From: Nitrosomonas sp.
GTDB taxonomy: Bacteria > Pseudomonadota > Gammaproteobacteria > Burkholderiales > Nitrosomonadaceae
Direction of reading: 5' to 3'
NCBI GenBank assembly: GCA_024282035.1
Contig: JAMWZR010000005.1
Coordinates: 39,529-103,528, forward strand
Length of the DNA: 64,000 nt
Shown: one piece after another, positions 1-64,000 of the stretch
Position numbering within the stretch: the first letter of the stretch is position 1
Layout of the letters: every line of letters starts with the position of its first letter
The notes under the pieces: generated by a model
What the model was told of the DNA's origin: nothing
The model's input: the letters and a program-made list of their open reading frames with translations, nothing else
Database searches by the model: none
Made by a program: the position numbers and the translations under genes

Positions 1-1152
1 GATTTAGCTGCACCCACACTGGTCTACTGGCGACAGGCAATCCAGACTCATCGACAAGAACTGCGGACTAAATACGCTGTCACCGATAAGCAATGGACTC
101 AGTTCGATCAATTCTATCAGCATCGGCAATTGCAGTTCAGCAAGGCTCTGTGCGGTTATGTTTACCTGCATTTCAAAAAACTATCCGCACCTAAATGGCG
201 AGTGCAGCTGCTGCACTTCAACCAAATGCCCGACATGCTTGCTCTGTTCAAAAAAACATTTCATCACGACATGACGCCCGCGGTCTGGCAATGGAAATAC
301 GGTGCCAATGCCGGCCGTGCCATCGGAGTGTGGCGTGACCACAATTTGATCGCCCACTACGGCGGTATCGGTCGTAGAATCCTGTTTTTCGGTGAATCCC
401 AGACTGCTGTACAGATCGGTGACGTCATGGTGGATGTTGCTGAACGCGGCACACTAAGCAAAAAGGGGCCGTTTTTTCTAGCCACAGCAACCTTCCTGGA
501 AAACTACATTGGCTATGGTAAACCCTACCTAGTGGGTTTCGGTTTTCCAAGCGAGCGGCATATGAAAATCGCCGAACACCTGGGCCAGTATGCCAGAGTA
601 GGCAACCTGATCGAATTTTCATGGTCTCCACGTTTCCGCTATCCGCACTGGCGCACAAAACTACAGCTCATCGATGATGCGACTTCGGACGCCAACAAAG
701 CTATTGTAAATTCGTGCTGGCAATATATGCTTGCTGATATGCAGAGCGCGATCATCGGTGTGCGCGACTGGGAATATGTACAACGCCGGTATTTGCAACA
801 CCCGAGCCAACCCTATCAGATTCTCATGATCAAGAGTCGCTTCAGTCAGCAGATTGAAGGCATTCTGGTACTGCGATACGATGCCGCGGACTGCGAAATC
901 ATGGATTTCATTGCCCCATTGCGAAGTATTCCATTGATGATTCATCATGCCAGACGGCTAGCGGGTCTGCACGGCTGCACACGGGTGTTTTGCCATATCA
1001 CCGAAAATTTCGCGGACCACTTTGCAAAAACTGGTGGAACCAGACAACCGGCACACATTCCGATTCCAGCCAATATCTGGAGTCCGGGACCAACGCCCGA
1101 AACCCTAAAAAATCACTGGTGGCTCATGAGTGGTGACAAGGATTTCCGTTAG
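1..1152 (+). CDS. GNAT-like acyltransferase, 5' end outside window
   Basis: The frame is open from base 1 to the TAG at 1150-1152 (383 codons visible), so the gene probably begins upstream. A TTG at 130 is the first possible start inside the window, but the residues before it also read as ordinary protein. The middle part resembles the GNAT acetyltransferase fold: the segment QWKYGANAGRAIGVW followed by GDVMVDVAERG and then YLVGFGFPSERH, a pattern seen in Eis-like or sugar N-acyltransferases. The first 60 residues are not recognised. It lies 187 bp upstream of a multi-domain glycosyltransferase on the same strand, so acylation of a glycan precursor is plausible. The substrate is unknown and no signal peptide or membrane segment can be judged without the start. 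Confidence 0.6.
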   Translation, partial: DLAAPTLVYWRQAIQTHRQELRTKYAVTDKQWTQFDQFYQHRQLQFSKALCGYVYLHFKKLSAPKWRVQLLHFNQMPDMLALFKKTFHHDMTPAVWQWKYGANAGRAIGVWRDHNLIAHYGGIGRRILFFGESQTAVQIGDVMVDVAERGTLSKKGPFFLATATFLENYIGYGKPYLVGFGFPSERHMKIAEHLGQYARVGNLIEFSWSPRFRYPHWRTKLQLIDDATSDANKAIVNSCWQYMLADMQSAIIGVRDWEYVQRRYLQHPSQPYQILMIKSRFSQQIEGILVLRYDAADCEIMDFIAPLRSIPLMIHHARRLAGLHGCTRVFCHITENFADHFAKTGGTRQPAHIPIPANIWSPGPTPETLKNHWWLMSGDKDFR

Positions 1153-1339
1153 TCAATGCTGAATGACAATACTCGTCTTGCTCGTTCATCGTTCGCCATA
1201 TTTTTGAATATCGCCAGACCAGCCTCACCTACAAGGATGGCCAGACATATAAAACACCTGTTTTCGGGTTAAAATAGATGCAAAAGCAATCTGCGCGCCA
1301 TAAGTGCCTTACATCTTCAATTCTTGACTGAGAGACTCT

Positions 1340-4300
1340 TTGGAAAACCTGCTTATCCCTTACGAAGCCACTCTATCCATTCCCTGCGCTCGCGCACTTG
1401 TTTTCGCCCCCCATCCCGATGACGAAGTATTCGGTTGCGGTGGCGCCATCATGCGTCACGTTCAGCACAACACACCGGTGCATGTCATCATCGTTTCGGA
1501 TGGTACTTATGGTGTCAGTGCGGAAGCCGAAAATGAACATGCAATACAACGCCAGAATGAAAGCATCGCGGCCGCACAGGAACTGGGATACGGTATTCCG
1601 GCATTCTGGCATTATCCGGACAGACAAATCAGTTACAGTGAAAAGTTGATCCAGCACATTCTCGCCAGTATCCGTGAGATCAATGCCGATCTGGTTTACG
1701 CGCCATCGGTACTGGAAATGCACCCGGATCACCGCGCTCTGGGTATGGCTGTCACGGAGGCCGTACGCCGCATCGGCATGATGATTCGTGTAGCATTCTA
1801 TGAAGTGGGTGTACCACTACATCCCAATCTGCTACTCGACATCAGTGACCTGGCTGCACGCAAGTCTGCTGCGATGGCGTGCTTTTCATCGCAAAATGCC
1901 AAACAACGCTACGACCAGCACATAGTCGCACTCAACTGCTACCGCACCTACACCCTGCCCGAACAAGTCAACGCTGCCGAAGCCTACATGCTGGTCAACG
2001 CCGAAGAATTAGCAGACGATCCACTCAAACTTTACGAATCCGAGCACACCCGCCAGAAAGCACTCGGTCTACCGCTTGATCGCAGCGATCTACCATTAGT
2101 GAGCGTCATCATTCGCAGCATGGATCGCCCTAGCCTAACCGAGGCACTGGATTCAATCGCGCTGCAAACCTACCCTCACATTGAAGTCGTTGTCGTCAAT
2201 GCCAAGGGGTCGAACCATGGCAAAACCACCGAATGGTGTGGCAATTTCCCCATCCGCAGAATCGACATGACCGAACCGTCGCATCGCAGTCATGCCGCCA
2301 ATGCAGGGTTGTTGGCCGCTCAGGGCCACTATCTTGTTTTTCTGGATGACGACGACCTGTTCCTGCCGGACCATGTCGCGACCCTGGTTCAGGCACTGCA
2401 CAATCACCCTGGAAAACGCTGCGCTTACACGGGAGCACGAGTCGATTACTTCGTCGATGGCCAATTCCAGAAGACCACGCAATTTAATGATCCATTTGAT
2501 GCCGGTCGGTTGTGGGGCAGAAATTTTATTCCAATCCACGCCATGTTATTTGAGCAATCTCTGGTCACAGAAGATCACTGTCAATTTGATGAGTGCCTGG
2601 AAATTTTCGAAGATTGGGATTTCTGGATTCAACTTTCTCAGCACACCGACATACTCCATATTGACAAGATTACAACCGTTTACCGGAACCATGGGTATTC
2701 GGGAATGGGATTTCAATACAATGCGGATTTTGTCAGAAAAGCCAGAATCAAGGTTTATGATAAATGGAGGATGCTACTGACTGGAGAGCAGCTGGAAGAA
2801 TTGATTCAATACCGTGAAGACTTGACGTCTCGTTTGCATAAACTATTAGCCGAGAATGCTGATCAGTTCCACAATCTAAACCTGGAAAATCAGCAACGTG
2901 AGCAAACACTACAACAAAAAATCAACAACCTGACCAGCACCGTCGATTATTTGAATAGGGTCAATGCAGACTCTAAACGAATTATCAATGACCTCAACAC
3001 TACTATTCATTCCGTTTTCCATTCTACTTCATGGAAGATAACATCCCCACTGCGATTCCTGGTTAGGATAGCTCGTGGACAGTATCACGAGGCATGGGAT
3101 GGCCTACGTCGTAAAATTCTGTTTGTGCTGAAAGCCATTTACTGGAGATTGCCGCACCGCTGGCGCGACAGAATGGTAAACAACGCTTATCGCGTTGCTG
3201 GTCCTCTGTTCAGTGGAATGGGGCATTATGAAGCGTGGCGAGCACGAAAATCAAACTCCTCTTTAGTCTTCCGACGACAAGCCGGTAGTCAGCCAGTGGT
3301 CATGATTGATTTTGCTGAAACGCCTCTCCTGATGAAACCACCTCTTGGACGCATCGCCATTCATGCGCATATCTTCTATGCCGATCGAATCCCGGAGTTT
3401 TATGAACATCTGAAGGTGATACCCTTCGCTTACGATTTGTTCGTTTCAGTACCCGATGAATCGGTCGATCAGGCTTGCAAGCAAGTCTTTTCCAAGTTGC
3501 CGCATAGGCAACAACTTACCGTCACCGTGGTGCCAAATCGCGGACGTGACATCGCACCGTTCTTCTGCACCTTTGGGGAAGCATTACAGCAATATGACTA
3601 TGTCGCACACATACATAGCAAAAAATCCCTTCACAATAATGGCGGCACCGATGGTTGGCGAGAATATCTGTTGACTGGCCTGCTGGGCAGTACTGAAAAT
3701 ATTCGCAAAATCTTTACGCTGCTTACCGGTGACCAGAAAATTGGATTGGTTTATCCGCAGAATTTCGCCAAATTACCTTACTCTTCTTACACTTGGCTTT
3801 CCAATCGGCAGATGGGCCAGATCTGGTGTAACAAGCTGGGTATTCCCTTACCCAAAGGGTATTTTGATTTTCCCGCCGGCTCCATGTTCTGGGCACGAGC
3901 AAAAGCACTGCAGCCTTTGTTCGATGCACACTTCAAGCTGGAGGATTTCCCCGAAGAAGCTGGGCAAAAAGATGCCACGCTGGCGCATTGTCTCGAGCGC
4001 CTATTCGTACCCGTTTGCACTCTCGCTGGATACAATACGTCCATTCTGCAAGATACTGCAACGGCGAGTTGGTCACGCTGGCGTTTCGATCAATACCTGT
4101 CACATAACCGGGAAAATATCCAGACCACACTGATCGATCCGGCGGTTCGGATCATCGTTTTCGATATTTTCGACACGCTTTTGACGCGCCCCCTGCTGGA
4201 TCCGGAAATGACCAAGCATATCGTTGCGAAACGGGCTGGCGAAAAGATCGGGCAAACTTATCTGCAATATCGCGCCTTGGCTGAAACGCAGGCAAGGCAG

Positions 4301-5947
4301 AAGGCAGGCAGAGACGTAGATCTGAATCTCGTTTATGCCGAATTTTCGATACTGTCCGGTCTTCCTCGCGATGCTGTCGAAAGACTCCAGCAGCTCGAAC
4401 AAACCCTCGAACAGGATATCGTGGTGCCGCGACCGGAAACCATTGCACTAATGCAACACCTGATTGCCACTGGCAAGCGCGTCATCCTGGCCAGCGACAT
4501 GTATTTACCCCGACCCATCGTCGAATCCATGTTGCTGAAGCATAATATTATCGACTGGCATGCTCTCTACCTGTCATCGGACATTGGCGTAAGAAAGGAT
4601 ACCGGAGAGTTGTACCGACAATTGCTAGCGCAGGAAAATACTTCTCCGAGCGCAGTCATCGTCATCGGTGACAATGAACACTCGGATGTTCAGGTGCCCT
4701 CTGAATTAGGTATGCGAAGTTATCACATCCTTAGACCGGTTGAGCTGGCGCGCGCAACACCCCGTTTGGAATCCATCATTGAGAACACATTTTATCGTCC
4801 TGCACTAAATGAACAACTCACCTTGGGTTCCATCGTTCAGGCCGGCTTCGGTCCACTATATTACCCTGGATTCAGCCCTGCAAACTTGCTCCCGCCCTCA
4901 CCTTGGATTATTGGATACGCCATTGTTGGCCCAGTGATTCTATCTTTTGTCCAATGGCTGGCCAACAAGGCACAGACTGATAATCTGTCGTGCTTATATT
5001 TCCTGGCACGCGAAGGACAAATCTTGAAGGCCGTGTATGATCGCTGGGTGGCTGGGAAAGCCGATGCCGTTCCATCTGATTATCTGACCCTGTCACGCCG
5101 GGCCATCACCGTCCCAACGATCACGAACCTTGAGGACATTTACAGCATCGCAAGCACACAGTACTATGCCAATAGCCTGCAGCATTTTATCCAAGAGCGT
5201 TATGGTGTGGCACTTTCCGATACCGAATGCGAAGAACTGGATCGCCAGAAAGTGTGGAAAAAGAACAAGCAGATCAGTGTCGACAAAAGTAATATAGAGC
5301 ATCTAAAACCATTATTGCAAACCTTACAGCAGCGTATACTGGATGCAGCCCAAACTGAACGTCCTGAATTGCTGTCTTATCTGAACAAAATCGGTTTGTC
5401 TGAGTCACCGAATGCCGCGATTGTGGACATCGGCTATTCGGCTACCATCCAGCGTTATCTCAATCGACTTTTGGAAAAGAAAATTCATGGATACTATTTC
5501 GTTACTACAAACCGTGCCGAGAATGTATCCTCGGAGTTTGGCGTCACCGCAGCAGGTTACTATGCGCATAATATCGGACCTCTGACTACACAAGTACCCA
5601 TTTATACAAAGAGCTTCTCTTTGGAAAAACTCATGAGTTCAGACGACGCGCAGATTGTTCGCTATCGGCTAGAAGCATCAGGCAATATCGTTCCGGAATA
5701 TCGCCAACTTGCCGACGAAGAACGTAAATCGGCACCGACACGGGCAGAAATAAGACGCGGCATACTCGATTTCGTCACTCAATCGATCATGATCAGGGAG
5801 CGGTGGGTAAGTGATTTTGAGGTTCCCATGGATATTGCAGTTGCCTTATTCGATGAATTCATCCAGCACGCCTCACCGGAAGAACAACGCATTCTTGGTA
5901 CGATTGTACTCGACGATCATTACTGTGGTCGCGGCCTGGTCAGTTAG
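1340..5947 (+). CDS. Giant multi-domain glycan enzyme: PIG-L deacetylase, GT2, RgpF-like and HAD modules
   Basis: The 1535-residue protein starts at TTG with GAGAG just upstream. Modules in order: (a) residues about 15-220, PIG-L/LmbE deacetylase with PHPDDE (H25, D27, D28) and HPDH (128-131), the zinc signature of GlcNAc deacetylases; (b) about 252-480, family 2 glycosyltransferase starting LVSVIIRS with an acidic DDDD at 336-339; (c) about 490-555, a polar coiled-coil-like linker, then SWKITSPLR at 564-572; (d) about 660-920, rhamnan-synthesis-F-like domain with the hallmark NRGRDIAPF near 733; (e) about 938-1125, HAD phosphatase-like domain with D942 (DIFDT), S1052, K1086 and D1111/D1116; (f) a C-terminal part of about 400 residues of the kind that follows the HAD domain in COG5610-like proteins. 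It probably works in the cytoplasm on polysaccharide or protein glycan assembly. The substrate cannot be named. No membrane segment is evident. Confidence 0.85.
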   Translation: MENLLIPYEATLSIPCARALVFAPHPDDEVFGCGGAIMRHVQHNTPVHVIIVSDGTYGVSAEAENEHAIQRQNESIAAAQELGYGIPAFWHYPDRQISYSEKLIQHILASIREINADLVYAPSVLEMHPDHRALGMAVTEAVRRIGMMIRVAFYEVGVPLHPNLLLDISDLAARKSAAMACFSSQNAKQRYDQHIVALNCYRTYTLPEQVNAAEAYMLVNAEELADDPLKLYESEHTRQKALGLPLDRSDLPLVSVIIRSMDRPSLTEALDSIALQTYPHIEVVVVNAKGSNHGKTTEWCGNFPIRRIDMTEPSHRSHAANAGLLAAQGHYLVFLDDDDLFLPDHVATLVQALHNHPGKRCAYTGARVDYFVDGQFQKTTQFNDPFDAGRLWGRNFIPIHAMLFEQSLVTEDHCQFDECLEIFEDWDFWIQLSQHTDILHIDKITTVYRNHGYSGMGFQYNADFVRKARIKVYDKWRMLLTGEQLEELIQYREDLTSRLHKLLAENADQFHNLNLENQQREQTLQQKINNLTSTVDYLNRVNADSKRIINDLNTTIHSVFHSTSWKITSPLRFLVRIARGQYHEAWDGLRRKILFVLKAIYWRLPHRWRDRMVNNAYRVAGPLFSGMGHYEAWRARKSNSSLVFRRQAGSQPVVMIDFAETPLLMKPPLGRIAIHAHIFYADRIPEFYEHLKVIPFAYDLFVSVPDESVDQACKQVFSKLPHRQQLTVTVVPNRGRDIAPFFCTFGEALQQYDYVAHIHSKKSLHNNGGTDGWREYLLTGLLGSTENIRKIFTLLTGDQKIGLVYPQNFAKLPYSSYTWLSNRQMGQIWCNKLGIPLPKGYFDFPAGSMFWARAKALQPLFDAHFKLEDFPEEAGQKDATLAHCLERLFVPVCTLAGYNTSILQDTATASWSRWRFDQYLSHNRENIQTTLIDPAVRIIVFDIFDTLLTRPLLDPEMTKHIVAKRAGEKIGQTYLQYRALAETQARQKAGRDVDLNLVYAEFSILSGLPRDAVERLQQLEQTLEQDIVVPRPETIALMQHLIATGKRVILASDMYLPRPIVESMLLKHNIIDWHALYLSSDIGVRKDTGELYRQLLAQENTSPSAVIVIGDNEHSDVQVPSELGMRSYHILRPVELARATPRLESIIENTFYRPALNEQLTLGSIVQAGFGPLYYPGFSPANLLPPSPWIIGYAIVGPVILSFVQWLANKAQTDNLSCLYFLAREGQILKAVYDRWVAGKADAVPSDYLTLSRRAITVPTITNLEDIYSIASTQYYANSLQHFIQERYGVALSDTECEELDRQKVWKKNKQISVDKSNIEHLKPLLQTLQQRILDAAQTERPELLSYLNKIGLSESPNAAIVDIGYSATIQRYLNRLLEKKIHGYYFVTTNRAENVSSEFGVTAAGYYAHNIGPLTTQVPIYTKSFSLEKLMSSDDAQIVRYRLEASGNIVPEYRQLADEERKSAPTRAEIRRGILDFVTQSIMIRERWVSDFEVPMDIAVALFDEFIQHASPEEQRILGTIVLDDHYCGRGLVS

Positions 5948-5961
5948 GACCCTACAAACCG

Positions 5962-6999
5962 ATGAGCGACCTTCAATCCAGCACAAGTAGTCTTTCCAGA
6001 ACAAATCCTTTTTTCTCTATCGTCGTCGTTAACTATAACGCTGGTGCAATGTTGGCACATGTCATGACTGCACTTTCAGAGCAAACTTACCGGCACTTTG
6101 AAGTCATCGTCATCGACAACAATAGCCAGGATGACTCCTGGCGCGCAACCGAGAATCTGCCTTTTCCATGCCGGCTGGTGCGGCTAAACGACAACACTGG
6201 ATTTGCTGCTGCCAACAATCTTGCCGTCAAGCATCATGTGCGCGGGGATTGGCTGTTTCTACTCAATCCCGATGCCTTTCCAGAACCCGATTGTCTGGAG
6301 AGAGTGGCACGCGGCATCGATGATTATCCGACCGTGGATTGCTTTGGTTGCGCACTGATCAATGCCAGACACCCAGACCGCCTGGATGGTTTGGGCGATG
6401 CCTATCATGTCTCCGGATTGCATTGGCGGCAGGGTCATGGCGCCCCATGCACAACGACACCCACCGATCCGCAGGCAATCTTCTCAGCCTGCGCAGCCGC
6501 AGCCGCCTATCGCACCGCTGTCTATCGTCAACTTGGTGGCTTTGACGAATCCTATTTCGCTTATTCCGAAGATGTCGATCTGGGTTTTCGCCTGCGGCTA
6601 GCTGGCGGCCAGGCCTTACTTTTGCCGCAAGCCCGAGTTCACCATGTCGGCTCGGGCATCACCGGGCGCTCCAGCGATTTCTCGATCTACCATGGACATC
6701 GCAACCTGACCTGGACATTCATCAAGAATGTACCCGGCCCGCTATTGCCTCTGCTACTTCCATTGCATCTGGTAATGATTGTATGTCTGGCAATCGTCTT
6801 TGCAGCTACAGGTCGTTTTGAACCTTACATTCGGGCTAAAACCGATGCAGCTAGTCGGATCGGTCACGCATGGCGTCAAAGGAAAGTAATCCAGAATGCG
6901 CGTGTCTGTTCGTGCATGGACCTGCTGCGGCTCATGTCATGGTTACCCCGGAGCATTCAAGTCAGAGCGCCAGTCCGGTACGAAAGTACAACACTGTAA
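5962..6999 (+). CDS. Family 2 glycosyltransferase (WbbL/rhamnosyltransferase-like)
   Basis: The 345-residue protein is a typical COG1216 glycosyltransferase. It has the nucleotide-sugar fold start FSIVVVNYNAGAML (about residues 18-31), VIVIDNNSQDDS, the metal-site region FLLNPDAFPEP and the late acidic motif SEDVDLGFRLRLAGG. A hydrophobic stretch near residues 255-285 suggests a membrane-associated C-terminus, as in many enzymes that act on undecaprenyl-linked sugars. It begins 14 bp after the giant glycan enzyme, so the two are probably co-transcribed. An AGGA overlaps the preceding stop codon, about 12 nt from the ATG. The exact sugar is unknown; rhamnosyl transfer is only a family-based guess. 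Confidence 0.85.
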   Translation: MSDLQSSTSSLSRTNPFFSIVVVNYNAGAMLAHVMTALSEQTYRHFEVIVIDNNSQDDSWRATENLPFPCRLVRLNDNTGFAAANNLAVKHHVRGDWLFLLNPDAFPEPDCLERVARGIDDYPTVDCFGCALINARHPDRLDGLGDAYHVSGLHWRQGHGAPCTTTPTDPQAIFSACAAAAAYRTAVYRQLGGFDESYFAYSEDVDLGFRLRLAGGQALLLPQARVHHVGSGITGRSSDFSIYHGHRNLTWTFIKNVPGPLLPLLLPLHLVMIVCLAIVFAATGRFEPYIRAKTDAASRIGHAWRQRKVIQNARVCSCMDLLRLMSWLPRSIQVRAPVRYESTTL

Positions 7000-7027
7000 G
7001 AAAAAACATAAAAAACTAACGCACTGT

Positions 7028-10000
7028 TCACTGCTCGGTTCGAGATGACAATCGGACTCGGAACTGCTCCATCTGTGTCAACATCTCAAGCGCACTGGAA
7101 TCCCGCTTGAGTATCATTCCTGCAGCATAATGCTCGAGCGTTTCCGCCGGGGCGCCAAGATCGAAACAACACAGCGGTACACCACAAGCAACCAACTCAT
7201 GCGTAACATATGAGAAGGTTTCCGGCCAGATCGACGGAAACAGGAAAATATTGGCTCCAGATTGCGCAATCAGTGAAGGCAGTTTCGTTTTATCATAGCG
7301 ACCAGTCTCATTCAGACACCGGGCAGAAAATGCCGGTACCATCGCACCAATCACCGTAACCCGGTAAGGCAAGGCATGATCATCGATGGCCTCGCACAAT
7401 TGCCTGACGATATCCCAGCCTTTTTGCCAACCTATCGTGCCGACAATACCGATATGCAGTGGTTTTTTTAAATCAACTGTCACTACCCGATGATGAAAAT
7501 GAGTCATCGAGTGCGGGCGTACCACAATCTTGGTTGCATGTTCGGGATAGATGCGTGCATACAGATCGCGTGTACTATTTGAAAAAGCCACCAGGGTTTC
7601 CGCTCTGGCAAACATTTTTTCCCAGGCAATGCGCCATTCGGCGATAGATTCGACGCCATCAGGAAGATCATGTATTGGCAAACGGCGGTAGCAATGATTA
7701 CAAACCTTGCTGTCAGGCAATCCACAATATTTGCGCTCGCTATCGATCAGAAAAAGGCTGGGACACAGCATCAGAAAATCATGTAATGCAATGTGAACCG
7801 GAATTCCCTTCAGCACCGCTGGATTACCCAACCAGTGCAAAAAATCCTTCGGCCGGCGATAGGAGTAGATATTGTTGATCAGTATGCTGCCAGGCTGAAT
7901 TCCCTCGATTACCCGCTCCCAGTCAGGATAATCCTGAAAACGCAGGTTCAGTTGCGCCGAATGCGATTTCCACTCTGCGCGCAGCTCACCGGTTCGATAA
8001 TCATCGAGCAAGTGTAAAACAGGTGTCCCCGATTCCAGCGTATTGGCGATCAGCTCCTGACAGTAGGCAAACGCTCCCCCTTCAACAACATTATCGATTA
8101 CCACCAGTGCGGGTAGTCCCGCTTGCTTTGCCAGCACCATCAGATAGAGAAAGTCGCGCACAGGTCGTATAGGATCGCGCCCGATAAAATCATGGTATTC
8201 ATCAAATAGACCGGGATAGCGGTCCAGCAGGACCCGTTCGTTACGATCTGCCAGAGCCTGGCGCTGCTGCGACGGAAACGAACCGCCATGCTTATGATAG
8301 ACGAACAGATTGGGGGCTAGAACATGCTGATAACCCGCTAATCTGGCACGTTGACACCAGTCGTTCTCCTCTCGATAGCCCATACCGAAAACAGGATCAA
8401 ACATGCCAATACGCTTCGCCACTTCCAATCGAATCGCCATGCAAAATCCCACCCCGGTTGGAATATTGATTGCTGCTGCATCCGCAAGCCGCCCCAGAAC
8501 CCCATCCACATCCATTGCTTGCATACCCTGAGGTAATTCATTATCGGTAAAAAAATGGGGGAAGCTGCAAATCGCTCCGGCATTGGTAAATGGCGTGACA
8601 CTGGCTATTTGCGGATTGGCAAGCATAGGGGCAAACAACCGTTCCAGCCAGAATGGCGGCACTTGCACATCCGAATTGAGCAACACGAAATCATGTGTCA
8701 CATGCTCAAACAAGCGGTTTACCGTTCCGACGAAACCCAGATTGCTCTCATTTTGCAACAGAACAGCATCAGGAAAATCCTGCAAGCGCTGTTCCAGCCA
8801 TGGCTGGATACGCTGATCAGGACTCGCATCGTTTGCCACCAGCAGCCGAAAAGGCGAGCTACGGGCTTGTGCCAGGCTGTCGAATAGCGACTCCAGATAT
8901 TCAAAACCGTTATAAACCGGAATGATCACATCGATCTTAGTTGTCAATGGTGATAAGTACGGAAATGTCCGATGCATGCAAAGTGAAGCGACAACAGGCA
9001 AAACCGGATACACAGACTGCGCTCCCGCTTGCTGCAAAGCCATGACCAGAGCTCGGCGCACCTGCGCAAACTGCCCTGTCAGCAACCACCCCAGAACCTT
9101 GAGCTGCATCAATCGGTTCAGAAGATAAAATCCCTGCCGGGCAAGCCGGATTCGCAACCAGTGTGTGCCAAGTTTGCGCAGTGGGCTGGTAATGCGCCAA
9201 GACCGGGAGTTTTCATACAAAGCAATCGTGCTATCGAGTTTCTGCCCCAATGCTGCAAGCTGATCCGATTGTTCTTTCAGTTCGCGCTGCAACCTGTCGA
9301 CTTCGACATCCGGCGTATTCTCCTCGCTCCGCACTGATCGCGAATTCGTGCTCGCGCATGCCCGCCTGACCAGTTCCTGAAAAACTGCACTATCCATGCG
9401 TGACTGCCATTTGAGCAGAATCGCACGTTCAGCCACTGCATTGTCCGGCACAGATTGCTGTTTCTGATCAGTCACCCGATTGATCGCGGTCAATTCATCG
9501 ATGAATACAAAGCTTCCCCATTGAGCCAGCTGCAAACAAAAATCCCAGTCAGCATATCCTGCCAAGTTCTCATCGAAACCGGTTCCTGCTTCGATGAGCC
9601 GGCGACGAAAAATCAGGGATTGAATAGATAAAAGCTGACCAGAATACAAATCGACAGGATCGAAGGGAGCCCCCCATTCATTCAGCACAGTTTCAGCTGA
9701 ATCGATCATCCGTATTCGCGAATATGCTGCCACGGCATCGGGATGATCATTGAGTACCACCACAAGTTGGCGCACATGCTCGGGATATAATTCGACACCG
9801 CCATCGAGCACCGTAATGCAGTCTCCATGCGCCGACTGCAAACCTGCATTGGCCGCAGCAGCCAGGTTCATCGACATGCCCTGATAGCCGATCCTCTGCA
9901 CGGAAAAAGAACCACACTGCAAAACCGATTCACCCTGCTCTTTTACCTGCATGTCTACTACGACAACTTCTATGTCGGGATACGTCTGTCTTGCGATCGA

Positions 10001-10087
10001 CTCCAGCGTAACCGTCAATTTTTGCGAATCTGCACTGCGTACGATGATGGTGACCAATGTCGGAGAACGGGGCGTAGGAATACTCAT
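7028..10087 (-). CDS. Three-domain glycosyltransferase (GT2-GT2-GT4)
   Basis: This 1019-residue protein carries three glycosyltransferase modules. The first GT2 domain (about 10-220) starts LVTIIVRSADS. It is followed by a polar linker with SRSWRITSPLRK near residues 291-303. The second GT2 domain (about 380-620) has KIDVIIPVYNG, LLNSDVQVPP and EENDWCQRARLAGY. A GT4-type, GT-B-fold part (about 650-1010) has GIVGTIGWQKGWD near 878 and NIFLFPSIWPETFSYVTHEL, the usual acceptor and nucleotide-sugar binding region. A short cysteine cluster (CGLPDSKVCNHC) sits before the GT4 part. It is on the opposite strand to the neighbouring cluster genes and converges with the GT2 gene ending at 6999. It probably adds several residues to a surface glycan or glycoprotein. 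Confidence 0.85.
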   Translation of the reverse strand: MSIPTPRSPTLVTIIVRSADSQKLTVTLESIARQTYPDIEVVVVDMQVKEQGESVLQCGSFSVQRIGYQGMSMNLAAAANAGLQSAHGDCITVLDGGVELYPEHVRQLVVVLNDHPDAVAAYSRIRMIDSAETVLNEWGAPFDPVDLYSGQLLSIQSLIFRRRLIEAGTGFDENLAGYADWDFCLQLAQWGSFVFIDELTAINRVTDQKQQSVPDNAVAERAILLKWQSRMDSAVFQELVRRACASTNSRSVRSEENTPDVEVDRLQRELKEQSDQLAALGQKLDSTIALYENSRSWRITSPLRKLGTHWLRIRLARQGFYLLNRLMQLKVLGWLLTGQFAQVRRALVMALQQAGAQSVYPVLPVVASLCMHRTFPYLSPLTTKIDVIIPVYNGFEYLESLFDSLAQARSSPFRLLVANDASPDQRIQPWLEQRLQDFPDAVLLQNESNLGFVGTVNRLFEHVTHDFVLLNSDVQVPPFWLERLFAPMLANPQIASVTPFTNAGAICSFPHFFTDNELPQGMQAMDVDGVLGRLADAAAINIPTGVGFCMAIRLEVAKRIGMFDPVFGMGYREENDWCQRARLAGYQHVLAPNLFVYHKHGGSFPSQQRQALADRNERVLLDRYPGLFDEYHDFIGRDPIRPVRDFLYLMVLAKQAGLPALVVIDNVVEGGAFAYCQELIANTLESGTPVLHLLDDYRTGELRAEWKSHSAQLNLRFQDYPDWERVIEGIQPGSILINNIYSYRRPKDFLHWLGNPAVLKGIPVHIALHDFLMLCPSLFLIDSERKYCGLPDSKVCNHCYRRLPIHDLPDGVESIAEWRIAWEKMFARAETLVAFSNSTRDLYARIYPEHATKIVVRPHSMTHFHHRVVTVDLKKPLHIGIVGTIGWQKGWDIVRQLCEAIDDHALPYRVTVIGAMVPAFSARCLNETGRYDKTKLPSLIAQSGANIFLFPSIWPETFSYVTHELVACGVPLCCFDLGAPAETLEHYAAGMILKRDSSALEMLTQMEQFRVRLSSRTEQ

Positions 10088-10392
10088 GCTGGCTTGGCGG
10101 GCTCTGAAGTGAAATATCGATGGAATATGAATAACGCCGGATAATATACGCCCGATTCCCCATCAGGCAATATGATACTTCTCACAGTTGCCGTGAATTG
10201 GATTGGATTCATGCTGCCTCGTCAGCAAAAGAAAATTGACCTTCCTTCATGTTTAACCCGGGATGGGTATGCCCTATCACTACAAATACCACCCTGACCA
10301 GATAAGGTCGCATGATGATGAAAACTTTCCATTCTCGCCCCATAGCTGCTGTCGCCATTCATCCCTTCGCTCCATAGCAGGCAGGGTATTTC
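10088..10392. other. Divergent intergenic region between two glycosyltransferase genes
   Basis: About 305 bp between the minus-strand three-domain glycosyltransferase and the plus-strand GT2 gene. It must hold promoters for both directions. I see no convincing paired -35/-10 hexamers, no long inverted repeat and no small coding frame with a good ribosome binding site, apart from AGGG six bases before the ATG at 10393. Confidence 0.4.
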
Positions 10393-11355
10393 ATGTTATC
10401 CTGTCCACATACTACCCTCCCTCCAGAAGGAATCGACTTCAAATTGCATGTCACCCAGTCCGAACCGATCTCGGTCATTATCGTCAATTACAATGCCGGT
10501 GTATTACTGTCACTCTGCGTTCTGGCGGCACTTCAGCAAGCCCGGGAGGTCATCGTCATTGACAATGCATCATCGGATTCCAGTTTGGCAGAATTGCAGT
10601 CCAAGCTGCCGGCAGACCGGCAGGTACACATCGTTCCCCTAGATCGCAATGTCGGTTTTGCTGCAGGCTGCAACATGGGTATTGATCGCGCAACGCAACC
10701 CTATCTACTCTTCCTGAATCCCGATTGCATCCTGGAACCGGGCTCGCTGTCACGCCTGTTCCAGGTACTCCAGTCCGATCCGCGTGTCGGTATGGTCGGT
10801 GGATTTCTGGCCAATCCCGATGGATCCGAGCAAGGCGGCGGACGGCGCGCCATCCCCACTCCCTGGCGAGCCTTAGTGCGAGCTTGCGGTTTGTATCGCC
10901 TGGAGAAATTCCATCCACAATTATTCTTCGACTTTCATCTGAACAAACAGCCTCTACCGGCTACGCCAGTCGAAGTCGAAGCCATTTCAGGTGCGCTGAT
11001 GCTGGTTCGGCGCGAAACCCTTACCGATGTAGGCAAATGGGATGAAGGATATTTTCTGCACTGCGAAGATCTGGATTGGTGCATGCGCTTCCAGCAAAAA
11101 AACTGGAAGATTCTTTTCGTACCTGATGCGCCGGTCACGCATTATCAGGGCACCTGCAGTCTGTCACGCCCTTACTTTGTAGCCTGGCACAAACACAAGG
11201 GCATGTTGCGTTTTTACCGAAAATTTTTCCGGGATCGGTATCCTGGCGTACTGATGGGATTGATTACACTGGGTGTATGGTTGCGCTTTGCAGTCACGGT
11301 TGGGTATCACGGCGTGCGCGATTGCTTTAATTTGCTTAACCCCAAACATGAATAA
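10393..11355 (+). CDS. Family 2 glycosyltransferase
   Basis: A 320-residue COG1216-type glycosyltransferase with ISVIIVNYNAGVLL near residues 30-45, VIVIDNASSDSS, LLFLNPDCILEPGS and the acceptor-side motif HCEDLDWCMRFQQK. After the catalytic domain come a helical segment and a weak hydrophobic stretch near the end (YPGVLMGLITLGVWLRF), consistent with peripheral membrane attachment. AGGG lies 6 nt before the ATG. The stop codon overlaps the start of the following epimerase gene (ATGAATAA), so the two products are probably made together. It likely transfers one sugar to a lipid-linked glycan; donor and acceptor are unknown. Confidence 0.85.
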   Translation: MLSCPHTTLPPEGIDFKLHVTQSEPISVIIVNYNAGVLLSLCVLAALQQAREVIVIDNASSDSSLAELQSKLPADRQVHIVPLDRNVGFAAGCNMGIDRATQPYLLFLNPDCILEPGSLSRLFQVLQSDPRVGMVGGFLANPDGSEQGGGRRAIPTPWRALVRACGLYRLEKFHPQLFFDFHLNKQPLPATPVEVEAISGALMLVRRETLTDVGKWDEGYFLHCEDLDWCMRFQQKNWKILFVPDAPVTHYQGTCSLSRPYFVAWHKHKGMLRFYRKFFRDRYPGVLMGLITLGVWLRFAVTVGYHGVRDCFNLLNPKHE

Positions 11356-12232
11356 TCGGCGTGTCGGCTTACTGGGCGCCACCAGTCTGGTGGGCGAGTG
11401 TCTGCAACAACAACTAGTCCAGCAGCAATGGCAGATCGTGGCCTTTTCCCGCCGCGCACAAGTATCCAATAATGCGGCCATATCGTGGCTGCAACTGGAT
11501 GGATTGCCCTTGGAAACCGGTCACTCCACTGTCGATAACATTCCTGACTGGATCTGTACCGCCCCGCTGTGGGTATTGCCGCGCTATTTCGACATGATGC
11601 TGAAACTGGGAGCCAGACGCATTGTTGCGCTCTCCTCCACCAGCCGGTATAGCAAAACGGCTTCACCGGATACGAGCGAACAGCGCATCGCACAACAGCT
11701 GATTGCGGGTGAAGAAGCCTTGCACACCTGGGCAACCCAACACAGCATCACTTGGATCGTTCTGCGTCCGACACTGATTTATGGTCATGGTCGCGACAAA
11801 AACATCACGGAAATTGCCCGCTTCATTCTGCGCTTCGGGTTTTTCCCGGTTTTAGGCTCTGCTCGTGGCTTACGGCAGCCCATACATGTGGACGATGTGG
11901 CAGCTGCCTGCTGCTCGGCTATTTCCGTTGAGGAAGCAGGTAATCGTGCTTACGATCTATCAGGCGGGGAAACACTAACCTATCGTGACATGGTAATCCG
12001 TATTTTTGAGGCACTCGGCAGCAGGCCTCGTATTTTTAGTATTCCACTGTGGCTTTTTCATCTGGCACTACAGGGATTGAGATGGTTACCGCGTTACCGG
12101 CACTGGACCAGTGCCATGGCACAACGAATGAACCAGGATCTGATCTTCGACTGCGCGGATGCGCAACAGGATTTGCACTTTTCCCCAAGGTCGTTTAAGC
12201 TCGCGCCTAGAGATTTGCCTAGTCAAAATTAA
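11348..12232 (+). CDS. NAD-dependent epimerase/dehydratase (extended SDR)
   Basis: The 294-residue form starting at ATG 11348 is preferred over an in-frame upstream start at 11273, because the Rossmann motif GLLGATSLVG then begins at residue 7. The protein has ALSSTSRYSK (catalytic Ser region), LRPTLIYGHGRDKNI and QPIHVDDVAAAC, which are features of the NDP-sugar epimerase/dehydratase group. A classical YxxxK is only partly evident (around SRYSK), so the catalytic tyrosine needs alignment. The start overlaps the stop of the GT2 gene. In this setting it could modify a nucleotide sugar or an undecaprenyl-linked sugar, as WbpV/Gne-like proteins do next to glycosyltransferases. Confidence 0.75.
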   Translation: MNNRRVGLLGATSLVGECLQQQLVQQQWQIVAFSRRAQVSNNAAISWLQLDGLPLETGHSTVDNIPDWICTAPLWVLPRYFDMMLKLGARRIVALSSTSRYSKTASPDTSEQRIAQQLIAGEEALHTWATQHSITWIVLRPTLIYGHGRDKNITEIARFILRFGFFPVLGSARGLRQPIHVDDVAAACCSAISVEEAGNRAYDLSGGETLTYRDMVIRIFEALGSRPRIFSIPLWLFHLALQGLRWLPRYRHWTSAMAQRMNQDLIFDCADAQQDLHFSPRSFKLAPRDLPSQN

Positions 12233-12353
12233 AGTATAACCATTATAATCGTGGCGAACTTAATTCGCCGGATACCTCAAAATTCTAAATTGCCTTGTCA
12301 GTATTAAACGTTTGTCAATGAGCGCCTGATCATTTACGTTCTAATATCTATCG

Positions 12354-14141
12354 ATGAAATTCAAATTCAAAGCACCTCAAAATGAGGTTGCACTGGCTTT
12401 GGCCAGTTTCAGGAAAACTTTCCGCAATATCGGAGTTTTCAGCGCAGTCATCAACATGTTGATGCTGATGCCCGCAATTTATATGTTGCAGTTGTACGAC
12501 AGCGTATTGACGAGTCGTAACGAAATGACATTGTTCATGCTGACCCTCATCATGCTGGGTGCGTATATTTTCATGGGCTCACTGGAGTATGTCCGCAGTT
12601 TCGTGCTGATTCGCGTCGGCGCGCAATTTGACATGAAACTCAACAAGCGCGTGTATACGGCAGCATTCGAACAAAGCCTGAAACAGGGTGACGGCAATGC
12701 CGGACAAGCGCTCAAGGATCTCACCAGTATCCGGCAATTTCTGACAGGGAATGCACTGTTTGCATTTTTTGATGCCCCCTGGTTTCCGATCTATCTATTT
12801 GTCATTTTCATGTTTCACCCCGGCTTGGGTGCTTTTGCACTGTGCGGAACCATCATCCTGATTACGCTGGCCTACATCAACGAAAAGGTTTCACACAAAC
12901 CCCTGGCGGATGCCAATTCCATGGCCATCGCCTCTACCAATATTGCTTCAAACAACCTGCGTAATGCCGAAGTCATCGAGGCCATGGGCATGCTGCCCAA
13001 TCTACAATCGCGCTGGTTCAAGCTGCATAGTCGTTTTCTCAATCTGCAAGCAGAAGCCAGTGAAAAAGCAGGCATTGTTACAGCGTTGTCCAAATCGACC
13101 ACCGTTGCCCTGCAGTCGCTGATGCTCGGACTGGGTGCGTTACTCGTGCTGGAAAACGATATTACCCCCGGCATGATGATCGCCGGTTCCATCCTGTTGG
13201 GACGAGCTATTGCCCCCGTACAACTGCTGATCAGTGTATGGAAGCAGATCGGCAGCACGCGCAGCGCATATGAGCGTTTAACCAAGCTTTTAGAACAGAA
13301 TCCGGCTCGCGAGGCTGGTATGGCCTTGCCCAAACCCAAGGGTATCATTGCTGTGGAGAATGTCACCGCGATGCCTCCCGGTAGCAAAACACCGGTGATC
13401 AAGGGCTTGTCGCTGTCGCTGGGAGCAGGTGAGGTTCTGGGTGTCATCGGCCCCAGTGGCTCCGGAAAATCCACATTGGCGCGTCTGCTTGTGGGAGTGT
13501 GGCCTGCGGCGGCAGGCAAGGTCAGGCTGGATGGTGCCGATGTCTATCTCTGGAACAAGGATGAACTGGGTCCTCATGTCGGATATTTGCCACAGGATAT
13601 CGAATTGTTTGCCGGCAGCGTTTCCGAAAATATCGCCCGTTTTGGAGAGATTGATTCCGAAAAGGTCATTCTGGCCGCCAAACGTGCAGGGGTACATGAA
13701 ATGATCCTGAATATGCCGGAAGGATACGATACTCATCTAGGTGAGGGCGGTGCAGGTCTCTCAGGTGGACAAAAGCAGCGCCTCGGTTTGGCCAGAACCA
13801 TGTATGACGATCCGTCATTAATCGTGCTGGATGAGCCGAATTCCAATCTCGATGATGTTGGTGAACAAGCTTTGCTGGCTGCCCTGACTGATCTCAGAAA
13901 ACGTGGAAAAACGATCGTACTGATTACGCATCGAACCAGCATCATCAGTGTAACCACCAAACTGTTGTTATTGCAGGATGGTACGGCGAAAATGTTTGGT
14001 CCTACCAGTCAAATCATAGAAAAGCTCACCAAACAGCAACAACAGGCTCAGCAAGCCCTGGTAGCGAAGCAGGAAGCACAAAAACAATCCGCCCAAGGCG
14101 AGCCGCCACCTGCAGCTGCTGCAATACATTCCGAAGTCTGA
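12354..14141 (+). CDS. Type I secretion ABC transporter (PrtD family permease/ATPase)
   Basis: The 595-residue protein fuses an N-terminal membrane domain (about 20-320, several hydrophobic helices) with an ABC ATPase: Walker A GPSGSGKST at 366-374, signature LSGGQ at 469-473, Walker B ending in D493-E494 and H-loop H526. Family knowledge: PrtD/LapB-type exporters form the inner-membrane part of a type I system that moves proteins with a C-terminal signal from cytosol to medium in one step. There is no N-terminal C39 peptidase domain, so leader cleavage is not expected. The C-terminus ends in a Gln/Ala-rich tail. It is followed at 59 bp by the adaptor and then by the outer-membrane component. 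Confidence 0.93.
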   Translation: MKFKFKAPQNEVALALASFRKTFRNIGVFSAVINMLMLMPAIYMLQLYDSVLTSRNEMTLFMLTLIMLGAYIFMGSLEYVRSFVLIRVGAQFDMKLNKRVYTAAFEQSLKQGDGNAGQALKDLTSIRQFLTGNALFAFFDAPWFPIYLFVIFMFHPGLGAFALCGTIILITLAYINEKVSHKPLADANSMAIASTNIASNNLRNAEVIEAMGMLPNLQSRWFKLHSRFLNLQAEASEKAGIVTALSKSTTVALQSLMLGLGALLVLENDITPGMMIAGSILLGRAIAPVQLLISVWKQIGSTRSAYERLTKLLEQNPAREAGMALPKPKGIIAVENVTAMPPGSKTPVIKGLSLSLGAGEVLGVIGPSGSGKSTLARLLVGVWPAAAGKVRLDGADVYLWNKDELGPHVGYLPQDIELFAGSVSENIARFGEIDSEKVILAAKRAGVHEMILNMPEGYDTHLGEGGAGLSGGQKQRLGLARTMYDDPSLIVLDEPNSNLDDVGEQALLAALTDLRKRGKTIVLITHRTSIISVTTKLLLLQDGTAKMFGPTSQIIEKLTKQQQQAQQALVAKQEAQKQSAQGEPPPAAAAIHSEV

Positions 14142-14200
14142 TCAGGCGCTACACAATCAATGACTCTCAGAAAAGTCCAATATCCTGAATACAAAAAATC

Positions 14201-15553
14201 ATGAAGCTTGTTGCCGAAAACAAAGAAAAAATCATTGAAAACATTCCGGCCGAAAGTTCAAGCTGGGTGGAAACGGACGAAACCACCCACACCCGCCTGG
14301 GTTGGTGGATTGTGCTCGCTGGATTTGGTGGTTTTGTACTGTGGGCAACTTTTGCTCCTCTCGACAAGGGCGTGCCGGTGCCGGGTACTGTTACGGTATC
14401 CCGCCATCTTCAGGCCGTTCAGCATCAAACCGGGGGAATCATCGATAAGATCCTGGTCAAGGAGGGAGACCATGTCGCCATGGGGCAAGTACTGGTGCAC
14501 ATGAATGAGGTACAAATCAAAGCACAAGCCGAAATCACCCGTACACAGTTGATGACGGCTCAGGCAACGGAGGCTCGGCTCTTGGCGGAACGCGATGGAA
14601 AAAACGAAGTGAGCTATCCACCTGAATTGCTGTCCGCACAAAGCGACAGCCGTGTCACCAACAACATCATCATACAGAATCAATTGTTTTTGTCCCGCAG
14701 ACTGGCGCTGCAACACGAAATTGCTGCGCTAGATGAAAACATGTCAGGCCTGAAAGTGCAATTACGCGGTCTCGAAGCGTCCAAATCCAGTAAAGTTCAG
14801 CAATCCAGGTTACTGGAAGAGCAGCTCGTCAACATGCGCGATCTTGCGACAGATGGTTTCGTTCCGCGCAATCGCGTTCTGGAACTGGAACGCACCTTTA
14901 CACAATTATCCGGAGAAATTTCCGCCGACATCGGCAACATTGGGCGCACCCAGCGCCAGATTTCGGAACTCGAACAACGCCGCATCCATCGCCAGCAGGA
15001 ATACCAGAAGGAAGTACGGCAGCTACTGTCGGATACCAAAAAGGAAGCCGAATCGTTACAAAACCGGTTGAATGGTCAGGATTTCGAATTGGCCAATGTC
15101 GAAGTTAAATCACCTGTCGATGGCACAGTGGTAGGCATGAATGTCTTTACTGAAGGAGGAGTCATTGGCTCAGGGTTCAAATTGATGGATATTGTCCCCA
15201 GCGATGACATGCTGATCGTAACCGGACAGGTCCCAGTGCACTTGATCGATAAGGTTCATCCGGATCTGCTTGTCGATCTCATTTTTTCTGCACTCAATCA
15301 GAAAAAGACACCCAACATCCCTGGTGTTGTAACGCATGTCTCGGCTGATCGCCTGATCGACGAAAAAAGCGGATTGCCCTATTACACGATTAAAGCCAGG
15401 GTCACTCAGGATGGCTTGAAAATGCTGACAGATCAACAGATTCGCGCTGGCATGCCAGTAGAAATCTTTGTCAAGACCGGTGAGAGATCGTTGATGAGTT
15501 ATTTATTCAAACCCATCCTGGATCGTGTCCATTCATCCATGAGTGAAGAGTAG
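14201..15553 (+). CDS. Type I secretion membrane-fusion protein (HlyD/PrtE family)
   Basis: A 450-residue periplasmic adaptor with a short cytoplasmic N-terminus, one membrane helix (about 33-55) and then a biotinyl-lipoyl-like half motif (GTVTVSRHLQAVQHQTGG). A long alpha-helical hairpin rich in Glu, Gln and Arg spans about 110-295. The second lipoyl half (VKSPVDGTVVGMNVFTEGG) and a beta-barrel end follow. It connects the ABC transporter to the TolC-type channel. It sits between those two genes with the same orientation and short gaps (59 and 5 bp), so the three form one operon. Length and architecture match PrtE/LapC proteins. Confidence 0.93.
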   Translation: MKLVAENKEKIIENIPAESSSWVETDETTHTRLGWWIVLAGFGGFVLWATFAPLDKGVPVPGTVTVSRHLQAVQHQTGGIIDKILVKEGDHVAMGQVLVHMNEVQIKAQAEITRTQLMTAQATEARLLAERDGKNEVSYPPELLSAQSDSRVTNNIIIQNQLFLSRRLALQHEIAALDENMSGLKVQLRGLEASKSSKVQQSRLLEEQLVNMRDLATDGFVPRNRVLELERTFTQLSGEISADIGNIGRTQRQISELEQRRIHRQQEYQKEVRQLLSDTKKEAESLQNRLNGQDFELANVEVKSPVDGTVVGMNVFTEGGVIGSGFKLMDIVPSDDMLIVTGQVPVHLIDKVHPDLLVDLIFSALNQKKTPNIPGVVTHVSADRLIDEKSGLPYYTIKARVTQDGLKMLTDQQIRAGMPVEIFVKTGERSLMSYLFKPILDRVHSSMSEE

Positions 15554-15558
15554 TAACG

Positions 15559-16920
15559 ATGTTTTGCTTTCGCCGAAAATTCATTGCCTTGACTTGCGTC
15601 ATCCTACTCAGTCAGCAAGCTAGTGCTGCGCATGCCATGAGTTTGCTGGATGCTTATGAAGCCGCACTCGAGCATGATCCTACATTTCGTTCTGCATATC
15701 ACGAAAACGAGGCGGGACAGCAGGCAGAGGCACTTGGACTGGCCAGTTTGCTGCCTAATCTGACGGTCACTCACAACCAAAGCAGAAGTGCCGGAACCAT
15801 CACTGGGATCAACCCCTTGACCGGACAAAGTAGTCCTGATCATACACATTTCGATAGCCAGATCAGCTCGCTCACTTTGCGCCAACCCTTGATCAACCTG
15901 GAAGCCGTGGCCAATTACCGTATCGGAAAAGCTCAGGCCGAATCGAGCCGGGCCAAATTTTCCGGACGTAGTCAGCAACTTGTCGTTCGCCTGGTAGAAG
16001 CGTATGTCGAAACGTTATTGGCACAAGATCACGTCAAGCTGGCTGAAACGCAACTCGTTTCACTCGATGAACTCAAACGCGTCAACGAACGCATGCTGCT
16101 CAAGGGAGAAGGCACCACGACAGACGTACTTGAAACACAGTCCAAGCATGCCATTGCCCAAGCAAAAGTTATCGAAGCTCATGATGAACTCGAGACAGCC
16201 CGACTTAAACTGGAAGCAATTACCGGCCTGAAAACCCAGAAGCTGGCTCGACTATCCGATATGTTCAGTTCGCGCTCCATTCAGCTTCAGGATTTCGATG
16301 ACTGGCATACACTGGCACTCGAGCGCAATGCCGAAGTTGTCACACAACGACATACCGTTGTTTCCGGAAAGGAAGAAATCAAAAAAAGTTATGCCGGTCA
16401 TGCGCCACGCGTTGATCTGGTAGCCAGCCTGTCAAAAAACAATCGCGGATCATTCATTACCCGCAATCAGGATGCGGAACTGGGGACGGTTGGCATCGAG
16501 GTCAATTTTCCGCTCTACACGGGCGGTCGTGTCACCGCCACGACTGCACAGGCAAAAGCCAACCACGCCAAAGCTGAAGCCGACCTGGATGCCATTACAG
16601 ACAAAGTAATCGTTGAATTACGCAAACAATACAATCTATTGCAAAGTGGAATAAAGCGAATCGAGTCACTTCAGCTTGCCGTCAAATCGGCTGAGCTGCT
16701 GATTGACGCGACCGAAAAAAGTATCCGTGGCGGTATCCGGATCAACTTGAATCTACTGGATGCCCAGCAACAATTACATACCGCACGGCGCGATCTTACC
16801 GAAGCCAGATATAACTACCTGCTTGCCTACCTACGATTACAACTGGCTGCCGGAACACTGGTGCTTGAAGATCTCAGAAATGTTTCCAGTTACTTTACTG
16901 TGATTAACCAGAACGATTAA
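15559..16920 (+). CDS. TolC-family outer-membrane channel of the type I system
   Basis: The 453-residue protein starts with a Sec signal peptide (basic FRRK, hydrophobic core, cleavage near residue 23-26). It then shows two outer-membrane-efflux repeats: SLLDAYEAALEHDPTFRSA, LRQPLINLEAVANYR and, in the second half, VNFPLYTGGRVTATTAQAKA and NLLDAQQQLHTARRDL. This matches TolC/PrtF trimeric channels that span the outer membrane and periplasm. It begins 5 bp after the adaptor gene, completing a tripartite type I exporter. No substrate (RTX or large repeat protein) follows; the next gene is on the opposite strand. Confidence 0.93.
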   Translation: MFCFRRKFIALTCVILLSQQASAAHAMSLLDAYEAALEHDPTFRSAYHENEAGQQAEALGLASLLPNLTVTHNQSRSAGTITGINPLTGQSSPDHTHFDSQISSLTLRQPLINLEAVANYRIGKAQAESSRAKFSGRSQQLVVRLVEAYVETLLAQDHVKLAETQLVSLDELKRVNERMLLKGEGTTTDVLETQSKHAIAQAKVIEAHDELETARLKLEAITGLKTQKLARLSDMFSSRSIQLQDFDDWHTLALERNAEVVTQRHTVVSGKEEIKKSYAGHAPRVDLVASLSKNNRGSFITRNQDAELGTVGIEVNFPLYTGGRVTATTAQAKANHAKAEADLDAITDKVIVELRKQYNLLQSGIKRIESLQLAVKSAELLIDATEKSIRGGIRINLNLLDAQQQLHTARRDLTEARYNYLLAYLRLQLAAGTLVLEDLRNVSSYFTVINQND

Positions 16921-17019
16921 TAAGTTAGTTGGAGTGATCGGATTTGAGCTTATTCCATTCTCTCAATCCCTGACCGCAATATCCCGAAACACTCCAAAAT
17001 TTTGGTTAGGCTTGACTCG

Positions 17020-17487
17020 TTACCCCATTGCCGCCAATTCAAGCAGATATAATTCATAGCTGATCAACACACTGTAGCCTATCAGGGTTAAGTACTTGAT
17101 GTGCTTGACACGCACGCTCCCGAGCAAGGTTACATTATGATGAATGGCAAGTAGCATGACCGCCAGTGCCGTTAGCGCTATTTTGAATTGCACAAATTGT
17201 TCTGAACCCTGCTCAAGTAAAGCGGCCATGAACCAGTTGAGTTCCTCTCCACCCGCAGCCAGAATGCGCAATGTCAGCATGGCATCCAGACCACTCAACA
17301 GGATGATGGCCATTGAACAGAACACCATATATCCGGTGTACCGATCCACATAAGCAGCCTTGCCTCGGTCCATTCTGCGTTCAACAGCGCGATTTCCTTC
17401 CTTAAAGCCCAGATGGTAAGCACACAAAAAAGGTGTTACCCCCCGACGATCATCTTGGCGTCTGCACGTTGCTACACTACTCTCCAT
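17020..17487 (-). CDS. DUF5658-like small membrane protein
   Basis: A 155-residue protein with a charged cytoplasmic N-terminus (about 45 residues, rich in Arg) and three likely membrane helices in the rest. The segment LLSGLDAMLTLRILAAGGEELN resembles the DUF5658 family pattern (Asp in the first helix, Thr, then a Gly-Gly-Glu-Glu-Leu-Asn turn). The function of that family is unknown. It stands alone, convergent with the TolC-type gene and divergent from rpmH, so its neighbours give no hint of a role. Confidence 0.6.
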   Translation of the reverse strand: MESSVATCRRQDDRRGVTPFLCAYHLGFKEGNRAVERRMDRGKAAYVDRYTGYMVFCSMAIILLSGLDAMLTLRILAAGGEELNWFMAALLEQGSEQFVQFKIALTALAVMLLAIHHNVTLLGSVRVKHIKYLTLIGYSVLISYELYLLELAAMG

Positions 17488-17724
17488 TACAAACCTCTCT
17501 GACTGTAATATCCGAACAATTAATCAAACGATACCGAACTAAGAAAACTTCATTCAACAAACTCTTGCGAGTTTAATTTGAATCTATAAAAACACAATCC
17601 AATCAACCTCCTTTTTTTTTCCTATGAGGTTAATTAAAATAGCAAACTGACAATATGACGTAATTATTTTCTGCTTTCAGTCTCTCTTGTATCTATCAAT
17701 TCGGAATCTATATTAATAAAAATA
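17488..17724. other. AT-rich intergenic region upstream of rpmH
   Basis: Non-coding sequence between the DUF5658-like gene and the rpmH promoter. It contains an AACCTC/GAGGTT inverted repeat around a run of nine T (about 17606-17631). In many betaproteobacteria the replication origin lies near rpmH, so I looked for DnaA boxes of the TTATNCACA type and saw none. dnaA itself is not in the window. Confidence 0.4.
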
Positions 17725-17753
17725 TTGACACCACAAAGTAAAAAAGCTTTAAT
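17725..17753 (+). promoter_or_regulatory. Sigma-70-type promoter of rpmH
   Basis: A perfect -35 hexamer TTGACA at 17725-17730 is followed after 17 bases by TTTAAT at 17748-17753. Transcription would start near 17760, giving a leader of about 30 nt before the rpmH ATG at 17791. A strong promoter is expected here because rpmH encodes a ribosomal protein. Confidence 0.65.
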
Positions 17754-17790
17754 ACGCGGTTATTTTGTGAAATGCAAACGGACTAAAAAA

Positions 17791-17925
17791 ATGAAACGAA
17801 CATACCAACCTTCAGTAACGAAAAGAAAACGTACCCATGGATTTCTTGTGCGCATGAAAACCCGCGGCGGAGCTGCTGTGATTCGAGCTCGCCGGGCAAA
17901 GGGTCGGGCCCGCTTAAGTGTTTAA
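17791..17925 (+). CDS. rpmH: 50S ribosomal protein L34
   Basis: A 44-residue, highly basic protein with the invariant L34 start [20 protein letters not shown] and the middle segment [11 protein letters not shown]34 is a small structural protein of the large ribosomal subunit. An in-frame TTG at 17725 would add 22 unrelated residues and overlap the promoter, so the ATG at 17791 is chosen. It heads the conserved block rpmH-rnpA-yidD-yidC-mnmE. Confidence 0.97.
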
Positions 17926-17951
17926 TGATCTGAATTTATTTTGACTGATTT

Positions 17952-18311
17952 ATTGAAATTCATTCATTATCCAAAAATTATCGGCTGCATACAGCGGTCG
18001 AGTTTGCTGCCACAATCAAATTAAGGCATCAGGCGTGTGGTTATTTCATTCAAATATATGCAAAACCGAATGATCTTACCCACGCGCGCTTGGGCATGAT
18101 TGTTGCCAAAAAAATTGAGCGTTATGCTGTCAAGCGTAATTGGATCAAGCGAATTTTAAGGGAAACCTTCCGCCAGAATCGATCCAGCGAGTCTATGAAT
18201 AATATGGACTGGGTCATCAAGCTGCGTCGCAAAGTATCCAGAAAGGATTCCGCTCAACTTGTTGTTGAAATGAAAACTTTGATGTTTCAATTGCAGCAAT
18301 GTCACGAATAA
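17952..18311 (+). CDS. rnpA: Ribonuclease P protein component; start codon non-canonical
   Basis: The C-terminal half has the RNase P protein signature: HARLGMIVAKK and then YAVKRNWIKRILRETFR, equivalent to the RNR motif region that binds pre-tRNA and the P RNA. The conserved N-terminal part is in the same frame upstream: SLSKNYRLHTAVEFAATIK, then FIQIYAKPNDLTHARLG. The frame opens after a TGA at 17946-17948, and no ATG, GTG or TTG precedes the conserved residues; the first such codon is TTG at 18090, which would remove half the protein. The likeliest start is ATT at 17952 or 17958, giving about 119 residues, which is normal for RnpA. No clear Shine-Dalgarno is visible. A sequencing error near the 5' end is the alternative. 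Confidence 0.85.
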   Translation: MEIHSLSKNYRLHTAVEFAATIKLRHQACGYFIQIYAKPNDLTHARLGMIVAKKIERYAVKRNWIKRILRETFRQNRSSESMNNMDWVIKLRRKVSRKDSAQLVVEMKTLMFQLQQCHE

Positions 18312-18508
18312 TTATTGCTTGTATAAAAGTTTATCAGTACTGCATTAGTCCTTTTTTGGCACCTTCGTGCCGATTTAGTCCAACCTGCTCGCATTATGCT
18401 TGCGAAGCATATACAAAATATGGTTTTTTTCGTGGCACTCGCCTCACTATCTGGCGCATATTACGCTGCAATCCATGGAACAAAGGTGGATATGAACCTG
18501 TACCCTAA
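18299..18508 (+). CDS. yidD: Membrane protein insertion efficiency factor YidD
   Basis: The 69-residue protein has the family pattern IKVYQYCISPFLAPSCRFSPTC, CSHYACEAYTKYG and the end CNPWNKGGYEPVP. YidD is a small inner-membrane-associated protein with an amphipathic helix that aids YidC-dependent membrane insertion. Its start overlaps the last codons of rnpA, as is usual in this block, so translation is probably coupled. Confidence 0.95.
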   Translation: MSRIIIACIKVYQYCISPFLAPSCRFSPTCSHYACEAYTKYGFFRGTRLTIWRILRCNPWNKGGYEPVP

Positions 18509-18535
18509 CCAGTTTGGCAAACCGGCAGTCTTTTT
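18509..18535 (+). terminator. Possible weak terminator after yidD
   Basis: A short hairpin directly follows the yidD stop: CCAGTTTG pairs with CAAACCGG with one mismatch around a three-base loop at 18509-18525. A run of T follows at 18531-18535. The stem is short and the T-run sits five bases away, so it may only reduce read-through into yidC. The yidC gene starts 133 bp later and could have its own promoter. Confidence 0.4.
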
Positions 18536-18668
18536 ATTACTCTAAGATCCATTGCACCAAAAAGTAAAAAATAGAACACAATCGCAACAATAAAAATTTG
18601 GTAACAATCAATTCTGTGATAAGCCCAGAAAAATAGCTCTATCAAGAAATTAACCTGATCAGATCATA

Positions 18669-20579
18669 ATGGAAACAAAAAAACTAGTACTCCTCATCAT
18701 CTTCTCCTCTTCCCTGTTATTTTTATGGGATGCTTGGCAAAAGGAATTAAATCCGCCTCCTGCATCAAAAGTGATGACCGGGACAACTGATGCCGCCAAT
18801 CAACGTCACGATCCGCTACCCGTTCCAGGTGATGGTTTTACTGCGTCAACCGATGGAAAGGATCATAGTATTGCGGCTGGAATCGAGGGTGTTAACTCTT
18901 CAATTACTCCCAATCTGTTCCTAACAGGTGAAAAAGTTACGGTCAAAACAGATATGATTGTGGCGGAAATCGATACTGCCGGTGGCGATATTCGTCAACT
19001 GGGGCTGTTAAAACACCCTTCGCGTGAAGACAAGGATAAGCCCTACGAGTTGCTCTTGGATAAATCTGCACGTTTTCAGGTTGCACAATCAGGACTAATT
19101 GGTGACAACCTACCGAATCACAAGACAAAATTCACCGTCGACTCAAACCAATATAATTACGAACTTGAAACGGGACGAGACACGCTGAAGGTACGCTTGC
19201 TGGCTCCGGAAACAAACGGTATGCAGGTCGTGAAAATTTTCACTTTCCATCGCGGCAGTTATGTGATTGATGTCGAGTTTGAAATCGTCAATGAGAGTGA
19301 TTCCACTATCATGCCGTTTTCTTATTTTCAGATGCTCAGAGACAGCAACGAACCAGCGGGCACTAGTTCGATGGTGCAATCGTATACTGGTGCGGCGATA
19401 TATACGGAATCTGAGAAATTCCAGAAAATCAAATTCGCAGATCTGGATAAAAACAAGGCAGAATTTCCTACCAATGCCGATAATGGTTGGATTGCCATGC
19501 TTGAGCACTATTTCCTGACAGCATGGTTGCCAAAGCAGAATACGCCTCGTGAATACTATGCAAAGCGCTTGGCGCCTAACCAGTACAGTGCCGGTATCAT
19601 TACTCCGGTCGGGGCAATTGATTCGGGACAAACCAAAAATATTTCCATCCCTTTTTATGCTGGCCCACAAGAACAGGACAAATTAGCCGAACTGGCACCC
19701 GGTCTGGAGTTGACAGTCGATTATGGCTGGTTGACGGTACTGGCTGTTCCGCTTTTCAAGCTCCTCTCGTTCTATCATGGCTGGACCGATAACTGGGGTG
19801 CATCAATTATTCTATTGACGCTGACCGTGAAGTTATTGTTCTTCCCACTATCAGCAGCAGGTTATCGTTCGATGGCCAAATTGCGCGTGGTAACGCCCAA
19901 GCTGCAACGCATACGCGAACAATATGCCAGTGACCGTCAACGCATGCATCAGGCGATGATGGAATTCTACAAAGAAGAAAAAATTAACCCGATGGGTGGA
20001 TGCCTGCCTATCCTGGTTCAAATTCCAGTGTTCATTGCCCTGTTCTGGACACTGATGGCTGCAGTTGAATTACGTTATGCACCTTTCGTATTATGGATCA
20101 CCGACATGTCGGTACCGGATCCCTACTATGTCTTGCCAGTCATCATGGGCATTTCAATGTGGATTCAGTCCAAACTCAGCCCACCGCCTGCTGATCCCAT
20201 TCAAGCCAAGGTGATGCAGATCATGCCGCTTGCATTCAGCGTGTTCTTTTTCTTCTTCCCATCCGGGCTGGTGCTTTATTCCCTGTGCAACAACATTCTT
20301 TCCATCGCCCAGCAATGGCAAATCACCAGGATGTATGAAAACAAATACGGTGAAAGCAATAACAAGGACAAAAGCAAGAAAAAAATCAAAAACAAACCTG
20401 AATCCACTTCAGAGAAAAATGCTTTGCCACTGCTCAAGGATACCGAAAATGCTGAACAGTCAGTCGTCACCACCGAAACAAGTGATAAGCCGCAAGCACA
20501 ATTACCCGCCGCAAATAACAAAAAGGTAGTGGCAAAACCAAAAGGTAATCCTGCGAGCAGGAAACCCAAAAAGCGATAA
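18669..20579 (+). CDS. yidC: Membrane protein insertase YidC with basic C-terminal tail
   Basis: A 636-residue protein: N-terminal membrane helix (about 6-23), large periplasmic beta domain (about 90-330), then the conserved five-helix insertase core with ASIILLTLTVKLLFFPLSAAGYRSM (given in part) and INPMGGCLPILVQIPVFIALF. It inserts and folds inner-membrane proteins, alone or with SecYEG; likely clients here include ATP synthase subunits a and c and oxidase subunit II. The core ends near residue 554. An 82-residue tail (555-636) with 18 Lys and 2 Arg follows, longer than in enteric YidC. Such basic tails are known to contact ribosomes in some bacteria. Confidence 0.96.
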   Translation: METKKLVLLIIFSSSLLFLWDAWQKELNPPPASKVMTGTTDAANQRHDPLPVPGDGFTASTDGKDHSIAAGIEGVNSSITPNLFLTGEKVTVKTDMIVAEIDTAGGDIRQLGLLKHPSREDKDKPYELLLDKSARFQVAQSGLIGDNLPNHKTKFTVDSNQYNYELETGRDTLKVRLLAPETNGMQVVKIFTFHRGSYVIDVEFEIVNESDSTIMPFSYFQMLRDSNEPAGTSSMVQSYTGAAIYTESEKFQKIKFADLDKNKAEFPTNADNGWIAMLEHYFLTAWLPKQNTPREYYAKRLAPNQYSAGIITPVGAIDSGQTKNISIPFYAGPQEQDKLAELAPGLELTVDYGWLTVLAVPLFKLLSFYHGWTDNWGASIILLTLTVKLLFFPLSAAGYRSMAKLRVVTPKLQRIREQYASDRQRMHQAMMEFYKEEKINPMGGCLPILVQIPVFIALFWTLMAAVELRYAPFVLWITDMSVPDPYYVLPVIMGISMWIQSKLSPPPADPIQAKVMQIMPLAFSVFFFFFPSGLVLYSLCNNILSIAQQWQITRMYENKYGESNNKDKSKKKIKNKPESTSEKNALPLLKDTENAEQSVVTTETSDKPQAQLPAANNKKVVAKPKGNPASRKPKKR

Positions 20580-20586
20580 ATCGATA

Positions 20587-20610
20587 GGCCGGTCTCTTAC
20601 TAGACCGGCC
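20587..20610. terminator. Perfect hairpin between yidC and mnmE
   Basis: A 9-bp perfect stem, GGCCGGTCT (20587-20595) and AGACCGGCC (20602-20610), encloses a six-base loop seven bases after the yidC stop. It lacks a following T-run (ATCAAGAAAAAG follows), so it is either a Rho-assisted terminator, an RNA-processing or stability hairpin, or an attenuator before mnmE, whose start lies within 30 bp. Confidence 0.55.
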
Positions 20611-20636
20611 ATCAAGAAAAAGTATTGAATCTATCG

Positions 20637-22007
20637 ATGGGAGCAGATGCTGATACCGATATCATTGCTGCCATTGCCACACCACCAGGACAAGGCGGTA
20701 TTGGTGTCATCCGCCTGTCTGGCAAGAATTTAGCTGGGCTAGCCCAAGTCATTCTCGGCAAAATCCCCCGTCCCCGCCACGCCCAGCTTTGCAATTTTCA
20801 AGATACCGAGCATCGCATCATTGATCAGGGCATCGCACTCTATTTTCCAGCACCCCATTCATACACAGGCGAAGATGTTCTTGAACTGCAGGGACATGGT
20901 GGTACCGCCATCCTCAATCTTCTGCTCGAACAATGTCTTAAGGCTGGAGCACGTATGGCGCAACCCGGTGAATTCACTCTGCGCGCCTACCTGAACCATA
21001 AAATTGATCTGATACAGGCTGAAAGCGTGGCCGACATCATTGCTGCCAGCACAACCGAAGCTGCTCGCTACGCCATCCAATCTTTGCGTGGTCACTTTTC
21101 TCAACGCATCGACGACATGGTTAACGCCTTGGTCGCCCTCAGAATGCTCATTGAGGCCACACTCGACTTTCCCGAAGAAGAGATCGATCCTATCCAGATA
21201 ATGCAGATCAGAAATGATTTGCAGGCATTACAGCAACGATTCGAGGACATTTTTGCTGCCGCCCGTCAAGGCCATATCTTGCAGGAAGGCATCAAGATCG
21301 TTCTGGCTGGCAGTCCCAATGTTGGCAAATCCAGTCTGTTGAACCAACTCGTCGAAGAAGATGCCGCCATAGTCACCGACATTCCCGGAACCACCCGAGA
21401 TACCATCCAAAGAAACATCACCATTAACGGCATTCCGTTGCACATCATCGATACAGCGGGATTAAGAGATACCAGCGATCTCGTTGAACAAAAAGGGATT
21501 GAACGCACCCTTGCTGCCATTGACAATGCTGATGTGATCATCCATTTGATCGATTCTTCGTTAACGCCACACCAGCATCCTCTCAATAAAAGCGATACCC
21601 CCAATATCCCCACCAACAAGCCAATCATCCTTGTGTTCAACAAGATTGATCTCCTAGGTCAGGATCCCAGGATGGAACAGACCGATACGGCACACACAGT
21701 TTTTATCTCCGCCAAAACCGGTGCTGGCATCGAGTTGCTGCGCAACACCATACTGAATGTCATCGGATGGAAGTCACAATCATCCCCAGAGGGAATCTAC
21801 ATGGCTCGACAACGCCATTTGGAAGCATTGACACAAGCCAGAAGCCACTTACAAGCTGCCTCCACTTTCATCGACTATCAATATCAGCTCGAATTACTTG
21901 CTGAAGAACTCAGACTGATGCAAACCGCCCTGACATCCATCACTGGGCGCTACACACCCGACGATTTGCTTGGCGAAATTTTTTCACACTTCTGCATCGG
22001 AAAATAA
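20637..22007 (+). CDS. mnmE: tRNA-modification GTPase MnmE
   Basis: MnmE with MnmG makes the 5-carboxymethylaminomethyl group on U34 of certain tRNAs. The protein starts with DTDIIAAIATPPGQGGIGVIR (formyl-THF domain start), has the G1 motif GSPNVGKSS, the switch region DIPGTTRDT, G3 DTAGLRD and G4 NKID, and ends in the invariant FCIGK. ATG 20637 gives 456 residues and fits the family N-terminus; an in-frame TTG at 20625 would add four residues. It closes the rpmH-yidC block in conserved order. Confidence 0.96.
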   Translation: MGADADTDIIAAIATPPGQGGIGVIRLSGKNLAGLAQVILGKIPRPRHAQLCNFQDTEHRIIDQGIALYFPAPHSYTGEDVLELQGHGGTAILNLLLEQCLKAGARMAQPGEFTLRAYLNHKIDLIQAESVADIIAASTTEAARYAIQSLRGHFSQRIDDMVNALVALRMLIEATLDFPEEEIDPIQIMQIRNDLQALQQRFEDIFAAARQGHILQEGIKIVLAGSPNVGKSSLLNQLVEEDAAIVTDIPGTTRDTIQRNITINGIPLHIIDTAGLRDTSDLVEQKGIERTLAAIDNADVIIHLIDSSLTPHQHPLNKSDTPNIPTNKPIILVFNKIDLLGQDPRMEQTDTAHTVFISAKTGAGIELLRNTILNVIGWKSQSSPEGIYMARQRHLEALTQARSHLQAASTFIDYQYQLELLAEELRLMQTALTSITGRYTPDDLLGEIFSHFCIGK

Positions 22008-22079
22008 AATTTTCGCTAAAGCCAGAACGCGAAAATGCCGCTGAAAAAACGCGACCAATACTCAGTTAAGTAACATACC

Positions 22080-22805
22080 ATGCGCCTAGGAATCCTCGAA
22101 GACGAAGCAACCCAGATTTCGATTTACGAACTGCTCTTCTCATCAACACAATATCAATACGATTTCTTTGGAACAATCGCTGCCTTTCTTGCCGCGCTCA
22201 AACAGGAAAAATACGATCTATTGATCATTGACTGGATGTTGCCAGATGGCACGGCAGAAGAAGCGATCAAGTGGGTACGAAAAAATATAGACTGGCGCAT
22301 TCCCATCATCTGCGTGACTTCGCGCAATAATGAGTCCGATGTTGTCAATGCCTTGCACCTTGGCGCCGATGATTATTTTGTCAAATCGCAGCGTTATTTC
22401 GAGTTGCTGGCCAGAATCGATTCATTGGCACGCCGCGTTCGTGAAAAACAAGAAACCACAAATTTGCAGTTTGGTTTATATGAAATCAAGCCAAACGACC
22501 AGGAAATCACTTTTGCAGGAAAAAATGTCGGGTTGACACAAAAAGAATTCGCACTTGCCCGCTATCTGTTCCAGAATCCCAACAAACTGCTGTCCCGTGT
22601 CCATCTATTGGAAAAAATCTGGGGACTCGCCGCTGAAATCGACACACGAACCGTCGACACTCACATTAGCCGCCTGCGCAGCAAATTGGGCCTGTCTCCT
22701 CAAAGCGATTGGGATATCGCAACCGTGTATGGTTATGGATACCGCCTGCAATCCGCCAAAGAAACCAAAAACACTCACACCATCCAGCGTGTGATGCACA
22801 ATTGA
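22080..22805 (+). CDS. OmpR-family response regulator, orphan
   Basis: A 241-residue two-component regulator. The receiver domain (1-120) has acidic residues E7, D8, E9, the phospho-acceptor D51 (LLIIDWMLPDG), T80 and K102 (DDYFVKS). The winged-helix output domain (about 130-230) ends with the usual RTVDTHISRLRSKLGL and VYGYGYRLQ. It should bind DNA as a dimer when phosphorylated. No histidine kinase gene is adjacent: mnmE is upstream and trmJ downstream, both unrelated. The regulated genes cannot be read from the sequence. No clear Shine-Dalgarno precedes the ATG. Confidence 0.92.
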   Translation: MRLGILEDEATQISIYELLFSSTQYQYDFFGTIAAFLAALKQEKYDLLIIDWMLPDGTAEEAIKWVRKNIDWRIPIICVTSRNNESDVVNALHLGADDYFVKSQRYFELLARIDSLARRVREKQETTNLQFGLYEIKPNDQEITFAGKNVGLTQKEFALARYLFQNPNKLLSRVHLLEKIWGLAAEIDTRTVDTHISRLRSKLGLSPQSDWDIATVYGYGYRLQSAKETKNTHTIQRVMHN

Positions 22806-23081
22806 GCCGTTTATGTCACATCAATCACGCTCAGGCTAGCTCGCATATTGCAATAACACATCCCGCGTTCTCGCCGGCTCAAATACCACATTAAAACACC
22901 ATCGCCCGAAACCGCCTTATTCGTTGACCGTCTTGATCCAATCCGCCATCGCGGCACGCTTTTGACCTAGCTGCGTTCATTCTCAAAACCTCTTAGCATG
23001 CTCTATAGCCCGTTCTGATAGAATGGAGTCATTCTTTGCGTGTCGTTTTTATCATTAATCATACACATACACAATCTTCAT

Positions 23082-23810
23082 ATGGCCCAGTTCTGTCCGC
23101 TCGATAACGTACGCATCGTACTCAGTCACACCAGCCATCCTGGCAATATCGGTGCTGCAGCTCGAGCGATGAAAACAATGGGATTGCGTTCGCTGTATTT
23201 GATCGCCCCCAAATCGTTTCCCGATGCCGAAGCGGAAGCACGCGCCGCACATGCAGCGGATATTTTGCAACAGGCACAGGTTTGTAGCGAATTGCATCAG
23301 GCACTTGATCAGACCGTGCTGGCTGCGGCGGTGACGGCACGACCACGCGAGTTGTCCCATGAGATATTCGATGCCCGTCAGGGTGCGCGGGAATTACTGC
23401 GCTATGCACATCAACAGCCTGTTGCCGTGCTGTTTGGGCGCGAGAGTTCCGGTCTCAGCACATCGGAAGTGCACAAATGCCAGATCATTATTCATATCCC
23501 AGCCAACCCACACTATCCGTCGTTGAACCTGGCCAGTGCAGTGCAGTTGATAGCGTATGAACTCCGCATGGCGCTAACCGAACAAACCACTGCCCACGTC
23601 CCCATTTCAGGTTCACCAGCCAATTTTAACGAACTGGAATTGCTGTACACGCATCTCGAAGAATTGATGATCCAAAGCGGTTTTCTGGATCCGGACAAAC
23701 CCAAACTGCTGATGCCTCGTGTACGCCGGATGTTTGCACGTGCCAGACTGGAAAAAGAGGAAGTGCAGATGCTGCGTGGCTTGCTGACTACTCTGCACAA
23801 ACGCCAGTAA
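23082..23810 (+). CDS. trmJ: tRNA (cytidine/uridine-32 2'-O)-methyltransferase TrmJ
   Basis: A SPOUT-family methyltransferase that uses S-adenosylmethionine to methylate the ribose of position 32 in tRNA. It shows VRIVLSHTSHPGNIGAAARAMKTMG at the N-terminus (first 20 shared with the family), then VLFGRESSGLS and the knot-forming PSLNLASAVQLIAYEL. ATG 23082 gives 242 residues, the usual length; an in-frame GTG at 23040 would add 14 residues unlike the family. It converges with argB, whose stop is only 6 bp away. Confidence 0.93.
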   Translation: MAQFCPLDNVRIVLSHTSHPGNIGAAARAMKTMGLRSLYLIAPKSFPDAEAEARAAHAADILQQAQVCSELHQALDQTVLAAAVTARPRELSHEIFDARQGARELLRYAHQQPVAVLFGRESSGLSTSEVHKCQIIIHIPANPHYPSLNLASAVQLIAYELRMALTEQTTAHVPISGSPANFNELELLYTHLEELMIQSGFLDPDKPKLLMPRVRRMFARARLEKEEVQMLRGLLTTLHKRQ

Positions 23811-23816
23811 GTTGTG

Positions 23817-24725
<909 letters not shown>

Positions 24726-24754
24726 TTATTTCGTACTTGTAAGGAATATTGCCG

Positions 24755-25264
24755 TTATTGGCGTTCGATATGTTGAAACCTTTCGTCGTGAACCAATTCA
24801 AGGAGATTCAGCTTGCGCCATACGCGCCCTTCCAGATCCTTGTATTGGGCCACCACACCTTTGGGTAGCTTCTTCTTGCTGTGTTTCACCAGTGAAAACT
24901 CCGACAAATCACGGATACCTAGCATGCTGTTGACGATGAAGCCCCCTAGTGCCTTGCTGCCGGAAGCAACTAGCAGAATACGGGATTTCAGATTGAATAC
25001 AGCAGGACTACCACCCAGAAAAACACCCAGATCATTGATGCCGTAAAGATTTCCCCGCACATTGGCCAATCCGAGAAACCAGGGTTCAGTCAACGGAACC
25101 TTGGCCAGTTTGGGAATGGTGATGACTTCGCTGACATCCGACATGGATATCAAATAACGTTCCTCACCGGCCGCCACTCCGAGTACGGCAACCGCTTCCA
25201 CATCTTCCGCACTGTCATCCTTGGATGTATTGCTGGCAACCGTGTTTTCAGGTTTATGGGTCAT
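24755..25264 (-). CDS. CheW-domain protein (PilI/CheW-like)
   Basis: A 169-residue protein with a 30-residue acidic N-terminus and one CheW domain: LISMSDVSEVITIPKLAKVP, LGLANVRGNLYGINDLGVFLGG and a final helix. CheW proteins link chemoreceptors to a CheA kinase. No other chemotaxis genes are present here. Because pilT, pilU and pilC are elsewhere in the window, it may belong to a Pil-Chp-like twitching pathway (PilI), but this is inference. It could be co-transcribed with argB. Confidence 0.85.
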   Translation of the reverse strand: MTHKPENTVASNTSKDDSAEDVEAVAVLGVAAGEERYLISMSDVSEVITIPKLAKVPLTEPWFLGLANVRGNLYGINDLGVFLGGSPAVFNLKSRILLVASGSKALGGFIVNSMLGIRDLSEFSLVKHSKKKLPKGVVAQYKDLEGRVWRKLNLLELVHDERFQHIERQ

Positions 25265-25372
25265 ACAGGTTGGACTCCTTTACGCAGTGTATTTTGATCA
25301 CAGAATATACGTAATTGCGCTATTTTACTGTATTATCGGGCATTCATTATTGAATTCTTCGGAGTCAAACCC

Positions 25373-25951
25373 ATGAGACATTGCTATTCGTTCTGGCTGC
25401 CCTTTTTATTGATTCTTCCACTGCTTAGTGCTTGTGTACCCATGTTTACCATTGGCACGGCTGCAGGTACAGGTACTTATATTTCAGAGGATCGCAGGAC
25501 CAGCGGCATGTTTATCGAAGATGAAGGGATCGAACTCAAGAGTGGAAGGAGAATCCACCAGCAATATGGTGATACGGTTCATATCAATGTCACCAGTTAT
25601 AACCGCATGGTTTTACTGACTGGAGAAGCACCATCGGAAGACATCAAGGCTGCAATCGAAAAGTTGATCATGGGCGTCGACAATGTTCGCAAAATCTTTA
25701 ACGAAATCGCCGTTGCCGGTAATACTTCACTTGCTTCGCGTAGCAATGACACACTCATCACTTCAAAAGTAAAAGCACGCTTCCTAGCTGAACGTAAATT
25801 TCAGATCAATCATGTCAAGATTGTGACTGAAAATGAAATCGTCTACCTCATGGGAATCGTTTCGCGCCAAGAAGCCGATAATGCAGCCCAAATTGCTAGT
25901 TCAACACCAGGCGTAAAAAAAGTTGTCAAAGTATTCGAGTACATGAATTGA
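25373..25951 (+). CDS. BON-domain outer-membrane lipoprotein (DolP/OsmY family)
   Basis: A 192-residue lipoprotein. The signal peptide ends in the lipobox LLSAC at residues 17-21, so Cys21 would be lipidated. Two BON domains follow (about 48-115 and 125-190), with YNRMVLLTGEAPSEDIK and ENEIVYLMGIVSRQEAD. DolP-type proteins bind anionic phospholipids and help outer-membrane integrity in the periplasm. CGGAG stands about 9 nt before the ATG. It is divergent from the cheW-like gene and 14 bp upstream of the GlcD-type gene, possibly one transcript. Confidence 0.9.
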   Translation: MRHCYSFWLPFLLILPLLSACVPMFTIGTAAGTGTYISEDRRTSGMFIEDEGIELKSGRRIHQQYGDTVHINVTSYNRMVLLTGEAPSEDIKAAIEKLIMGVDNVRKIFNEIAVAGNTSLASRSNDTLITSKVKARFLAERKFQINHVKIVTENEIVYLMGIVSRQEADNAAQIASSTPGVKKVVKVFEYMN

Positions 25952-25965
25952 CCTGAAACAACATA

Positions 25966-27339
25966 GTGAGCGTGCTTTCCGCATCCGTCAAAACCAACCT
26001 TGAGAAGCTATTCCCACCGGATCGCTGCTATACCGATCCGGTTGAGTGTTATGCATATGCATACGATAACAGCCGCAAGATATTCCCACCTGATGCTGTC
26101 GTGGTTCCTTTGTGTACAGAAGAAATTCTGCAAACACTCCAACTCTGTAACCAACACCACATTCCATTAGTACCTCGTGGTCGGGGAACCGGAACAGCCG
26201 GTGGCAGCCTTCCCGAAAAAGGGGGTATTGCCATGTCACTGGAGCGCATGGTCAATATCGTTTCAGTGGATCCTGCCAACCGCGTCATCGTCACCGAACC
26301 GGGTGTCATCAATCAGACCATACAGGAAGCAGCCAAACCACACGGATTTTTCTGGCCTCCTGATCCTTCCAGCGCCATGTTTTCTACTATCGGTGGCAAC
26401 ATCGCTACCTGTGCAGGCGGACCTCATGCCGTCAAGTATGGCACTACCCGTGATCATGTTCTGGGTCTGAAAGCAGTAACCGGTGCTGGCCAATTGATAA
26501 CAACCGGTTGTTACACCACCAAGGGAGTAGTTGGTTACGATCTCACCAGACTGCTAATTGGCTCTGAAGGCACACTTGCGATCATCACCGAAGCCACACT
26601 CAAACTGACTGCATTGCCGGAGGTTGTCGCAGGCATCACGGCACATTTTCAAGACTTAGCCAGTTGCACTGCTGCAATTGTCAATATCATGTCGCTATCG
26701 CGCTTACCCAGCGCATTGGAATTTCTTGACAGTGGGTCCTTAGGACTGATTCGTAACCGCTATCCTGATCTGCTACCTGGCATGAGTCATGCCATGCTCA
26801 TGATCGAAGTCGATGGCACACGAGATGAATTGCCTCATGCCATTGCAAGCATTATTTCGGCATGCCAATCCGATTCTCTCATCGAAGCCAGAGAAGTGCC
26901 TGACACTCGCGATCTCTGGAAGGCACGCAAGGCGCTTTCGCCCTTGTTACGTGAGATTGCACCCAAGAAGATTAATGAAGACGTTGTGGTTCCTGTTACT
27001 CGCTTACCCGAATTCTTACGGGGATTAAAGCGGTTGAGTCAACATTACCAATTACAGAACGTCAATTTTGGGCATGCCGGGAATGGCAATATTCATGTTA
27101 ATTTACTTATTGACCCCGAGAATGCTGATGAAGTCAGACGGGCCGAACACTGTTTAAATGATATTTTTGATTTGGTCATCTCTTTGCATGGCACGCTATC
27201 AGGAGAGCATGGCATTGGCAGCGAAAAACGTGCCTTTGTTCCCAAGGAGATTGATGATGTGACAATGACCCTAATGAAGAATATTAAAAATTTATTCGAT
27301 CCGAACAATATTCTGAATCCGGGCAAACTTTTTCCTTAG
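25966..27339 (+). CDS. FAD-linked oxidase of the GlcD (glycolate/D-lactate) family
   Basis: The 457-residue enzyme has a PCMH-type FAD-binding domain (about 35-215: VPRGRGTGTAGG, STIGGNIATCAGGPHAVKYG, GYDLTRLLIGSEGTLAIITE). The C-terminal cap has NFGHAGNGNIHVN, LSGEHGIGSEKR and the end DPNNILNPGKLFP. It oxidises an alpha-hydroxy acid such as glycolate or D-lactate. GlcE and GlcF partners are not adjacent, so it may act alone or with partners elsewhere. In a CO2-fixing organism, removing glycolate formed from phosphoglycolate would make sense; that is inference. The start is GTG. Confidence 0.88.
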   Translation: MSVLSASVKTNLEKLFPPDRCYTDPVECYAYAYDNSRKIFPPDAVVVPLCTEEILQTLQLCNQHHIPLVPRGRGTGTAGGSLPEKGGIAMSLERMVNIVSVDPANRVIVTEPGVINQTIQEAAKPHGFFWPPDPSSAMFSTIGGNIATCAGGPHAVKYGTTRDHVLGLKAVTGAGQLITTGCYTTKGVVGYDLTRLLIGSEGTLAIITEATLKLTALPEVVAGITAHFQDLASCTAAIVNIMSLSRLPSALEFLDSGSLGLIRNRYPDLLPGMSHAMLMIEVDGTRDELPHAIASIISACQSDSLIEAREVPDTRDLWKARKALSPLLREIAPKKINEDVVVPVTRLPEFLRGLKRLSQHYQLQNVNFGHAGNGNIHVNLLIDPENADEVRRAEHCLNDIFDLVISLHGTLSGEHGIGSEKRAFVPKEIDDVTMTLMKNIKNLFDPNNILNPGKLFP

Positions 27340-27352
27340 CTTAACTTGAAAC

Positions 27353-27390
27353 AAAAAAGGCGTAGCATTTTTATATGCTACGCCTTTTTT
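27353..27390. terminator. Bidirectional Rho-independent terminator between glcD-like gene and cyoE
   Basis: A 10-bp perfect stem, GGCGTAGCAT (27359-27368) with ATGCTACGCC (27375-27384), has a six-base loop and is flanked by A6 (27353-27358) and T6 (27385-27390). The symmetry lets it end transcription of the plus-strand GlcD-type gene and of the minus-strand cytochrome oxidase operon, whose last gene stops at 27402. Confidence 0.95.
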
Positions 27391-27401
27391 ACTGATAATC
27401 T

Positions 27402-28292
27402 TTAAAAGTAAAAATAATGATCGACCAACAGTGCTACAAATAACAGTGCCAGATATAAAATCGAATAGCGGAAAGCTTCTCGCGCTAACTGATCACTATA
27501 ATTACGATATATTTCAATTGCGTAATACATAAAAATACCATTGAGAATGAGCGACCCAACCAGATAGATTAATCCGCTCATCTGTGTGACATACGGCAAT
27601 GTAGTCACAACGCACATGATAATGGTATATAGCAAAACTTGTAGTTTGGTATATTGATCACCATGTGTCACTGGCAGCATGGGCATGCCAATCGAGGCAT
27701 ATTCCTTCTTACGATACAGAGCGAGCGCCCAGAAGTGAGGAGGAGTCCACGCAAAAATGATGAGAAATAACAACAATGCATCGCTGGCAATTTCACCTGT
27801 CACTGCTGTCCAGCCCAATACTGGCGGCATAGCACCTGATGCACCTCCAATAACTATGTTTTGTGGTGTCAGTGGCTTGAGAATTACCGTATAAATTATT
27901 GCATAGCCTACAAAAGTGCCGAGGGTCAGCCACATGGTCAATTCATTAACCCAGTAATAGAGAATGTATAATCCGACTCCACCAACAATCAGAAGAAAAA
28001 ATAATGTTTCAGGCACACTCACCTTACCTTGCGGTAGTGGTCTTCCTTTTGTTCTGGCCATTACGGCATCCATTTTTTGCTCAACGAGACAGTTGAGTGC
28101 CGCCGCTGCTCCGGCCACTAACGCTATACCCAAAGTACCAAAAAACAGAATATCCAGCGGTACAGCACCCGGTACAGCTAGAAACATACCAATAACCGCC
28201 GTAAACACAATCAACGAAACCACGCGTGGTTTGGTCAATCGATAAAACTGATTTATTCGTACAGCTGTTTCTTGCCATGCCAATGTAGCCAT
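27402..28292 (-). CDS. ctaB: Protoheme IX farnesyltransferase (haem O synthase)
   Basis: The 296-residue integral membrane UbiA-type prenyltransferase converts haem B to haem O with farnesyl diphosphate, the first step to haem A for the aa3 oxidase encoded upstream. It shows the prenyl-binding motif [20 protein letters not shown], the second aspartate-rich region and about nine hydrophobic helices. It is the last gene of the oxidase operon and is followed by a strong terminator. ctaA (haem A synthase) is not found in the window. Confidence 0.95.
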
Positions 28293-28363
28293 GTCTACGT
28301 TCTCCTTATCTTGTTATCCTAAATTATTTATATCTAAGCGTATCTCAATCGCTTGTCAGAATA

Positions 28364-28948
28364 TCAATGCTCAATCTGGGATACGTGTAATAGTCTTTTT
28401 AAATCCTGCCCCATTTTTGTACCGTCAACTTTCTCTGGAAATTTCAACATCAAATTGCCGATCGGGTCTATTAGATAAATATGTTTTGTCTGTGTGTCTC
28501 TGGTTTCAATGGCATTAATAATGTCACCATCTCGATCCTTCAGAATATAGGTTCCTTCATATTCTTTTATTAAATCTTCGTTCGGCGTCCCCTCATCATT
28601 GACCAGCCATAGTCTTTCGATACGATGCCTTTCTTTACCTTGCACCATTCTAACTTGCCGCATGTAATAGAGTTTATCTTTGCAAGCCTCGTTACAATCT
28701 GCAGAATCAACAGTTAGCAGAACCCACTTACCATGTAAATCCTTCATGCGTAGGATGGTATTGTCGACCAAATTTGTCCCTTTACCCTGGAGCTTGACTA
28801 TCGGTTTGATCAAGTCACCATAGTTTTTACTATTGGGTCGGAAATCTGAAAAATATAGCAAATATGAAACTACTACCGGTGAGCACATCAGCACCAAGAG
28901 TAACAGGAATTTTCTTCTATTTGCTTTTTGTAAATTCTCGTTTGACAT
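28364..28948 (-). CDS. SCO1/SenC-like oxidase assembly protein
   Basis: A 194-residue protein with one N-terminal membrane helix (about 13-33) and a thioredoxin-like domain. The redox or copper site appears as CNEAC (CxxxC) within VDSADCNEACKDKL, and HIYLIDPIGNLMLKF follows near residue 170. SCO proteins carry CxxxC plus a distal His and deliver copper to CuA of subunit II. Here the usual Pro after the first Cys is absent and the His position needs alignment. Its 3' neighbour is ctaB and its start overlaps the SURF1 gene, which supports an assembly role. Confidence 0.75.
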   Translation of the reverse strand: MSNENLQKANRRKFLLLLVLMCSPVVVSYLLYFSDFRPNSKNYGDLIKPIVKLQGKGTNLVDNTILRMKDLHGKWVLLTVDSADCNEACKDKLYYMRQVRMVQGKERHRIERLWLVNDEGTPNEDLIKEYEGTYILKDRDGDIINAIETRDTQTKHIYLIDPIGNLMLKFPEKVDGTKMGQDLKRLLHVSQIEH

Positions 28949-29639
28949 TCAATATAATGAAAATAATTGCTGTAGTTATTGCTAGCGAAAACCATTGCAC
29001 TGCATAACCGAAGTTTTTTGCTGCTCCAGATTCTGGTCTGTTCCAATCTCGGATTAAACCATCATCAAAAGCATCTTTTTGTAACACCATGATGGGTTGC
29101 ACTTCTAAATCTATCAAAGCTGCAAATCGTTGCAGATCAAAATTTCCCCAAACATTCCCGCTTTCTACCTGATTTGACAACGAGAGAGCTTTACTATCAG
29201 GAGACATTACTCGTCCTATTATCTTCACTAAGCCTTCTTTATGAGTCACTACTGGCAATATCGAGCGATCTGCATTTCCTCGCACCCAACCCCGGTTGAT
29301 TGCAACCACCATAGTACTGTTTGCCATTTTCAACGGTGTAACTATGTGATAACCAGCCAAACCTTTGTGCGTTTTATTATCTAGATAGATTGTCTTGTCG
29401 ATCAGAAATTCTCCGCTCACTTCCACATCGCGATTTTGGAAATCACTAAATTTTATAAGCGTTCCTGGCAATGCTACCGCTGGCTCTTTGGCATACTTTT
29501 CAATTTGTTCATATGCAGATTCTTTTTCATCTGCACGAGATAGTTGCCATTGCCCCAAATTGACAAAAACAATTATCGCAAGCAATGTGATGATTATTGA
29601 CCAAAGTTTCGGTTCAAAGCGATATCCAAATACAATCAT
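28917..29639 (-). CDS. SURF1 family cytochrome oxidase assembly protein
   Basis: The 240-residue protein has the SURF1 layout: a membrane helix near each end (about 13-29 and 215-232) with a periplasmic domain between. Visible family marks are LGQWQLSRADEKE, a VEVSGEF-type segment, VAINRGWVRG and GYAVQWFSLAI near the C-terminus. SURF1 aids haem A insertion into subunit I. Its 3' end overlaps the SCO-like gene by 32 bp. A 145-bp gap with an inverted repeat separates it from ctaE. Confidence 0.9.
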   Translation of the reverse strand: MIVFGYRFEPKLWSIIITLLAIIVFVNLGQWQLSRADEKESAYEQIEKYAKEPAVALPGTLIKFSDFQNRDVEVSGEFLIDKTIYLDNKTHKGLAGYHIVTPLKMANSTMVVAINRGWVRGNADRSILPVVTHKEGLVKIIGRVMSPDSKALSLSNQVESGNVWGNFDLQRFAALIDLEVQPIMVLQKDAFDDGLIRDWNRPESGAAKNFGYAVQWFSLAITTAIIFIILNVKREFTKSK

Positions 29640-29715
29640 AGTCTTGTTATCAATGGATAAACTGAAACGATATTCCGGCTTTGATTTTCGAAGTGTTTCG
29701 TAGATAAAAATGATT

Positions 29716-29774
29716 TCCGGTTTTTAACTTAGCTGCATTCTACTTGCTAGTTTGACAGTAAATTAAAAACCGGA
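29716..29774. repeat. 12-bp inverted repeat between ctaE and the SURF1 gene
   Basis: TCCGGTTTTTAA at 29716-29727 and TTAAAAACCGGA at 29763-29774 are perfect inverted copies separated by 35 bases. In the minus-strand transcript this can fold right after the ctaE stop. It has no extended T-run typical of a strong terminator. It could set the level of the assembly genes relative to the structural genes, or be a regulator site. Confidence 0.6.
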
Positions 29775-29784
29775 TTTTAAGCAT

Positions 29785-30642
29785 TTACATCAGATAGACA
29801 AAAACAAACAAACCTAACCAGACTACGTCAACAAAGTGCCAGTACCAAGCTACGCCTTCAAATCCAAAGTGATTTTCAGGTGTAAAGTGTCCTGCTGCAC
29901 TGCGAAAATAAATGACAGTCAGCATGATGGTTCCAATCGTCACGTGAAATCCATGAAAACCAGTCAGCATAAAGAATGTTGATCCATATGCACCGGTGGT
30001 TAGTTTCAGATTCAGATCATTATAAGCATGAATGTATTCATAAGCTTGACAAGCAATAAACAGTGCGCCTAGGAAAACGGTCGCTAACAGCCACAATTTC
30101 AAGCCATCACGTCTATTTTCTTTAAGTCTCCAGTGAGCAATTGTCACCGTTACACCAGAAGTCAATAGTAACAACGTATTGAAGGCTGGCAATCCCCAGG
30201 CACCCATTGGTGTAAATGGATCGGTTATGCCAGGACCTGAAGTTGGCCATTTTCCATCGTAACTTGACCAGAAGGTATTTCCCAATACTGTGCTTTCTTC
30301 AATCAACCACGGTATTGATAAATTTCGCATGTAATACAAAGCGCCAAAAAAAGCACAGAAAAACATGACTTCGGTAAATATGAACCAACTCATTCCCCAT
30401 CGGAATGACTTGTCTACTTGAACTCCATATTTTCCACTTTCGCTTTCTCTTGCAACAGTTCCAAACCAGCCAAACAACATATAAACCAATATTGCAAAAC
30501 CAAATGCCAACATGCCATAACCCATCTCCATTTTATTCATGGTCAAAGCAGCGCCTGAACCCATGAATAAAATTGCTGTTGATCCAATGATTGGATACAT
30601 CGAAGGTGCTGGGACGTAATAATGTCCAGATTCTTGACTCAT
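29785..30642 (-). CDS. ctaE: Cytochrome c oxidase subunit III
   Basis: The 285-residue, seven-helix core subunit of the aa3 oxidase. Recognisable parts are YYVPAPSMYPIIGS at the start, FFCAFFGALYYMRN, GVTVTIAHWRLKENRR, FFMLTGFHGFHVTIGT and the C-terminal EGVAWYWHFVDVVWLGLFVFVYL. It has an excellent Shine-Dalgarno (GGAGGAG, seven bases before ATG). Subunit III has no cofactor but stabilises turnover of subunits I and II. It follows the DUF2970 gene. Confidence 0.97.
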   Translation of the reverse strand: MSQESGHYYVPAPSMYPIIGSTAILFMGSGAALTMNKMEMGYGMLAFGFAILVYMLFGWFGTVARESESGKYGVQVDKSFRWGMSWFIFTEVMFFCAFFGALYYMRNLSIPWLIEESTVLGNTFWSSYDGKWPTSGPGITDPFTPMGAWGLPAFNTLLLLTSGVTVTIAHWRLKENRRDGLKLWLLATVFLGALFIACQAYEYIHAYNDLNLKLTTGAYGSTFFMLTGFHGFHVTIGTIMLTVIYFRSAAGHFTPENHFGFEGVAWYWHFVDVVWLGLFVFVYLM

Positions 30643-30676
30643 TCTTATCTCCTCCTACTTATAATTTATACAAACC

Positions 30677-30898
30677 CTAACTAACCACCATTCTCACAAC
30701 CAGGATGATGCTAACTACAAATATTATCGCTCCAACAATTCCACCAATAATCAATTCTGTTGGCTTTAGTGTAGCCGCATCTTGTTCTAAGTCACTTTTC
30801 TTACGTATACCCATAAAAGCAAAGAGAACTGCTTTGGCTATCTGTAAAATCCTTATGCCTTTTTTACTTTCTGCGGTCACTCTAAAATCCTTAATCAC
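30677..30898 (-). CDS. DUF2970 small membrane protein
   Basis: A 73-residue protein with one C-terminal membrane helix (about 48-71) and a basic N-terminal half with GIRILQIAKAVLFAFMGIRKKSD. This matches DUF2970, a family found almost only in betaproteobacterial and gammaproteobacterial oxidase operons; its function is unknown. The GTG start overlaps the ctaG stop (TAGTG). Position between ctaG and ctaE suggests a role in oxidase assembly or stability. Confidence 0.85.
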   Translation of the reverse strand: MIKDFRVTAESKKGIRILQIAKAVLFAFMGIRKKSDLEQDAATLKPTELIIGGIVGAIIFVVSIILVVRMVVS

Positions 30899-31443
30899 TA
30901 TTTTTTAGTATTCCCTGCACCAGGTAATAGCTCAAAAAATGTATATGATATTGTTACAGTTTGAATATCAGTTGGTATCCTAGGCTCAATCACAAATTGC
31001 ACCGGCATTTGTTTTGTTTCATGTGGTTTGAGCACTTGTTTTGTAAAACAAAAACATTCAAATTTCTTTAAATGCTTATCCAGAAAGCGAGGACTATAAC
31101 TCGGTATTGCCTGTCCAGTTACCTCACGATCTGAATTATTTGTAATTTCATACATCACTTCAATTGTCTGCCCTGGGTGAATTCGTGCGCTGGATTGTAG
31201 AGGTTTGAAATTCCACGGCAAATCTCTTGTGTTCGCATCAAACTCTACCGTTATCCAACGCTGCTCATCCACCCAGTTATCTTTGACTTGTACATCTGGT
31301 TTTAACAAATTATTAATTCCAGTTACTTCGCAAAACTTTTCATAAAATGGTACTAGTGCATAACCAAACACAAACATGATCAATGTGAAAACCAGCAACT
31401 TTTTCATCATTAAAACATTTGCACTAGAAGTTCTATTTACCAT
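30898..31443 (-). CDS. ctaG: Cytochrome c oxidase assembly protein CtaG (Cox11)
   Basis: The 181-residue protein has one N-terminal membrane helix (about 12-30) and a periplasmic Ig-like domain. The copper-binding motif appears as CFCFTKQ near residue 130, and the N-terminal part has VPFYEKFCEVTGI. Cox11 delivers copper to the CuB site of subunit I. Its ATG overlaps the stop of the preceding 35-residue peptide gene (ATGGTAA), which suggests translational coupling. Confidence 0.96.
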   Translation of the reverse strand: MVNRTSSANVLMMKKLLVFTLIMFVFGYALVPFYEKFCEVTGINNLLKPDVQVKDNWVDEQRWITVEFDANTRDLPWNFKPLQSSARIHPGQTIEVMYEITNNSDREVTGQAIPSYSPRFLDKHLKKFECFCFTKQVLKPHETKQMPVQFVIEPRIPTDIQTVTISYTFFELLPGAGNTKK

Positions 31444-31544
31444 TGCTTTGCTATAACCAAAATATAAAGTGCTACCACCGTAACTAACAGAAACAACGCC
31501 GTTCTAATCTTTTTTCGTTTCTGTTCTGTATCTTTATCAGACAT
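31437..31544 (-). CDS. Cytochrome oxidase small assembly protein, 35 residues
   Basis: A short frame between ctaD and ctaG on the minus strand: ATG at 31544, stop TAA at 31437-31439. The peptide starts MSDKDTEQKRKKIRTALF and continues as a single hydrophobic helix, ending KQW. This layout (charged N-terminus, one helix, next to Cox11) matches the small assembly protein annotated in betaproteobacterial oxidase operons. Its stop overlaps the ctaG start, so the two are probably coupled. The call rests on position and pattern. Confidence 0.8.
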   Translation of the reverse strand: MSDKDTEQKRKKIRTALFLLVTVVALYILVIAKQW

Positions 31545-31555
31545 ACAAAATCTCT

Positions 31556-33142
31556 TTACTTGACTACTGGTGGTTTTTCAAAACTATGATATGGAGCTGG
31601 TGTTGGCAAATGAGTCCATTCCAGCGTTGTTGCTCCATCCCATGGCATCTGAGCTGCTTTCTCACCACTGCGGATGCAATTTATCATCACGTACAGGAAT
31701 AAAAGCTGTGTCAAACCAAACCCGAATGCACCGATACTCGAAACCATATTGAAATCTGCAAATTGCAAATTGTAATCTGGGATTCTACGTGGCATGCCAG
31801 CTAGTCCTAAGAAGTGTTGTACAAAGAAAGTCAGGTTGAAGAAAAACATGGATAACCAGAAGTGCCATTTACCCAGTGTTTCGTTGTACATACGTCCTGT
31901 CCACTTTGGAATCCAGTAATAGGCGCCAGCAAATAATGCAAACAAGGATCCTGATACCAATACATAATGGAAATGTGCAATCACATAGTACGTATCTTGA
32001 ACTTGAATATCGATTGGAACAATTGCACAGATAACGCCACTAAAACCGCCAATCACAAACAGGAAAATAAATCCGATTGAAAACAACATAGGGGTTTCAA
32101 ATGACATTGATCCTTGCCACATGGTTGCAGTCCAGTTAAATACCTTAACTCCTGTTGGTACTGCGATCAACATGGTTGCATACATGAAGAACAACTGACC
32201 CACTGTTGGCATACCCGCTGTGAACATGTGATGTGCCCAAACCACGCAAGACAGAATAGCAATCGATGCCGTAGCATAAACCATTGATGAATAGCCAAAT
32301 AACGGCTTGCGTGAGAATGTTGGAATAACTTCAGAAACAATACCAAAAGAAGGCAAAATCATGATGTAAACTTCAGGATGCCCGAAGAACCAGAAAATGT
32401 GTTGAAACATCACTGGATCACCACCACCTGCGGCATTGAAAAAGCTTGTACCAAAATGGCGATCTGTCAGCAACATGGTAACAACACCAGCCAGTACTGG
32501 CATAACCAATACCAGCAGATAGGCTGTAATCAACCATGTCCACACGAACATTGGCATTTTCATCAATGTCATGCCAGGAGCACGCATATTCAGAATCGTT
32601 GTGATGATGTTAATCGATCCCATGATTGAAGACGCACCTAAAATGTGCACCGAAAAAATCATCAAATCAACACCCAAGCCACCTTGCGTTGACAGTGGTG
32701 GATAAAAAGTCCAGCCACCTGCTGCCGCACCCCCAGGCACAAAGAATGAACTCACCAGTAGAGTTGCTGCAACCGGCAGCAACCAGAAACTCCAGTTGTT
32801 CATACGTGCAAATGCCATATCAGGCGCACCAATCATCAGTGGCACTTGCCAGTTAGCAAAACCCACAAAAGCTGGCATGATGGCACCGAACACCATGATC
32901 AGACCATGCAATGTAGTAAATTGATTGAATAATTCAGGTTGTAATATTTGAATTCCCGGTTGAAATAACTCAGCACGAATTCCCAATGCTAAAGTTCCAC
33001 CCGTAAGAAACATTGCAAAACTGAACCATAAGTACATTGTTCCAATGTCCTTATGGTTGGTAGTTGTTATCCAGCGCATTATTCCACTGGGATGATGATC
33101 ATCATGTCCATGACCGTGCGCGTCACCATGTACTGCTGCCAT
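31556..33142 (-). CDS. ctaD: Cytochrome c oxidase subunit I (aa3 type)
   Basis: The 528-residue, twelve-helix catalytic subunit that binds haem a and the haem a3-CuB centre, reduces O2 and pumps protons. Seen: TTNHKDIGTMYL, FGHPEVYIMILPSFG (His-Pro-Glu-Val-Tyr crosslink site), WAHHMFTAGM (CuB histidines) and DTYYVIAHFHYVL (haem ligands). The N-terminus holds six His within residues 5-17, a soluble extension common in proteobacterial subunit I. AAAGGAG precedes the ATG. It follows ctaC by 12 bp. Confidence 0.98.
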   Translation of the reverse strand: MAAVHGDAHGHGHDDHHPSGIMRWITTTNHKDIGTMYLWFSFAMFLTGGTLALGIRAELFQPGIQILQPELFNQFTTLHGLIMVFGAIMPAFVGFANWQVPLMIGAPDMAFARMNNWSFWLLPVAATLLVSSFFVPGGAAAGGWTFYPPLSTQGGLGVDLMIFSVHILGASSIMGSINIITTILNMRAPGMTLMKMPMFVWTWLITAYLLVLVMPVLAGVVTMLLTDRHFGTSFFNAAGGGDPVMFQHIFWFFGHPEVYIMILPSFGIVSEVIPTFSRKPLFGYSSMVYATASIAILSCVVWAHHMFTAGMPTVGQLFFMYATMLIAVPTGVKVFNWTATMWQGSMSFETPMLFSIGFIFLFVIGGFSGVICAIVPIDIQVQDTYYVIAHFHYVLVSGSLFALFAGAYYWIPKWTGRMYNETLGKWHFWLSMFFFNLTFFVQHFLGLAGMPRRIPDYNLQFADFNMVSSIGAFGFGLTQLLFLYVMINCIRSGEKAAQMPWDGATTLEWTHLPTPAPYHSFEKPPVVK

Positions 33143-33154
33143 AGTTATCTCCTT

Positions 33155-33973
33155 TTACTTGTTTTCCACATGCATTGATGTTTTAACTGCTGATGTACCT
33201 TGAGCTGCTACCCATTTCGTGTATTCAGCTGCTTCGAGTACTTCCACAACGATTGGCATAAATCCGTGATCTTTGCCGCACAACTCAGCACATTGACCAC
33301 GATAAATTCCTGGTTTATCCGCCTTAAACCAAGTGTCTCGTATAAAGCCTGGGATTGCATCCTGCTTGATTCCCAGCGCAGGCACCCACCACGCATGCAG
33401 CACATCATTAGCTGTCAAAATGATACGCACCTTTTTGCCCACAGGCACAACCACGCGATTATCGACTTCTAACAGATAGTTCTCACCTTTGGGAGCTTTA
33501 TTTTCTATCTGAGCACGTGTTGTTGATAATTTGCTGAAAAAACTAATACCTTCACCTTCGCCTTGCAAATAATCATAACCCCACATCCATTGATAGCCCG
33601 TAGCCTTGATTGTCATATCAGGACTGGATGTATCTTTCATCGCAATAACTGTTTTTGTAGCTGGCCATGCCATAACCACAAGTATCAAACAAGGAATAAC
33701 TGTCCAAATTATTTCGACAGCAGTGCTATGGTGAAAATTTGCCGCTTTATAGCCCAGTGATTTACGGTGTTTAAGAACCGAATAAAACATAACACCAAAC
33801 ACACCGATAAATATGACCAAACAAATCCACATCAGAATGATGTGCTGGTCATATATATCTTTAGCAATGACGCTCTGAGGCTCTGGCAAATTATATTTCG
33901 ACCCTAATGCCATGCTTGAGTACAGAGCAAGAGCGGAGACCCCCGCCAGGGTTACAGCTGATTTACTTCTCAT
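33155..33973 (-). CDS. ctaC: Cytochrome c oxidase subunit II
   Basis: The 272-residue subunit carries the binuclear CuA centre that takes electrons from cytochrome c. It has a signal peptide (AVTLAGVSALALYSSMALG), two membrane helices and a cupredoxin domain with the CuA ligands in CAELCGKDHGFMPI. The ATG at 33973 is preferred because a G-rich Shine-Dalgarno (GGGGGGAAAT) lies just before it; the in-frame GTG at 33985 sits inside or upstream of that site. There is no C-terminal haem c domain. It is the first gene of the oxidase operon. Confidence 0.97.
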   Translation of the reverse strand: MRSKSAVTLAGVSALALYSSMALGSKYNLPEPQSVIAKDIYDQHIILMWICLVIFIGVFGVMFYSVLKHRKSLGYKAANFHHSTAVEIIWTVIPCLILVVMAWPATKTVIAMKDTSSPDMTIKATGYQWMWGYDYLQGEGEGISFFSKLSTTRAQIENKAPKGENYLLEVDNRVVVPVGKKVRIILTANDVLHAWWVPALGIKQDAIPGFIRDTWFKADKPGIYRGQCAELCGKDHGFMPIVVEVLEAAEYTKWVAAQGTSAVKTSMHVENK

Positions 33974-34404
33974 ATTTCCCCCCACATGATTACTAATTTT
34001 ACAGATTCCAGGTATGACTAAACGTCATCAAACCTGACCGTTTGCTTTTTCCTGCTAGCTTTTGGAAACCTTACGACGAGTTTTATTATGCAAAAAACAA
34101 GTGTCGACTGACGATTAATCTTTCCTTGGTCAAATTTCCTTTTTATCCGCAACTTAGATTTTATTAGTTATAGAGTATCTTCTACATGCTAATTAATCGA
34201 ATGGAAATTCTAGCACGCCACTCTTAGGCAAACAAGGAAAATCATGATTTTTATAGCAATATTCCCCTGTTAAAAAAAGGGTAATGCTTTTCTTTATCTC
34301 TACAAAATCATTCTATCAAACAAAAAATTTCTTATTTTTTAATCTATATTTTTGTTCTTCTTATTTTCGAACACTTTTTTGCATTTTAAAAATTTTTGAT
34401 CCGC
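33974..34404. other. AT-rich upstream region of the cytochrome oxidase operon
   Basis: About 430 bp without a credible gene, between ctaC and a 59-residue membrane protein gene. It must contain the oxidase operon promoter on the minus strand. I see an 8-bp inverted pair CGATTAAT (34112-34119) and ATTAATCG (34192-34199), but no convincing hexamer pair, so no promoter is assigned. Confidence 0.45.
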
Positions 34405-34584
34405 TTATAGCGACATTAGCAACACACCCACAAACAACATAACAGCACCGATTATCACAACGAAAGTTAACCAATCCTCAGTTGTTCCACGTGGATTGTC
34501 CTTTAGCTTGTTCTTAGCTACAGGGTATAGCACTACAATAAACATTGCCAACGCCAACGCAGAGATCAATTCGTTCCAATTCAT
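34405..34584 (-). CDS. Small two-helix membrane protein, 59 residues
   Basis: A minus-strand frame from ATG 34584 to TAA 34405. The peptide starts MNWNELISALALAMFIVVLY, has a charged loop (AKNKLKDNPRGTTEDW) and a second hydrophobic helix ending LLMSL, so it looks like a helical hairpin in the inner membrane. I do not recognise a family. The ribosome binding site is weak. It sits between a BI-1 family gene, which ends at a terminator just upstream, and the oxidase operon, so it probably has its own promoter or relies on read-through. Confidence 0.55.
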   Translation of the reverse strand: MNWNELISALALAMFIVVLYPVAKNKLKDNPRGTTEDWLTFVVIIGAVMLFVGVLLMSL

Positions 34585-34600
34585 ATTTCTGTTTTTTTCA

Positions 34601-34626
34601 AAAAAAACCCCGGCTTGACCGGGGTT
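34601..34626 (-). terminator. Rho-independent terminator after the BI-1 family gene
   Basis: An 8-bp stem, AACCCCGG (34606-34613) with CCGGGGTT (34619-34626), has a five-base loop and is followed in the minus direction by a T-run (complement of A7 at 34601-34607). It lies 28 bp past the stop of the BI-1 family gene. Confidence 0.92.
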
Positions 34627-34653
34627 CTTGATTAACCTAACATGCTCTAAAAA

Positions 34654-35325
34654 TCAATCATCACTTCCCATGATACCCAATATCTGCAACAAGCTAATGA
34701 ATATGTTGAAAATAGTCATATACAAACCAATTGTTGCCAATACATAATTGGTCTCGCCTCCGTTAATGATGCGACTGGTATCATACAAAATGAAACCACT
34801 CATTATCATAATTACAACCGCAGAGATTGTGAGCGAGAGCGCAGGAATCTGCAGAAAAATATTTGCAATAGCAGCAAGCATCACAAGCAAAAATCCCACA
34901 AACAAAAAACCTCCCAGAAAACTAAAATCTTTCCGAGTCAAAAGAACATATGCTGACAATCCCATGAAGATCGCTCCTGTTCCCACGAACGACATCATTA
35001 TGATGTTACCTCCGTTTGGCAATGCGGCATAAGCTGTCAATATTGGCCCCAAACCAAACCCCAATAATCCAGTAATCAAAAATACGATACCAATTCCAGC
35101 AGATGAATTAGCAAAACGGGGCAAAACAAACATGGCTAAAATCATGCCACCAATTACAGATATCAAATAGGTCATCTGTGGCATTTTAAGAAACATTGAT
35201 AATGCAGCGGTGAATCCGCTGAATAGCAATGTCAGAGACAACAACATATAAGTATTACGCAACACCTTGTTTGTTGAAAAAACCGCTGAGGATTTTTGTG
35301 CAACTGACAAATAATCTTGATTCAT
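34654..35325 (-). CDS. Bax inhibitor-1/YccA family membrane protein
   Basis: A 223-residue protein with seven likely membrane helices and the UPF0005 features VLRNTYMLLSLTLLFSG at the start and GFILYDTSRIINGGETNYVLA near the end, where the paired acidic residues form the pH-sensing calcium-leak site in characterised members. Bacterial YccA interacts with the FtsH protease in E. coli; here the role is only inferred. GGGAGG precedes the ATG by eight bases. It is a single-gene transcript with its own terminator. Confidence 0.92.
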   Translation of the reverse strand: MNQDYLSVAQKSSAVFSTNKVLRNTYMLLSLTLLFSGFTAALSMFLKMPQMTYLISVIGGMILAMFVLPRFANSSAGIGIVFLITGLLGFGLGPILTAYAALPNGGNIIMMSFVGTGAIFMGLSAYVLLTRKDFSFLGGFLFVGFLLVMLAAIANIFLQIPALSLTISAVVIMIMSGFILYDTSRIINGGETNYVLATIGLYMTIFNIFISLLQILGIMGSDD

Positions 35326-35443
35326 AAGAAGCCTCCCAAAATTCTAAATTTTATCAAAGTACCCATACGGCCAATAAGACTAACATAGAGTAAATATAGT
35401 TCAAGTCTTACTAAACCGGCAACATTTCCGTTTTTAAACAGAA

Positions 35444-35878
35444 TCAACCTTTTTTGGCTAAAGCAAAATTATATATTTGAAAAAATCCCCCTCGCTCCAC
35501 AAGTGTAATATTCAAGCTGACCAAGCCTGTATCAAAATTAGCTGTACCTGAATAATTGATGCGCTTTTCACCTAACAGCGAGAAAGCACTTACCGTACGA
35601 GAAAAATCAAGCTCCTCAATGGACCGATATCGTCCAAATGTTCTATAGAGTTCCAATAGATCTTCTAATTGCTCATCACTTACTTTTTCTTTGGCTTCAG
35701 GTGCCAGCTGTAACATTAGGGACTGCTTTTCCCAATTCGAGATTTGGGTCAGAATCTGTGCAACGGCCGGTTCGGCAGATTTGCTATATAACTCCTTTTC
35801 TTTAGTTGTATGAAAATACAGCATGACAACCAGAGTTAAAAGTAAAGCAACAACCATTCGCAATGTTTGAATTCGCAT
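35444..35878 (-). CDS. Membrane-anchored protein of unknown function
   Basis: A 144-residue protein with one N-terminal hydrophobic helix (about 7-22), then a polar, mostly helical periplasmic part rich in Glu and Leu (about 25-85), and a beta-like end (SGTANFDTGLVSLNITLVERGGFFQIYNF). I do not recognise a family. It starts 10 bp downstream of ruvB and is probably the last gene of the yebC-ruvCAB transcript. That position does not by itself indicate a DNA-repair role. Confidence 0.7.
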   Translation of the reverse strand: MRIQTLRMVVALLLTLVVMLYFHTTKEKELYSKSAEPAVAQILTQISNWEKQSLMLQLAPEAKEKVSDEQLEDLLELYRTFGRYRSIEELDFSRTVSAFSLLGEKRINYSGTANFDTGLVSLNITLVERGGFFQIYNFALAKKG

Positions 35879-35888
35879 AATTCCAGTA

Positions 35889-36935
35889 TCAAGTGTTATT
35901 TTCTTCCCACAAATCTACATTATCCATTTTATGTGGTATTGAAATTCCAAAATGCTGATAAGCAGCAGAGGTGGCAACACGGCCGCGTGATGTGCGTTTC
36001 AAAAAACCCTGCTGGATCAAATAAGGCTCCAATACATCTTCAATAGTATCGCGCTCTTCGCTAATTGCAGCAGCAAGGCTATCCACTCCAACAGGCCCCC
36101 CTTCAAATTTCTGTAACACCGCCAGCAACAATTTCCTATCCATAAGATCTAACCCAAGAGTATCGACATCCAGCATATTCAAGGCCGCATTCGCAACCGA
36201 ACCTGTTACATATCCATCGGCTTTTATTTCAGCAAAATCCCTTACACGTCGCAACAAACGATTAACAATGCGAGGCGTACCGCGTGATCGACATGCAATC
36301 TCTGCTGCTCCATCCGGTGATATATTGACGTTTAGCAAACTTGCAGAACGCATAACAATCCTGCTCAACTCTTCTGATGTATAAAATTCTAGTCGTGACA
36401 CAATCCCAAATCGATCCCGTAGCGGATTTGTAAGCATACCGGCACGAGTAGTTGCCCCCACAAGGGTGAAAGGTGGTAAATCGAGTTTAACAGAACGGGC
36501 CGCTGGTCCCTCCCCGATCATGATGTCCAGCTGATAATCTTCTAATGCCGGATAAAGAATTTCTTCCACCATGGGTGACAAACGATGAATCTCATCTATA
36601 AACAACACGTCATTAGGATCGAGATTCGTTAGTAAGGCAGCCAAATCACCAGGACGCTCCAGAACCGGCCCGGAAGTCTGTCTTAAATTGACCCCCATCT
36701 CTTTGGCCACAATATGTGCCAGCGTGGTTTTGCCCAATCCAGGAGGACCAAACAATAAAACATGATCCAGTGCTTCGTTGCGTTTTCTCGCAGCAGCAAT
36801 AAAAATCTGCAATTGACTACGAATCTTTTCCTGACCAACGTAATCTTCAAGTTGCTTAGGGCGTAATGCACGCTCCACATTCTCTTCCTGAAGCGTAGAA
36901 GGCACTGCTGCAACTAAACGATCTGTTTCAATCAT
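35889..36935 (-). CDS. ruvB: Holliday junction branch-migration ATPase RuvB
   Basis: The 348-residue AAA+ motor drives branch migration at Holliday junctions with RuvA. Seen: [13 protein letters not shown], Walker A GPPGLGKT at 63-70, Walker [11 protein letters not shown], sensor 1 GATTRAG, and the winged-helix end with [12 protein letters not shown]. It is 20 bp downstream of ruvA and completes the conserved yebC-ruvC-ruvA-ruvB order. Confidence 0.98.
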
Positions 36936-36955
36936 GCCATTTCTTGAAGCCTAGA

Positions 36956-37540
36956 TTAATTACCTTTAGACAACCATTGCAGCGCCTGTCGAATACCATC
37001 TGAAACTGATAAATTTGCAGGCATTTGCTTAACAACCTTATTCACCTCTCTATCACTGTAGCCCAGAGCAAGCAAAGCATTATAGATATCGTCGTTTTCA
37101 GTTGTACTAGAACGAATGTTTTCCAATGCTGGCGATACCGCATCCAACTTATCCCGCAATTCAAGCAGCAATCGCTCAGCTGTCTTTTTACCAATACCCG
37201 GAACTCGAATTAAGTAAGTAGTATCCTGAGCACGCACCGCATCATGCAACTCTCCAATACTCAACCCGGATAACAACGCCAAGGCGGTCCGTGCACCGAC
37301 ACCTGAGATTTTGAGCAGCTGTCTAAAAATTTGGCGTTCACTCTCAGTCGCAAAGCCAAATAGTAAATGAGCATCTTCCCGTATCAATAAGTGTGTGTAA
37401 AGTGTTACCTCAGACCCTGTAGCCGGCAAATCGTAAAAAGTGCTCATTGGCACGTCGATTTCATATCCCAATCCCTGCACATCCAGAAGTACCTGTGGAG
37501 GATGCTTTTCCAGCAGAACACCGCGCACACGACCGATCAT
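36956..37540 (-). CDS. ruvA: Holliday junction DNA helicase subunit RuvA
   Basis: A 194-residue protein with the OB-fold start [12 protein letters not shown], two helix-hairpin-helix motifs ([18 protein letters not shown] and [19 protein letters not shown]) and the C-terminal three-helix domain that contacts RuvB. It binds the four-way junction as a tetramer. The start at 37540 is chosen because the family begins MIG-R; the ATG overlaps the ruvC stop (ATGA), giving translational coupling. A longer frame upstream is non-homologous. Confidence 0.97.
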
Positions 37541-38055
37541 ACCAGACGCCCCTTCTTCATGTGATAACCGGCAATCGAGGTTTTTCCCAGCCCCAGACCG
37601 CCATGAGCATGACAGATCGCACAAGCCAATGCATCAGCAGCATCAGCACTTGGTGCGCCTTTCAGATTCAATAGTCGCATCACCATTTGCTGCACCTGAT
37701 CCTTCTTTGCGTGACCATTTCCAACGACAGCTTGTTTTATTTGCAGCGCCGAATATTCTGCTACCGGCAAATTATTCATAACTGCAGCACAAATAGCCGC
37801 GCCACGTGCTTGCCCCAGCATTAAAGTCGATTTTGGGTTGATATTGACGAAAACCTGTTCAATGGCAACATGTTGAGGTTCAAATTGTGATATTACCTGA
37901 GCCAGATTATCAAGTATGGATTTGAGTCTATCCGGAAGCTCCCCTTCGGGTATCTTGATACAGCCACTGCTGACATACACCAGATCATGGCCGTTTTTTT
38001 CGATAATACCAAAACCGGTAATCCGTAAACCAGGGTCAATGCCGAGAATTCGAAT
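37537..38055 (-). CDS. ruvC: Holliday junction resolvase RuvC with ATT start codon
   Basis: Read from 38055, the frame gives ATT-CGA-ATT-CTC-GGC, which matches the universal family start M-R-I-L-G-I-D-P-G with ATT at the Met1 position, and yields 172 residues (family about 173). Catalytic acids are visible: D7, Glu in [10 protein letters not shown], and the Asp pair in [10 protein letters not shown]. Upstream in frame there is no ATG, GTG, TTG or CTG before a TGA inside the 3' end of yebC. The first conventional codon, GTG at 37980, would delete D7. GGAG stands 11 bases before the ATT. RuvC cuts Holliday junctions as a dimer with RuvAB. Confidence 0.92.
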
Positions 38056-38078
38056 ATCGCCACCCGCTCCAGCTACGT

Positions 38079-38804
38079 TTATGTATCCAGCATAGCCGTG
38101 GTGTAAACAGCTTGCACATCATCAAGATTTTCCAGTGCATCCAGTAATTTCTGCATTTTAACTGCATCTTCTCCGCTAATCAGCGCTTCACTACTCGGTT
38201 TCATCGTTACTTCGGCCAGCTCCGATTTAAAGCCAGCTTTCTCCAAGGCTTCTTTCACTGGAATAAATTCATATGGAGCCGTAATTACCTCAATACTCCC
38301 ATCATCATTACTGATCACGTCCTCGGCTCCGCTCTCCAGTGCGGCTTCGATCAGGCTTTCTTCATCAGTCCCAGGTGCAAATATCAATAAACCGCAATGC
38401 TTGAATAAAAAACTTACCGAACCATCAGTTCCCAGATTTCCACCATATTTGCTAAAAGCATGACGCACATCGGCAACAGTTCTTGTTCGATTATCCGTCA
38501 TACAGTCAACCATTACAGCAGCACCAGCAATTCCGTAGCCTTCATAGCGAATTTCTTCATAATCTACTCCATCCAGTGCACCACTACCGCGTTTTATCGC
38601 ACGCTCTACATTATCTTTTGGCATATTCTGATCATATGCCTTATCTACTGCCAGGCGCAGCCTGGGATTACTGTTGAGATCCCCTCCCCCCATGCGGGCA
38701 GCCACGGTTATTTCTTTGATTAATCTAGTAAAAACTTTACCGCGCTTGGCATCCTGCGCAGCTTTCTTGTGCTTTATATTAGCCCATTTGCTATGACCTG
38801 CCAT
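38079..38804 (-). CDS. yebC: YebC/PmpR family transcriptional or translational regulator
   Basis: A 241-residue protein with the family start [20 protein letters not shown], then [23 protein letters not shown] and a C-terminal acidic end. YebC proteins bind DNA as regulators in some bacteria and have also been linked to relief of ribosome stalling. It heads the ruvCAB group, a very common order. Its 3' end lies 23 bp before the unusual ruvC start, so ribosomes ending yebC could help ruvC initiation. Confidence 0.95.
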
Positions 38805-38930
38805 TTTCTATATCCCTCTATAAAGAAGGTTATATTATCATCGCGTATGCCGAGGTTAAAGCCATAATACCGAATCAATAAGTTTTGTTTCTGCAGTTCG
38901 CTAAAGAGATGTGATTAAGTATCTTTAAAT

Positions 38931-40778
38931 TTACTCAACGGTGACAGCTTTTGCTAGATTTCTGGGTTTGTCGACATCTGTCTTTTTCTCCAGCGCGACA
39001 TGATAGGCTAATAATTGCAATGGGATTGTATGTAATATCGGACTAAGCAATCCTGCATGCTCTGACAAACGAATCACATGCAAGTGTTCACTTTCAGCTA
39101 TTTGCGAGTCTGCATCAGCAAAAACATAGAGTTCACCACCTCTCGCATGAACTTCCTGCAAATTGGATTTCAGTTTGCCCAACAATTGATCATTTGGTGC
39201 AATAGCAACAACTGGCATTTCTTTATCAACCAATGCTAACGGACCATGTTTCAGTTCACCCGCCGCGTAAGCCTCAGCATGAATATAGGAAATTTCCTTA
39301 AGTTTGAGCGCACCTTCCATAGCAATTGGATAATGTACCCCACGCCCCAGAAATAAAGCATGTTTCTTCTGAGAAAATTTTTGTGCCCACTTTTTGACTT
39401 CGGGCTCAACTTGAAGTGCGAGCTGAATTGCAACTGGGAGATGCCGCAACGCTGCAATCATCTGTTGCTCCTCTTGTGGCGATAAGCAGTGCCGCATTTT
39501 GGCCAATGTTGCTGTCAGAAGTAATAGAGCTGCCAACTGTGTTGTGAACGCCTTTGTGGAAGCCACCCCAATCTCAGGACCGGCGCGTGTAAGAAAACGC
39601 AATTCGGATTGTCTGACCAATGCACTCTCTGGTACGTTGCAAATGGCCAGGCTATGTGAAAGTTCTAATTTCCTAGCATAATTTAAGGCTGCAAGGGTGT
39701 CGGCCGTCTCACCGGATTGTGAGATTCCTATCACCAAAGTGTCATCATCTGCAATTGGCTGACGATATCGATACTCACTAGCAATATCTACACTACAGGG
39801 TATTTTCGCGACACTCTCCAACCAGTATCTAGCAACTAGGCCTGCATGATAGCTCGTACCACATGCAAGAATTAATATATGCCTTGTCTTAGAAAATATT
39901 TTCTCTGCTTCACTACCGAATAAATTAGGCGATATCGATTGTGCATTTGTGACCATTTCGAGTGTATTGGCCACGGCGCTTGGTTGCTCGAATATTTCTT
40001 TTTGCATGTAATGGGAGTAAGGACCCAATTCGATCGAATCACTAGTCATTTGACTTTCGTGAATCGTTCTCTCCACCGATTCCCCTAATAATTGATGCAA
40101 GCAACTCACAATACGATATCCATTACTATCCAACTCAGCAACATCGCCTTCCTCAAGATATATAATATTACGAGTAGCTTGTAGCAAAGCCGAAGTATCA
40201 GATGCTACATAATTGGCATCCTTCCCGACCCCAATTAGCAAAGGTGCTCCGTTTCGCGCCACAACAATCCTTTCCGGATTGGATTCTTCCATCACGGCTA
40301 TTGCATACGCACCTTGTAATTCTGCAATTGACAAGCAAACAGCTTTAAATAAATCCTTACACTCCTTTAGTTTTACACCAATGAGGTGAGCTATAACTTC
40401 TGTATCAGTATCAGATGTAAATCGACATCCTTGATTCATTAAGCTGGCACGAATTTCCTCGTGGTTTTCTATAATTCCATTATGAACAACCGCAATTCGA
40501 GACTCGTCTCCAGAGAAGTGCGGGTGTGCATTGCGCTCGGATGGTTCTCCATGCGTTGCCCATCGGGTATGTGCGATTCCTGCATGTCCCTGTATTTCTT
40601 GTAATGCAACCAACTTGCTCAACTCAGTCACTCGTCCCGTTGTTCGCAATCGCTGCATACCTTGATTCGTTATCACTAACCCAGCAGAGTCATACCCTCT
40701 ATACTCCAAGCGTGACAAACCCTGTAGTAGGGTTGGAACGACATTTGCTTTCGCTATTGCACCGACTATCCCACACAT
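38931..40778 (-). CDS. glmS: Glutamine-fructose-6-phosphate aminotransferase (isomerising)
   Basis: The 615-residue enzyme makes glucosamine-6-phosphate from fructose-6-phosphate and glutamine, the entry to UDP-GlcNAc. The glutaminase domain starts MCGIVGAIA with catalytic Cys2, followed by [18 protein letters not shown]; two SIS isomerase domains carry [28 protein letters not shown] and the C-terminal LAKAVTVE. It lies 23 bp downstream of glmU. I saw no glmS-ribozyme-like leader, as expected outside Firmicutes. Confidence 0.97.
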
Positions 40779-40801
40779 AATTGTCCTTTTACTCTTCTAT
40801 A

Positions 40802-42187
40802 CTATGACTTTCTCGGGCGTTTCCAACCTGTGATACTAATTTGCTTTGTTCTACTCAATGTCAATGCATTCTCGGGTGTATCGCGTGTAATGGTTGAACC
40901 TGCACCAATCGTTGTACCTTTAGAAATCCTTATTGGTGCAACCAACTGTGTATCCGATCCAATAAAAACATCATCCTCTATAACTGTCTGATGTTTATTT
41001 GCACCATCATAGTTGCATGTAATTGTTCCAGCTCCAACATTAACATTTGCACCAACTATCGAATCTCCTAAATAACTAAGGTGATTTGCTTTACTTCCAT
41101 TTCCTATTTGGCTATTTTTCACTTCTACAAAATTACCTACATGAACCGACTTCATGAGTTTTGTACCTGGACGAATACGCGCAAATGGGCCAATTTTGCA
41201 GTCTCGACCAATTTCTGCATTCTCAATATGTGAGTACGGTTGTATTGTGCTATCGGAAGCAATTTTTACATTCTTAAGAAAACAGTGAGCCCCAATTTTC
41301 ACATTACTTTGGAGTTCCACTGTGCCTTCAAATATACAGTTGATATCAATTGACACATCCTGATCACAAAGCAAACTTCCCCTAATATCAATGCGGGCTG
41401 GATCGGCCAAACTGACACCCTGCTTCATTAATTCGTTGGCGTTTTCAAGCTGGAATATTCGTTCTAGATCTGCTAACTGCTTCTTATCATTAACCCCAAG
41501 CACTTCATAAACATATGATGGTTGCACTATTTTAATCTGTATATTTTCTTTTACCGCCAACGCTATTACATCTGTGAGATAATATTCTCCTTGTGTATTT
41601 TCATTTGTTAACCTAGGCAGCCATTGATGCAAATACTCATTGGGCACTAGCATAATCCCAGTATTCACCTCACATATGTCTCTTTGAAATTCACTTGCAT
41701 CTTTGTGCTCTACAATTGAAGTTATAGCTTTAGTTTTTATATCCCGTATTATTCGCCCATAGCCGGTTGGATCATTCAAATTAACCGTAAGCAATCCACA
41801 TTGCTTATCCCCGACTTCTGACAGTAGATTCCTCAAAGTCTCAACACGAGTCAGTGGCACATCTCCATACAATATCAATGTCATTCCATCACTGGCTATT
41901 TCATGCTGTGCTTGCATTAAGGCATGTCCCGTACCTAATTGTTGTTCCTGCTTTGCCCAGCACAACCCCTGATCATTGATTTCTTGTCTGACTTGATCTC
42001 CACAATGACCTATCACAACACAAATCTTTTTAGGATTAAGTTTTCTACTTGTATCAATGACATGCTGTAGCATGGTACGCCCACCCAGACTATGTAGCAC
42101 TTTGGCTTTGGATGATTTCATGCGTTTTCCTGCACCTGCCGCAAGAATTATGATTGTTAAACTCATATTTTCATTTTGTGTCTGCAT
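40802..42187 (-). CDS. glmU: Bifunctional GlcNAc-1-phosphate uridyltransferase / glucosamine-1-phosphate acetyltransferase
   Basis: GlmU makes UDP-GlcNAc in two steps. The N-terminal Rossmann domain has LAAGAGKRMKSSKAKVLH, LYGDVPLTR and EVNTGIM; the C-terminal left-handed beta helix has hexapeptide repeats, FVEVKNSQIG, NHLSYLGDS and NYDGANKHQT. The first ATG (42187) gives 461 residues; a second at 42166 (MSLTIIILAAG) fits the usual N-terminus better, and neither has a strong Shine-Dalgarno. It follows the ATP synthase operon terminator and precedes glmS. Its product could supply the glycan cluster. Confidence 0.96.
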   Translation of the reverse strand: MQTQNENMSLTIIILAAGAGKRMKSSKAKVLHSLGGRTMLQHVIDTSRKLNPKKICVVIGHCGDQVRQEINDQGLCWAKQEQQLGTGHALMQAQHEIASDGMTLILYGDVPLTRVETLRNLLSEVGDKQCGLLTVNLNDPTGYGRIIRDIKTKAITSIVEHKDASEFQRDICEVNTGIMLVPNEYLHQWLPRLTNENTQGEYYLTDVIALAVKENIQIKIVQPSYVYEVLGVNDKKQLADLERIFQLENANELMKQGVSLADPARIDIRGSLLCDQDVSIDINCIFEGTVELQSNVKIGAHCFLKNVKIASDSTIQPYSHIENAEIGRDCKIGPFARIRPGTKLMKSVHVGNFVEVKNSQIGNGSKANHLSYLGDSIVGANVNVGAGTITCNYDGANKHQTVIEDDVFIGSDTQLVAPIRISKGTTIGAGSTITRDTPENALTLSRTKQISITGWKRPRKS

Positions 42188-42283
42188 TAAATTATTTATG
42201 GCAATAAAATTCTTTTTATATGTTGGTTAAATTTCCAACTAAACTTTGCTTACCTAGTATATTCGACACCGTCTAATTTTTTA

Positions 42284-42317
42284 TAAAAAAAAAGGCGACA
42301 AAAGTCGCCTTTTTTTA
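42284..42317. terminator. Terminator of the ATP synthase operon
   Basis: A 9-bp stem, AAAGGCGAC (42291-42299) with GTCGCCTTT (42304-42312), has a four-base loop of A. It is flanked by A-runs and T-runs (T to 42316), so it can work in both directions. It lies just past the atpC stop at 42330 and upstream of glmU. Confidence 0.95.
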
Positions 42318-42329
42318 AAACCAATCTTT

Positions 42330-42752
42330 TTAATGACCACGTTTTCTGAGCTTATCAATAGCTGCTAATTGTGCCATTGCTTCAATCAATTCAGCTTGTG
42401 CCTTAACATAATCCAGCTCTGATTCACGATTCTTTATTGCATCTTCTGCGGCACGTTTGGATTCCAATGCTTTAGCTTCGTCTAAATCGTGACTGCGTAT
42501 AGCTGTATCCGCCAATATTGTTACGGTATCCGGCTGCACTTCTAACATTCCACCCGATACGTATATGAACTCCTCCTCGCTAAGTTGAGCCTTTATCTTT
42601 ACCATTCCTGATTTAATACGCGTCAGCAAAGGTGTGTGACGAGGATAAATACCTATCTCTCCCATTTGAGCAGGTGCCACCAAAAATTCAACAGCCCCGG
42701 AATAAATAGAATCTTCCGCACTTACAATATCTAGATGAAAAGTCATACCCAT
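42330..42752 (-). CDS. atpC: F1Fo ATP synthase subunit epsilon
   Basis: A 140-residue central-stalk protein with an N-terminal beta sandwich ([20 protein letters not shown], then [20 protein letters not shown]) and two C-terminal helices (about 88-135) that can inhibit ATP hydrolysis. It couples subunit c ring rotation to the catalytic head with gamma. It is the last gene of the operon, 16 bp after atpD. Confidence 0.97.
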
Positions 42753-42768
42753 TTAATTCGTATATTTC

Positions 42769-44157
<1,389 letters not shown>

Positions 44158-44177
44158 CTAAACTTTATTCAAAAAAA

Positions 44178-45062
44178 TTAAACTGCTGCCGCGCCACCAA
44201 CAATTTCTGACAACTCTTTCGTTATAGCAGCTTGGCGTGATTTATTATAGATCAGCGTCAATTCGTCGATTACATTACCTGCATTATCAGAAGCAGCTTT
44301 CATTGCAACCATACGCGCAGATTGCTCAGATGCCATGTTCTCTGCTACCGCTTGATATACAATTGCCTCAACGTATCGAGTCATTATATCGTCAATAACT
44401 GGTTTAGCTTCTGGTTCATATATGTAGTCCCAAGTCATTCTGGATTTGGAATCTGAACCTGAATTCTTCTGTATGCGTTCATCTGTCAAAGGCAGCAATT
44501 GTTCCATTAGAGGTTCTTGCTTCATTGTATTTACGAAGCGGTTGTAAAAGATATAGACTCGATCGAATCTGTCTTCTATATATCCATCAAGAACCACTTT
44601 TACTGCTCCAATAAGCTTAGCAATATCAGGCGCATCACCTAGAGCGATTACTTGCGAAACGACGTTTGCATTAATCCTACTCATGAATCCAAGGCCTTTG
44701 TTTCCTATGCAACAGACCTCAATTTGTTCCCCTTCACTTTGCCATTGCTTCATCTGATTAACAGCTTTTCGCAATATATTGGTATTCAGACCACCACACA
44801 ATCCTTTATCCGAAGTTACCACTATGATCCCAATACGTTTCACAGTATCGCGAGCTATTAAAAATGGATGACGATATTCTGTATTCGCTTGACTCATATG
44901 AGCGGCAACCTTACGTATTTTTTCTCCGTAAGGTCTTGCTTTTTTCATACGATCTTGTGCTTTTCGCATTTTCGAAGCCGCAACCATTTCCATCGCACGT
45001 GTAATTTTTTGTGTATTTTTTACACTCTTGATTTTATTGCGAATCTCTCTACTGCCAGCCAT
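44178..45062 (-). CDS. atpG: F1Fo ATP synthase subunit gamma
   Basis: The 294-residue rotor shaft has the conserved N-terminal helix [20 protein letters not shown] and the C-terminal helix [20 protein letters not shown], followed by [19 protein letters not shown]. It turns inside the alpha3-beta3 head. It starts 4 bp after the atpA stop on the minus strand. Confidence 0.98.
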
Positions 45063-45065
45063 TTC

Positions 45066-46607
45066 TTAATATGTCCCGTTTTGCTTGAATTCCTGAATCG
45101 CCGATGTAAGTTCTTTTTCTGTTTCGGAATCAAGTTCTTTATTCTTCTCTATTTTTTCGAGAATGTTACCATGTTGACTCCGTATAAAACTTTTCAACGC
45201 GGCTTCAAATGCTAATGCGCGATTAACTTCTACATCATCAAAATATCCATTATTGATTGCAAATAAAGTTAATGCCATTTCCGAAACGCTTAATGTTGCA
45301 TACTGAGGCTGTTTCATCAACTCTGTTGCCATTTTGCCGCGCTCAAGTTGTTTCCTCGTTGCTTCATCAAGATCAGATGCAAACTGAGCAAATGCTGCCA
45401 ATTCACGATATTGCGCTAATGCTAAACGTATGCCACCACCTAGTTTCTTGATAACCTTGGTTTGAGCTGCGCCCCCTACCCTTGAAACAGAAACACCCGC
45501 ATTAATTGCTGGACGGATACCTGCGTTGAACAAATCCGTTTCCAAAAAAATCTGTCCATCTGTAATGGATATCACATTTGTCGGCACGAATGCTGTTACG
45601 TCACCCGCTTGTGTTTCAATAATCGGTAACGCGGTTAATGATCCCGTCTTCCCTTTTACTTTCCCATCCGTTGCTTTTTCAACATATGCTGCACTTACCC
45701 TTGCCGCTCTCTCCAACAATCTTGAGTGCAGATAGAACACATCACCTGGATAAGCTTCGCGCCCTGGTGGGCGTCTTAGCAGAAGAGATATCTGACGATA
45801 TGCCCATGCTTGTTTCGTTAAATCATCATATACAATTAACGCATCTTGTCCGTTATCGCGGAAATACTCACCCATGGTACAACCTGAGTAAGGTGCGATA
45901 AACTGCATTGCTGCGGACTCTGATGCTGTAGCTGCAACAACGATGGTATAGGCCATTGCACCATGTTCTTCCAATTTTCTAACTACATTGGCAATTGAAG
46001 ACGCTTTCTGACCAACGGCAACATAAATGCAAAGCATATTCTGTCCCTTCTGATTCAGAATCGCATCTATTGCAACTGCGGTCTTTCCCGTTTGGCGATC
46101 TCCAATAATTAACTCACGCTGCCCTCTTCCTACTGGAACCATGGAATCAACAGATTTCAAACCTGTTTGAACGGGCTGATCTACGGACTGACGCCATATT
46201 ACCCCTGGAGCAATCTTTTCAATCGGCTCCGATCTCACTGCAGTAATGGGACCTTTACCATCAATTGGTTGTCCTAGTGCATTAACCACGCGCCCCAGCA
46301 ATCCTTCACCCACTGGCACCTCAAGAATGCGCCCCGTACACTTAACGGTATCACCTTCCCGTATATGTTCGTATGCACCCATGATCACAGCACCCACTGA
46401 ATCACGCTCAAGATTCAATGCTAATCCATAGGTATTACCTGGAAACTCAAGCATTTCACCTTGCATCACATCCGACAAACCGTGAATGCGAACAATACCG
46501 TCAGTTACAGAAACTATCGTACCTTGAGTACGCACTTCCGTTGAATCAACAAGTCCCTCAATCCTTTGTTTTATCAACTCACTGATTTCGGATGGATTTA
46601 ATTGCAT
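45066..46607 (-). CDS. atpA: F1Fo ATP synthase subunit alpha
   Basis: The 513-residue nucleotide-binding subunit. The N-terminus [19 protein letters not shown] binds delta, Walker A GDRQTGKT lies at 169-176, and the signature [17 protein letters not shown] is present. It forms the non-catalytic sites of F1. The local base composition is AT-rich (24 G+C in bases 45541-45600). Confidence 0.98.
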
Positions 46608-46620
46608 ATTTATTTAACTC

Positions 46621-47157
46621 CTAGCTCTTTAGTGCAATTGCCATGGCCTCAAGTTTTCCGCGTACCGAGGCATCAAAGATCTCATCACCAACTTCAACCT
46701 TAACACCGCCAATCAACTCGGGATCGATACTCACTTGTGGTTCTATTTTACGTTTAAATTTTAGCTCAAGATTTTCCACCAACTTCTTCAATTGCTTACT
46801 TTCCAGTGCAAAAGCACTAATAATCTTTGCCTCTAATGTTCCTTCATGCTGTGCTTTTAATTGTTCATACAATTGACTAATTTGTGGCAAAACCAGGATT
46901 CTTTTATTCTCAGCAAGAATTTTTATTAAATTCTTAGCTTCTTCATTAAATTTGCCCCGCCCAACTTCCAGAAAAATTGCACAAAGCTTATCTGCAGACA
47001 CAATTGGATTACCAATCAATAACTTAACCTGATCATTTCCTGCAATTTCAGCACATAGTTGTAAAATTTTAGACCATTGCGCCAAATTATCTTTTGCCAC
47101 ACCCAATTTAAAAATAGCCTCTGCATATGGCCTTGCAACTGTAATCGCCTCTGCCAT
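46621..47157 (-). CDS. atpH: F1Fo ATP synthase subunit delta
   Basis: A 178-residue peripheral-stalk protein, with ARPYAEAIFKLG in its N-terminal helical domain and the C-terminal signature DPELIGGVKVEVGDEIFDASVRGKLEAM (given in part by its key residues). It joins the b subunits to the top of F1. Its ATG overlaps the atpF stop (TAATG). Confidence 0.97.
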   Translation of the reverse strand: MAEAITVARPYAEAIFKLGVAKDNLAQWSKILQLCAEIAGNDQVKLLIGNPIVSADKLCAIFLEVGRGKFNEEAKNLIKILAENKRILVLPQISQLYEQLKAQHEGTLEAKIISAFALESKQLKKLVENLELKFKRKIEPQVSIDPELIGGVKVEVGDEIFDASVRGKLEAMAIALKS

Positions 47158-47630
47158 TATTTCAGATCTTCCTCAATTGAAACCAGCAAATCGGCATGTA
47201 CTTTAGCATCCACCTCGCGACGCAGAATTTTAGATGCCCCAACTATCGCAAGTTGCGCCGCATGTTGCCGCAATGCTTCTCTAGCACTGTAAATTTCATG
47301 CTCTATATCAGCCTTTGCTCCAGCAATTATTCGATCCCCTTCACTTTTGGCTGCGTCTTTTGCTTCTTCAACGATTTCAGATGCTCTTTTCTCAGCCTGC
47401 AAAATTATCTCAGATGCCCGCTGCTTTGCTTCCTTTATTACATCAGATGAACGTTGACTTGCCAATTCCAGCTCATGCCTACCTCGCTCACCCGCAGCCA
47501 ATCCATCAGCTATTGTTTTTTGCCGCTCTTCAATAGCATGCAACAGGGGCGGCCAAACATATTTAACAGTGAACCAAATAAATACTGAAAAGGCTATCGC
47601 CTGAGAAATTAAAGTAAAGTTAATATTCAT
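47157..47630 (-). CDS. atpF: F1Fo ATP synthase subunit b
   Basis: A 157-residue stator subunit with one N-terminal membrane helix (about 5-25) and a long charged helix (about 30-150) rich in Ala, Glu, Arg and Lys, which dimerises as a coiled coil. The start MNINFTLISQAIAFSVFIWF is typical. It lies 32 bp after atpE. Confidence 0.97.
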   Translation of the reverse strand: MNINFTLISQAIAFSVFIWFTVKYVWPPLLHAIEERQKTIADGLAAGERGRHELELASQRSSDVIKEAKQRASEIILQAEKRASEIVEEAKDAAKSEGDRIIAGAKADIEHEIYSAREALRQHAAQLAIVGASKILRREVDAKVHADLLVSIEEDLK

Positions 47631-47662
47631 GACAAGCCTTTATTGTTAACTTTTATGGCAAC

Positions 47663-47947
<285 letters not shown>

Positions 47948-47986
47948 CTATAAAATTAAACAAACCAAAAAGCAAACTTTCAAAAT

Positions 47987-48808
47987 TTAATGTGATTCAT
48001 GCGCCATCGAGATGTAAACCACCGTCAACATCATAAAAATAAATGCCTGCAACGTGACAATTAGAATGTGAAATATCGCCCATCCCGCACCCAGAATTGA
48101 GCCAAAAATTGTTCCTGAAACTCCCGTCGCCGCCCACATACCCAAAAGCAAGAAGATGATCTCACCCGCATAAATATTACCGAATAGTCGCAATGAATGC
48201 GACAAAGGCTTTGAAACATACTCAATAAAATTAAATAATAAATTCAAAACCCAGAGCAGCGGGTTTTTTCCAAATGGTGTACAGAAAAGTTCATGCATCC
48301 ATCCTCCAACGCCCTTGACCTTTAAATTAAAAAAGATCATTAAAAACCAGATCGAGAGCGCCAAAGCAAATGTTGTATTGACATCGGTAGTTGGAACGAT
48401 TTTCCAATTATGCAACCCAAACCCATGCTCCAGGACCCAAGCCATAATATCAATTGGCAAAATATCCATCGCGTTCATCATCAGAACCCAAATAAATATG
48501 GTCAGCGCGGTAGGAGCAACGAAGATATGCCGATTCCCATGGAATGTATTCTTCACTTCGTTATCTATAAATTCTACAGCCAACTCTACAAATGCCTGCG
48601 TTTTAGATGGCACTCCGGACGTGGCTTTACGTACTGTCATCCATATAAAACCCAAACTTAGCACACCCAGAATGATTGATGTAATTAGTGTATCAACATG
48701 CAATACCCAGAATGAACCTTCACCCACTTGCGCGGTTAAATAGGTTAAATGATGCTCTATATACGATGTTGGTGTTAACTCTGTGCCTGATGCCATATGC
48801 CCGTTCAC
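47987..48808 (-). CDS. atpB: F1Fo ATP synthase subunit a
   Basis: The 273-residue membrane subunit that forms the proton half-channels. The essential arginine is R207 in [22 protein letters not shown] and the N-terminal YIEHHLTYL are also family marks. An in-frame ATG at 48796 (MASGTELTP) is an alternative start that would drop four residues. It begins 11 bp after atpI. Confidence 0.97.
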
Positions 48809-48819
48809 TTAAAATTATT

Positions 48820-49197
48820 TTACTTTTTTGTTTCTTCCCCAGCCAATAACCCAAAACTATTAGCCAAAACCACAACAATAAATGTGCCAATAAATGCCAC
48901 TGGGCTCACATTTTCATAGAATCTGAACACGATCCATAAGAGAATAATCGACAGAAAAATCTTTACTGCTTCAGCCCTTAACGCCGTTCTTACGGCTTCA
49001 TTCGCCGTATACCCTCTATGTTGCGATACTATAATCGCGTACGAGGCTGCGGATACAAAGCTTACAAATCCACCCAATAGTGCCGAAATTGATTCGCTGA
49101 TACCCGAGAACAACAAGACAAATATCACAATGATCAGTGTAACGACTATCTGTACTCTTAGAGCATAACCGAACGACCTATTTATTATCCAAGGCAT
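48820..49197 (-). CDS. atpI: ATP synthase assembly protein AtpI
   Basis: A 125-residue protein with four likely membrane helices and the segment ALLGGFVSFVSAASYAIIVSQ. AtpI helps assemble the c-ring in some bacteria but is not part of the finished enzyme. It is the first gene of the nine-gene operon atpIBEFHAGDC, which is complete and in standard order. I could not assign the operon promoter in the 192 bp upstream. Confidence 0.93.
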   Translation of the reverse strand: MPWIINRSFGYALRVQIVVTLIIVIFVLLFSGISESISALLGGFVSFVSAASYAIIVSQHRGYTANEAVRTALRAEAVKIFLSIILLWIVFRFYENVSPVAFIGTFIVVVLANSFGLLAGEETKK

Positions 49198-49389
49198 GCA
49201 AATTCTTTCTTGGAAAACAACATTGCATACGGCATGCGCTTAAAAAGCCGTAATAATAGCCCAATCAGAAAAACCAGTCAATTCAGAATACTGATCATTC
49301 GACTAATCTTAGGCGTGAACGAGAAGAAATCATATGGGGCACTTCTCTAATATGAATAAAGCAGATTCTTACTTAGTTGGAAAAGGAAT

Positions 49390-50526
49390 TTATGTGATGG
49401 TTAAATGTTCAAAATTTGAAGAAAAATCACGATTCTGTGCTTCTGCACTATCGATTTTTATCTGCAAGCGCAATTCATTCATGGAATCAGCATTTCTCAG
49501 CGCATCCTCATAACTGATTTTACCTGCCTCATAAAGTTCGAATAATGCTGCATCAAACGTCTGCATGCCCATCTCACGAGACTTTTTCATTATCTCTTTT
49601 ATTTCATGTACATTCCCTTTGAAAATCAATTCAGCAATCAAAGGCGAGTTCAACAGCACTTCGATAGCAGCAACTCTTCCCTTGCCACTCTTATCAGGTA
49701 TCAATCGCTGCGCAACTAGTGATCTTAAATTCAATGATAAATCCATCAACAATTGCGCTCTTCTTTCCTCGGGAAAAAAGTTTATGATTCGATCCAGTGC
49801 CTGGTTTGCACTATTAGCATGTAGCGTTCCCATACACAAATGTCCCGTTTCTGCAAATGCAATGGCATGCTCCATGGTCTCACGATCACGAATCTCCCCT
49901 ATTAGAATGACATCAGGAGCTTGTCTCAATGTATTCTTTAAAGCAGCTTCCCAGGATTCGGTGTCAACACCCACTTCGCGCTGGGTAATCACACAATGAA
50001 TATGCTCATGAACGAACTCAACCGGATCTTCGATAGTAATAATATGACCATGGCTGTTCTTATTACGATGCCCTATGAGTGCAGCCATGGAGGTGGATTT
50101 ACCTGAACCAGTTCCACCAACGAATATGACCAACCCCCTTTTGCTCATAACCACTTCCTTGAGCACTTGCGGCAATCCTAAATCGTCAAATTCCGGAATT
50201 TTTGTCGTAATGGTTCGCAACACAATACCTACTTTCTGTTGCTGTACAAATGCATTTACTCTGAATCGCCCTATTCCTGCTGGGTTAATTGCAAAATTTG
50301 CTTCTCGAGTTGACTCAAACTCTGCCATTTGCTTTTCGTTCATGATTGCCTTGGCTAACGCTTCTGTGTGAAGCGCTGTTAAGGATTGCTGGGATACAGG
50401 AGTCATCTTCCCATCGATCTTCATCGCAGGAGGAAAACCAACTGTAATGAATAAATCCGATGCTTTTTTATTCAGCATCAACTGTAATAAATCTGACATA
50501 AATTTTGTAGCTTGCTCTTTATTCAT
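49390..50526 (-). CDS. pilU: Twitching motility ATPase PilU
   Basis: A 378-residue PilT-family ATPase with Walker A GGTGSGKST at 137-145, the Asp box ITIEDPVEFVHEH, Walker B VILIGEIRDRETME and the His box GHLCMGTLHANSA. The C-terminus is longer than in PilT and acidic, typical of PilU. It helps PilT in pilus retraction under load. It lies 36 bp after pilT, so the two form one operon. Confidence 0.95.
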   Translation of the reverse strand: MNKEQATKFMSDLLQLMLNKKASDLFITVGFPPAMKIDGKMTPVSQQSLTALHTEALAKAIMNEKQMAEFESTREANFAINPAGIGRFRVNAFVQQQKVGIVLRTITTKIPEFDDLGLPQVLKEVVMSKRGLVIFVGGTGSGKSTSMAALIGHRNKNSHGHIITIEDPVEFVHEHIHCVITQREVGVDTESWEAALKNTLRQAPDVILIGEIRDRETMEHAIAFAETGHLCMGTLHANSANQALDRIINFFPEERRAQLLMDLSLNLRSLVAQRLIPDKSGKGRVAAIEVLLNSPLIAELIFKGNVHEIKEIMKKSREMGMQTFDAALFELYEAGKISYEDALRNADSMNELRLQIKIDSAEAQNRDFSSNFEHLTIT

Positions 50527-50562
50527 TTTATTTCCCTAAATTTGCACACAATCCTAGAAATA

Positions 50563-51606
50563 CTAGCCCCTGAAATTGTCTTTGTTGGCCGCCTTGGCTC
50601 GAGCTTCCTGCATCGAAATCACACTTCGTTTCACCAATTCTGTCAAATTTTGATCCAATGTCTGCATCCCCACACCCTGACCTGTTTGAATGGCTGAATA
50701 CATTTGCGCCACTTTGCCTTCTCTGATCAAGTTTCGTATTGCCGGTGTACCAATCATAATTTCATGAGCAGCAACGCGACCATTACCATCTTTTGTTTTG
50801 AGTAGCGCCTGCGAAATGACTGCCCGTAATGACTCGGACAACATCGCTCGTATCATTTCTTTTTCTTCTGCAGGAAAAACATCAATAATCCGATCAATTG
50901 TCTTTGCAGCCGAACTGGTATGTAGCGTGCCAAAAACCAAATGCCCTGTTTCAGCGGCCGTCATTGCTAGGCGTATCGTTTCCAGGTCACGTAACTCACC
51001 CACCAATATAATGTCCGGATCCTCACGTAATGCCGAGCGCAATGCATTGGAAAAACTCAATGTATCCCTACCAACCTCTCTTTGGTTAATCAAGCATTTT
51101 TTGCTCTCGTGAACAAATTCGATAGGATCTTCCAAAGTCAAAATATGACCATATTCATTTTCATTGATGTCATTGATCATGGCTGCCAGAGTAGTCGATT
51201 TTCCTGAACCGGTTGGCCCTGTTACCAACACAACGCCCCTTGGCTGCCTTGCTATCTCGGTAAAGACTTTTGGCGCCTTCAGTTCTTCTAGACTCAATAC
51301 TTTTGAAGGAATAGTCCGCATTACTGCAGCGGCGCCACGTTGAGTTTTGAAAGCATTTACACGAAAACGTGCAAGATTGGCGATAGCAAAAGAAAAATCA
51401 CATTCCAAATACTCCTCGTATGCCTTTCTCTGACTATCATTCATGATGTCGTACATCATATCGTGCACTTCCTTGTGACTCATTTCCGGCAAATTGATAC
51501 GCCGAATTTCACCGTGCACTCGAATCATCGGTGGTAAACCAGCGGACAGATGCAAATCGGATGCGCGATTTTTAACCACGAACGCCAGCAACTCTTGGAT
51601 ATTCAT
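50563..51606 (-). CDS. pilT: Type IV pilus retraction ATPase PilT
   Basis: The 347-residue hexameric ATPase has Walker A GPTGSGKST at 130-138, ILTLEDPIEFVHES, IILVGELRDLETIR and GHLVFGTLHTSSAAKT. The conserved C-terminal AIRNLIREGKVAQ (the AIRNLIRE motif essential for retraction) is present. It depolymerises type IV pili at the inner membrane. The other pilus genes are elsewhere, except pilC near the end of the window. Confidence 0.97.
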   Translation of the reverse strand: MNIQELLAFVVKNRASDLHLSAGLPPMIRVHGEIRRINLPEMSHKEVHDMMYDIMNDSQRKAYEEYLECDFSFAIANLARFRVNAFKTQRGAAAVMRTIPSKVLSLEELKAPKVFTEIARQPRGVVLVTGPTGSGKSTTLAAMINDINENEYGHILTLEDPIEFVHESKKCLINQREVGRDTLSFSNALRSALREDPDIILVGELRDLETIRLAMTAAETGHLVFGTLHTSSAAKTIDRIIDVFPAEEKEMIRAMLSESLRAVISQALLKTKDGNGRVAAHEIMIGTPAIRNLIREGKVAQMYSAIQTGQGVGMQTLDQNLTELVKRSVISMQEARAKAANKDNFRG

Positions 51607-51881
51607 CGAAATAACCTTCTAATGATTTATCGAATCATGCTCAAGGGCTATTACACAACCAATCCTGATAGTGGGATAACTCACCTTGAGCCAACCCACT
51701 TGCTAACGGGAACAATCAGAAAAAATTAAGACGAGAAGAAATGAATTGAAATGAACGCAAGCACACATATACTTGCATCTTGATTAAGGATTAGGGAGAA
51801 CACTGCAGGAGAATCTGTTTTAAGAAAATACGGATCGAATCAAAGCCGTTAAAATCCGCGCTTATGCACAATCCAACCTTA

Positions 51882-52617
<736 letters not shown>

Positions 52618-52618
<1 letters not shown>

Positions 52619-53160
52619 TACCCATGAAGCTCCACAAGTTGATAAAACACATTTCCAGCTTGACTCTGACGCCTGATTTGCCATTCACTGCCTAACGTGG
52701 GTTGTCTATTGCTCTCCAGATAAACCAACCCATTTTCCTTAAGGTGCAATGGTAGTAATGTCAAAATCTGTGACAATAGCTCAAGTCGATAAGGTGGATC
52801 GACAAAAATGACATCAAATCGCCGCACATCCCGATGTAGAAAATGCAATGCATCCTCTTTGATCAACTCAATTTGATCAGCCTGTAATTCATGCTTATTG
52901 TGCTGCAATGACTGATATACCAGAGCATTATTTTCCAGCATTACTACTTGACGCGCTCCTCTTGAAACCGCCTCAAACCCTAAAGCACCACTACCTGAAA
53001 ACAAATCGAGGCAACTCATGCCAGTCAAATCCTGACCCAACCAATTAAACAAAGTCTCACGTATTCGATCTGTAGTCGGGCGCAAATCGGGTAACTGCGG
53101 AAAACTGATCAGTCTACTGCGCCAATGTCCACCAATAATCCGCACTTTTCCAGTTTTCAC
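52618..53160 (-). CDS. rsmD: 16S rRNA (guanine-966 N2)-methyltransferase RsmD
   Basis: A 180-residue class I methyltransferase with [32 protein letters not shown], the SAM-binding [19 protein letters not shown] and the catalytic FVDPPY. It modifies the 30S subunit. It is coupled to coaD by a TAATG overlap and follows the M16-like gene, the typical order in proteobacteria. Confidence 0.96.
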
Positions 53161-53177
53161 TTTTGCATCGCAGGCTA

Positions 53178-54527
53178 TCAGTTGGATTCAACGGCTCCGA
53201 CTATCACTGCCACCATCCCGTCTGGCTTGACGCGCCGCTGAAACGCTTGTCGAACCTGATCTACGGTAACCGCTTCCACCGCAACCAAATAATCATCGAG
53301 GTAACTAAGCGGTAATCCATAAAAACCAATCATGGCCAAGAAACCCAGAATCTTGTTATTGCTATCGATCCGCAGTGGAAATCCGCCGATGATATTTTGT
53401 TTGGCCGCGACCAGTTCCTGTTCGGTCGGCCCTTTTTCCACAAAATCCTTAAGCACCTGTTTGGTCAGGGCAAAGGCTTCTTCCGACTGCTCTTTCTTCG
53501 TCTGCAAACCAATCAGGAAAGGCCCTTGTTCCTTGAAAGGAGAAAAAAAGCTACTGACACTATACGCCAGGCCACGCTGCTGCCTGACTTCCTCCATCAA
53601 GCGAGAAACAAAACCGCCCCCTCCCAGAATATGATTACCCACCAGCAGCGTAAAGTAATCCGGATCCCCCCGGCGCAAGCCAGGGTAGGCCAACTGAATA
53701 TGACTTTGCGATGCCGGATGTGCAATGCGTTTCGTAGCCGGCTCGGGTAACGACACAGCAGCAACACCAAACTGATGCCCGCCTGCTGGCAATTGCGCGG
53801 TCAATGATTCCGCGACTGCTGTCGCTTCAGTCCGATTGACGTCACCTATGATGACCACCACCGCATTCCGGGCAACATAATTGGATTGGTAAAAGCTAAG
53901 CAAGTCTTTACGCTGCAATGCACTGACCGTCTCGATCTCACCACTGTCATTCAGACCATAGGGATGGGTTCCATACAGCAACTTTGTGAGTTCACGATCC
54001 GCAATATAATCTGGCTTGGTGCTTGACTCCCTAATGCTCTGAACAATACGGGCTTTTTCTCTTTCCACCACTTCCTGTGGAAACTCCGGGCGCTGAACCA
54101 TACGAGTCATGACATCGAGTGCCTGTTTGCGTTCTCGTTCGCTACTGAGCGTGCGCAATGCAATTCCTGCACGATCCTGATCGAAATGATGATGCAATTG
54201 CGCACCCACATCAGCCAGGCTGGTCGCAATCTGATCTTCTGACAATCCACCTGCTCCAAGATTAAGGAGGTGTCGCACCAAGTTAGCACATCCGGATTTT
54301 TCCGCCGTATCCATGCTACTACCTGCGCCAAACTCCACGCTGACATCCAGAATCGGCAGATCATGATTCTCAACAAAAAGCACTTTCGCACCGGAAGATG
54401 TCTGCCATTGCTGAATCGGCAAGGCGGACCAAGCCGACATCCATGGCAGCATGATGAGTAGCGCCACAAAAAACCGTTTAAACCACACAGATTTTCCTCC
54501 ACCCGAATGAAAATTGATAATACTCAT
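53178..54527 (-). CDS. M16-family peptidase-like protein lacking the zinc motif
   Basis: A 449-residue protein with an N-terminal signal or anchor (FKRFFVALLIMLPWMSAWSA) and two M16 domains. At the position of the HxxEH zinc site it has NLVRH (in CANLVRHLLNLGAGG), so metal binding and catalysis should be lost. The RGLAYSV segment, which supplies the substrate-binding Arg/Tyr pair in the non-catalytic partner of heterodimeric M16B enzymes, is present. The active partner usually precedes this gene, but here ppc lies 8 bp upstream, so the partner is not in the window. Confidence 0.88.
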   Translation of the reverse strand: MSIINFHSGGGKSVWFKRFFVALLIMLPWMSAWSALPIQQWQTSSGAKVLFVENHDLPILDVSVEFGAGSSMDTAEKSGCANLVRHLLNLGAGGLSEDQIATSLADVGAQLHHHFDQDRAGIALRTLSSERERKQALDVMTRMVQRPEFPQEVVEREKARIVQSIRESSTKPDYIADRELTKLLYGTHPYGLNDSGEIETVSALQRKDLLSFYQSNYVARNAVVVIIGDVNRTEATAVAESLTAQLPAGGHQFGVAAVSLPEPATKRIAHPASQSHIQLAYPGLRRGDPDYFTLLVGNHILGGGGFVSRLMEEVRQQRGLAYSVSSFFSPFKEQGPFLIGLQTKKEQSEEAFALTKQVLKDFVEKGPTEQELVAAKQNIIGGFPLRIDSNNKILGFLAMIGFYGLPLSYLDDYLVAVEAVTVDQVRQAFQRRVKPDGMVAVIVGAVESN

Positions 54528-54535
54528 GACAACAA

Positions 54536-57334
54536 CTACCCGCTGTTACGCAACCCTGCAGTCACACCATTGATAGTCAGATGAATGGATGGCTTGACAT
54601 CTTCGCCCTCCTCGCCAGAACGGTAACGACGTATCAACTCCACTTGCAGATGATTCAGCGGATCGATATAGGGCATTCGATTGCGGATACCGCGCGCCAG
54701 TGTCGGGTTATCCTCCAACAGCTCAGCATGTCCTGTCACGGCTAATAACCACTTCCTGCTCCGTTCCCATTCTTCATTGATGTGACCAAAAATCTTCTCA
54801 CGCAATGCGATGTCACTCACCAGTTCAGCATAACGCGAAGCAATACCCATATCAGTCTTGGCCAACACCATGTCAATATTGGAAAGCAAGGTCTGCATCA
54901 GGGGCCACTGCTGATACATCTCCTGCAACAACTCGAGTCCTTGCCCATTAGAGTCTCCCTCTTTAACAAAGGCCTCAACAGCATGACCAAAACCATACCA
55001 TCCTGGCAACATCATACGACTCAGACTCCAGCTGAATACCCAGGGAATAGCCCGCAAATCTTCTATCGAGTCGGAATTCTTTCTCGATGGAGGTCGACTG
55101 CCAATATGCAATCCTGCCATTTCCCGTATTGGAGTGGATTCCAAAAAGAATTCCTTGAATCCAGGAGTCTCATAGACCAGATCGCGATAGGCTGAAAACG
55201 AAGCAGAAGATAAAGCTTCCATGGCCTGATAGTAGCGATCGGCATTCGCGCCAATTGAATCGTGTGTCAACAACGTAGCTTCCATCGTTGCGGCCACAAG
55301 CGTTTCCAGATTCCTGCGCCCGATTTCAGGTTCGGCATATTTGCTGCTGATTACCTCGCCTTGCTCCGTCACCCTTATTTGGCCATTAACACTTCCGGGA
55401 GGTTGCGCCAGTATACTCTGATAGCTTGGTCCTCCTCCTCGACCAACCGTACCGCCGCGACCATGAAACAATCGCAGTTCGACTCCGTGTTTGGCAAAAA
55501 CCCGGGTCAGATCGATTTCGGCTTTATAAATCTCCCAGTTGGATGTGATAAATCCACCATCCTTATTGCTATCGGAATACCCCAACATGACTTCTTGTAC
55601 ATTTCCACGAGAAACCAACATCCGACGATAATAAGGCAGTGCAAACAGCTGATCCATGATAGCGCCACAACTGCGCAAATCGGTGATGGTTTCAAATAAT
55701 GGAATGATATTGAGACTAAGCTCAGGGTTATCACCTGTCTGCAGCAATCCCACCTCCTGCAACATCAGGGCCACCTCCAGCACATTAACGATGCCGGTGG
55801 TCATCGAAATAATATAATTCGGCATTGCAGCACTACCGAATTTGCGGTGAACTTCAGCCGCACTCTGCAAGATCTGCAATTCACTTTGCACAATCTCGGA
55901 ACATGTGTCATAAGCCGAGCGCATATTGCGCGGCTGCTGAATCTGCGCCAGCAACCAACGAATCCGCTCGGCTTCACTCATTTGCAGATAATCCTTGCCA
56001 CCTGTGTCTAGCTCATACAGCTCCGCCACCACTTGCTCATGAATTTTGCTATGCTGCCGCATATCCAGCGGCGCGAGATGAAAACCGAACACATCAACAG
56101 CACGTCGCAAATCCCTCAAAGCACCACGTGCAATCCAATGGGATTTATGCTGTTTTAGCGATGCGATGATGACATCGAGATCACGCAGAAACTCACTGCT
56201 ACTTGCATAAGGCTCCGCGGATGCCACGGGATCATGAGGCATGACCTGATAGCCCAACCGGTGACAGGTTGCAACTAGGCGCGCAGCAAAACTGAGAAAA
56301 ATACGTCGATAGGGCTCATCCGATCGATTCGGGATATCCGGTGCTGCCTCGGCCAGCTTTCTGACTTCTTCGCTGACTTGTACCAAACGCTCGGTGATAC
56401 TCATGGAACGACCAATTCTCCTGACTTCATCCAGGTAAAAATCCATCACCACTGAGAACTGCCGTTCGACAGCACGCTGCATGACGTCATGGGTTACAAA
56501 AGGATTACCGTCCCGGTCGCCTCCAATCCAGCTACCGATTCGCAAAAACGAGGTTACTCGAGGAGCATTCCCGCTCACCTTACGCTCCAGAAAATCTTCT
56601 ATCTTGGCATAGACATAGGGAATTTCTGTCAGAAAGGTATAACTGTAATAGGCCAAGCCGTTTTCAATCTCGTCATACACAGACAAGCGTGAAGGCCGCA
56701 ACATGCGTGTTTGCCACAATATCTGGATAGTAGCCCGTATGTCCTCTTCATTGTGTCGCAATTCATTGGGCGTAAGCTGAGTGCGTGCACGTTCCTTTAA
56801 CAATCGTTCGATCGTTAGCTGGCAATCCAGAATGCTTCTTCTCTGAACTTCGGTCGGATGTGCAGTCAACACCGGAGACACGACGGCCTTGCCGAAAAAT
56901 TCGGTCAATGCAGCAATACCATCCGAATTCTTAAGGATTCGATCAAGAGCAAGCGTCACACTTCCTGCTTGCAAAGGTGAATGAGCGCACAGATGCGCGC
57001 GTCTTCGCCGATTATGATGAACATCCTCGGCAATATTTGAAAGCAGTGAAAAGTAGCTAAATGCACGCACCACAGGGATGATGTTGCGATTGCTCAATCC
57101 ATTCAGCAATTTATCCAATTCTTGTCGTGCCTGAGGATCCTGATCTCGATGAAACCGTATGGCCGTTTGGCGTATGCTTTCAACCAGCTCGAAAGCCGTT
57201 TCCCCTTCCTGTTCCCTGAGTGTATCACCCAGCATGCGCCCCAATAAGCGGATGTCTTCACGCAACGGCAGATCCTTGTCTACCAGTGTATCATCATGAA
57301 AAATCGAATTTTCTGGATTTATCGTACCCATCAC
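54536..57334 (-). CDS. ppc: Phosphoenolpyruvate carboxylase
   Basis: The 932-residue enzyme forms oxaloacetate from PEP and bicarbonate, refilling the TCA cycle. Catalytic regions are [13 protein letters not shown] (active His), [11 protein letters not shown] and [20 protein letters not shown]; the C-terminus ends [11 protein letters not shown]. For an autotroph it supplies C4 precursors. It is 8 bp upstream of the M16-like gene and divergent from hemC, with a shared 112-bp control region. Confidence 0.97.
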
Positions 57335-57446
57335 GTCTCACCTACGACACAAAAAAACATACACACATGCCATAAGCCAAGTCGCTATCGACCGTGATAG
57401 AATGCTTGCCATTTAGATTTTCTTGTATTTTTTTCATTTTAGATTC

Positions 57447-58403
57447 ATGCCCAATTCACTATTACTGCCTCAGAAAATTACCATTGCTTCTCGCGAAAGC
57501 CTGCTCGCCATGTGGCAAGCCAAGCATATCAAGAGCCGTTTGAACGAATTATACCCGCAAACTGAAGTCAGCATACTCGGGATGACAACGCGCGGCGATC
57601 AGATCCTGGATCAATCTCTATCCAAGATTGGCGGAAAGGGATTGTTTATCAAAGAACTAGAGCAAGCTCTGGAAGATGGTCGAGCCGATATTGCAGTACA
57701 TTCGATGAAAGACATGCCGATGAACGTTCCCGAGGGATTCCAGTTAGCTGCCATAACGGAACGCGAAGACCCACGTGATGCATTTGTTTCCAATAAATAC
57801 AACGGATTAAATGATCTGCCTGAAGGCAGCATTGTCGGCACATCGAGTTTACGCCGTGAAAGCCAATTACGCGCCCAATTCCCTCATCTTCAGGTACACC
57901 CCCTGAGAGGAAATGTGCAGACTCGCTTACGCAAACTGGATGAAGATCAATATGCTGCTATCATACTGGCAGCCGCAGGCCTGAAACGCCTTGAACTGTC
58001 TCACCGTATCACAGCATTGTTAGCCCCTGAACAAAGCCTGCCCGCTGTCGGTCAGGGCGCTCTGGGAATCGAATGCCGGGATGATCGCCCGGATTTGGTC
58101 GAATTACTGCGCCCCCTGCATCACACACAAACAGCAAACTGCGTTGAAGCAGAAAGAGCCATGAGTCGGGTTCTTGGCGGCAGCTGCCAGGTTCCTTTGG
58201 GCGCATTCGCCGAAATCATCGAGGACAAACTGCAATTGCGAGGTTTTGTTGCTCACCCCGATGGTACACGCATGGTGAGTGATAAGCTATCTGGCCAACC
58301 TGAAAATGGCATTGCTCTTGGTCAACAGTTAGCTGAAATGCTAATCAAGCATGGCGCTGACAAAATCTTAGCCAGTATAGTAACCGAGGACGGCTGGAAA
58401 TAA
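57447..58403 (+). CDS. hemC: Hydroxymethylbilane synthase
   Basis: HemC joins four porphobilinogen units into the linear tetrapyrrole. The 318-residue form from ATG 57447 starts [20 protein letters not shown]; an upstream in-frame TTG at 57423 adds non-conserved residues. Seen: [35 protein letters not shown] and the cofactor-binding Cys in [13 protein letters not shown]. It heads hemC-hemD-hemY. Confidence 0.97.
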
Positions 58404-58405
58404 CC

Positions 58406-59185
58406 TTGACCACCCCTGTTCGACTTGCCGGCATTACTATTCTCGTCACTCGTCCGATCCATCAAGCCGCGGCCCTCGCCGAAGGCATTCGTGCTGCAGG
58501 AGGCAATCCTTATTTATTTCCGGTTCTTGAAATCACGGATATTCCAGATCCAACCCATCTAATCGAACTCGCTCATCGGCTCGATCAATTCAATTGGGCC
58601 ATTTTTGTCAGTCCCAATGCAGTCGAAAAAGCCATGAATCTGATCAATAAGCACGGGGAGTTTCCAATCGATCTAAAAGTGGCCGCAGTTGGAAAAGGCA
58701 GTGCGGCCGCCCTGAAACAGCATGGTATTGCTGATGTGCTCATCCCTAACGATCAATTCGACAGCGAGTCCCTACTCAAGTCCGCTGACTTACAAAACAT
58801 GACAAATCAACGTGTAGTTATTTTTCGCGGCCGAGGCGGACGACAGCTATTGGGTGAAACATTGTCACAAAGGGGCGCTACTGTCGAATACGCTGAGTGT
58901 TATCTGCGCAAAAAACCCAGTGACATGGATACCACGACACTCATGCAGGTCTGGTCAACAGGAAAAATTGATGCTGTGATCATTACCAGTTCTGAAGGGT
59001 TGCATAATTTATTTGACATAATAGGTACGGTTGGCCAACAATTACTCAAAAATACTCCAGTTTTTACTGTTCATGCGCGTATTGCTCAAATAGCCAAAGA
59101 ACTTGGTCTGAAAAAAATTGTACAAACAACTTCTGATGGCGACAAAGGATTACTGGAAAGCCTAAAAATGTATTTCGATTCGTGA
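58406..59185 (+). CDS. hemD: Uroporphyrinogen-III synthase
   Basis: The 259-residue enzyme closes and rearranges hydroxymethylbilane to uroporphyrinogen III. The family is poorly conserved, but ITILVTRPIHQAAALAEGIR, FVSPNAVEKAM, VAAVGKGSAAALKQHG and VIITSSEGLHNLF fit. It starts with TTG 2 bp after the hemC stop, which suggests coupled translation and modest yield. There is no fused HemX domain. Confidence 0.93.
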   Translation: MTTPVRLAGITILVTRPIHQAAALAEGIRAAGGNPYLFPVLEITDIPDPTHLIELAHRLDQFNWAIFVSPNAVEKAMNLINKHGEFPIDLKVAAVGKGSAAALKQHGIADVLIPNDQFDSESLLKSADLQNMTNQRVVIFRGRGGRQLLGETLSQRGATVEYAECYLRKKPSDMDTTTLMQVWSTGKIDAVIITSSEGLHNLFDIIGTVGQQLLKNTPVFTVHARIAQIAKELGLKKIVQTTSDGDKGLLESLKMYFDS

Positions 59186-59346
59186 CACAAGTCAAAGCAG
59201 CCTGAGAAGTCGTATATGAAAATAGCAACTCATTTTTTAACAGGTAGACCTGCATGTCGCCTGCATTCAATCATCATTCGGCTCCCATGCAATTAGTTCA
59301 CGATGAATATTGTTAATTATTGACTCTACCGTAACGAGGAGAATTT

Positions 59347-60522
59347 ATGAAACTGATACTCTGGCTATTGGCGCTTTTTGCTGCTGCTGTAGCTGTGACA
59401 CTCGCCGCAAAACATACCACCGGTCATGTGCTGTTGTCGGTCCCACCCCACCAGTTGGAATTAACTCTGGATCATTTCATCATTGGTGCAATTGCCGCTT
59501 TTTTTGTTTTCTACTTTCTAGTCCGATTCATTCTGGGCATTCTGGGGTTCAATCAACGGCATCGCCATAAAAAAACCGATGAAATGCTGGCAACGGGACT
59601 CAAAGCCTACTTTGAAGGTGATTTTGCCAAGGCCAGAAAAAATGCCTCAGTCGCTCTGAGACTTTCAGATTCTCCTCTTGTCGCTTCCATCAGCGCTGTC
59701 ATTGCTGCTCGATCCGCCGATGAAATGGGCGAAACCACACTCCGCGATCAATACATTTCGACAGCATTGGACAAGGCATCCAAGGATAAATCGTTGTGCC
59801 AAATAACCCAGGCCGAATTTCTGCTCAAGGATGGTTTTTATTCAGAAGCACTTGAAACACTGAAGTCAGTCTATGCGGGTGGAGGACTACAGCCATCTGC
59901 TGCTTTGCAAATTGAATTACTTGCGCAACAGCAAGCCAAGAACTGGGATGCAGTGCTGGAACTGACAGAGATGCTCGCAAAACGGACTTCTACCAATAAA
60001 ACAGTAGTAAAAAAATTGCGACATGATGCACAAATAGCGAATTTAAAAGCCAAGGCATCCGACTTACAATCATTGAATCATTACTGGCAACACATCTCAC
60101 CGCTGGAGAAAATGGACAGCAAGCTATCAGTTGCCGCTGCTCGTGCCTATATCACTGCTGGTAGTTGCACTTCGGCTCATCAAATCATCGAACAAAATGT
60201 ACCTATCACCTGGGATACCGAATTGATCGAACTGTATGCCGAATGCCTTGATTACCATGTCAATCGGCAGATCGAATGTGCAGAAGTCTGGCTCAAGTCT
60301 CAACCCAACAATGCTCAACTGCTACTGACACTAGGTAAACTGTGTACCTACTGTGAACTCTGGGGTAAAGCACAGAGTTATCTTGAAGCCAGTTTATCGG
60401 TTGAGCCTGGACACAAGGCGCATTTCGCCCTGGCACAGCTAAATGAAAAATTGGGTAAGCACGACGAAGCCATGAATCATTACAATCAAGGACTTGAATT
60501 GACACTCAAGCAATTGAGTTAA
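59347..60522 (+). CDS. hemY: HemY-type TPR membrane protein
   Basis: A 391-residue protein with two N-terminal membrane helices (about 2-20 and 40-68) and a TPR-like helical repeat domain to the end (LEASLSVEPGHKAHFALAQL, HDEAMNHYNQGLEL). It belongs to the proteobacterial HemY group (not the Bacillus oxidase) and is thought to assist late tetrapyrrole steps at the membrane. AGGAG lies 7 nt before the ATG. The hemX gene often found between hemD and hemY is absent; 161 bp of non-coding DNA is there instead. Confidence 0.92.
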   Translation: MKLILWLLALFAAAVAVTLAAKHTTGHVLLSVPPHQLELTLDHFIIGAIAAFFVFYFLVRFILGILGFNQRHRHKKTDEMLATGLKAYFEGDFAKARKNASVALRLSDSPLVASISAVIAARSADEMGETTLRDQYISTALDKASKDKSLCQITQAEFLLKDGFYSEALETLKSVYAGGGLQPSAALQIELLAQQQAKNWDAVLELTEMLAKRTSTNKTVVKKLRHDAQIANLKAKASDLQSLNHYWQHISPLEKMDSKLSVAAARAYITAGSCTSAHQIIEQNVPITWDTELIELYAECLDYHVNRQIECAEVWLKSQPNNAQLLLTLGKLCTYCELWGKAQSYLEASLSVEPGHKAHFALAQLNEKLGKHDEAMNHYNQGLELTLKQLS

Positions 60523-60551
60523 ATCATTTCTATGTTGCAATTTCCCAAGGG

Positions 60552-61583
60552 TTAGCTGCTTGAAGGTGTAAAAACATCCGAAAAGAAGGCATCCTTGGGT
60601 AATTGATTCTGCGTAGTGAAATCCTGATAAGCGGCTTTCACCATAAGCGGTGAGCCGCATGCATACACCTGATGATGCGCAAGACTCGGATAATCCTGCA
60701 TTACTGCCTGATGAACCAATCCCGTTCTTCCCGTCCAGTTATCCATGGGTAAAGGTTCAGATAAAACAGGGATAAACTTGAAATTGCTGTACTGCTGCTG
60801 CCACTCATCAGCGAGATTCATCAGGTATAAATCAGCTTTGACACGCCCCCCCCAATAGAGAATCATCTGTTTGTGTTGGCCACGATGATTTTCCTGAAAA
60901 AAGACATGCTCCAGTATACTTTTGATAGGTGCAAAACCGGTACCGCTTGCCAAGAAAATAATCGGTGTGCTGTCATCAGAATCGCGCAAGAAGAATGAAC
61001 CGAGAGGTCCGGTGAATCGCAACATATCCTTGACCTTCATGCGTGTAAACACATGCTCGGTAAATGCTCCACCCGGATAATTTCGAGCATGCAGCTGTAG
61101 AAACTCATCATCATGAGGTGCATTGGCCAATGAAAAACTGCGGCGTTTATCATCCTTGAGCAAAATATCGATGTATTGTCCAGCGAGAAATTGCAGGCGC
61201 TGATTGACCGGAAGCTTCAAATAAATAATCATGACATCGGATGCAACGAGTTCCAATTTTTGTACACGACATGGCAGCGTTTTGATTTCAATGTCCTTTA
61301 TCGCGCTGATTTCACGACATTCGATGATCAGATCCGTGATTGGAGATGCACAACAGAACAAGGCCTGACCCGCTTGCTTTTCGGCCTCGGTTAACGTCTC
61401 GGGATTATACTGCCCGTAATCGACGCTTCCCTGTATGATTCTGCCTTTACAGATACCGCACGAACCATTCCGGCAACCATAGGGCATTGAGAAGCCTTCG
61501 CGCAGAGCAGCTTCAAGTATTGTTTCTCCCGTTTCTACATGCAGAGTTTGCCCGCTGGGCTGAATGAGGACTTGATGCGACAT
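60552..61583 (-). CDS. CDP-6-deoxy-delta-3,4-glucoseen reductase-like flavoprotein
   Basis: A 343-residue electron-transfer protein: an N-terminal plant-type [2Fe-2S] ferredoxin domain (CRNGSCGICKGRI and later LFCC, about residues 37-78) followed by an FNR-type FAD domain (RRSFSLANAPH) and an NAD(P)H domain (FLASGTGFAPIKSILEH, VYACGSPLMVKAAY). The annotation name comes from the AscD/RfbI group of 3,6-dideoxysugar synthesis, but in betaproteobacteria it is widespread, and its real electron acceptor is uncertain. It is divergent from the SDR gene, only 33 bp apart. Confidence 0.9.
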   Translation of the reverse strand: MSHQVLIQPSGQTLHVETGETILEAALREGFSMPYGCRNGSCGICKGRIIQGSVDYGQYNPETLTEAEKQAGQALFCCASPITDLIIECREISAIKDIEIKTLPCRVQKLELVASDVMIIYLKLPVNQRLQFLAGQYIDILLKDDKRRSFSLANAPHDDEFLQLHARNYPGGAFTEHVFTRMKVKDMLRFTGPLGSFFLRDSDDSTPIIFLASGTGFAPIKSILEHVFFQENHRGQHKQMILYWGGRVKADLYLMNLADEWQQQYSNFKFIPVLSEPLPMDNWTGRTGLVHQAVMQDYPSLAHHQVYACGSPLMVKAAYQDFTTQNQLPKDAFFSDVFTPSSS

Positions 61584-61616
61584 GAATGACAGTCGAGATA
61601 ATTAAACAGAAATATT

Positions 61617-62522
61617 ATGAAGAAAAAAACATTGTTACTTGTCGGTTGCGGAGATATAGCACTGCGAACTGCCCCTTTGCTGCACAAACATTACCGCATT
61701 ATCGGTTTATGCCGGAATCGCGAAAACGCTTCGCTATTGCGATCACGTGGCATTATACCCATTCACGGAAATTTGGATCATCCAGAAAGTCTTGAGAAAC
61801 TTGCAGGCATTGCACAAATCATCATTCACCTCGCACCTCCTGCCAATCAGGGATCACACGATCAGCGAACCACTCATCTGCTATCAGCACTCAATCATCG
61901 GGCCACGAGACAGGCGTCGATTCTACCACAACGACTGATCTATATCAGTACCAGCGGAGTCTATGGCAATTGCCATGGTGCCCTTATCGACGAAACACAC
62001 CCCATTCACCCTGAAAGTGACCGTGCCAGCAGGCGTGTTGACGCAGAAAGACAAATTCGTGCATGGGGAAAGCGCAATCATGTCACCATTTCTATTTTGC
62101 GCGTACCTGGTATTTATGCAGCAAACAGGTTGCCACTGGTACGCTTAAAAGACAAACTGCCGGCTCTTCAGGAAACCGATGACTGCTACACCAATCATAT
62201 TCATGCTGATGATCTGGCGAGAATCATTTGTGCATCCATACACTACGCCAAACCATGCAGAATCTATCACACCTGCGATGATTCCCATTTAAAAATGGGA
62301 ACCTATTTTGACCTAGTCGCCGATTATTTTGACTTGCCGCGCCCACCGCGGATTCCGAGGAACGAAGCCAGTAAACAGATTTCACCAAGCATGCTCTCAT
62401 TCATGAAGGAATCGAGAAGACTGATCAATACACGAATGAAAAAGGAGTTCGGCATCCAGTTACTGTATCCAACGGTTGAAGAAGGCATCAAGTCAGCGCG
62501 GGCGGATCTTCAAAAGAATTGA
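61617..62522 (+). CDS. NAD(P)-dependent SDR (YeeZ-like epimerase family)
   Basis: A 301-residue Rossmann protein with TLLLVGCGDIALRTAPLL at the N-terminus, IIHLAPPANQGSHDQRT, the catalytic segment LIYISTSGVYGNCHG and RVPGIYAANRLPL, and NHIHADDLARIICASI. This resembles the YeeZ/COG0451 group whose substrates are mostly unknown. It overlaps an upstream extension of the pilC frame, which is not used. No role can be assigned beyond NAD(P)-linked chemistry. Confidence 0.85.
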   Translation: MKKKTLLLVGCGDIALRTAPLLHKHYRIIGLCRNRENASLLRSRGIIPIHGNLDHPESLEKLAGIAQIIIHLAPPANQGSHDQRTTHLLSALNHRATRQASILPQRLIYISTSGVYGNCHGALIDETHPIHPESDRASRRVDAERQIRAWGKRNHVTISILRVPGIYAANRLPLVRLKDKLPALQETDDCYTNHIHADDLARIICASIHYAKPCRIYHTCDDSHLKMGTYFDLVADYFDLPRPPRIPRNEASKQISPSMLSFMKESRRLINTRMKKEFGIQLLYPTVEEGIKSARADLQKN

Positions 62523-62673
62523 CAAAACCGATCCCTCAGTCCTAAAAATTGAATCATTTCTGCCGTTAGACTCCGCACATTTCAATTGTTGCGGCACTGC
62601 TGGCCTAGCCCCAATGGCGCCGAGCAATTCGAATTTTCAGATCATGCAATTTTCAGTTTCTGAGGAACTCGCA

Positions 62674-63897
62674 ATGGCAAGTGTATCCGCAACAGTAGAC
62701 AAGAAAGTCAAAGAAGATAACTACTCCTGGGAAGGCGTAGACAAAAATGGCAAGGCAATAAGAGGTGAAATGCGCGCAGCTGGAACCGTCATCATCACTT
62801 CCACATTGCGACGCCAGGGCATCAAAGTCAATAAAATCAAGAAACTCCCCACTGGCGGCAAGATCACTGACAAAGACATTACCCTTTTCACACGGCAGAT
62901 GGCCACCATGATGAAATCGGGTGTACCCCTATTGCAGGCTTTTGATATTGTCGGCAAAGGACATAGCAATCGCGCAGTCAGCAAACTGCTACTGGACATC
63001 AAAACCGATGTGGAAACCGGTAGCAATCTGGCCGATGCATTTCGCAAATATCCGCTCTACTTCGACGCACTGTTCTGTAATTTGGTCGGAGCCGGCGAGG
63101 CTGCAGGTATCCTGGATACCTTGCTGGATCGTCTGGCCACCTATAAAGAAAAAATTCAAGCTATCAAGAGCAAGATCAAGGCGGCACTTTTCTACCCGAT
63201 TTCAATCATCGTAGTGGCATTTATCATTACCGCTTTGATGATGATTTTTGTCATTCCATCGTTCAAGGATCTATTCGAAGGATTTGGCGCTGAATTACCG
63301 GCTCCAACGCTACTGATCATGACGATTTCCGATTTCTTCGTGGCTTATTGGTGGATGATACTGGGCGTCTTGGGTGGCGCTATCTATGCCTTCTTTTATA
63401 CATGGAAGCGTTCTGTCGCCATGCAGCGTTATATCGATCGCCTGGCACTCAAACTGCCTATTTTGGGTGAAGTGATCCGTAAGGCTACTATCGCACGCTG
63501 GTCCCGAACACTATCGACGATGTTTGCAGCAGGTGTACCATTGGTGGAATCACTGGATTCCGTTGCAGGTGCGGCTGGAAATTTCATTTACTATGAAGCA
63601 ACCAAGAACATTCAAGTTGAAGTCAGCACTGGTAACAGTCTGATGGCTTCGATGGCCAATACCAATGTTTTTCCAACCATGGTCATACAAATGGTGGCAA
63701 TCGGTGAAGAGTCCGGATCACTGGATTCCATGCTAAGTAAAATTGCTGATTTCTACGAAGCCGAAGTCGATGATGCAGTTGCCGCGCTTTCCAGTCTGAT
63801 GGAACCCATCATCATGGTTGTGCTGGGATCACTGATTGGCGGGATGGTTGTCGCCATGTATCTACCCATCTTTAAAATGGGTATGGTTGTTAGTTAA
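62674..63897 (+). CDS. pilC: Type IV pilus inner-membrane platform protein PilC
   Basis: The 407-residue platform protein of the pilus has two GspF domains, each with helical bundles and membrane helices: FTRQMATMMKSGVPLLQAFD and IARWSRTLSTMFAAGVPLVE. The N-terminal YSWEGVDKNGKAIRGEM is typical. ATG 62674 is chosen because GAGGA lies 8 bases upstream and the length matches PilC; an upstream in-frame start at 62476 would overlap the SDR gene. pilB does not precede it, as it often does. The last 100 bp of the window may lead into pilD, but no frame is complete. Confidence 0.95.
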   Translation: MASVSATVDKKVKEDNYSWEGVDKNGKAIRGEMRAAGTVIITSTLRRQGIKVNKIKKLPTGGKITDKDITLFTRQMATMMKSGVPLLQAFDIVGKGHSNRAVSKLLLDIKTDVETGSNLADAFRKYPLYFDALFCNLVGAGEAAGILDTLLDRLATYKEKIQAIKSKIKAALFYPISIIVVAFIITALMMIFVIPSFKDLFEGFGAELPAPTLLIMTISDFFVAYWWMILGVLGGAIYAFFYTWKRSVAMQRYIDRLALKLPILGEVIRKATIARWSRTLSTMFAAGVPLVESLDSVAGAAGNFIYYEATKNIQVEVSTGNSLMASMANTNVFPTMVIQMVAIGEESGSLDSMLSKIADFYEAEVDDAVAALSSLMEPIIMVVLGSLIGGMVVAMYLPIFKMGMVVS

Positions 63898-64000
63898 ATT
63901 TGATTTCTCAGATTCTATATTGCCAAGGGTCTTAGGAAGTTAAAGCGGGTTTAGGCGTAATAATTTAAGAACTGCAAGGTAGAGATTATCACGACGATGA

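Follow-up and report, generated by a model that had tools for sequence, protein, structure and literature searches.

The 5' end of ruvC in the stretch of Nitrosomonas DNA analysed here (64,000 nucleotides, hereafter the window, from a genome assembled in 97 contigs) raises the question as to whether a gene of core recombination begins at ATT. To our knowledge, few chromosomal genes start at AUU or AUC. The genes of the locus lie on the minus strand in the order yebC, ruvC, ruvA, ruvB (Table 1) and the ruvC 5' end reads GGT GGC GAT followed by ATT CGA ATT CTC GGC ATT GAC CCT GGT. A sequence-only reading of the window had proposed the ATT as start, with no conventional codon in frame upstream, an active site that would be lost with the next such codon downstream and the yebC stop close by, and direct reading agrees with it on all of these points. 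The codon at 38055-38053 is ATT; the first in-frame stop 5' of it is a TGA at codon -22, within yebC, and no ATG, GTG, TTG or CTG occurs in frame across the 22 codons between them; the next canonical in-frame codon, GTG 37980, is codon 26 and lies past catalytic Asp7 (codon GAC), so that a start there would drop the active site; and the yebC TAA ends at 38079. The product matches the RuvC profiles TIGR00228 (194.8 bits, cut-off 100.65) and PF02075 (192.2 bits, cut-off 22.2) and scores 158.5 against NF000711, also an equivalog, which is below the cut-off of 163 for that profile. It aligns without a gap to PDB 1hjr over residues 3-152, with the numbering kept for D7, E66, D138 and D141, which we take to be the four catalytic acidic residues of RuvC.

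Table 1 Features of the ruvC locus in the window
Feature	Position	Strand	Remarks
ruvC, Holliday junction resolvase	37537..38055	(-)	172 aa plus stop; TIGR00228 match
Proposed ruvC start codon ATT	38053..38055	(-)	No upstream in-frame canonical start; ATT/ATC in 117/122 family genomes
Shine-Dalgarno-like GGGTGG	38060..38065	(-)	Register spacing 7 nt; family consensus AGGTGA
yebC	38079..38804	(-)	Upstream of ruvC; stop TAA 23 nt before ATT
ruvA	36956..37540	(-)	ATG overlaps ruvC stop by 4 nt (ATGA)
ruvB	35889..36935	(-)	RuvB_N 282 bits at this place

The comparison of related ruvC 5' regions that the sequence-only reading had proposed bears the ATT out. In the closest relative of the window (L003 and L032), whose protein is 97% identical, the same codon is ATT, and across the Nitrosomonadaceae (125 genomes, 122 with a ruvC match, 5' end read in all 122) the codon at this position is ATC in 70 genes, ATT in 47, ATA in 2 and ATG, ACC and ACT in one each, which leaves AUN in 119 of the 122. 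In 98 of these genes there is no in-frame ATG, GTG or TTG upstream, and 96 of the 98 have ATC (57) or ATT (39) at the codon, with one ATA and one ATG; upstream CTG is absent as well in 89 of the 98. Downstream, no canonical codon comes before codon 10 in 121 of the 122 genes; in the other the first one is codon 4. In 26 of the 122 an in-frame stop stands six codons or fewer upstream and no canonical codon intervenes; it is at -2 in seven and at -1 in one (G127). In G127, TAA directly precedes ATC, so that the start there must be this ATC or a codon further on. Apart from G127, codon -1 in these closest-stop genes is AAA in 15, CAT in five, AAT in two and GAA, CCG and AAG in one each. The single ATG (G045) sits at exactly the same codon position. 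In a separate set of 80 loci taken from named genome contigs, the codon is ATT or ATC wherever the title is Nitrosomonas, Nitrosospira, Nitrosovibrio or Nitrosomonadaceae/-dales, with the sole exception of L087 (ACC, and TTG at -7). On the strength of these comparisons it is nearly certain that ruvC starts at AUU or AUC family-wide and that this is a real and old feature.

A Shine-Dalgarno sequence accompanies the codon. The family consensus just 5' of the start is AGGTGA-N-AAA, with G at positions -9 and -8 in 104 and 110 of 121 rows. Scored against the anti-Shine-Dalgarno tail, the 122 family genes have a median of 15 compared with 10 for shuffled sequences, and 69% of them reach a score of at least 14 as against 11% of shuffles. 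In 79 of the 122 the register with the highest score is spaced 7 nt from the codon, and the window's own stretch is in the same register; scores are weak (below 12) in 27 of the 122, including 12 of the 22 g35 genomes and six of the seven europaea-like genomes with TTG described below. Among all 122 genes the predicted unpaired probability near the start is not clearly above that of the gene interior, and folding energy averages -10.2 kcal/mol per 60 nt there, somewhat below the -8.3 of the gene, which gives no hint that the start is unusually open; a search of Rfam returned no family above its gathering score within 36000-41000 of the window.

The remaining 24 of the 122 genes have an upstream in-frame canonical codon, with ATC (13), ATT (8), ATA, ACC or ACT (one each) at the start position. 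Seven of them, together with the ATG-bearing G045, form one branch of eight with sequences like those of N. europaea and N. eutropha; in the seven, TTG stands at -7 or -6, 2-5 nt past the yebC stop, and AGGTGA is missing. The same TTG layout is found in the named genomes of N. europaea (L089) and N. eutropha (L086 and L091), and L086, L087, L089, L091, L093 and L096, all europaea- or eutropha-like, have a TTG 5-7 codons upstream, just past the yebC stop, and no AGGTGA. Since TTG directly follows the yebC stop and AGGTGA is absent, these seven genomes may start ruvC at TTG.

Beyond the Nitrosomonadaceae the picture is mixed. In family f15, where 20 of 22 genomes have ruvC, ten genes have AUY without a canonical start, seven have ATG at the codon and three have TTG just before it; ATG is thus tolerated at the ruvC start in this family, as the seven of 20 attest. 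Seven of the ten AUY-only genes in f15 have the yebC stop 2-3 nt upstream, and the seven ATG versions have a spacer of at least 19 nt or no yebC found upstream. In the rest of the order, with f1 and f15 left aside, 65 genomes were read; a canonical start at this position or 5' of it is present in 60, four are AUY-only (three in f50, one in f48), and the last (G179) falls in neither class as its stretch ends before a stop. By eye, Shine-Dalgarno-like stretches precede the AUY-only genes of f15, f50 and f48. The AUY codon is hardly noise, as it is kept in the 96 of 98 family genes lacking an upstream alternative and is found again in related families. Several outgroups have ATG, GTG or TTG at exactly the AUY position, and several encode M-T-I-R-I-L-G or similar, with ATG, GTG or TTG two codons 5' of the Ile codon; in f34 (L329) the sequence is GTG ACT ATC, which fits beside GTGACAAA-ATC in Nitrosomonas. 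This likeness suggests that the AUY start probably originated from the Ile codon of a longer N-terminus (M-x-I-R-I-L-G), which would have become the start once the upstream one was lost or frame-shifted.

In order to follow the codon through the family we used a tree computed with FastTree from RuvC together with YebC (157 rows; the truncated row of G015 was omitted), on which the Nitrosomonadaceae form one clade of 121 rows. Parsimony on this clade, with ties resolved in one arbitrary way, gives 19 changes at the start codon, of which 15 are between ATT and ATC and one each leads to ATG, ATA, ACC and ACT. Three other Ile codons of ruvC together show 22 changes between pyrimidines and 25 involving A, ATA being common at these neighbouring codons, and 11 fourfold sites show 118 changes between pyrimidines, 39 from pyrimidine to G and 50 from pyrimidine to A. 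With these control codons and sites, which were picked after the data had been seen, ATA is avoided at the start codon relative to the three Ile codons (Fisher p = 0.0009) and changes from pyrimidine to purine are rarer there than at the fourfold sites (p = 0.011), whereas pyrimidine to G alone, that is avoidance of ATG, is not significant (1 versus 15 between pyrimidines, against 39 versus 118 at the fourfold sites, p = 0.12). These patterns indicate that the start codon is held as AUY; selection against AUG is suggested at most.

Several other explanations of the ATT were weighed against a start at this codon. A sequencing or assembly error, by which a normal ATG or GTG was misread or moved out of frame by an indel, finds some encouragement in the window, where a GTG (38063-38061) lies out of frame 8 nt upstream and a small indel would bring it into frame; nearly all relatives have ATT or ATC at the same codon, however, and assemblies of isolates as well as of metagenomes show this layout again throughout the family, the 97% identical relative among them, so that we reject a base error or indel and regard this explanation as practically negligible. 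It is scarcely more credible that ruvC generally starts at an upstream in-frame canonical codon, such as TTG at -7, with AUY an ordinary Ile codon: the 24 genes with such a codon, and above all the seven of the europaea-like branch, are in its favour, but in the window and 97 other genomes no such codon exists before the stop and the start it supposes is impossible. Very improbable too is initiation at the out-of-frame GTG at -8, within AGGTGA, followed by a -1 slip on a run of A into the ruvC frame. A GTG stands at -8 in 76 of the 122 genes, and many Nitrosomonas have GTGAYAAAATC, yet it is missing in the other 46, the g35 genomes without it still have ATC, and the run of A is absent from the window (GTGGCGATATTC), from most of g34 (GTGACATATT) and from others; as a general mechanism GTG plus frameshift is rejected on account of the 46.

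Coupling to yebC is a different matter, in that it is compatible with an AUU start and is judged apart from it. Termination at yebC followed by reinitiation could make most of the RuvC, the start codon then mattering little. The gene order is suited to this, with yebC directly 5' of ruvC in 119 of the 122 genes and its stop near in the window, and so is the association in f15 of AUY-only genes with the shortest spacers and of ATG with longer ones or no yebC. Against it, the spacers in the family (n = 119) range from 4 to 194 nt, 4-27 nt in 93 genes and 31-194 nt in 26, and all 26 long-spacer genes keep ATT or ATC, seven of them also having an upstream canonical codon; a Shine-Dalgarno sequence at fixed spacing, moreover, suggests direct initiation. 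We consider it unlikely, if deserving of some weight, that reinitiation makes most of the RuvC, and fusion to or read-through from yebC is rejected as a general mechanism as the spacer length varies. Coupling may nevertheless contribute where the spacer is short. The dependence on yebC that the sequence-only reading had raised is therefore possible in the window, but does not hold generally.

The explanation that we favour as a whole, with a probability of about 0.93, is that ruvC starts at AUU or AUC, where an AGGUGA-type Shine-Dalgarno sequence, spaced 7 nt upstream of the codon (GGAGG register), positions the ribosome. The ordinary initiator tRNA, with anticodon CAU, would insert fMet there through a third-base mismatch, and the AUY, an old Ile codon, would be kept as a low-output start. 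Position, absence of alternative starts, Shine-Dalgarno spacing and conservation are read from the sequence; initiation with fMet, low output and origin we infer. An altered initiator tRNA was set aside: a single pattern, an initiator-type anticodon arm with the first anticodon base left free, was searched in the genome holding the window and occurs in two places, both with CAT, of which ARAGORN identifies one as tRNA-Met(cat) and reports no tRNA for the second. An odd IF3 was likewise set aside, as the IF3 of this genome, taken over the alignment as a whole, looks ordinary (232 bits to the solved IF-3 chain 8jsg_A, with one 1-residue gap). In a published in vitro study, the fraction of full-length product from AUU decoded by CAU fell as IF3 was raised (PMC10158994). 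By analogy with that result and with the staphylococcal reporters described below (PMC13009471), a low RuvC output from AUY that falls with IF3 is plausible.

The start of infC itself was read in 31 genomes of the family (29 of 30 loci, one being missed by the motif, plus the genome of the window and G045; infC was matched in 115 genomes) and appears to be ATA in 30 and ATC in one, with a TTG a few codons upstream in two of the 31. In the genome of the window it lies at 646-648 of L162. Downstream of ruvC, the ruvA start was located in 65 of 70 loci examined, and in 59 of these the two genes share 4 nt; five of the other six starts are far off and probably wrong motif hits. The ruvA starts in these 65 relatives are ATG in 40, GTG in 19 and TTG in six. 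As the ruvA start overlaps the ruvC stop, RuvAB output may follow RuvC translation. A further proposal, that in the ammonia-oxidising Nitrosomonadaceae selection keeps AUY as a throttle read by IF3 on RuvC and, through the 4-nt overlap, on RuvAB, appears doubtful to us. If it were true, IF3, apparently itself made from an AUA start, would couple the resolution of Holliday junctions to the condition of the translation apparatus, and the bias towards AUY rather than AUA would belong to this setting.

Not every genome of the sample has the gene. A ruvC match is missing in three of the 125 family genomes (G035, G086 and G140), two of which, G086 and G140, are only 79-80% complete. G035 (L356), of the same genus, in 2 contigs and 99% complete, has yebC, but a search up to E = 10 gives no ruvC, and RuvB_N scores 48 bits at best, compared with 282 in the genome of the window; about 680 bp past yebC it has an ORF that resembles by eye the ORF at 35444-35878 that follows ruvB in the window. 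The ruvCAB genes are apparently lost there. In G165 (L281), about 150 bp lie between yebC and a full ruvC with an ATG start, and the first part of this interval, beside yebC, is a short repeat of the ruvC 5' end, with ATC.

A core recombination gene would keep an AUU or AUC start throughout one family, with further instances in related ones. The natural series of ATT, ATC, ATA, ATG and TTG versions of this one gene offers a probe of the role of a weak start codon and of its possible reading by IF3 in living cells, and gene callers limited to ATG, GTG and TTG would, in many such genomes, predict a RuvC that lacks its active site. Among the best matches of a search of open-licence PMC articles, no report of a non-canonical ruvC start was recognised by title and start of the abstract, and databases may already hold ATT or ATC for these genes. 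In viral contigs two stretches matched a peptide pattern, and neither is a relative.

Among known systems, infC resembles ruvC in combining a non-canonical AUN start and a Shine-Dalgarno sequence; the infC product, IF3, controls the expression of its own gene, whereas ruvC is a DNA-repair gene, with AUU or AUC and, in 2 of 122, AUA. E. coli pcnB, which reportedly starts at AUU, is like ruvC in that such a start would limit the output of a housekeeping enzyme. In our sample the pcnB motif was found in 21 of the 23 loci tried, and in at least 12 of the 13 same-genus loci with the motif an in-frame ATG stands 52-55 codons before it; the genome of the window has two full-length pcnB matches, on contigs C79 and C39 (510 and 496 bits), a duplication or contamination. 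The AUU starts of E. coli infC and pcnB are cited in PMC1780047 (2007), which names two shown chromosomal cases of the AUU/AUC type. For Staphylococcus aureus, PMC13009471 gives an AUA start for infC, an AUU start for cvfC1 and an AUA start for ccpN, the start codon and an extended Shine-Dalgarno sequence of the latter two being kept in relatives and their reporters reaching, in poor medium, about 10% of the output with AUG. With these two genes ruvC shares a start codon and a Shine-Dalgarno sequence conserved among relatives; cvfC1 and ccpN, other genes in another phylum, were shown by ribosome profiling and reporters, while the ruvC start is read from comparative sequence data. A further published AUU start, in two species, was deduced since no other start gives the full protein, as for ruvC; the passage on it mentions no clade-wide conservation, in contrast to the clade-wide ruvC start. 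Beside the known infC, pcnB and staphylococcal cvfC1, ruvC is, as its conserved 5' ends indicate, a new and clade-wide case.
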